From a virus: a stretch of 28,147 nt of DNA. Below the pieces are notes generated by a model. The model ran no database searches. It was not told the DNA's origin and saw only the letters and a program-made list of their open reading frames with translations. Of this stretch, positions 1 through 28,147 are shown one piece after another. The first letter of the stretch is position 1. Each line of letters starts with the position of its first letter. The DNA is taken from IMG/VR virus record IMGVR_UViG_3300004807_000090, positions 1 through 28,147 of that record. The stretch is one strand, 5' to 3'. The position numbers and the translations under genes were made by a program.

Positions 1-1
1 T

Positions 2-1798
2 TCACCATCTGATTATCCTGCAAACTTTATTTGCACAGTTAATGGTTGGTACGGTGCTGTACAGAGAATGGGTCTTTTCAACCAAGAGAACGGCATGTTC
101 TTCGAGTACGATGGTCAGCAGCTTTACGCTGTTCTTCGTAGCTCAATTAAGCAGATTGCTGGTCGTGTAACTGTAACAAACGGTAGCACAACGGTTACTG
201 CAACCGATGGCAATTTCCCAACCATCTTTAGCAAGCAGCTGACCCCTGGTCAGTACATTGTTATCCGTGGTAGCTCTTACCGTGTTACTGATATCACTAG
301 CGATACGCAGATCACCATTAGCCCTGCTTACCGTGGTATTACTGCCAACTACGTGACTGTTACAGCCACTGTCGACAACCGTATGCCACAGTCGCAATGG
401 AACATTGACAAACTTGATGGAACTGGACCCAGCGGTTACAAGCTTGACATTACCAAGATGCAGATGTGGTACCTTGACTACTCGTGGTACGGAGCTGGTT
501 TCGTGCGTTGGGGCCTGAGAACTACTGATGGTAACATCCTGTTCTGCCACAAGCTGGCTAACAACAACATCAACACCACTGCCTACATGCGCTCTGGTAA
601 CTTGCCGGGTCGTTACGAAACATCTACGATCCCACCAATTACCACTACCACATCTGGCATCGGTGCAACAGACACCACAATCTATGTTAACAATACGCTG
701 AATCCAGCTGGCAATAGCGCATTCCCTGCATCAGGCACTCTTGCGATCAAGAACGCCACGACTGGTGTTGAATACGTTAATTACACAACTGTAACTGCTA
801 ACAGCTTCGGTGGTTTGACACGTGGTATTGCTACCCCTGCTTCCCTGACGCTTTCTTTAACGTCTGGTAGCCCAATTGGTAGCGGAACTATTACCGGTGT
901 TGCAATTGGTTCTAAGGTTACTGCACCGACGTTGTTCCCCGACAACACATACGTTACTTCCATCAGCGGTAACTTCATTACGTTTAGCAATGCTTCTGTA
1001 TCGACTAACGCCAGCGCAACGGTTCCAGTGCAGGCTATGGGACTTGCAGGAACTGCATTCTCATACTCTGCTACCGCACCAACTACGGTTGAGTTGGCAA
1101 TGCCTACGCACAGCCCATACTTTAGCCACTGGGGTACTGCAGTAACAATGGATGGTGGTTTCTCGCCTGACGCCAACCTTTTGTTCACCTATGGTCAGAC
1201 TACTCCAATTACGTTGGCTTCTGGTCAGACCAAGTCTCTGATGTCGATTCGTATTGCTCCTAGCGTTGACAATGGCCAAACAAGTTCTATCCTTGGATCG
1301 CACGAACTGGCTAACCGTGTACAGCTGCAGCTGCAGACACTTGACGTATCGGTTACAGTTACTGGTACACAGGGGGTTGGTGCCGGTAACGTGCTTATCA
1401 AGGCTTACTTGAATAGCGTGCCACAGCTTATCAGTGGTGGAACATTGCCACAGTGGACAAACGTCGTCGCTGGTGCAAACAGCCCGAACTCATCGCTTAG
1501 CCAGATTGCTGACTACTCTTCTGTACCCAATGGTGTTACGGTTGCTAGTGGTTTGGCTGCTGGTGAAGTTACCGGTGGTTTCTTCGTAGACACCACACAG
1601 GAAGTTAACGTTGCTGGTGTTCGTGACCTCGGTAACAGCATCCTCAACGGCGGTACTGCTACCACTGCAGCACTGGCAACACCAGACAAGAACATCTACC
1701 CAGATGGTCCTGACACATTGACACTGGTCGCTCAGAACCTTAACGGTGTAGGCGTGCAGTTGTTGGGCCGTATCTCATGGATTGAACCACAGGCATAA
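2..1798 (+). CDS. Virion structural protein, 5'-truncated by the window
   Basis: The reading frame is open from base 2 with no start before it, so the gene begins upstream; 598 residues are visible, and the first internal ATG is at 68. The sequence is rich in Thr, Ser, Gly and Val, as expected of an all-beta virion protein. Near the N-terminus there is a beta module ending in an AYRG motif, followed by a segment with WNIDKLDGTGPSG and YSWYGAGFVRWG, a style I associate with large structural proteins of big tailed phages. A second beta module of the FPASGTL / GLTRG type lies around residues 215-285. It is followed directly by a small ORF and the portal gene, so a virion role is likely. The exact part (baseplate, fibre or neck) cannot be decided. 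The family assignment is inference. Confidence 0.75.
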   Translation, partial: SPSDYPANFICTVNGWYGAVQRMGLFNQENGMFFEYDGQQLYAVLRSSIKQIAGRVTVTNGSTTVTATDGNFPTIFSKQLTPGQYIVIRGSSYRVTDITSDTQITISPAYRGITANYVTVTATVDNRMPQSQWNIDKLDGTGPSGYKLDITKMQMWYLDYSWYGAGFVRWGLRTTDGNILFCHKLANNNINTTAYMRSGNLPGRYETSTIPPITTTTSGIGATDTTIYVNNTLNPAGNSAFPASGTLAIKNATTGVEYVNYTTVTANSFGGLTRGIATPASLTLSLTSGSPIGSGTITGVAIGSKVTAPTLFPDNTYVTSISGNFITFSNASVSTNASATVPVQAMGLAGTAFSYSATAPTTVELAMPTHSPYFSHWGTAVTMDGGFSPDANLLFTYGQTTPITLASGQTKSLMSIRIAPSVDNGQTSSILGSHELANRVQLQLQTLDVSVTVTGTQGVGAGNVLIKAYLNSVPQLISGGTLPQWTNVVAGANSPNSSLSQIADYSSVPNGVTVASGLAAGEVTGGFFVDTTQEVNVAGVRDLGNSILNGGTATTAALATPDKNIYPDGPDTLTLVAQNLNGVGVQLLGRISWIEPQA

Positions 1799-1807
1799 GG
1801 AGTTGAC

Positions 1808-1999
1808 ATGGAAAGACAACAGAATATAAGATTAGCTCGCACTCGTCGCGTTGGTGCTAACTTTGATTTCAATGGTAACCCTATTGACCAGAACGATGGT
1901 GGCGGAGTTATCCGCTTCAGTAACAGCCTCGAGTTCTATGCATGTGGTCACCAAAAAGTTGGCGGTGGAGTTGACTTCTGCAGCTGTACAACCTTCTAA
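1808..1999 (+). CDS. Small hypothetical protein with C-terminal Cys cluster
   Basis: This 63-residue ORF has a good Shine-Dalgarno (AGGAG) that starts in the stop of the preceding gene and lies 5 bases before the ATG. The next gene starts 10 bases after its stop, so it fits the operon. The N-terminal half is basic (MERQQNIRLARTRRVG). The C-terminal part has a Cys-Gly-His and a Cys-Ser-Cys motif (YACGH, FCSC), which could bind a metal. I do not recognise a family. The spacing and ribosome site support it as a real gene. Confidence 0.65.
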   Translation: MERQQNIRLARTRRVGANFDFNGNPIDQNDGGGVIRFSNSLEFYACGHQKVGGGVDFCSCTTF

Positions 2000-2009
2000 G
2001 GAATAATTA

Positions 2010-5000
2010 ATGCCATCCAAAGACTGGAGCGCCTCAGCGGAGCTTAACAACATGCGCAAAGCCGGTATTACTGGCTCTAGCAACCCCGTGCGCAATCGCC
2101 TTGAAACGCAAGAGCTGCTACGCAATGTTCGTACCGGAGGATCTTTCGCTAGTGATGTTGCCAGAATGCCTACGGAAGGCCGTGAGCGACTCAATACGAT
2201 GGGTGGCAGGGTTAACATGGAGGGCGGTGTATCCCGTACTCTTGGCCGTACTGCTGCTGCCACTGGGAGTGATGCTCAGTGGGCCTGGCCCAAGCTTCAC
2301 GACCCATTCGAATACTGGCGTGAGCGTACCTGGTGGTTCAACATGGAGGACCCCGACGAACAAACACGTAAAATCCGTGACTGGACTCGCCTGCTTTACA
2401 CCACACACTACCTGGTACCAGGTCTTATTGATATCTACACGCGTTTCCCACTCCTTGACATTGAGCTCGTCCATCACGACAAGCGCATCAGTGACTTCTA
2501 CAACGAGATGTTCTTTGATGGTCTAAACTATCAGGAGTTCCTGTTTGACCTGGGCCGTGAACACTGGACCGTTGGTGAAGTGTTTGCCATGGGCAGCTGG
2601 CACGATGGTATTGGTGCCTGGGAAGATGATGAAATCATCAATCCAAATGACGTTATCGTTGCAAAGAACCGAGCGCTACGCACCTATCAGTACCATGTAA
2701 AGGTACCTCAGGAGATCAAAAAGCTTATTGAGACTCGTGACCCTTCACAGGAATATCAGATGCTCATGCAGATGTATCCAGACGTTGTTGCCTGGGCACG
2801 TCAGGACAAAGAGATCCCTGTCAGTGACGTGATCATGAAACAGATCAAGTTCAAGTGCGTTGTTGGTTCTACTGATATAATGACCCCAACTGGTCCTGTC
2901 CAGGCAAGAGACCTTGCTGTTGGCGATGAAGTGCTCGCATGGGATGAGACTACGAATAAGATTGTTCGCAGCACCGTTAGTCACCAAGGTATTAATGAAC
3001 CAGAACCAATCTATTGGATCACGACTAAGCAAGGTCGAAAGATTGGTGTTAACTCGGAGCACCCATTCCTTACTGATAATGGCTGGGTAGAAGCTGCCGA
3101 TCTTTCTATCGGAACAAATTTGTTGGTCGGCCATTCATATAATCCTGAGATGACCAGCAATGTATCGACCGATGAAGCAAGATTTTTTGGTTTAATGGTT
3201 GGTGATGGTAGCTATGGCCATAAAACGATTATTTTCCACAATGAAGACAAAGAAATACTAAATTGGATGAATGAATTCGTTGCCGGATATGGTTGCAAAC
3301 TATCGCAAGCCGGTGACCGTGAGATATCATTCGTTATTTCACAGGGTGAACAAACAAAAAATCCTAATTTAATCAAGAAATTAATCGTAGATGCTGGTAT
3401 CAAGGGGCAAACTACTTATACAAAGAGAGTCCCGTCTTGTATTTGGGATGGTGGGCCTGAAGTTTGGGGAGCTTTTCTTGCTGGTTATCTAGATACTGAT
3501 GGTCATGTTGACTCAAATGGCATGGTTGTATGGACTAGTATGAACCGTTCACTGCTTGAAGATTGTCAAACATTGTTGTCATTCCTTGGAGTAGAATCAA
3601 GAATCTATGACGTGCCTAAATATGACTATGCACCGGATTCTGGTTATGGTCACCGTCTCATTGTTGGCAAGCAAGAGGCTAAGTCTTTGCTATCTCATTA
3701 TGTGCAACCGCTTTGTTCAAGAAAGCAAGTTCCTAACACTACGCCTATTAGAAATACACGCCCATCTAAATTCCCATATGATCAAATTGTAAAAATTGAA
3801 ATGGGTATTGATGAAGAAACAATGGCCATTGGAATTGATGAGCACCATACCCACATTACTGCTGGCCTTGTAACGCACAATACTAACCCCTGGAGTGAGC
3901 ATGGTACTCCTATTCTGCTTCGTGCTTTTCGCATGCTTATGCTTGAGGAGTCTCTCAACGCTGCTCAAGATGCAATTGCTGATCGCCTATATAGCCCTCT
4001 CATACTTGCTACTCTGGGTCTTCCTGACGTAGACCAGGACGGACCATGGATCCCTGATGCTACTGAGCTCCAGAGCCTGAGAGATGACCTGAGCATGGCA
4101 ATCAACTCGGACTTCCGATTGATGACCTATCACCATGGACTACAAATTCAGAATGCCTTTGGTCGTGAGAGCATGCCACGACTGGATGCTGACTTCATGC
4201 GTGTTGAGAGCAAGATCATGCAGGTGTTCGGCATTGGCTCTGACCTGCTGCAGGGTGGCCATGGTGGTACATACGCTAGTGGTGCACTTAACCGCGAACT
4301 GATCACACAGATGCTTAGTACCTATCAGCACAAGATAGAGGGCTTTATTCGCAGCCGTATGGAGCCTGTCGCAGAGCGTCAGGGCCACTATGAGATGCGT
4401 ACAGTGAATGGTAGGACACTGCCAATCATGGAAACTGTTCTCATGGTGGATGAAGAGACCGGTGCTGAGTACATCGAAGAGCGACCCAAGCTGGCCATCC
4501 CAGAAGTGCGTTTCCGCAGCATGAACCTGCGTGATGAAACCATTGAGCGAGGCTTCCTGCAGAACCTGATGGCTGCAGGCTTTCCCATCAGTCTGGGCAC
4601 TCTTGCGGTCAACATCCCGATTGACTTTGATGACGAGCTAGAGACTCGTCGTGAAGAGAAGGTAAAGAGCGTTGTAGCTGAACAGCAGTTCAAGCGAGAG
4701 CTCTTCCAGCAGCTGTTGGTGCAACAACTACCAATCCCACCAGAATACATTCAGGAATACCAGGCCTATCTTGCAATGATGGAGAACCCAGCAATAGCTG
4801 CACAGCTAGCACCAGGTGCAATTGCTGGACTTGTTACACCACCAGCTGCTCCCAACATGACCGGCGTGCCAGCACAAAATAGTGATGCTGCACTGGGTGC
4901 TCAGCTGTACCCAATGATCAACCAGGAAGCACAGCAGCAGACCCAGACACAGCGTGGTACAGAACGCAAGCGTCCAGCTGAATCATACGATCAAAAGAAA

Positions 5001-5393
5001 ACACAGCCAAAGCCCAGCAAGAAGGGCCCCAAGAATGGGCCACAGAAAAAGACAGCTGGTGTTGATGACGAAGAGCTAACAACCAGTTTTGGTGATGGCA
5101 GCGTTATCAATGAACGTGTTGAGTACGGTGGCAGAATGAAGTTCGCAACACCTCTGGAGAGCCGTAAGCGCAGGAAGATGAAGCTGGCCAGTGGCATCAA
5201 GGTAACTCTTGATGACAGCTATGAAAAGTTTGATGAAGATCAATTTAAATCGCACCTTGCGGCGCTCATAGAAGCTAGTGAAGACCCAATGATTCCTGAG
5301 CCAACTGATCTTGATCACCATAGCGATGGCGAGGGTGGAATGAATCAACCAGCACGACGACAGATCGATCCTACTAAAGAGGAAAACATATGA
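2010..5393 (+). CDS. Portal protein precursor with in-frame intein
   Basis: The ORF encodes 1127 residues; removing the intein (residues 283-624) leaves a 785-residue protein. The portal forms the dodecameric ring at one capsid vertex through which DNA is packaged and the tail attaches. Portal-like features are the N-extein region DPFEYWRERTWWF, the stretch LVPGLIDIYTRFPLLDIEL, and the C-extein motif TNPWSEHGTPILLRAFRM right after the splice junction. The C-terminal tail is Gln/Pro-rich and then strongly basic (about residues 980-1020), followed by an acidic end. The start has SD AAGGA merged with the preceding stop (TAAGGAATAATTA-ATG). The stop overlaps the next gene as ATGA. Position before the protease and capsid genes agrees with the assignment. 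The splice junction falls in the most conserved-looking motif of the protein. Confidence 0.88.
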   Translation: MPSKDWSASAELNNMRKAGITGSSNPVRNRLETQELLRNVRTGGSFASDVARMPTEGRERLNTMGGRVNMEGGVSRTLGRTAAATGSDAQWAWPKLHDPFEYWRERTWWFNMEDPDEQTRKIRDWTRLLYTTHYLVPGLIDIYTRFPLLDIELVHHDKRISDFYNEMFFDGLNYQEFLFDLGREHWTVGEVFAMGSWHDGIGAWEDDEIINPNDVIVAKNRALRTYQYHVKVPQEIKKLIETRDPSQEYQMLMQMYPDVVAWARQDKEIPVSDVIMKQIKFKCVVGSTDIMTPTGPVQARDLAVGDEVLAWDETTNKIVRSTVSHQGINEPEPIYWITTKQGRKIGVNSEHPFLTDNGWVEAADLSIGTNLLVGHSYNPEMTSNVSTDEARFFGLMVGDGSYGHKTIIFHNEDKEILNWMNEFVAGYGCKLSQAGDREISFVISQGEQTKNPNLIKKLIVDAGIKGQTTYTKRVPSCIWDGGPEVWGAFLAGYLDTDGHVDSNGMVVWTSMNRSLLEDCQTLLSFLGVESRIYDVPKYDYAPDSGYGHRLIVGKQEAKSLLSHYVQPLCSRKQVPNTTPIRNTRPSKFPYDQIVKIEMGIDEETMAIGIDEHHTHITAGLVTHNTNPWSEHGTPILLRAFRMLMLEESLNAAQDAIADRLYSPLILATLGLPDVDQDGPWIPDATELQSLRDDLSMAINSDFRLMTYHHGLQIQNAFGRESMPRLDADFMRVESKIMQVFGIGSDLLQGGHGGTYASGALNRELITQMLSTYQHKIEGFIRSRMEPVAERQGHYEMRTVNGRTLPIMETVLMVDEETGAEYIEERPKLAIPEVRFRSMNLRDETIERGFLQNLMAAGFPISLGTLAVNIPIDFDDELETRREEKVKSVVAEQQFKRELFQQLLVQQLPIPPEYIQEYQAYLAMMENPAIAAQLAPGAIAGLVTPPAAPNMTGVPAQNSDAALGAQLYPMINQEAQQQTQTQRGTERKRPAESYDQKKTQPKPSKKGPKNGPQKKTAGVDDEELTTSFGDGSVINERVEYGGRMKFATPLESRKRRKMKLASGIKVTLDDSYEKFDEDQFKSHLAALIEASEDPMIPEPTDLDHHSDGEGGMNQPARRQIDPTKEENI
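2856..3881 (+). mobile_element. Intein with LAGLIDADG homing endonuclease, inside portal gene
   Basis: This 342-residue in-frame insertion has the complete set of class 1 intein features. Block A starts with Cys1 (CVVGSTDIMTPTG, portal residue 283), followed by ARDLAVGDEVLAW. Block B is the NSEHPFL region with His351. Two endonuclease motifs follow: FFGLMVGDGSYG (392-403) and WGAFLAGYLDTDG (486-498), each with its acidic residue. Block F is DEHHTHITAGL and block G is VTHN, ending at Asn624. The +1 residue of the C-extein is Thr625. All expected splicing residues (Cys1, block B His, penultimate His, terminal Asn, +1 Thr) are present, so splicing and homing should be functional. Codons look more AT-rich than in the flanking extein, consistent with independent mobility. 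Confidence 0.95.
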
Positions 5394-5584
5394 GCAGATT
5401 ATTTGATGATCGTTCACCCAGAATCCTGCCAAAGACATCTTTTAACAAGAGCAGCTTCCTGGATATTGTTAGCCCACTGGTCAAGATAGATATTATCAAA
5501 GAGGGCGAAGGGCTTACAGCACGCAATGCTAACAAACTGAACCTTGAGAACAGTATCTACGAGAAGCTCGAGGATGACGATTGA
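5390..5584 (+). CDS. Small hypothetical protein
   Basis: This 64-residue ORF starts at an ATGA overlap with the portal stop and has AGAGGA about 6 bases upstream of the ATG. The protein is hydrophilic with a basic N-terminus (MSRLFDDRSPRILPKTSFNK) and an acidic end (EKLEDDD). There is no membrane segment or motif I recognise. Translational coupling to the portal suggests a morphogenesis role, but none can be named. Confidence 0.65.
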   Translation: MSRLFDDRSPRILPKTSFNKSSFLDIVSPLVKIDIIKEGEGLTARNANKLNLENSIYEKLEDDD

Positions 5585-5585
5585 T

Positions 5586-5942
5586 ATGGTTGCCAGCTTC
5601 TTCGACACTAGCAATGCCTGGTTTGGATATATAGCAAACTTCTTTTTTGCAGCTGCCGGGTTCGGCGCAATAGCACGCTTTATCTACAAACTTGTTATCA
5701 AGCACAGCGATAATAAAATTGATGTAATCAAAGAAGACATCGATGACAAGTTTGAGCAGTTGCTATCACAGTGGAGACCCAATGGTGGTAGTAGCGGTAA
5801 AGACCAGCTGAACCGAATGGAAAATGGACTGACAGAACTAAAGCAGGGACAGGATGTCCTGCACATGCGTATTGATGCTATCAAAGAAGATTTTGCTGAG
5901 CACAAAGGTTATCACAGAGGTCTAATAGACGGAGAAGTTTGA
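5586..5942 (+). CDS. Single-TM coiled-coil protein
   Basis: The 118-residue product has one hydrophobic segment at about residues 12-36 (AWFGYIANFFFAAAGFGAIA and following), then a charged, heptad-like region (about 42-62 and 73-105) with a Gly/Ser break between. The layout is an N-terminal membrane anchor with a cytoplasmic coiled coil. An upstream ATG at 5574 (122 aa) is possible, with GAGAAG 7 bases before it; I prefer 5586 because the GAGG around 5570 serves it and overlap with the previous gene is avoided. It overlaps the downstream membrane gene (TGATG), so the two are probably co-translated. The family is unknown. A holin-like or superinfection-related role is possible but only speculation. 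Confidence 0.65.
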   Translation: MVASFFDTSNAWFGYIANFFFAAAGFGAIARFIYKLVIKHSDNKIDVIKEDIDDKFEQLLSQWRPNGGSSGKDQLNRMENGLTELKQGQDVLHMRIDAIKEDFAEHKGYHRGLIDGEV

Positions 5943-6334
5943 TGCGTGCCATCAAAAAGGTAAGCCACTGGGACTTTCACCCAAAGGTCCGTAGTGGAGA
6001 CCAGAGGACATTCGGAGAAAAAAGTGCTGATGTTATGCGGCGTAGTATGGGCAGTTGGCCTTTTGTCTTTAGTTTTTGCTGCTTTATGGCAGCTTGGATG
6101 TGGTACAACGTATCCTCAAGCAAGCCTTTTGATCCTTATCCTTATATCCTGCTTAATCTGTGTCTTTCTACTCTGGCTGGCCTGCAGGGAGCTATTCTTC
6201 TTATAGCTGCCAAGCGTGCTGATCGTATATCTGCTGAACTTGCAGAGTATCACCTGGAAGTCAGTGAAGAGCACAGAATTATGCTGAATGAACTAAATGA
6301 ACTGCTCAAGCGAAAACTAATTAACACAAAATAA
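5942..6334 (+). CDS. DUF1003 family membrane protein
   Basis: The 130-residue product matches the DUF1003 pattern as I know it: FGEKSADVMRRSMGSWPFV, then a first TM segment (about 39-57), the signature PFDPYPYILLNLCLS (from residue 62), a second TM segment (about 68-90), and a charged helical tail (ISAELAEYHLEVSEEH). DUF1003 proteins are two-TM membrane proteins found in many bacteria, with no established biochemical function. The ATG overlaps the upstream stop as TGATG and has GGAG 7 bases before it; a TTG one codon earlier is the only alternative. Finding this between the portal and the protease of a phage is unusual. It may be a captured host gene altering the membrane during infection (inference). 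Confidence 0.8.
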   Translation: MRAIKKVSHWDFHPKVRSGDQRTFGEKSADVMRRSMGSWPFVFSFCCFMAAWMWYNVSSSKPFDPYPYILLNLCLSTLAGLQGAILLIAAKRADRISAELAEYHLEVSEEHRIMLNELNELLKRKLINTK

Positions 6335-6382
6335 ATATTAAGATGATGTAAAAAGCAGTACTGGATAAACTAGGCGTTGAAT

Positions 6383-7054
6383 ATGATAAAGTATAGCGCA
6401 CCAACAGTTGGACTCATGGGACGTAACAGTCTTATGTCTTTGTCTACCCGTACGCAACCTATCGAGATCTCCCCAGTAAAGCTGGAAGACTTCCCCAACT
6501 TCAATCCAGAGAAGGGGTATGTTTATGCGGCTAGCCGTGCTATCAGCAGCCGTGTTAATGCCAACTACGATGGCTGGCCTGTAGACCAGATCAAGAAGAG
6601 CTACAAGACATTTGTTGGTCGTCCTATTTATGTAGAGCACAACAACAGTGACCCCGAGCGTGCTCGTGGTGTGATCCTGGATGCTGTCTACAAAGAATCA
6701 AAACTGGCTAGCGGTGTTATCGATGCCAGTGTTTACTGCCTGATGGAAGTCGATGCAGAAACCTTCCCCAAACTTGCTGGGGCAATAATGGATGGCAAGC
6801 TCAAGGCTGTCAGCATGGGTGCTGACGTTGATGGAACCCAGTGCAGTGCTTGTGGTAAGTACGCCAGCAAGCCTAGCGAGTACTGTGTGCACATTCCTCG
6901 CATGAAGGGGCGCACGGTTACTGTTTACAAAGAGGGTAAGCGCACTGAGAGCTTGGTATTCGAGAGCTGCATACGCCCTAACTTTTTCGAATTGAGTTTT
7001 GTATTTGATCCAGCTGACGAGAGTGCCTGGCTCACTGACAAGAGGCGCTACTAA
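6383..7054 (+). CDS. Capsid maturation (prohead) protease
   Basis: The 223-residue product resembles phage prohead serine proteases, which cleave scaffold and capsid proteins inside the prohead. The expected His is in RPIYVEHNNSDPERARG (His86), and the Ser is in GKLKAVSMGADVDG (Ser144), with the typical intervening strand region. After the Ser there is a Cys cluster (CSACGKYASKPSEYC) that may bind zinc, a feature I associate with this branch of proteases. The C-terminal SFVFDPADESAW also fits. ATG at 6383 is preferred; a TTG at 6377 would add two residues. The ribosome site is weak (AGG about 8 bases upstream). It precedes the probable scaffold and capsid genes, as expected, and its TAATG overlap couples it to the next gene. 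Confidence 0.85.
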   Translation: MIKYSAPTVGLMGRNSLMSLSTRTQPIEISPVKLEDFPNFNPEKGYVYAASRAISSRVNANYDGWPVDQIKKSYKTFVGRPIYVEHNNSDPERARGVILDAVYKESKLASGVIDASVYCLMEVDAETFPKLAGAIMDGKLKAVSMGADVDGTQCSACGKYASKPSEYCVHIPRMKGRTVTVYKEGKRTESLVFESCIRPNFFELSFVFDPADESAWLTDKRRY

Positions 7055-7827
7055 TGCCCATCTTAAAAGTCAGCGAAACTCTAGAGCACAAGCAGGGCTA
7101 TAGCGGGATGCGTATACCTGTTGTCAGTCAGCCAATTGACAACTGCCCACAGTGTGGTGTTGGTGGTTACCGTGATGGTATCTGCCAGAATGCTACATGT
7201 GGCTTTCTTGATCCCAAGCTTGAAGCAGCCTATCAAGAATACAGCATGGCCACAATGGTTCAACAGCAGGCCATGGCTGATAAAGCTGCTCCTACGAAGA
7301 AAAGTGCATCTGCTGAAGGTCAGACACCTGTTGCCATAATTGATCAGTTCTCACAAAACTCAGAAAAAGTTAAAAAAGATAAATGTAATGTATGCCGTAA
7401 CATGAGTATAGTAAATGGTAGCTGTGAAACACAGGGCTGTTATGGCTCTTTGCCACCAGAAGGGCTGAGAACACCTAGCTCAAAATTTACCGGCATCAAC
7501 GAAAAAACTGTTAAGAACAAGGGCCCACGTTTTCTACCAACCTTTGAAGTATTTAATAGCAGAAAAAAGCAGAAGCCAGAAGATAGCAAGAAGCCTACGA
7601 AAAAAATAAAAGCAGTGGCCAGCAGGATTGAAGCTGCAGACAAGCAGCAACAGATGCCGGTAAGCCCTGGAATGTTTTTAGATAGCAGCATGATTCTACC
7701 AAAGCAGCCAGTGGTACGTATGCAAGAAGCACTACAGCTTGATGCAACCATGAAATCAGAAAAACCATTTAATGCTGCTATGGATCAAAACAACACCGAC
7801 AAGAATACTAGCGAGGAGCTACAATGA
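7054..7827 (+). CDS. Protein with two identical-spacing zinc ribbons
   Basis: The 257-residue product has two Cys clusters with exactly the same spacing, CX2CX9CX4C: C31, C34, C44, C49 and C111, C114, C124, C129. This implies an internal duplication of a zinc-binding ribbon. The remainder is Lys/Gln-rich and of low complexity (about residues 150-200), probably disordered. It is coupled to the protease gene by TAATG and to the next gene by ATGA, so it is made together with prohead components. A role as an internal head or scaffold-associated protein is inferred from position only. I do not recognise a named family. Confidence 0.7.
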   Translation: MPILKVSETLEHKQGYSGMRIPVVSQPIDNCPQCGVGGYRDGICQNATCGFLDPKLEAAYQEYSMATMVQQQAMADKAAPTKKSASAEGQTPVAIIDQFSQNSEKVKKDKCNVCRNMSIVNGSCETQGCYGSLPPEGLRTPSSKFTGINEKTVKNKGPRFLPTFEVFNSRKKQKPEDSKKPTKKIKAVASRIEAADKQQQMPVSPGMFLDSSMILPKQPVVRMQEALQLDATMKSEKPFNAAMDQNNTDKNTSEELQ

Positions 7828-9266
7828 GTCGTTTCGATAATGAGCTAATCAAGCAGGCAGAGAATGCTTGGAGCAGCAGTGGTCTCCCAGGGCCAGCTAC
7901 ACCTCGCCAGATCCCACACCTTCAGGGTGTTCAGCCTTACGCTGATGCGCTTGTTCCAGCTGAAGTACCAGTTGTAGAGCAGATGGCAAACACCTCTGCT
8001 AACCGTCCAGTAACCAGAATGATTCAGGTTACCGACCTTGACGCCGCTGACCCAGCTGGCGGTCAACCAGGAGAGATTGTTGGTATGCCAGGTATGAGTC
8101 AGGTTTACGCACTCGGTGGCCCAGACCCCGCAAGCATGCCAGGAACACTGGCTCCCAGCACCGGTTTTGGTGGCAATATTGGTGCACTTCCTCCAGGCAG
8201 CCTGGGCGCTGGCCAGAAGGCTGCAAGCGTTGACCCTATCGATGAGAGCCTGTACCAGGTTTACAAGGCCAGCCGTGACATTCGTAACGCCATTGATGAG
8301 CAGGTTGATTTTGACTTTTCTCGTCTGATCACTGCCAGTAACGAGGCAGCCACCGTTAGCAAGTTTGCTAACACCGACACTGATGTTAATGATGTTGTCG
8401 GTACCGTTGCAGCCATCGTTCTTGACATTGAGAACGACCTGATCAACACCAGTGACTACAAGCAGGCCAGCAGCAACCTCAAGGAACTTGAGAACCTGCT
8501 GGATGAGATCAACAAGTTCGCCGCCAAGAAGAACTGCAAGAGCTGCAAGGGCAAGGGTTGCAAGGACTGCGAGAAGGAAGAAAAGGGCGACGACGAAAAA
8601 GACGACGAAGAGGATGATGGCAAGCCATCCTGGCTCAAGGGCAAGGGCAAGGACAAGAAGAAGAAGGGCAAGGGCAAGAAGGAAGCCACCAACGGTCGCC
8701 AGGAGACTGGTGTAACTGTTGATGTTCGTGACCTTGATGACCAGGCTGGTGTCTGGGACCGCGCTCGAGTCATGACGCCTGACTACACCACCAATCCACT
8801 AGAGGCCGAGCAGATCAACGCTGAAGATGCTGGCTATGTCAACTACTACAACGATGGTGCTGAGACCGGAATTGTTCCTGGTCAAGAGCCACACAAGCAG
8901 GAGGTTTTCCCCATGGATGCCAGCAACCCGGCATTTGTTCCTTACCAGAATGCGCTGGGTGCAGTACAGGCCAGCCGTGAAAAGATCTTCGAGAGCCTGG
9001 CTATCGTAGAGCGCCTTGAGAAGCTGGGTATGGTCAACGAGGATGACCGTGCCAAGCACCTCGCCAAGTTTGAGCAAATGGACAGTGCTAAGCTAGCAGG
9101 TTTTGTAGCCAGCCTGGACATGCTCGAAGAATCTGGGGCACGTCAACCCCGGAGCCAAAAAGTGGCAAGTGGTAACAGCCGCCTGCCAGAGATGGGTCGG
9201 TTGACAACGGCCTCAACAACTAGCCGTGAGCAGCTTTCTGCTGACGACTGGCTGATGACACTTTAA
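7824..9266 (+). CDS. Probable scaffold or internal head protein
   Basis: The 480-residue product lies between the protease and the capsid genes, the usual scaffold position. Residues 1-135 are Pro/Gly/Ala-rich. Residues 140-235 look helical, with a leucine-containing run (SNLKELENLLDEINKF). Then comes a Cys cluster CKSCKGKGCKDCEK (Cys 238, 241, 246, 249), an acidic run (about 251-265) and a Lys/Gly run (272-287). The C-terminal 100 residues are again helical and charged. The start is an ATGA overlap with the previous gene. The DNA of the charged segment (about 8530-8690) is strikingly purine-rich on this strand. High charge and helices fit a scaffold, but the zinc-like cluster is unusual for one. 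Function is inferred from location. Confidence 0.7.
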   Translation: MSRFDNELIKQAENAWSSSGLPGPATPRQIPHLQGVQPYADALVPAEVPVVEQMANTSANRPVTRMIQVTDLDAADPAGGQPGEIVGMPGMSQVYALGGPDPASMPGTLAPSTGFGGNIGALPPGSLGAGQKAASVDPIDESLYQVYKASRDIRNAIDEQVDFDFSRLITASNEAATVSKFANTDTDVNDVVGTVAAIVLDIENDLINTSDYKQASSNLKELENLLDEINKFAAKKNCKSCKGKGCKDCEKEEKGDDEKDDEEDDGKPSWLKGKGKDKKKKGKGKKEATNGRQETGVTVDVRDLDDQAGVWDRARVMTPDYTTNPLEAEQINAEDAGYVNYYNDGAETGIVPGQEPHKQEVFPMDASNPAFVPYQNALGAVQASREKIFESLAIVERLEKLGMVNEDDRAKHLAKFEQMDSAKLAGFVASLDMLEESGARQPRSQKVASGNSRLPEMGRLTTASTTSREQLSADDWLMTL

Positions 9267-9293
9267 CAGAATCCCCTACAAGGAGAAAGAAAG

Positions 9294-9812
9294 ATGCTGC
9301 AACTCAATAGCGTAGCTAATGTTGGGGTCCACCGTACGTGCACCCCACTGTACGAAAAGTATGAGGCTACTCCATACAACACGTTCCTGGACCCCAGTGA
9401 CACGACCAACATCTACTCGGGCATGGTTATGTACCGCAGTGGACCTGACACGGTTGCCAACGCTGGTAGTGCTACCAGTACGGCCAATGCCAAGCCTTTC
9501 GGTTTGAGTGCTCTTGACCGTAACCCTAACATTGATGACGTAACCCAGGTTGGTATCAATGCCTGGGCCGTATGGCTGGGTGGCGTTAACGCCTTCTTCA
9601 CCATCACGGCTCCTGCCTTTGACACCACTCAGTCTTACACGGTCCCAACGAACGGTACCCGTACAATTCTGTACACAACTAGTGGCACTGGCCAGCTTAC
9701 CACAACCAGTGGTGCTGCAGGCACACTAGCATCCGTTCCAGTCGCTGAGCTGATCGATGTTGTCAGCCCAACACAAATTGTTGTCCGTCTAGCCGCTGGC
9801 TTGGCCAACTAG
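9294..9812 (+). CDS. Probable head decoration or stabilisation protein
   Basis: The 172-residue product sits immediately before the capsid gene and has a strong Shine-Dalgarno (AAGGAGA) upstream. It is beta-rich, with many Thr, Gly and Val residues (for example TSGTGQLTTTSGAAGTLASV) and a hydrophobic AWAVWLGGVNAFFTI core. Size and position fit capsid decoration proteins, which bind the outside of the mature shell. This is inference from context; sequence alone does not name it. It could be another minor head protein. Confidence 0.6.
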   Translation: MLQLNSVANVGVHRTCTPLYEKYEATPYNTFLDPSDTTNIYSGMVMYRSGPDTVANAGSATSTANAKPFGLSALDRNPNIDDVTQVGINAWAVWLGGVNAFFTITAPAFDTTQSYTVPTNGTRTILYTTSGTGQLTTTSGAAGTLASVPVAELIDVVSPTQIVVRLAAGLAN

Positions 9813-9813
9813 T

Positions 9814-9833
9814 TAAGGAAAGGTAAATTAATC
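9814..9833 (+). promoter_or_regulatory. Strong ribosome-binding leader of the capsid gene
   Basis: TAAGGAAAGGTAA (9814-9826) contains two purine-rich SD-like blocks and lies 7 bases before the capsid ATG. The same 13 bases occur before the gene at 23802 with almost the same spacing. The shared leader probably marks highly translated structural genes. Confidence 0.6.
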
Positions 9834-10844
9834 ATGAGTATTTCCCCTAATGGCGCTGTAGCGGACCACCTGGCACCGCGCACAGCCAAGAAGTCGGACG
9901 ACTATGTTTCTGGAATCGTAGAGGCTCAAGAGCGTCTTGCTTCCGCCACTGGTCGTAAGACTGCTACGCGTGAGGAAAAGCAGCGTCGTCTAGCTGGCAT
10001 CCTTGCTGACAAGGACAACTACATGGTCCGTCTGGGCCAGGGTATGATTGGTCCTATCCAGCTCAAGCTTCGTTATCAGGGTATGACCCGTAACGTTCTA
10101 CTGGAAGACCCATTGACCCCTGGTGTACCTGTCATGTACGACGTCCTTGACGAGTACGGCCAGGCCTACATCTTGTCGGGTAACGAGGGTGAGGTTCGCG
10201 TAACCCCCTTCGAAGGTAAGAAGGTTCCGGTCCGCCTGTTCCGTATTGCCACCTTCCCACAGATCAAGAAGGAAGACCTCTGGTACCTCAGAGTCAACAT
10301 CGTAGAATACGCTCAGGACATGAGCAAGCAGGCCATCATGATGCAGGAAGACGCCCGTCTTATCACTGTTCTTGAAGCCGCTATCAACAACTACGCCGTT
10401 GACCCCAACCACACGGTCAGCCCAAACCACATTGTCAACGAGCTTTCGGGTTACGTAACCCCTGACTCGATGTACGACCTGGTCGCCCTCATCGAGGTCC
10501 ACCAGTTGGAGGCCAGCCGTCTGCTGTTCAATCCCATCGACTACCGTGACCTCTACAAGTGGGACATCAACCAGACCGGTTGGGCCTTCAAGGACCGCGT
10601 TGTAGCCGGTGAGCGCATTGTTCAGTTCGGTGGTTTCCAGGTTCAGCGTAGTATCGAGGTTCCCCAGGGTACCGTTTACATGACCCCAAGTCCCGAGTTC
10701 CTCGGTGTCTTCCCCGTCATGTACAGCCTCGACGTTGAAGAGAACAACACCCCTGAGAAGTTCCACAAGGGTTGGGTCATGGATGAGCTCGTCAGCGAGA
10801 TTGTTCTTAACCCACGTGGCCTCGGCAAGATCGTCAAGGCCTAG
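9834..10844 (+). CDS. Major capsid protein
   Basis: The 336-residue product has the features of HK97-fold major capsid proteins of large myoviruses: an N-terminal charged helical arm (residues 20-60), LRYQGMTRNVLLEDPLTPGVP and PVMYDVLDEYGQAY near residues 90-115, KKVPVRLFRIATFPQIKKED, a long central helix region with QDMSKQAIMMQEDARLITVL, and a C-terminal FLGVFPVMYSLDVEENNTPE segment. The DNA has pronounced preferred-codon use (many GTC, ACC, CGT, AAG), typical of a very highly expressed gene. It has a strong leader and is followed by a 136-base hairpin-rich spacer. The N-terminal part may be trimmed by the upstream protease, but no cleavage site is obvious. Confidence 0.88.
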   Translation: MSISPNGAVADHLAPRTAKKSDDYVSGIVEAQERLASATGRKTATREEKQRRLAGILADKDNYMVRLGQGMIGPIQLKLRYQGMTRNVLLEDPLTPGVPVMYDVLDEYGQAYILSGNEGEVRVTPFEGKKVPVRLFRIATFPQIKKEDLWYLRVNIVEYAQDMSKQAIMMQEDARLITVLEAAINNYAVDPNHTVSPNHIVNELSGYVTPDSMYDLVALIEVHQLEASRLLFNPIDYRDLYKWDINQTGWAFKDRVVAGERIVQFGGFQVQRSIEVPQGTVYMTPSPEFLGVFPVMYSLDVEENNTPEKFHKGWVMDELVSEIVLNPRGLGKIVKA

Positions 10845-10861
10845 TAGTACCTGCAGCATTA

Positions 10862-10899
10862 GCCGGGGAGCGATCCCTGCGAAAGCAAATCGCCCCGGC
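10862..10899 (+). repeat. Strong stem-loop after the capsid gene
   Basis: The 38-base element folds as an outer stem GCCGGG...CCCGGC continued by GCGAT/ATCGC (11 pairs with a two-base bulge), then an asymmetric internal loop, then TGC-GAAA-GCA capped by a GNRA tetraloop. There is no following T-run, so it is not a standard intrinsic terminator. It may protect or delimit the capsid transcript 3' end. Confidence 0.7.
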
Positions 10900-10906
10900 A
10901 CTTGCT

Positions 10907-10938
10907 GTGTTATATAAAACACTTCTAGAATTCCTAGA
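10907..10938 (+). repeat. Two small tandem hairpins in capsid 3' spacer
   Basis: GTGTT-ATATAA-AACAC (10907-10922) is followed at once by TCTAG-AATTC-CTAGA (10924-10938). Each has a perfect 5-bp stem. Individually weak, they matter because they sit in an uninterrupted series with stronger hairpins on both sides. Confidence 0.45.
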
Positions 10939-10945
10939 TCTGTTA

Positions 10946-10973
10946 GGGCAGCCAAGCCCCTTGAAACAAGGAG
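10946..10973 (+). promoter_or_regulatory. Overlapping hairpins covering the next gene's ribosome site
   Basis: GGGC-AGCCAA-GCCC (10946-10959) and CCTTG-AAA-CAAGG (10959-10971) share base 10959. The 3' arm of the second contains the AAGG of the Shine-Dalgarno (AAGGAG, 10968-10973) for the gene at 10981. Formation of the second hairpin would hide the ribosome site, so the pair could tune translation down after the highly expressed capsid gene. This is inferred from sequence pairing only. Confidence 0.45.
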
Positions 10974-10980
10974 AATAAAA

Positions 10981-11547
10981 ATGGCAAGAAGCGTATCACG
11001 ATCCAGCGATGTCAGCAGCGAGAGCGTCAGCCTTCCGGTAACGGATCTTGGCGGTCACTTTGAAGAGCATCGTCCAGATCCATCAGACCTTAGCGCTGCA
11101 AGAAGTAGTGGTGCTGTAAACTTTCAGGGACTCAAGAACATCCAGACCAATGACTGGATTGAGAACCTGATGACAGGCAGCACGCTTTTCCGCAGTGATA
11201 AGGGCAGTTTTAAGTTGTCCGCTGCTGGTTATCATGGCAGTATTCAACCTATTTCTGCAGACATCCGTCAGGACCCATACGTTCTGCGGGCTGTACAACG
11301 TGGCAGAATCGCTTTTCTGAGTGAAGATGATGCCATGGAAAAGATCTCAACTCTCGTTGATGAGAGCGATTCTAGTGAAAGCCACCTGGATCGACTTCGC
11401 GAGAGCCTGTCTGTTGGTGCTAGCGATAACAATGGCATGTACAAGATTGATCTTCCAGACGAGGCAGAGCCCAAGGGCCCAAGCCAGAGTTGGGAGCAAG
11501 TTTGGAATAATAGCACTAGTAACCCAAAGCCTAAACCGAACAAGTAG
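10981..11547 (+). CDS. Hypothetical structural-module protein
   Basis: The 188-residue product is hydrophilic with a Ser-rich N-terminus (MARSVSRSSDVSSES), a middle containing TGSTLFRSDKGSFKL and YVLRAVQRGRIAFLSEDDAM, and a Pro/Asn/Lys tail (NPKPKPNK). SD AAGGAG lies 7 bases before the ATG, within the possible hairpin described separately. No known family was recognised. Its place after the capsid gene suggests a minor head or connector protein. Confidence 0.65.
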   Translation: MARSVSRSSDVSSESVSLPVTDLGGHFEEHRPDPSDLSAARSSGAVNFQGLKNIQTNDWIENLMTGSTLFRSDKGSFKLSAAGYHGSIQPISADIRQDPYVLRAVQRGRIAFLSEDDAMEKISTLVDESDSSESHLDRLRESLSVGASDNNGMYKIDLPDEAEPKGPSQSWEQVWNNSTSNPKPKPNK

Positions 11548-11550
11548 ATA

Positions 11551-11568
11551 GTAGGGCTGTTGCTCTAC
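11551..11568 (+). repeat. Intercistronic hairpin
   Basis: GTAGGGC-TGTT-GCTCTAC is a 7-bp stem (one G-U pair) with a four-base loop, between two genes. No T-run follows. The AAGGAG of the next gene lies 8 bases downstream and remains unpaired. Confidence 0.4.
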
Positions 11569-11586
11569 ATATCATAAGGAGCACGC

Positions 11587-11865
11587 ATGAGCGACAAAAC
11601 AGAAAAAGCAGCAGCCCCTGTAGAAGAGACCTTCGTTGCCGACAGTGGATCGCTAAAGGCAGTAATTCCTAGCGGTACTGTGCTTAGCGGTACCACGTAC
11701 TCTAACCAGCCCTGGTTCAATGTCTGGCTACCACAAACATTCCCTGGAGCTGTTGTAAGCGGCTTTGCAAGCCCAGTTCTTAGCGGAACTGGTTGGGCTG
11801 GTCAGAATAATACTGGATTTGTATTCCAGAACGACCAGTACAACACTACCAACAGAGGCTTCTAG
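11587..11865 (+). CDS. Small structural-type protein
   Basis: The 92-residue product is preceded by AAGGAG with good spacing. After a charged N-terminus (MSDKTEKAAAPVEET) it is rich in Gly, Ser, Thr, Asn and aromatic residues (PWFNVWLPQTFPG, GWAGQNNTGFVFQNDQY), a composition typical of phage fibre or adhesin pieces. The family is unknown. It opens the fibre-like block. Confidence 0.6.
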   Translation: MSDKTEKAAAPVEETFVADSGSLKAVIPSGTVLSGTTYSNQPWFNVWLPQTFPGAVVSGFASPVLSGTGWAGQNNTGFVFQNDQYNTTNRGF

Positions 11866-11918
11866 AGTTCTGTGCACTCACTATCCAGTAAATCTTTTAA
11901 AAGAATAGGTGACATATA

Positions 11919-12662
11919 ATGCCAATAACCCCAAACGTTTCTCAGGAGCAGGCCAACAAAGCCACGCTGCGTGCTCAAACACGTGGTGGCGTTACTCCTG
12001 CAAACCCTAACCCTCCAATTGACGAGGCCAACCTGGTCAATGCATTTGCTCAGGCCAGTGGTATCCTGCGCTTGACCGGTGTGCTCAGTACTGGCAGCTT
12101 CACCATCAGTGGTACTGGTACCGGTGTTAAGACCACCACCATCACTGGAACAGCCAAGGTAAGTGACCTGGTTTCTGCTCTTGCTGCTGGTCCTCTGAGT
12201 GCAAGCAACTTCTTTGTTAATGCTGGCCCTGCTCAGCTGCTCAAGGGTAACACCGGTGCAGCTAATGGTGGTGCTGTTGTTGACATTATTGTACCCAGCG
12301 GTATTATTCTATCAGTGGTCAGCGGTACAGGTACTCCTCCAACTCTTACGGCTGTATCACTATCCGGTGCTCTGGGCACAAGCTACCCCAGCTATGTAGG
12401 CACGCCTAACGCTACTCCCAACTGGATCGATGACGCAACGGTTCACTACTACCCTGTTGGCTTTGGTGGTATGATCTCTAACAGCACCATCCTTACCGGT
12501 GGCACCACGATCACAACCACTGGCACGCTCACACAGCAGCAGCAGGTTCGTCAGATCAACACCATCCCCAGCGAAACACAAGAGTATGATGGTTACTTTG
12601 CCACATACAGTGGCAACCTGTACCAGACTGCTCAGAAGAGAACCTGGCGCCAGAACAGCTGA
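11919..12662 (+). CDS. Beta-rich virion protein
   Basis: The 247-residue product has SD AGGTGA about 7 bases before the ATG. After a helical N-terminus with ANLVNAFAQASGILRLTG it consists of Thr/Ser/Gly-rich beta sequence (SGTGTGVKTTTITGTAKV). The end contains QEYDGYFATYSGNLYQTAQKRTW. A short perfect palindrome (TCTTTTAAAAGA, 11893-11904) precedes the ribosome site. The stop overlaps a 46-codon ORF as TGATG. The product is probably a fibre-associated or minor virion protein; no family is recognised. Confidence 0.65.
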   Translation: MPITPNVSQEQANKATLRAQTRGGVTPANPNPPIDEANLVNAFAQASGILRLTGVLSTGSFTISGTGTGVKTTTITGTAKVSDLVSALAAGPLSASNFFVNAGPAQLLKGNTGAANGGAVVDIIVPSGIILSVVSGTGTPPTLTAVSLSGALGTSYPSYVGTPNATPNWIDDATVHYYPVGFGGMISNSTILTGGTTITTTGTLTQQQQVRQINTIPSETQEYDGYFATYSGNLYQTAQKRTWRQNS

Positions 12663-12802
12663 TGAACGAAGTTATTGCGAACGTAAGTGTCGTATCAATA
12701 CAAATAATAAGAAGCGACGGTACTCAGGAGTTCCTGGGTGCCGTTACTTCATCAAAGGAAGATGATGATAACCACAGCCTTGACCAGTCAGGTGAGAAGT
12801 AA
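12662..12802 (+). CDS. Small coupled ORF overlapping the next gene
   Basis: A 46-residue ORF starts at a TGATG overlap with the upstream stop and ends at TAA 12800-12802, overlapping the start of the next gene by 38 bases in another frame. The product (MNEVIANVSVVSIQIIRSDG...) begins with a beta-like hydrophobic run and has an acidic end. It has no strong SD of its own, so translation would rely on coupling. It could be a real small gene or a translational bridge that carries ribosomes to the next start. Evidence is limited to its placement and lack of other use for the gap. Confidence 0.45.
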   Translation: MNEVIANVSVVSIQIIRSDGTQEFLGAVTSSKEDDDNHSLDQSGEK

Positions 12803-13385
12803 CCTGACTGCAGTGTTAGTTGGGAGCGGATACTCTGCTGCCCAGCCTAGATACATGCAATGGGGTACTGGAGCAGCGCCAGCCCTGGGAACAGATGAAA
12901 GCATTAGCAATCCATCTGGACCAAGAGTTGCGGTGTCTGGTAGTTTCCAGACCACGTTCACAACTAACGATACTCTGGTTCTCACCGCTGCTCTAACCAG
13001 TAGTGGCCCACAGGTTATAACCAACCTGGGGCTTTTTAACGGATCAACCAGCTCTGCTGACACTGTACTAACAGCTCAGCTTAATCCTGGTGCCACAACG
13101 GTTAGTGTCTCAGATGCCAGTGTTTTTCCTGGTACATATCCTTTTGATGTACAGGTGCTCAGTGAGGTAATGACAGTTGTATCTGGCACGGGGAATACTC
13201 TTACTATTACTCGCCATGCCAACGGCAGCCCTATCAGTACCAATGTAATACCCGCTGGAACTCGCATAGTAGGTGGGAACAACACTGCGAATGGCAAGAT
13301 GTTCTTGAAGTCCAGCTTTGCTGATGGTGTGATTCTTAATCCCGGCGATACGATGTTGGTAAGTGCTAGTATCCAGTTTATTTAA
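12765..13385 (+). CDS. Virion protein with phage beta module
   Basis: The 206-residue product starts MITTALTSQVRSNLTAVLVG. ATG 12765 is chosen because AAAGGAAG lies just before it; ATG 12762 and GTG 12738 (with AGGAG 7 bases upstream) are alternatives. The C-terminal half has a recognisable module, ATTVSVSDASVFPGTYPFDV ... TITRHANGSPISTNVIPAGT, of a type common in phage structural proteins (TT-V-FP ... R-GT). Related-looking modules appear in the genes at 2, 17408 and possibly others here. The product is probably a fibre or tail-surface protein. Confidence 0.65.
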   Translation: MITTALTSQVRSNLTAVLVGSGYSAAQPRYMQWGTGAAPALGTDESISNPSGPRVAVSGSFQTTFTTNDTLVLTAALTSSGPQVITNLGLFNGSTSSADTVLTAQLNPGATTVSVSDASVFPGTYPFDVQVLSEVMTVVSGTGNTLTITRHANGSPISTNVIPAGTRIVGGNNTANGKMFLKSSFADGVILNPGDTMLVSASIQFI

Positions 13386-13393
13386 GGTAAAAA

Positions 13394-13759
13394 ATGCAGG
13401 TACAACTAGGCAATCAGTACCCAAAGCTCGCCGCCATCCCTGACGATTCTGCGCCAACAGTAACTTACATAACCATACCTGACAGCTATACTGTCACTGA
13501 TGAAGACGTTCGGGAAATAGCACTCGAGTTCGCTCGCCGTCCGGATATCACCCAGCTACCAGGTCACGAGGCCTTTATCGCCGTTGTTCATGGCAGTGGT
13601 GCTTGGGACTCTCATGGCTATGGCACACCTCTCTGGGTGTGGAGCGATAATGCCATCCTGCAAAAGCAGCTACAAGATTTCTATGGCGTTGGTGGCCGCC
13701 CTGACGACTACGAGCAGACCCACTACACGCTTAATGACATCCCAGAGGAGCAACAATGA
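13394..13759 (+). CDS. Hypothetical protein
   Basis: The 121-residue acidic product starts 9 bases after the previous stop, with AAGG in the junction. It looks globular (DSYTVTDEDVREIALEFARR, VWSDNAILQKQLQDFYGVGG), unlike its low-complexity neighbours, and ends EEQQ. Its stop overlaps the next gene as ATGA. There is no recognised family. It could be a chaperone for a neighbouring fibre protein or a small enzyme. Confidence 0.65.
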   Translation: MQVQLGNQYPKLAAIPDDSAPTVTYITIPDSYTVTDEDVREIALEFARRPDITQLPGHEAFIAVVHGSGAWDSHGYGTPLWVWSDNAILQKQLQDFYGVGGRPDDYEQTHYTLNDIPEEQQ

Positions 13760-14484
13760 TTGTTAACCAGGGGCGTTTGATGTGGGCCCGTGGCCTGTTT
13801 GGTGCCGGTAGCTGGAGTACAACTGTATCCGGTGGCACTCCTGTTTCATGGGCTGGTGCCGGTAGCACCGCAACCTCTAACAGCTATACCATTAATAACA
13901 TTGTTGTTACCAGTGGAGCACTACAAGGTTACACACTTGTAGTAGTTACATCTGGCACCGGTGCAGTTGTATATGCAAATGTTATTAACAACCCAGCTGC
14001 TGCATTTGGTCCATGCAATGTCACTGTAGACCAGTGGTACACACCAGGAACCGATGGTAGCACTCCGGGCAGTGTTCCAGGAACAGCTAGCAACTACATG
14101 CTGTTCACCGGTACAACACCCAGTTGGTACATGGCACTGGGCAGTGGCAACATGAATGCTGTTACCAACTCCACTATCAATTTGCCGGGTGAGATCACTA
14201 CCAGCGGTCTTATGCGCAAACCCAGTGTTGTAGCCATCAGTGCTGCACCGACAACCACAGCAACCAGTGGTAGCACTGTTGTAACTCTTACCAGTGTGTT
14301 CACAGTTGGTGCATCAGACACGATCCCATCGACCATCAATGGTGTTGGCATCTTTAATACACGTGGAACTGTTTCTGGAACTGGCTATACCGGGCTTATG
14401 TTCGCCACTCCGTTTAGCACCAGTGCTACACTGAGCTCGATTGGTGACCAGATAACAGTAACCGAGCAGATCACTGGACCATAA
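13756..14484 (+). CDS. Beta-rich virion protein
   Basis: The 242-residue product is translationally coupled to the previous gene (ATGA), with GAGGAG upstream. It is dominated by Thr, Ser, Gly and Val (for example TTTATSGSTVVTLTSVFTVG) with an N-terminal MIVNQGRLMWARGLFGAGSW. The composition and position, between other fibre-type genes, suggest a fibre or adhesin component. No catalytic motif is present and the family is not recognised. Confidence 0.65.
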   Translation: MIVNQGRLMWARGLFGAGSWSTTVSGGTPVSWAGAGSTATSNSYTINNIVVTSGALQGYTLVVVTSGTGAVVYANVINNPAAAFGPCNVTVDQWYTPGTDGSTPGSVPGTASNYMLFTGTTPSWYMALGSGNMNAVTNSTINLPGEITTSGLMRKPSVVAISAAPTTTATSGSTVVTLTSVFTVGASDTIPSTINGVGIFNTRGTVSGTGYTGLMFATPFSTSATLSSIGDQITVTEQITGP

Positions 14485-14486
14485 CC

Positions 14487-16022
14487 ATGGCTTTGATCAT
14501 TCCCGAATCACAGAACAATCCAACCTGGCCAGCTCAGGCTGTACTGGATAATACCGACCTTAGCTCTTTGTACCTGCTCGGCCAGGCAACCGGTGTTATC
14601 AGTGGCTTCCAGCTGTCAGGGAACCTGACCAACCCCAGTGGCACTGTGATCAGTGGCAATCTAACGCCTGGAACATATTCCATCAGTGGAACAAATACCA
14701 GTGTCTCAGCAGCAAGCTTTACAACCGTTGCTGCTAGCACGGGAGACCGTCGTGACATTGTAGTTGTCAGTGGCACAACAGTATCAGTCGTTCAGGGCAC
14801 TGCTATAACACTGGCTGGATGGAACAATGGTAGCATCACTGATCCTCCGGTCAAGCCAGCTGTACCGGCTGGCACCATGCTTATTGGTGAGATCTATGTG
14901 CCTGGGACAGCTGCGTTCACTGCAGTTAGCAATACCTGGTATATCGACAAGACAGCAATCTTTGTGCCTATTCCTGGACCGCAGGGAACCCAAGGAAATC
15001 AAGGTTACCAGGGCAGTCAGGGCTATCAAGGTCTTAAAGGTACACAGGGATACCAAGGTTATCAAGGAAATCAGGGATATCAGGGTTACCAGGGAGTACA
15101 AGGCAATCAAGGCTATCAAGGGACTCAGGGCTATCAAGGTTTCCAAGGCTTTCAAGGTTTCCAGGGGAACCAAGGCTTCCAAGGTAATCAGGGGACGCAG
15201 GGTACGCAGGGCAACCAAGGGTTCCAAGGTGTTTCCGGTACCGCTTACGTTGCTCTTACCACCACTGGTAGCACATGGGTTGTCCCGAGTGGCATTAGCA
15301 ACGTCATTGTTCGACTAGTCGGCGGTGGAGCCGGTGGCGGTGGTGGCGGCTCACCGAGTACCAATGTTCTCCAAGTGGGAGCCGGCGGTGGCGGTGGCGG
15401 TGAAGTCAAAATCGTCAACGTTGCCGTGACTGCTGGGCATACGTTGACCGCCACGATTGGAGCCGGTGGAGCCGGTGGAGCCGGTGGTGCTGCTGGTGGC
15501 AACAATGGTGGGTTCGGTGGTAATAGTAGTAGTACCACTAAACTGACCGACACTAATACTTCGACAGTGCTGGCACAAGCCAACGGTGGTGCACCGGCAC
15601 CGGGAAGCAACGCCAACGCCACAACAAACTCCAATGGTGGTATGTACGCAGCAGCCGGACTAAGCAGCGGCGGCAACAGTTCATCGTCACAGAACAACCC
15701 CGGCAGTGGCGGACCCTCAAACACCAACTCCGCACCACCTAATCAAGGCGTAGTCGGCGGCTCCGGTGGCACTGCGGCAACGGCCACTACTGGCGGTCTT
15801 GGTGGTCTTGCATCAGCCGCTGCGAATGCTGCATTGGTCACTTACCAAATAACAAATCCCGGCTCAAATCCAACCGTCAATGGCGGCACAGGCGCAACGG
15901 CAACGACACCCGGTTGCGGTGGCGGTGGCGGCGGTGGCGGTTCCTACAACGGTGGCTCAGGTTCAGGTGCCGGTGGAGCCGGTGGTGCCGGTGCCGCTGG
16001 CATTATTGAGATCTGGTACTAA
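14487..16022 (+). CDS. Collagen-like, glycine-rich tail fibre
   Basis: The 511-residue product has three parts. Residues 1-163 are a beta-rich head resembling phage fibre N-termini (VLDNTDLSSLYLLGQATG ... GEIYVPGTAAFTAVSNTWYI). Residues 164-250 contain 29 uninterrupted Gly-X-Y triplets, nearly all Gly-X-Gln (GYQ, GFQ, GNQ, GTQ), forming a probable collagen-like trimeric stalk. Residues about 251-511 begin with a WVVPSGISNVIVRLVGGG motif and continue as glycine-rich sequence with poly-Gly runs, ending AAGIIEIWY. This is a layout I know from phage and bacterial glycine-rich adhesin tips. The protein is probably a trimeric receptor-binding fibre. It starts only 2 bases after the previous stop. 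Confidence 0.8.
   Translation: MALIIPESQNNPTWPAQAVLDNTDLSSLYLLGQATGVISGFQLSGNLTNPSGTVISGNLTPGTYSISGTNTSVSAASFTTVAASTGDRRDIVVVSGTTVSVVQGTAITLAGWNNGSITDPPVKPAVPAGTMLIGEIYVPGTAAFTAVSNTWYIDKTAIFVPIPGPQGTQGNQGYQGSQGYQGLKGTQGYQGYQGNQGYQGYQGVQGNQGYQGTQGYQGFQGFQGFQGNQGFQGNQGTQGTQGNQGFQGVSGTAYVALTTTGSTWVVPSGISNVIVRLVGGGAGGGGGGSPSTNVLQVGAGGGGGGEVKIVNVAVTAGHTLTATIGAGGAGGAGGAAGGNNGGFGGNSSSTTKLTDTNTSTVLAQANGGAPAPGSNANATTNSNGGMYAAAGLSSGGNSSSSQNNPGSGGPSNTNSAPPNQGVVGGSGGTAATATTGGLGGLASAAANAALVTYQITNPGSNPTVNGGTGATATTPGCGGGGGGGGSYNGGSGSGAGGAGGAGAAGIIEIWY
14976..15236 (+). repeat. 29 Gly-X-Y triplets (Gly-X-Gln collagen-like stalk)
   Basis: Twenty-nine consecutive 9-base units encode Gly-X-Y, 27 of them with Gln at the third position. 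X is mostly Tyr, Phe, Asn or Thr, with only one Pro. Synonymous codons vary from unit to unit (GGT/GGC/GGA/GGG, TAC/TAT, CAA/CAG), so conservation is at the protein level. Confidence 0.9.
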
Positions 16023-16087
16023 TCATGGCCTCGGACCCCACCACTGACCTAGGCTAGAGACATGGCACAGCAACAACTTCAACTAAC

Positions 16088-16291
16088 ATGAGAGTGGCAG
16101 CACTAACCGGTATTGATCCAATCATACCTAACTTTGACTCTGCTGGCACACCGATTGGTTCGTGCATATATACTAGCGCACCTAGTGCTGGTTCATCTCT
16201 GCCGGGAGCCGCACTTGGTGCTTTCAGCACAAGCTTTACAGTATCTGATTGGTCGCCCCAAGTTTATATGACTCTAACTGGTAATTACTAA
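16088..16291 (+). CDS. Small hypothetical protein
   Basis: A 67-residue ORF rich in Ser, Ala, Gly and Pro (MRVAALTGIDPIIPNFDSAG ... SLPGAALGAFSTSFTVSDW). It lacks a clear SD, but its ATG forms an ATGA overlap with a 9-codon upstream ORF (16062-16091) that could deliver ribosomes. The next gene begins 22 bases after it. Real coding is plausible but less certain than for its neighbours. Confidence 0.5.
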   Translation: MRVAALTGIDPIIPNFDSAGTPIGSCIYTSAPSAGSSLPGAALGAFSTSFTVSDWSPQVYMTLTGNY

Positions 16292-16312
16292 TGGTCATTC
16301 TGGTAGAAAATT

Positions 16313-16837
16313 ATGAGTGCTAGCAGAAGAACTAATGACTATCTGACTGGTGGCAGACCTATCACACCACAGGTAGGACTAACCAGACTGGGATCATTCA
16401 AGCTTGGCGGTCAGCGATTCACCATACCAGTGCCTGACTCTGCCAGCTTTATAAAAATACATTATTTGCATACTTTTACCAGCGATGAACTAGTCCTGCT
16501 AGACAGTGTTAGAACTAGAACAAGCCTTCATATAAAGCTGAATGAGCTTTTCAAGCTGTCTGATCTGGCTAACAAGACTGTCATCTTCTCATTCAAGATC
16601 AGTACTACCAACCCAACGATAAGCATTTACAAACTTGCCGTTCCTGTTGGTGGTTATACAGTCCAGAATAATGTTGACACGGTTGGTAATATAACCAATG
16701 AGTTTGATCAACCAGCAGCTGATTACGTAATAGAACAAATAACTGATTCGCAAGAGCGGTCAGAACCAGAAATGACCGTGCCAGAGGATTATGCCGAGCC
16801 AGATCGTCCTGCTGGTGGGGATACTGTCCCAACTTGA
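16313..16837 (+). CDS. Hypothetical structural-module protein
   Basis: The 174-residue product starts MSASRRTNDYLTGGRPITPQ. It has a beta-like core (GSFKLGGQRFTIPVPDSASF, LANKTVIFSFKISTTNPTIS) and an acidic Pro-rich tail (SEPEMTVPEDYAEPDRPAGG). The SD is weak. The gene uses more AT-rich codons than the capsid genes. I do not recognise a family; it precedes the lysin gene. Confidence 0.6.
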   Translation: MSASRRTNDYLTGGRPITPQVGLTRLGSFKLGGQRFTIPVPDSASFIKIHYLHTFTSDELVLLDSVRTRTSLHIKLNELFKLSDLANKTVIFSFKISTTNPTISIYKLAVPVGGYTVQNNVDTVGNITNEFDQPAADYVIEQITDSQERSEPEMTVPEDYAEPDRPAGGDTVPT

Positions 16838-16838
16838 A

Positions 16839-16861
16839 TGTAAAACCCCGTTGCTTTTACA
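16839..16861 (+). repeat. Intercistronic hairpin before the lysin gene
   Basis: TGTAAAA-CCCCGTTGC-TTTTACA has a perfect 7-bp stem with a 9-base loop. It overlaps the end of the preceding stop codon by one base at most and lies about 30 bases before the lysin start. No T-run follows. Confidence 0.4.
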
Positions 16862-16892
16862 CTAGGTAATACAGACCAAACAGGAGAAAACA

Positions 16893-17399
16893 ATGACTGA
16901 CGCAAGATATGATATCGTACAAAATGGCAAGTGGTTCTTGGCCAACAAGGCTCACTTCAACTACACCGAGGGCGCAGGCCGTATGGCCTACGAGCATCTG
17001 AGCAAGCCAGTCTGGCCTGTCAATACCGACTGCAGCGGCTTCTTCACACTATGCTACTACAGTGCAGGAGCCAATGACCCCAACGGCGCTAACTATGCTG
17101 GCTGGGGATATACCGGCACACTATTGCAGCACGGTATTCATGTTCCAGCCGCACAGGCCATGCCGGGTGACGCAGTTGTATATGGTCCTGGAACCGGTGA
17201 GCACGTAGCTCTGGTTGTATCCAACACCAACGGTGACATCCTTACCATCAGCCACGGTCAACAGGGTGACCCCAGCTACACCTGGGTAAACCATCCTGTT
17301 CACACCGCTCAGCAGGGCTATGGAGTAGATGGCCGTCAGCCACAAACCTTCCTGCGTTTCAACACAACAAAAGTACGTCCAGCCTGGAAGCTAGCCTAG
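16893..17399 (+). CDS. NlpC/P60-type peptidoglycan peptidase
   Basis: The 168-residue product has the ordered catalytic elements of NlpC/P60 cysteine peptidases: the Cys in NTDCSGFFTLCYY (Cys47), the His in GPGTGEHVALVVS (His104) and a third polar residue, probably His121 in TISHGQQGDP. These enzymes cut peptide stems of peptidoglycan. The region PGDAVVYGPGTGEHVALV is typical of phage members. There is no signal peptide or TM segment and no wall-binding domain, so it would act as a virion-carried wall-penetrating enzyme or as an endolysin that needs a holin. SD CAGGAG lies 6 bases before the ATG. Its place within the fibre block favours a tail-associated role (inference). Confidence 0.85.
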   Translation: MTDARYDIVQNGKWFLANKAHFNYTEGAGRMAYEHLSKPVWPVNTDCSGFFTLCYYSAGANDPNGANYAGWGYTGTLLQHGIHVPAAQAMPGDAVVYGPGTGEHVALVVSNTNGDILTISHGQQGDPSYTWVNHPVHTAQQGYGVDGRQPQTFLRFNTTKVRPAWKLA

Positions 17400-17407
17400 G
17401 ATAAAGC

Positions 17408-18304
17408 ATGGCATCTCGTTATCGCGGTAATTTTCTATACGGTACGCTTAGTGGTTTCAACACCACTCAGACTACATTCACTGGCACTGGCTTCCCCAGC
17501 CAGCTGACCACTGGAACCTATCTGCCTGTTGTTATTAATCCTGGTTATAACGGTGTTACTGCTAGTGGCGAGATCATTTATGTAACCAACGTCAGCACCA
17601 CTGGTACAGTAAACGTTATTACAATCAGCGGTGGCAGAGGCCGCGAAGGAACCACTGCTACCAGCGGCAGCGCAGGAACGCAATGGGTCGCTGGTCCACT
17701 ATCCAGTGACTTTGGCATCAGCAACCAGATCGCCAATGGTGATTTCCCCACTCCAGCATCTGGTCAGTTATTGGTTGGTACTAGCGCCAGTGGTGCAGCA
17801 TTCACCAACACTATCAGTGGAATTACAATAAGTGGCAGTACTTTTGCTGCTAACAACTCAATCGTTGGTGGAGCTGATGGTCAGATACTAGCGATAAGTG
17901 GCAGTAATATAGTTCCTTTATCAATAACTACATCTGGTGCGTATGGTAACGGTCCAGTTTATAACAATAATGCTGGAACAAATAGCAATGCTATCGTGAC
18001 TATAACAATGTCAGGACATCTAACCTATCAAGTATGGGGTAGAGTAGCTGTGTTCGCTGCTGCATCCGGTGGAGTAGCTACTATAGCTTTACAGGCTGGT
18101 GGAATAACATTTAGCACATCTTATCCGAGTATAATACAAGCAACTACTTACCAGACCGCCAACGAATACAGCCAAATGGCTACTTATATAGCTAGTTCTA
18201 GAAATCCAGTATTGTTTAGCTTTCTTATAAGCAATACACCTGGTCAACCTGCTACCAATATAGGGTCAGCATATGCAGTTCTACAAGTGACTGGCATAGG
18301 CTGA
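17408..18304 (+). CDS. Tail fibre or adhesin-like protein
   Basis: The 298-residue product has an N-terminal module (residues 1-100: RYRGNFLYGTLSGFNTTQTT, GFPSQLTTGTYLPVVINPG, GGRGREGT, TQWVAGPLSSDFG) similar in style to other modules in this window. A linker follows (NGDFPTPASGQLLVGTSASG), and then a C-terminal beta domain (about 160-298) with ATIALQAGGITFSTSYPSII and a final YAVLQVTGIG. The C-terminal part has visibly more AT-rich codons (many ATA, AAT, GTA) than the N-terminal part. This layout fits a fibre with an exchangeable tip. The stop overlaps the next gene as TGATG. Confidence 0.7.
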   Translation: MASRYRGNFLYGTLSGFNTTQTTFTGTGFPSQLTTGTYLPVVINPGYNGVTASGEIIYVTNVSTTGTVNVITISGGRGREGTTATSGSAGTQWVAGPLSSDFGISNQIANGDFPTPASGQLLVGTSASGAAFTNTISGITISGSTFAANNSIVGGADGQILAISGSNIVPLSITTSGAYGNGPVYNNNAGTNSNAIVTITMSGHLTYQVWGRVAVFAAASGGVATIALQAGGITFSTSYPSIIQATTYQTANEYSQMATYIASSRNPVLFSFLISNTPGQPATNIGSAYAVLQVTGIG

Positions 18305-19194
18305 TGAGAGTACGTCCGTTCCCACAGTATGCAGTAGAACCCGTTGGTATAATGACCTATTCTAACGGGGTTCTAACTGACCCTGATCTTATCACGGTGA
18401 GCGGTAATACTTTTCCTGATGTAAGTCTGAGCATAACCAGCACTGACGGTAGTCTGACAATAGTTCCCAGTGGCACATACGCTACTCAAGAATCTACTGG
18501 GACCTTCCAGTATATGTTGGACAGCTCACAGACTGCTATCCAGGGCAACTATAACGTCAACTGGCAATACACAGTGAATGGCAGTGACAGGCAGTACACT
18601 GATCAACTGGTCATAACAGATCAGATGCCATACTGGAGCAATCTGAGTTATGATGAGCGTCAGCTGGCAGCAGGAATAGTACACCGACTGGACAAAAGTT
18701 TTGACAGCACCAGTGGTGGCCCTTACCTGCAGGAGATGCAGCAGAGTGGTTTCTTGATGTACGAAGAAGTTGCCATGGTAATGAGCACAGAAGCCATTGA
18801 CTATATCAATTTTGAGTTTCAACCAGTATTCAATCCAGCCTATGAGATAGGTGCTAATGCTGCGGTGATCTTCCCCAGTAACTGGTACGGCGTTCTGGCC
18901 AGCCAGACCTATGCTCACTTTCTGAAACACATCGCTCGTAACTACATCGAGCAGCCCACACCCAACGGTATGAATGCTGCCTGGATGGATCGTCGTGACT
19001 ACTACCAACGCTGGTGGCAGCTATATCTGTTCGACAAGGAAATCGCTGACAAGCAGCTGCGTCAGATGAAGCGTAGCTTCATGGTAGGAAGCAAGCGAAG
19101 CCTGCTGGTTGCTGGTGGTCTTATCCCACGAATGTTTATCAATCCAGCAAGGCCGCATTTTCAGTACGCTTCAGCCAACCTTGGAGGAGTTTAA
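18304..19194 (+). CDS. Head-tail connector (adaptor) protein
   Basis: The 296-residue product combines an N-terminal beta domain (residues 1-105, with GTFQYMLDSSQTAIQGNYNV) and a helical domain (from about 110: LSYDERQLAAGIVHRLDKSF, ... YEIGANAAVIFPSNWYGVLA, ... MDRRDYYQRWWQLYLFDKEI). The helical part and the position upstream of other neck genes suggest an adaptor linking portal to neck. It is translationally coupled to the previous gene. The last codons (SANLGGV-stop) contain GGAGGAG, the ribosome site of the following homing gene, and are echoed at that gene's end. The function is inferred from context and style. Confidence 0.6.
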   Translation: MRVRPFPQYAVEPVGIMTYSNGVLTDPDLITVSGNTFPDVSLSITSTDGSLTIVPSGTYATQESTGTFQYMLDSSQTAIQGNYNVNWQYTVNGSDRQYTDQLVITDQMPYWSNLSYDERQLAAGIVHRLDKSFDSTSGGPYLQEMQQSGFLMYEEVAMVMSTEAIDYINFEFQPVFNPAYEIGANAAVIFPSNWYGVLASQTYAHFLKHIARNYIEQPTPNGMNAAWMDRRDYYQRWWQLYLFDKEIADKQLRQMKRSFMVGSKRSLLVAGGLIPRMFINPARPHFQYASANLGGV

Positions 19195-19195
19195 T

Positions 19196-19822
19196 ATGCC
19201 AGTTACTCTCCAATATGTGTGCCGTGTTTGTAAAGAAAAAAAAGAACAGATTAAAACTCGTGGTGGTCCAGACCGTAAAACATGCCCAGGATGCCAGGAC
19301 CGTGAAGTTTTATGCGGTTGTGGTTGTGGTGAAACTGTTAGAACAAATAAGTATCGCCAAAATCGTTTCGTTGCAGGGCATTATATCCGCACAGTTACGT
19401 TTGAAGAACAGCGTGCACGCAACCTTAAGCGCCTAGCAAAGCATAAATATGATTATAGTTTTCGCAAGAAGATGTCTGAAAAGAATGTTCGCCTTCATAA
19501 GGAAGGTAAGTTTCTTAATGTCTATGGCTCGAACAACAAATCTTCTAAAGTAGAGCTTTCTCTAAAGCCGGTATTAGAACCACTTGGCTACGTTAGCACA
19601 CAGGATAAACGTTACTTTATTGGTAACCCTAAAGTTGGCGTACATATTCCCGATTATGTTAAACGTGACACCCGTGAGATTGTAGAAGTTTGGGGAACCT
19701 ACTGGCATCGCGGCGAGAACCCGCAAGATCTTATTGATTGGTATGCAGAGCAGGGTTGGTCCGCCCGCGTGGTTTGGGAAAATGAAGTCGCTGAGTTCGC
19801 AGCTAACATGGGTGGCGTATAA
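19196..19822 (+). CDS. Vsr-like free-standing homing endonuclease
   Basis: The 208-residue product starts at ATG 19196, with GGAGGAG 6 bases upstream. The N-terminal half has two Cys-rich motifs, CRVCKEK...CPGC (Cys 9, 12, 30, 33) and CGCGCGE...RFVAGH (Cys 40, 42, 44 and His62), likely DNA-binding zinc sites. The C-terminal half resembles Vsr/EDxHD nucleases: SKVELSLKPVL (Glu120), HIPDYV (Asp153), EIVEVWGTYWHRGEN (Glu164, His171) and GWSARVVWENEV. Codon use differs from the neighbours. It separates two connector genes that would otherwise be adjacent, so it is a mobile insertion. Its last residues AANMGGV mimic the end of the upstream gene. Confidence 0.8.
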   Translation: MPVTLQYVCRVCKEKKEQIKTRGGPDRKTCPGCQDREVLCGCGCGETVRTNKYRQNRFVAGHYIRTVTFEEQRARNLKRLAKHKYDYSFRKKMSEKNVRLHKEGKFLNVYGSNNKSSKVELSLKPVLEPLGYVSTQDKRYFIGNPKVGVHIPDYVKRDTREIVEVWGTYWHRGENPQDLIDWYAEQGWSARVVWENEVAEFAANMGGV

Positions 19823-19825
19823 ACA

Positions 19826-20509
19826 ATGTCTGGTATTGACCCATCTCCACTGCCACCAGTGCAGCAGGGAGATCTTTACTACCAGAAAGAAAGCCCTTTG
19901 CTTGTAGTAAAGCAAAGAGATATCTATGCTGAGATTAATCAGCAGCGCTTTCATGACGAGACTCTGCAGTGGTTCGGTGAACAGATTATTGTAAGACAGC
20001 TCTGGCGTGCAGAAGATGCTGCGCTGGGTCTGGTTGGCTACTGTCAGCAGTGCCAGGACAGTGTTGATCCTACCAATCCCAATGCTTCTGTACAGTCTCG
20101 TGTGAGCAATGTTTATAAGCAGTCAGGCAATAGCTTTTGCCCGAACTGCTATGGCACCACATTCAATGGTGGTTTCAAAACAACCTGCTACCACCTGTAC
20201 ACACTGGCTGCGGATACTCCACAGATCCGCGCCAACATCAGCACCGGTCAGTTCTGGCGAGACAATCCAACTGTTCAGATGTCATGGTATCCAGAGATCC
20301 GGGTTGGCGATCTGCTGGTCAGAGTGCTCTCCTGGGATGGTGACACACCAACCGCGCTGGGTGACCGTTTTGAAGTGAGCTCAGTTAACGTTCAAACTGT
20401 CAGGACTGGTCCAGGGATCAGCTATGACACAACAAAAATAGTCAATCAGTTCACTACGCTTTACAATCTGCCAACCACACACCCATACTATAACGTGCCG
20501 ATAATATGA
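19826..20509 (+). CDS. Neck/connector protein with Cys4 zinc motif
   Basis: The 227-residue product starts 3 bases after the homing gene; its SD is weak (GGTGG within that gene's end). It holds a four-Cys zinc motif, CQQC (Cys73, 76) and CPNC (Cys105, 108), inserted in an otherwise beta-like protein (QIRANISTGQFWRDN, VRVLSWDGDTPTALGDRFEV). The stop overlaps the next gene as ATGA. Size and location between adaptor and tail terminator fit a head-closure or neck protein. The assignment is inferred from order. Confidence 0.6.
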   Translation: MSGIDPSPLPPVQQGDLYYQKESPLLVVKQRDIYAEINQQRFHDETLQWFGEQIIVRQLWRAEDAALGLVGYCQQCQDSVDPTNPNASVQSRVSNVYKQSGNSFCPNCYGTTFNGGFKTTCYHLYTLAADTPQIRANISTGQFWRDNPTVQMSWYPEIRVGDLLVRVLSWDGDTPTALGDRFEVSSVNVQTVRTGPGISYDTTKIVNQFTTLYNLPTTHPYYNVPII

Positions 20510-21027
20510 ACAACATACCATTACCAGCCAGTGAAACACAGAAAATATCCAGGCGTGCTGTTGAGATCATCAAAACAACTGCACCTAAAAAGACTGCTAA
20601 CGCAGTCAACCAGATCATGCCCAGCTGGCAGGATGGCATCGTAGATATTGTTGTGCCAGAGAGCGCACAGTACATTTTAAAGTACGATCAGGGAGAGCCA
20701 GAGCGGCCTATCACAACTGTTTCTGATCGTGTTATTCCTATTCGTGAAGCTGATGGCAGCCTGGCGTTTAGAAGAATAAACCGCAATGATGTCGGTAGGC
20801 TACCCATCATAACCAGATCTGCCGACGATGGCAGCCTGACAGATGGCAAGCCACTATGGATAAAACAGGCTGAGCCTGGTCAATTCTTTATCGAGCGTGC
20901 TGTAGAAAGAAGCACACAAGAGTGGGAACGCGGCATGACTGTGGATGACCCCGTCAGGATTATTCAAGAAACCAAGCTTGGTGAAACCATTAATAATATT
21001 ATCAATGCTGGGCGAAAGACCTACTAA
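20506..21027 (+). CDS. Hypothetical neck protein
   Basis: The 173-residue product is coupled to the previous gene by ATGA and to the next by TAATG. Sequence: basic helical N-terminus (SETQKISRRAVEIIKTTAPK), then VVPESAQYILKYDQGEPERP, then an acidic/basic mixed C-terminus ending NNIINAGRKTY. The stretch SAQYILKYDQG and FFIERAVERSTQEWERGM is reminiscent of small virion proteins with a minor-tail role. No family is recognised; the location suggests a head-tail joining component. Confidence 0.55.
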   Translation: MNNIPLPASETQKISRRAVEIIKTTAPKKTANAVNQIMPSWQDGIVDIVVPESAQYILKYDQGEPERPITTVSDRVIPIREADGSLAFRRINRNDVGRLPIITRSADDGSLTDGKPLWIKQAEPGQFFIERAVERSTQEWERGMTVDDPVRIIQETKLGETINNIINAGRKTY

Positions 21028-21695
21028 TGTTTGTAACAGCCGTTAAAACAGCAATAGTAGAAGCACTTAATGCTGGGTTCCAGCAACTGGCGAGCTCTCC
21101 TGTTAATACCAGCCTGGATCTTGTGCCCAACAGCATCACGATTAATTATCCGCTGGAAGTTATTCAGTGGCCAGCAGTGCTTGTGCAGTTCAGACCTGGG
21201 AAAGTCCAGTGGTCTGGTCTGCAGCCAGATGTATACAGCACAGATACAAATGGAATTGTCATCAATGGTCAAACATATCCCGCAGACAATGTAACTCGTA
21301 CTGGTTATTTTGAAGGCAGCATAGATCTACAGATCATGGCCATGCATAGCGAAGAGCGAGACAGACTGTGGGATAGTATAACAAACCTTATACTAATGAA
21401 CGGTAGCAGTCCGGCAAGCTCAGCATTCTACAACAGCATATACAACAATGACCTTGTTGGTATGACACTGCAGCCCGATACCTATACCCCGCTGGGTGAC
21501 AGCATCACAAGCGGTACTCCTTGGAGCACTGATGATATCACCTATGAGGCTAGCGTAAGAATAAGCTGCATTGGTGACTTCTACACTAGTAAATATGACT
21601 ACCAAGTGCCACAGATTACAGAGGTTGTTACAAGCGGCACTGCCTATGTGCCAAGCGAGCTGTTTTACGACTCTACCAAGACGACTACATCATAA
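21027..21695 (+). CDS. Probable tail terminator protein
   Basis: The 222-residue product is directly upstream of the tail sheath, the usual location of the tail terminator that caps the tube and sheath. It begins with an amphipathic helix (AVKTAIVEALNAGFQQL), followed by WPAVLVQFRPGKVQWSGLQP, GSIDLQIMAMHSEERDRLWDSI and EASVRISCIGDFYT. This alpha-beta pattern matches the terminator fold as I know it. TAATG overlap with the previous gene. The call is context-based inference. Confidence 0.6.
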   Translation: MFVTAVKTAIVEALNAGFQQLASSPVNTSLDLVPNSITINYPLEVIQWPAVLVQFRPGKVQWSGLQPDVYSTDTNGIVINGQTYPADNVTRTGYFEGSIDLQIMAMHSEERDRLWDSITNLILMNGSSPASSAFYNSIYNNDLVGMTLQPDTYTPLGDSITSGTPWSTDDITYEASVRISCIGDFYTSKYDYQVPQITEVVTSGTAYVPSELFYDSTKTTTS

Positions 21696-21767
21696 GTTTA
21701 ACCAAATATCTCTCAACCAACACTGTAAAAGCAGCTGTTTGTTGTACAAAGCATTGAAGGAGATTGT

Positions 21768-23303
21768 ATGCCTATTTCTAACTACCAAGTGCCTGGTGTG
21801 TATGTAACGCAGACAACATCTGCGCTGACCAGCGTTAGCCCCACCAGCCTTAGCATCGCTATTGTAGCTGACCAGCCCACTCCAGGTAGTCAGACTGATA
21901 CTTTCTATGCACCAGTTCCAACCAGTGGTATCCCACTAGGTCAGTTGACTGTTCCCACGGTAAACACCACATCGACCGGTACTTATGCTAGCTATTCAGG
22001 GTTTACTCTCACCTGGGCTAGCGGCATTAGCGGTACGACTGTAACAGGAACATACGGATACAACTTTAATATTAGTACTGCTAACGGCATCAGCACCCTT
22101 ACAACAGTTGGTGTTACAGCAACTGGAGTTAACGCACTTCCCAGTGGCACGCTAACCTTACAGTACGGTCACAATTGGGGGGCATACGGTAGGTACACCA
22201 GCCAGAACGCTGTATCCAGTGCTATTGGGCCAGCAATCAGTGGTACAACTATCGTCAACCCAGCAGTTCTTGCAAGCCAGTTAGCGTTCCAGAACGGCGC
22301 TAGTATTGTAAGTATCGTACCAGTAGCTCGTGTATCGAACAGTGGCTCTGCTCAACCCAGTGACTGGGCTAACACATTGACTGTAGCCACTAGCGGTAGC
22401 AACCCAATCTACCTGTCCAACACTGCTGCTGATGTTATTGTACCTCTCAACTCACTTACATCCAGTGGTGTTATCACCGGTGTAACTGCAGGTACTGTAG
22501 CTTATGCTATCAACTCTTACATCAACACTCAGGCTAACAATGGTATCTATCAGAGAGCTTTCCTGGGTGTAGATGGCACCAATGCTCAGACCACAGTAGC
22601 TAGTTACCAGGCTCTTGCCAATGGTTTTAACAGTTCCAGAGTTAGCGTTATCTACCCTCCTGTAGTTAACTTTAATCCTGGTCTTAACACCACAAACGGT
22701 TTGAGCAACGCTACAATTAACATTGCTGGTTACTATGTTGCTGCCGCACTAGCTGGTTTGTTTGTAGGCCAGCAGCCGGACATCAGCACGCCAATCACCA
22801 ACAAGCAGGTGCTTGGTTTCAATGACATCCCCAACCAGATCAACCTGACAGATGCACAGACAAGTTATTTGCCTTATGGAGTTCTTGTTGTTCGCAAGAA
22901 GACAGATGGAAACTTCTGGGTACTGCATGGGCTAACCACCAATGTACAAAACTGGTTGACACAAGAGATTTCCATCAGTGCAATTGGTGACAGACTGGCA
23001 CAGCTTGTAAGGACTGACCTGATCAACAGTTATCTGGTTGGTGGGCCTCTCACAAAGAATACAAGTGCTGCTGCACTGGCTACTGTACAGGCGACTCTTA
23101 CTAATGCTCTGAGCAATGGCCTGATTCAGGGCTATCAGAACCTTAGCTTCGCAGTCAATCCAGCTACGCCTACAACAATTACTGTCAGCTTCCAATATGC
23201 ACCGACGTTCCCAATCAATTACATCCAGGCCAATGTCAGCCTTAACACGCAGACCGGTCAAGTAGTTTATGGTAACGCTCAGAGCAACTTCGTAGTCTAC
23301 TAG
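21768..23303 (+). CDS. Tail sheath protein
   Basis: The 511-residue product starts MPISNYQVPGVYVTQTTSAL, the typical sheath N-terminus, with GAAGGAG before the ATG. The C-terminal half holds sheath-type features: SSRVSVIYPPVVNFNPG, IAGYYVAAALAGLFVGQQPD, LPYGVLVVRKKTDGNFWVLH, and the ending FAVNPATPTTITVSFQYAPT with PINYIQANVSLN. Together with the tube gene downstream this shows a contractile tail. The N-terminal half includes a Thr/Ser-rich beta insertion (about residues 65-130) that probably faces outward. The gap before it (about 70 bases) has only a small 5-bp hairpin. Confidence 0.9.
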   Translation: MPISNYQVPGVYVTQTTSALTSVSPTSLSIAIVADQPTPGSQTDTFYAPVPTSGIPLGQLTVPTVNTTSTGTYASYSGFTLTWASGISGTTVTGTYGYNFNISTANGISTLTTVGVTATGVNALPSGTLTLQYGHNWGAYGRYTSQNAVSSAIGPAISGTTIVNPAVLASQLAFQNGASIVSIVPVARVSNSGSAQPSDWANTLTVATSGSNPIYLSNTAADVIVPLNSLTSSGVITGVTAGTVAYAINSYINTQANNGIYQRAFLGVDGTNAQTTVASYQALANGFNSSRVSVIYPPVVNFNPGLNTTNGLSNATINIAGYYVAAALAGLFVGQQPDISTPITNKQVLGFNDIPNQINLTDAQTSYLPYGVLVVRKKTDGNFWVLHGLTTNVQNWLTQEISISAIGDRLAQLVRTDLINSYLVGGPLTKNTSAAALATVQATLTNALSNGLIQGYQNLSFAVNPATPTTITVSFQYAPTFPINYIQANVSLNTQTGQVVYGNAQSNFVVY

Positions 23304-23311
23304 GAGAACAC

Positions 23312-23785
23312 ATGGCTAATTCAAAATTCCGTGTAGGTGGTGGGTATACAGCCTTTGTATACAATGGTCAGCCACTGATTTATGCACAGATGATCAGTGA
23401 GGTTGGACCACAGCCTGTTCAGCAACCTCAGCCTATTCAACCTCTAGACAGCCCATACCCAATCGAGATTGCGTTCCCAATCGCTTTGAGTGCTGGGACT
23501 CTAGAAATCATGTTCCTGGAACAATGGAATGCCGAAGTATGGGCACAGCTCGGTGGGAATTTCTCTACTGCTAGTGACCTTCTGGATGTATTCAAAGCTC
23601 AGCTGGCCCAGGGTGAAGTAACCTGTGTAAAGGTTATCAACAAGCCAGATGGCACACAACGTAAGATTGTTTATCAGGGTTGTGTTGTAACCAACGTAAC
23701 TATCGATGAGCAGATCAACATCCAGAGCATGACAATCCCAAAGACTATCCGTATCGTATATCGTTCAAGAAAAGAACTCCTCTAA
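23312..23785 (+). CDS. Tail tube protein
   Basis: The 157-residue product follows the sheath with a TAGGAG junction, where the SD overlaps the stop. Tube-like features are its small size, the position between sheath and chaperones, and a beta pattern including YPIEIAFPIALSAGTLEIMF, WNAEVWAQLGG and a repeated Gln/Pro loop (PQPVQQPQPIQPLDSP). The C-terminus NIQSMTIPKTIRIVYRSRKE is also tube-like. It would form the hexameric inner tube through which DNA passes. Confidence 0.8.
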   Translation: MANSKFRVGGGYTAFVYNGQPLIYAQMISEVGPQPVQQPQPIQPLDSPYPIEIAFPIALSAGTLEIMFLEQWNAEVWAQLGGNFSTASDLLDVFKAQLAQGEVTCVKVINKPDGTQRKIVYQGCVVTNVTIDEQINIQSMTIPKTIRIVYRSRKELL

Positions 23786-23801
23786 GGAAAGGTAACATAA
23801 A
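23783..23801 (+). promoter_or_regulatory. Strong ribosome-binding leader, same as capsid gene
   Basis: TAAGGAAAGGTAA (23783-23795) is identical to the 13 bases before the capsid gene and lies 6 bases before the ATG at 23802. Confidence 0.6.
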
Positions 23802-24809
23802 ATGGCTGCTCGTTCATTTGTAATTCAGCTACAACCTGGAGTCGGTCAAGCTATCCTGCCTGACCACAGAAAGATGCTTCCAGGTGTTCAGTACACAGTA
23901 GACGCAGAGACATTCAGCAAGATCAGCCTGGGTGCTCGCCAGAATATCATCAAGGTTGTTAACGTCAACCTGGACGACACTGGAACCGGTAGCGTAACTA
24001 CTGCTAGTGGCACATTCGTGCTCGCACAATCCTCTAATGGTCTTAACCTGCAGGCTGCTGGCAGCGGAATCAGCTTCAATAACCTGCTCACCCAGGTAAG
24101 TCCTAACCTGAGCTCGTTCAGCATCGCAGGCTTTGCCGCTCAGGGGTATGACGCTGGTGGTACAGCTGGTAGCAACACTGGTATTGGTCTGCCAGCAGCC
24201 ACGCTTAGCGGTGCTGCAGCAAACCAGACACTGGTTGGTCCTGACGGTGCTCGCTATGCACTGACTTACAACGGAACTGCCAGCACCATTAGCGGTGGCT
24301 GGGCAACAGTATGGTACGACGAGCAGAACCGTTACATCACGGTTGCAAGTGGGGCTACCTACCTGGTCACACAAGATGCTATCGGTACACCATACAACGT
24401 CAGCAGCAACGTAAGTGGAACCAGCACGCAGGGTGGCTACGTTACTGCTATCGGTACCAAGCAGGGTGGATTCTCTGGAGTTGCTCTGGTCAGTATCCCA
24501 ACAGGTAACTTTGGTTGGGTACAGATCGAGGGTGTTTGCCCCAACGTTGTTGTACCAAGCGGCACTGCAGCTGGTAGCACAGTCGGTGTTGACATGACCA
24601 GTGGTGTTGGTGCAGCCAAGACGTTCGCACCACAAGCCACTGTTGTAAGTAGCAGCAACGTTGTCACTGGCAGTGCACTGGCCAACAACGTGTTCGGTAC
24701 CACTCTTACCACTGCTGTCAGCGGAACTAATGGTCAGTACTACGCCAGTGTTGACATCCGTAGCCGCAGAGTAAAGAAGCCATACGTACGAGTCCTCAAC
24801 AAGAACTAG
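23802..24809 (+). CDS. Abundant tail-associated structural protein
   Basis: The 335-residue product is between the tube and the tail chaperones. It begins MAARSFVIQLQPGVGQAILP and continues as Gly/Ser/Thr/Ala-rich beta sequence (for example GYDAGGTAGSNTGIGLPAAT), ending in a basic tail (RSRRVKKPYVRVLNKN). Preferred-codon use and the same leader as the capsid gene suggest high expression. It may be a decoration or second tail-tube-surface protein. The family is not recognised. Confidence 0.6.
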   Translation: MAARSFVIQLQPGVGQAILPDHRKMLPGVQYTVDAETFSKISLGARQNIIKVVNVNLDDTGTGSVTTASGTFVLAQSSNGLNLQAAGSGISFNNLLTQVSPNLSSFSIAGFAAQGYDAGGTAGSNTGIGLPAATLSGAAANQTLVGPDGARYALTYNGTASTISGGWATVWYDEQNRYITVASGATYLVTQDAIGTPYNVSSNVSGTSTQGGYVTAIGTKQGGFSGVALVSIPTGNFGWVQIEGVCPNVVVPSGTAAGSTVGVDMTSGVGAAKTFAPQATVVSSSNVVTGSALANNVFGTTLTTAVSGTNGQYYASVDIRSRRVKKPYVRVLNKN

Positions 24810-24822
24810 TACGCCCAGGGTA

Positions 24823-24848
24823 GGTGCGATATAATAGTGTATCGCACC
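24823..24848 (+). repeat. Perfect 9-bp hairpin before the chaperone genes
   Basis: GGTGCGATA-TAATAGTG-TATCGCACC forms a perfect 9-bp stem with an 8-base loop, located between the 23802 gene and the chaperone gene and before its SD (AGAGGA). No T-run follows, so a standard terminator is unlikely. A TATAAT (24830-24835) overlaps the loop, but there is no good -35 element. Confidence 0.65.
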
Positions 24849-24864
24849 CTAGACCAGAGGAATC

Positions 24865-25356
24865 ATGGAAAATAGTTTCACTGAAGAGACAGAAAATATT
24901 TCAACCTTCCCAGACGCCTGGAAGGATGAATTCGAGGGGTTGCTGTTCCTGGGTTACCTACAGAGTGAGGTAACCCAGATCCCCTTTCATAAGTTCGTTG
25001 TTAAGACTCTTACTATCAACGAAAAGATTGAAGTCAGCCTGATCACAAAACCATATCTTGATAGTGTTGGTTTTAACCGTGCCTGGAAATCAGCTACGGT
25101 AGCAGCAGGTCTAGTTAGCGTTGATGATCGGCCTCTTATTCCTTCACTTAAGAGTGTCAACTCATTAAAGCAAAAGTTTGATTATGTCACGCAAAACTGG
25201 TATGACGTTGTTGTAGAGATACTGTACGATGAGATTCAGCGGCTAGAGGATAAGGCAATAGTCGTTTTGGGCGAACTGGGTATCTTGCAGACAGTCGCCA
25301 CCAACAGTATCTTTGCTGATGAGGAAACTAATGATATCCCAAAAGATGGGAATTAG
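24865..25356 (+). CDS. Tail assembly chaperone (G-type)
   Basis: The 163-residue product has SD AGAGGA 4 bases before the ATG and precedes the tape measure gene, the standard position for the lambda G-like chaperone. The sequence is helical and acidic: FPDAWKDEFEGLLFLGYLQS, TINEKIEVSLITKPYLDSVG, FDYVTQNWYDVVVEILYDEI. Near its end the slippery heptamer allows some ribosomes to continue as the longer GT product. It binds the tape measure protein during tail assembly (family knowledge). Confidence 0.82.
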   Translation: MENSFTEETENISTFPDAWKDEFEGLLFLGYLQSEVTQIPFHKFVVKTLTINEKIEVSLITKPYLDSVGFNRAWKSATVAAGLVSVDDRPLIPSLKSVNSLKQKFDYVTQNWYDVVVEILYDEIQRLEDKAIVVLGELGILQTVATNSIFADEETNDIPKDGN

Positions 25357-25775
25357 ATCCTTATGTTATTGAGCGTGCAGAGGTAGCATATCTGCGTGGC
25401 ATATTGAACCAGACTGATCTTAATATGGTTCAAGAGCAGTTGCTGTTTGCTGTTATACACCGCAATAAGGTTAAAGATTCTGAAGATGAACTGCGAAAGT
25501 TCGAACAGATGATGATGATCAATAATCCTGCTATGTACAATGAGTACATCAAGCAAAAGCAGGATGAAGCTGACAGCGGCAACAGCGGAGTTACCTGGGT
25601 AACACCAGAGAGTGTTGAAGAAGCCAACGAGCTGCTAAAGCTGTTCTCAGATATTGATGAACAGGTTAAGTCAACAAAGTCAGAAAAGGAAAAGCAAGAA
25701 GATATGGAATTCATCAAGCAGATACAGTCTATAGACATGTTTGATGATATCGATATTGACCTGATTGGTGATTAG
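24865..25775 (+). CDS. Tail assembly chaperone G-T fusion (-1 frameshift)
   Basis: The T frame is open from 25335 to the stop at 25773-25775 and has no convincing start of its own. A -1 shift at CCCAAAA (25338-25344) joins G residues 1-160 to 143 T residues (RWELDPYVIERAEVAYLRGI...), giving about 303 residues. The T part contains a long charged helical region (VKDSEDELRKFEQMM) and an acidic end (FDDIDIDLIG). The exact join, the helical composition and the gene order match the tail chaperone pairs of many long-tailed phages. Confidence 0.82.
25338..25344 (+). other. Programmed -1 ribosomal frameshift site CCCAAAA
   Basis: In the G frame the heptamer reads C-CCA-AAA, a canonical X-XXY-YYZ slippery site four codons before the G stop. 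After slipping, translation enters the open T frame. A possible downstream stem (CGTGCAGA 25374-25381 with TCTGCGTG 25391-25398) begins 29 bases later, further than typical stimulators, so its role is uncertain. Confidence 0.82.
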
Positions 25776-25777
25776 CC

Positions 25778-28147
25778 GTGCCAGAGATTGTCTTTAACAT
25801 CACTGTTAATGCCAACGGTGCAGCTGATGCTATGTCGAGCCTGGAGTCTGCTGCTTCTCAAACAGCAAAAGACTTCCAGGCTATGGGCGATGCTCTTGGC
25901 GGCGTGCTTGATCGTGCTTCAAAACTTGCTGAGTTCTTCCAAGAGAACGTAAACCTTCTGGGTCAGATGAAAGAGATCCTTGGCCTTATTGGTGCAATGA
26001 ATGAAGCTAACCAGTCTGCTCTGAATAATAACCTACAGGCTATACGTGAGATGACCACAAGTATCATCAAACAGGGTGGAACTTTCAACGATGTTAACAG
26101 AGCCCTATCATCTGCCACTTCAACGTTTGGTGGGTCCACCGGCAGCATGGTATACGACTTCCTTGCTGATGCAAGGAAGAGGCAATCATTTGAAAGTCAG
26201 CATGCTTCAACCCGTTCTGAACAGAACGCTGTAGACCTTAGTATCAATGACCCTTTAAAGGATCTCAAGGCAAGAGCACGAGCAGCGACCAGAGACGCTG
26301 CGGGTAGGACATCAGTTCCTCCTGAAGAAATACACTATGATGACGCTGAGCACGGTCCGCGTAAAGCACCTGGCTATGGAGATATTCGCATACCAGAGCC
26401 TGGCAGCCATGCGCTACATCTTGTAGAAGGCGGTGGACGAACTGCTACATCAACAATGATATACCCTGCTACCGATGCATTCAACAACGCAAGGCAAGCA
26501 CTAAAAGAAAACTTCTCTAACATACAAAACAAGTATGGATTCAGAAACACTGGCGTCCACATGTCAGCTCTGGATGCATACGATCAGGGTACACGACAGA
26601 TCGATAGGATACTGGGTACCCGTGGCTTTGGTGGCTCACTCGGCAGCTTCATGAAAAAAGAGATGTTCGGTAATCGTGATGATGTCAGAGCAGCCATTAA
26701 AGAAATAATGGGTACCGGAGATAAAGCAGCAGCCGGATTTGCTAATGCATATGCTGGTAGGGACCGTAGTGGTGGGCCGCTACAAAAAGGTAGCTCAGAA
26801 GAATTAATCTATAATGTTATGAAAAAGCTAGATCGAAATCTGAGCATAGCTAATAGCATTAGTGGCTATTCTATAGGTGGAATAGTAAACCCTGACACTG
26901 GTAAAAGAGAGGGTGGCCTAACTCTTGGCCAGATAGGTGGTGGTCTTGGAACAGCCTACAATGCATACCAGCTAGCCAATCAGGTTGCAGGCATGGTGAG
27001 GGTAGGGACAGGCTACGCACAGAACCAAGCCCAGGGATACGGAAACGTTGACTATGGTAGGAGTGCAGGAAACTTCATGGATAATGTAGTACGTTCATGG
27101 GGTGGTTTAAACCCAACATACAGCTTTGGTAATGCTCAGCAAGCACAGAATGCTGGCATTGGCTTGGGTTATCGTGGAGACCTGCTAGGTCAGTATCAGA
27201 ATGCCGCTCAGTCTCTGCAAATACAGAATGGTATGACACAGGGTCAGACAGCGCAGGCAATCGGTGCACTACAGCAGGTTGGCATGAACCCAGCACAAAC
27301 TGCTGCAATGATTCAATCAATGCGGAATACAGCTAACTCGAATGGCTCATACTTTAACACTGCTGCAGGACAAACTGCTGGAATTGCTGCACAGGGTAGT
27401 TTTATGCAGTGGGGTGGTAGCACTAGTGCCAGTGGAGCAGCTGGCAGGATAGCTAATAAATTTACTGGCAGCAACCCAGCTCTTGCCGGAACTGGTCTGA
27501 CTGGTCAGGACCTGATGAACAGTCAGTTCGGAATGGCAATGATGTCACAACAGCTTGGTATAAGTTATAATCAGATGTATGCTTACCGTGAGAAGATGAT
27601 GGGCACTGCTTCTGGTGCCAACAAATTTATTGATATGTACAGTGGCAGCATTATCAAGATGCTTTCAAACAGTGTTGGCAGAGATCTCATGACTGTTAAG
27701 AGCGTGCATGAGCTTGATCAGTACGCCAATGTTCTTATGGGTGTGTTGCAGGGTATGGGTATTAATATCCAGGGGCCATATGAAGCAACACAGTATGTAT
27801 TTGAGCAGATCCAACAGGCTAAAGGTAAGTTTAATACAGTTAGTGGATCTGTTACAGGTAATGGTACTTATAACGGTGCACCGATGAGTGCTAGCAACCA
27901 CCCAACTAGAGCAGATGGTTCATATGGTTCATCCAGTGGTGGGACAACAGGTTCATCCAGTGGTGGGACAACAACAGTGCCATCCCCTTCTGCAACTTCT
28001 TCTAACCATGCATCAGCACAAGCAATGGCTAGCGCTAGCACTCAGGCATTAACATCTTTATCAAGTCAGACAGCAGGAGCAGTTGGTGGCCAAGCAGCAG
28101 CACTTGCTGTAGAAGTTGCATTCAAGCAACCTCATCTTGATAAATTA
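25778..28147 (+). CDS. Tape measure protein, 3'-truncated by the window
   Basis: The frame is open from GTG 25778 to the window end (790 codons), so the protein is at least 790 residues. It starts 2 bases after the T stop; TGGTGA upstream can serve as SD. The N-terminus PEIVFNITVNANGAADAMSS is followed by helical sequence (QMKEILGLIGAMNEANQSAL), then Gly/Ala/Gln-rich helical repeats (QAQNAGIGLGYRGDLLGQYQ, GMTQGQTAQAIGALQQVGMN), all typical of tape measures. A 24-base tandem duplication encodes GSSSGGTT twice at residues 717-732. The protein sets tail length and is threaded in the tube. C-terminal domains are outside the window. Confidence 0.85.
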   Translation, partial: MPEIVFNITVNANGAADAMSSLESAASQTAKDFQAMGDALGGVLDRASKLAEFFQENVNLLGQMKEILGLIGAMNEANQSALNNNLQAIREMTTSIIKQGGTFNDVNRALSSATSTFGGSTGSMVYDFLADARKRQSFESQHASTRSEQNAVDLSINDPLKDLKARARAATRDAAGRTSVPPEEIHYDDAEHGPRKAPGYGDIRIPEPGSHALHLVEGGGRTATSTMIYPATDAFNNARQALKENFSNIQNKYGFRNTGVHMSALDAYDQGTRQIDRILGTRGFGGSLGSFMKKEMFGNRDDVRAAIKEIMGTGDKAAAGFANAYAGRDRSGGPLQKGSSEELIYNVMKKLDRNLSIANSISGYSIGGIVNPDTGKREGGLTLGQIGGGLGTAYNAYQLANQVAGMVRVGTGYAQNQAQGYGNVDYGRSAGNFMDNVVRSWGGLNPTYSFGNAQQAQNAGIGLGYRGDLLGQYQNAAQSLQIQNGMTQGQTAQAIGALQQVGMNPAQTAAMIQSMRNTANSNGSYFNTAAGQTAGIAAQGSFMQWGGSTSASGAAGRIANKFTGSNPALAGTGLTGQDLMNSQFGMAMMSQQLGISYNQMYAYREKMMGTASGANKFIDMYSGSIIKMLSNSVGRDLMTVKSVHELDQYANVLMGVLQGMGINIQGPYEATQYVFEQIQQAKGKFNTVSGSVTGNGTYNGAPMSASNHPTRADGSYGSSSGGTTGSSSGGTTTVPSPSATSSNHASAQAMASASTQALTSLSSQTAGAVGGQAAALAVEVAFKQPHLDKL
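27926..27973 (+). repeat. Perfect 24-bp tandem duplication in tape measure gene
   Basis: Two identical 24-base copies (27926-27949 and 27950-27973) encode GSSSGGTT-GSSSGGTT. With no base difference between copies it looks recent. It lies in a Ser/Gly/Thr-rich linker, so length change there may be tolerated. Confidence 0.9.

Follow-up and report, generated by a model that had tools for sequence, protein, structure and literature searches.

Free-standing homing genes are usually pictured as lying in intergenic space, or else as sparing coding sequence through introns or inteins. The Seg and Mob genes of T4-like phages are intron-less, free-standing nuclease genes found between conserved phage genes, where they are sporadic and mobile, and the intergenically encoded T4 enzymes cleave at distances of hundreds to thousands of bases (PMC2988022). 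In fungal mitochondria, mobile ORF endonuclease elements have been described for atp6 of Allomyces macrogynus, the first such case, and for atp6, atp9, cox2 and nad3 of Glomus sp. (PMC3630166). The arrangement at Glomus sp. atp6 comprises a substitute C-terminus, an endonuclease ORF and the displaced native C-terminus; one C-terminus is 91% identical in DNA to that of a relative, while the two copies are only 63.5% identical to each other (PMC3630166). Prophage e14, found in icd of Escherichia coli, restores the C-terminus over 54 residues, the new version differing by 12 base changes and two conservative substitutions (PMC11148124). A literature search of open-licence papers returned no phage example of gene-end substitution.

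The locus described here belongs to a family of uncultivated phages and lies in the window, i.e., the whole 28,147-nucleotide stretch of viral DNA that was analysed (IMG/VR record IMGVR_UViG_3300004807_000090). Comparison with uninterrupted relatives showed a connector gene with a recoded substitute tail, the original tail being displaced to the 3' end of the putative nuclease gene that follows. We consider it likely (probability roughly 0.85) that the 3' end of the connector gene houses a free-standing, Vsr-like homing endonuclease gene; the unit would consist of the recoded tail with its stop and an ORF that brings no stop codon. The features concerned are listed below.

18304..19194, + strand: connector (the target gene), a head-tail connector-like structural protein of 296 aa, phrog_2791 (PHROG E = 4.8e-46)
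19138..19194, + strand: substitute (recoded) connector tail, ~18 codons and stop; left boundary placed at the abrupt break seen between L044 and L020 (in the window lineage the boundary is less sharp)
19183..19189, + strand: GGAGGAG, Shine-Dalgarno-like for the nuclease, inside the substitute tail (read from the sequence)
19196..19822, + strand: putative homing endonuclease of 208 aa, with a Cys-rich, zinc-ribbon-like N-terminus and a Vsr/EDxHD-like C-terminal domain
19799..19822, + strand: displaced native connector tail AANMGGV and stop, fused in frame to the nuclease; matches the empty sites of L003 and L006
19810..19815, + strand: GGGTGG, resembling a ribosome-binding site, native to the next gene and kept within the displaced tail; same bases in L003, L006 and others
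19826..20509, + strand: next structural gene, phrog_2806

A homologue of the connector is the ‘structural protein’ gp107 of Rhodococcus phage E3. In the cultured actinobacteriophages E3, McWolfish, Phrappuccino and SCentae the connector homologue overlaps the gene directly behind it by one or four bases, and in many nuclease-free relatives of the window the phrog_2806 gene starts 1–5 bases past the connector stop. In the window it is the nuclease start codon that lies one base past the connector stop. The window connector terminates in ...FQYASANLGGV and the nuclease in ...VAEFAANMGGV, the respective 3' ends being TCA GCC AAC CTT GGA GGA GTT TAA (19171-19194) and GCA GCT AAC ATG GGT GGC GTA TAA (19799-19822). 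SANLGGV and AANMGGV are identical at 5/7 residues; only one of the five conserved codons is unchanged, the other four differing at the third position. This is the best pair among the C-terminal 7-mers of the 28 window genes (next best 3/7), and random 6-mer pairs drawn from the same residues reach an agreement of at least 5/6 about 1.5e-5 of the time. Part of the likeness consists of Shine-Dalgarno-like sequence, with GGAGGAG before the nuclease ATG and GGGTGGCG before the next gene. The initial annotation had given the end peptides of both genes with their coordinates, which were confirmed as they stood, and had described a match at the protein level, with differences mainly at third positions and little probability of chance agreement, all of which is borne out by these counts.

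Scanning IMG/VR with the connector returned 46 loci with 31 distinct connector sequences, 25 of the latter without the nuclease. The site is conserved and the nuclease sporadic within it, occurring on nine contigs among the 46 connector loci. In the close relative L003, which is nuclease-free and has a connector 98% identical in protein, the junction is uninterrupted and reads ...AACATGGGTGGCGTATAA-AAA-ATGTCTGGT, or in longer form ...GCCAACATGGGTGGCGTATAA-AAA-ATGTCTGGTATTGAC. The window nuclease ends ...GCTAACATGGGTGGCGTATAA-ACA-ATGTCTGGTATTGAC and the window connector ...GCCAACCTTGGAGGAGTTTAA-T-ATG. The L003 junction matches the nuclease tail at 18/18 bases, together with the start of the next gene, and does not match the window connector tail; the copy that ends the nuclease gene is therefore the native tail. 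A 37-base query spanning the junction of the nuclease tail and the next gene matched L003 at 32/37 and L006 at 33/37, exactly at the connector 3' ends, while the next best places reached 21–23. With the best nuclease-free connector for each of the four nuclease lineages as reference, the downstream copy matched the empty site at more of 24 bases than the upstream copy did in every case (22 versus 17, 21 versus 20, 23 versus 21 and 22 versus 19), the margin for L018 being one base only. The downstream copy also tracks the phage lineage: the window group shares TAA plus spacer with L003 and L006, and the other nuclease lineages have TAGTGTG, like L015, L020 and L026.

The initial annotation had also proposed that a replacement tail lies upstream and the original tail downstream, fused to the endonuclease. 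Comparative sequence supports this model, given that uninterrupted 3' ends fit the nuclease-end copy better than the connector-end copy in four of four lineages and that paralogues at other sites end KEND, EMSN or NNHG, not ANMGGV. Its comparison with fungal mitochondrial atp6 holds as well, the anatomy having the same three parts (PMC3630166): a substitute C-terminus on the host gene, an endonuclease ORF and a displaced native C-terminus. In the fungal elements the native copy resembles the element-free relative, and the divergence of the inserted copy is strong at the DNA level without extending to the protein (PMC3630166); in the phage connector it is likewise the native copy, and not the substitute, that matches the element-free relative in DNA. 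The fungal elements differ in being mitochondrial and in having longer tails, and the Glomus atp6 enzyme is of the LAGLIDADG type, whereas here the element resides in a phage genome and has Vsr-like motifs. A further difference is that the native tail in the phage case forms the in-frame C-terminus of the enzyme and keeps the start signal of the next gene. Prophage e14 is comparable in its insertion near the 3' end of a gene and in the retention of the displaced segment on the far side (PMC11148124), but it is a large prophage that relies on integrase-mediated site-specific recombination rather than on endonuclease homing. Unlike the T4 Seg and Mob genes, the connector-site nuclease lies within the last codons of its target gene and comes with a substitute end. 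Beside intergenic placement and reliance on introns or inteins, a substitute gene end brought by the nuclease would represent a third way in phages.

The extent of the recoding was assessed codon by codon. Between L044 and L020, connector differences are diffuse up to a run of 32 identical codons, after which 15 of the last 18 codons are changed, 14 of them synonymously and one as an Ala-Ser exchange; the stop, the nuclease and, at its end, the native GCCGTAAACATGGGTGGAGT then follow. This tail excess has p = 2e-5, and none of 300 nuclease-free pairs was as low (best control 2e-4). Between the window and L003, changes affect 13/18 tail codons versus 16/52 preceding codons (p = 0.0026), a value reached by 11 of the 300 nuclease-free pairs, the best of which are very diverged pairs; taken alone, the apparent excess in the window lineage is moderate. 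At codons -13/-12, CCTCAC is present in 21/25 nuclease-free connectors versus 0/4 nuclease lineages (Fisher p = 0.003, with relatedness among sequences ignored), the latter having CCGCAT, CCGCAC, CCGCAT and CCACAT. The window connector ends NLGG, while the position of the Leu is occupied by M or A in each of the 25 distinct nuclease-free connectors. This Leu at -4 occurs in two nuclease-bearing groups only, and a degenerate scan for NLGG connector tails gave five contigs, all with the nuclease and none without it. Together with GGAGG, Leu -4 also forms a good Shine-Dalgarno sequence for the nuclease, and part of the recoding may therefore serve translation rather than immunity.

Set against uninterrupted genomes, the sequence shows up to about the last 18 native codons replaced by a mostly synonymous tail that leaves the connector intact. 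The endonuclease ORF continues in frame through the last seven native codons to the native stop, so that the next gene retains its native ribosome-binding sequence and its start. The comparisons support an invasion of coding sequence that, by way of a substitute gene end, would not break it. We infer site-specific cutting, recoding as immunity and a tail carried with the element: the recognition or cut site would lie at about codons -17 to -8 of nuclease-free connectors, a stretch in which CCTCAC is frequent in these connectors and missing from nuclease-bearing ones; once the enzyme had cut there, a nuclease-bearing genome would serve for repair and the unit would be copied into the connector, and the recoding would remove the cut site. 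The model predicts the cut site to within ~30 bases, and immunity through synonymous recoding.

That both copies encode nearly the same peptide would also be expected of a tandem duplication, in which insertion of the nuclease doubled the terminal connector codons and drift then separated the copies, the element supplying no tail; in L018, moreover, the upstream tail is not unusually diverged from that of L045, its nearest nuclease-free relative. However, drift should spread along the gene, and the change in L044 is abrupt. It is also the upstream copy, the one still under selection, that is odd, while the downstream copy fits the empty sites, making a duplication of this kind distinctly unlikely. 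Convergence would require that both ends need a Shine-Dalgarno sequence for the following ORF and that GGxGGxGT happens to read GGV, and purine-rich, ribosome-binding-like bases are indeed present at both ends. It is highly improbable nonetheless, since the homology passes beyond GGV: AAC ATG GGT GGC GTA TAA and the start of the next gene equal the empty junction, and the empty junction is matched likewise in three other nuclease lineages. As a sole cause, Shine-Dalgarno convergence is excluded by the difference between the empty-site matches of the 37-base query and its next best places.

The nuclease could alternatively be a resident of an accessory-gene slot between the connector and the next gene, swapped by ordinary recombination in the flanks and not by homing. 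HEG-like genes often mark exchange boundaries (PMC10448857), and unrelated small ORFs fill the same slot in L005, L017, L023, L028 and L045; yet these ORFs are without a copy of the connector tail at their ends, and paralogues of the nuclease show gene-end capture again at other sites. We therefore regard exchange through such a slot as unlikely and retain the reading of a homing gene with a substitute tail. Several of the slot ORFs start [MV][DNS]W..RYA.

Seven diverse members of the nuclease group have invariant S..E, PD, E, G.Y.H-R and W residues; E120, D153, E164 and H171 are invariant over all seven, and the motif's final Asp is not clearly conserved. The conserved pattern E...PD...E..G.Y.HR resembles the Vsr core used by EDxHD homing enzymes (EDxHD/Vsr-like homing endonucleases, I-Bth0305I), a likeness by motif, with profile matches that are weak and below cut-offs (Vsr E = 0.13, DUF559 E = 0.13, phrog_13076 ‘endonuclease’ E = 0.008). 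The nuclease thus resembles Vsr by motif only, and family membership is not claimed. An AlphaFold model built on a 5-row alignment had a pLDDT of 43 and was unusable. PDB sequence searches with the nuclease gave no relevant match, a Pfam search of the ORF gave no match to LAGLIDADG or GIY-YIG, no relative turned up in two scans of bacterial and archaeal genomes, and tblastn of the nuclease against phage records gave nothing at E ≤ 1e-5. Elsewhere in the window, a large gene (2010-5393) contains a LAGLIDADG intein at residues ~283-624 (PF14528 E = 5e-15, Intein_splicing E = 6e-8).

The nine nuclease-bearing contigs fall into four diverged lineages at the same site: the window-like lineage, L018/L040, L024/L025/L027 and L044, the last three having nucleases 91%, 73% and ~55% identical in protein to that of the window. 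All four have nucleases ending FA[A/V]NMGGV, after which come the native stop and the next gene's start. DNA identity between the window and L018 is 70% in the connector, 79% in the nuclease and 63% in the next gene, while between L018 and L044 it is 83% in the connector and 63% in the nuclease. Because these pairwise identities disagree, the history of the nuclease differs from that of its flanks, and horizontal movement of the nuclease is indicated. The window and L018 tails share AACCTTGGAGG (the last 4–5 codons); outside it, their similarity does not exceed that of the remaining connector sequence, so tail and nuclease are not clearly travelling as one long block. The N-terminal Cys-rich region of the nuclease is duplicated in L024/L025/L027. 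In the nuclease lineage at L051:4992-5849 this region is duplicated in tandem, which recalls the zinc-finger repeats described in T5orf172 homing enzymes (PMC10448857).

Searches of the same phage records yielded paralogues at other sites. In L081 (1222-1938), and also in L082, the nuclease follows a sigma-70 region-4-like gene. The sigma-like gene of L081 ends CAT GAA AAT GAT TAA (HEND) and the nuclease AAA GAA AAT GAC TAG (KEND), and the sigma-like gene in most nuclease-free relatives ends GAG AA[TC] GAC TRR. In L093 the native AATGACTAG and the next gene's start (ATGACTAGTCCAGAAGA) overlap, and precisely this overlap recurs at the end of the L081 nuclease, where the native GAAAATGACTAG junction is retained together with the start that overlaps it. 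Recoding of the upstream sigma-like tail (20 codons) is only suggestive when set against the nearest relatives (p 0.14 versus L093 and 0.76 versus L094), and the case therefore rests on the native GAAAATGACTAG junction.

What appears to be a mirror image is found in L135, where a nuclease ORF (2545-3396) precedes a glycosyltransferase gene (3389-4141; PF04724). The nuclease begins MEEVIMTKKVVDIVLYN, like the native glycosyltransferase start in the nuclease-free L145 (MEEVKRQVVDIVLFN), and L135 and L145 have the same ATGGAAGAAGTAA overlap with the stop of the upstream gene. In L135 the native MEEV...VVDIVLYN is on the nuclease and the glycosyltransferase has a different version of the start, MARRICDIILYN; the native 5' end would thus have passed to the nuclease and the gene would have received a substitute N-terminus. 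At a third paralogue site, in the tRNA region of L080, the upstream neighbour is variable.

Because of the connector 3' end in four lineages, the sigma-like 3' end and the glycosyltransferase 5' end, gene-end substitution may be a general route by which this family of phage homing endonucleases enters compact, overlapping junctions, a generalisation to which we give even odds. The ORF would be fused to the native end (3', or 5' in the mirrored form), the stop, ribosome-binding and start signals of the neighbour would stay intact, and the target would receive a recoded end, presumably one that resists cutting. Not every relative has the trait, since a 36%-identical nuclease that follows the connector in L132–L134 ends ISAGKL, without the native tail, and most remote relatives are without a copy of a neighbour's end, no obvious one being seen in the Vsr-like L170–L176 and L178–L180. 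A nuclease ORF that ends in its neighbour's tail would provide a simple comparative signature for finding more such elements, and it carries a warning for annotation, the terminal residues of these ORFs being part of a different gene. In L177, from an unrelated phage, a remote Vsr-like nuclease ends FSDIG-stop like the upstream ORF, in different codons (1742-1818 and 2684-2860), and the gene there may have been split by insertion of the nuclease.
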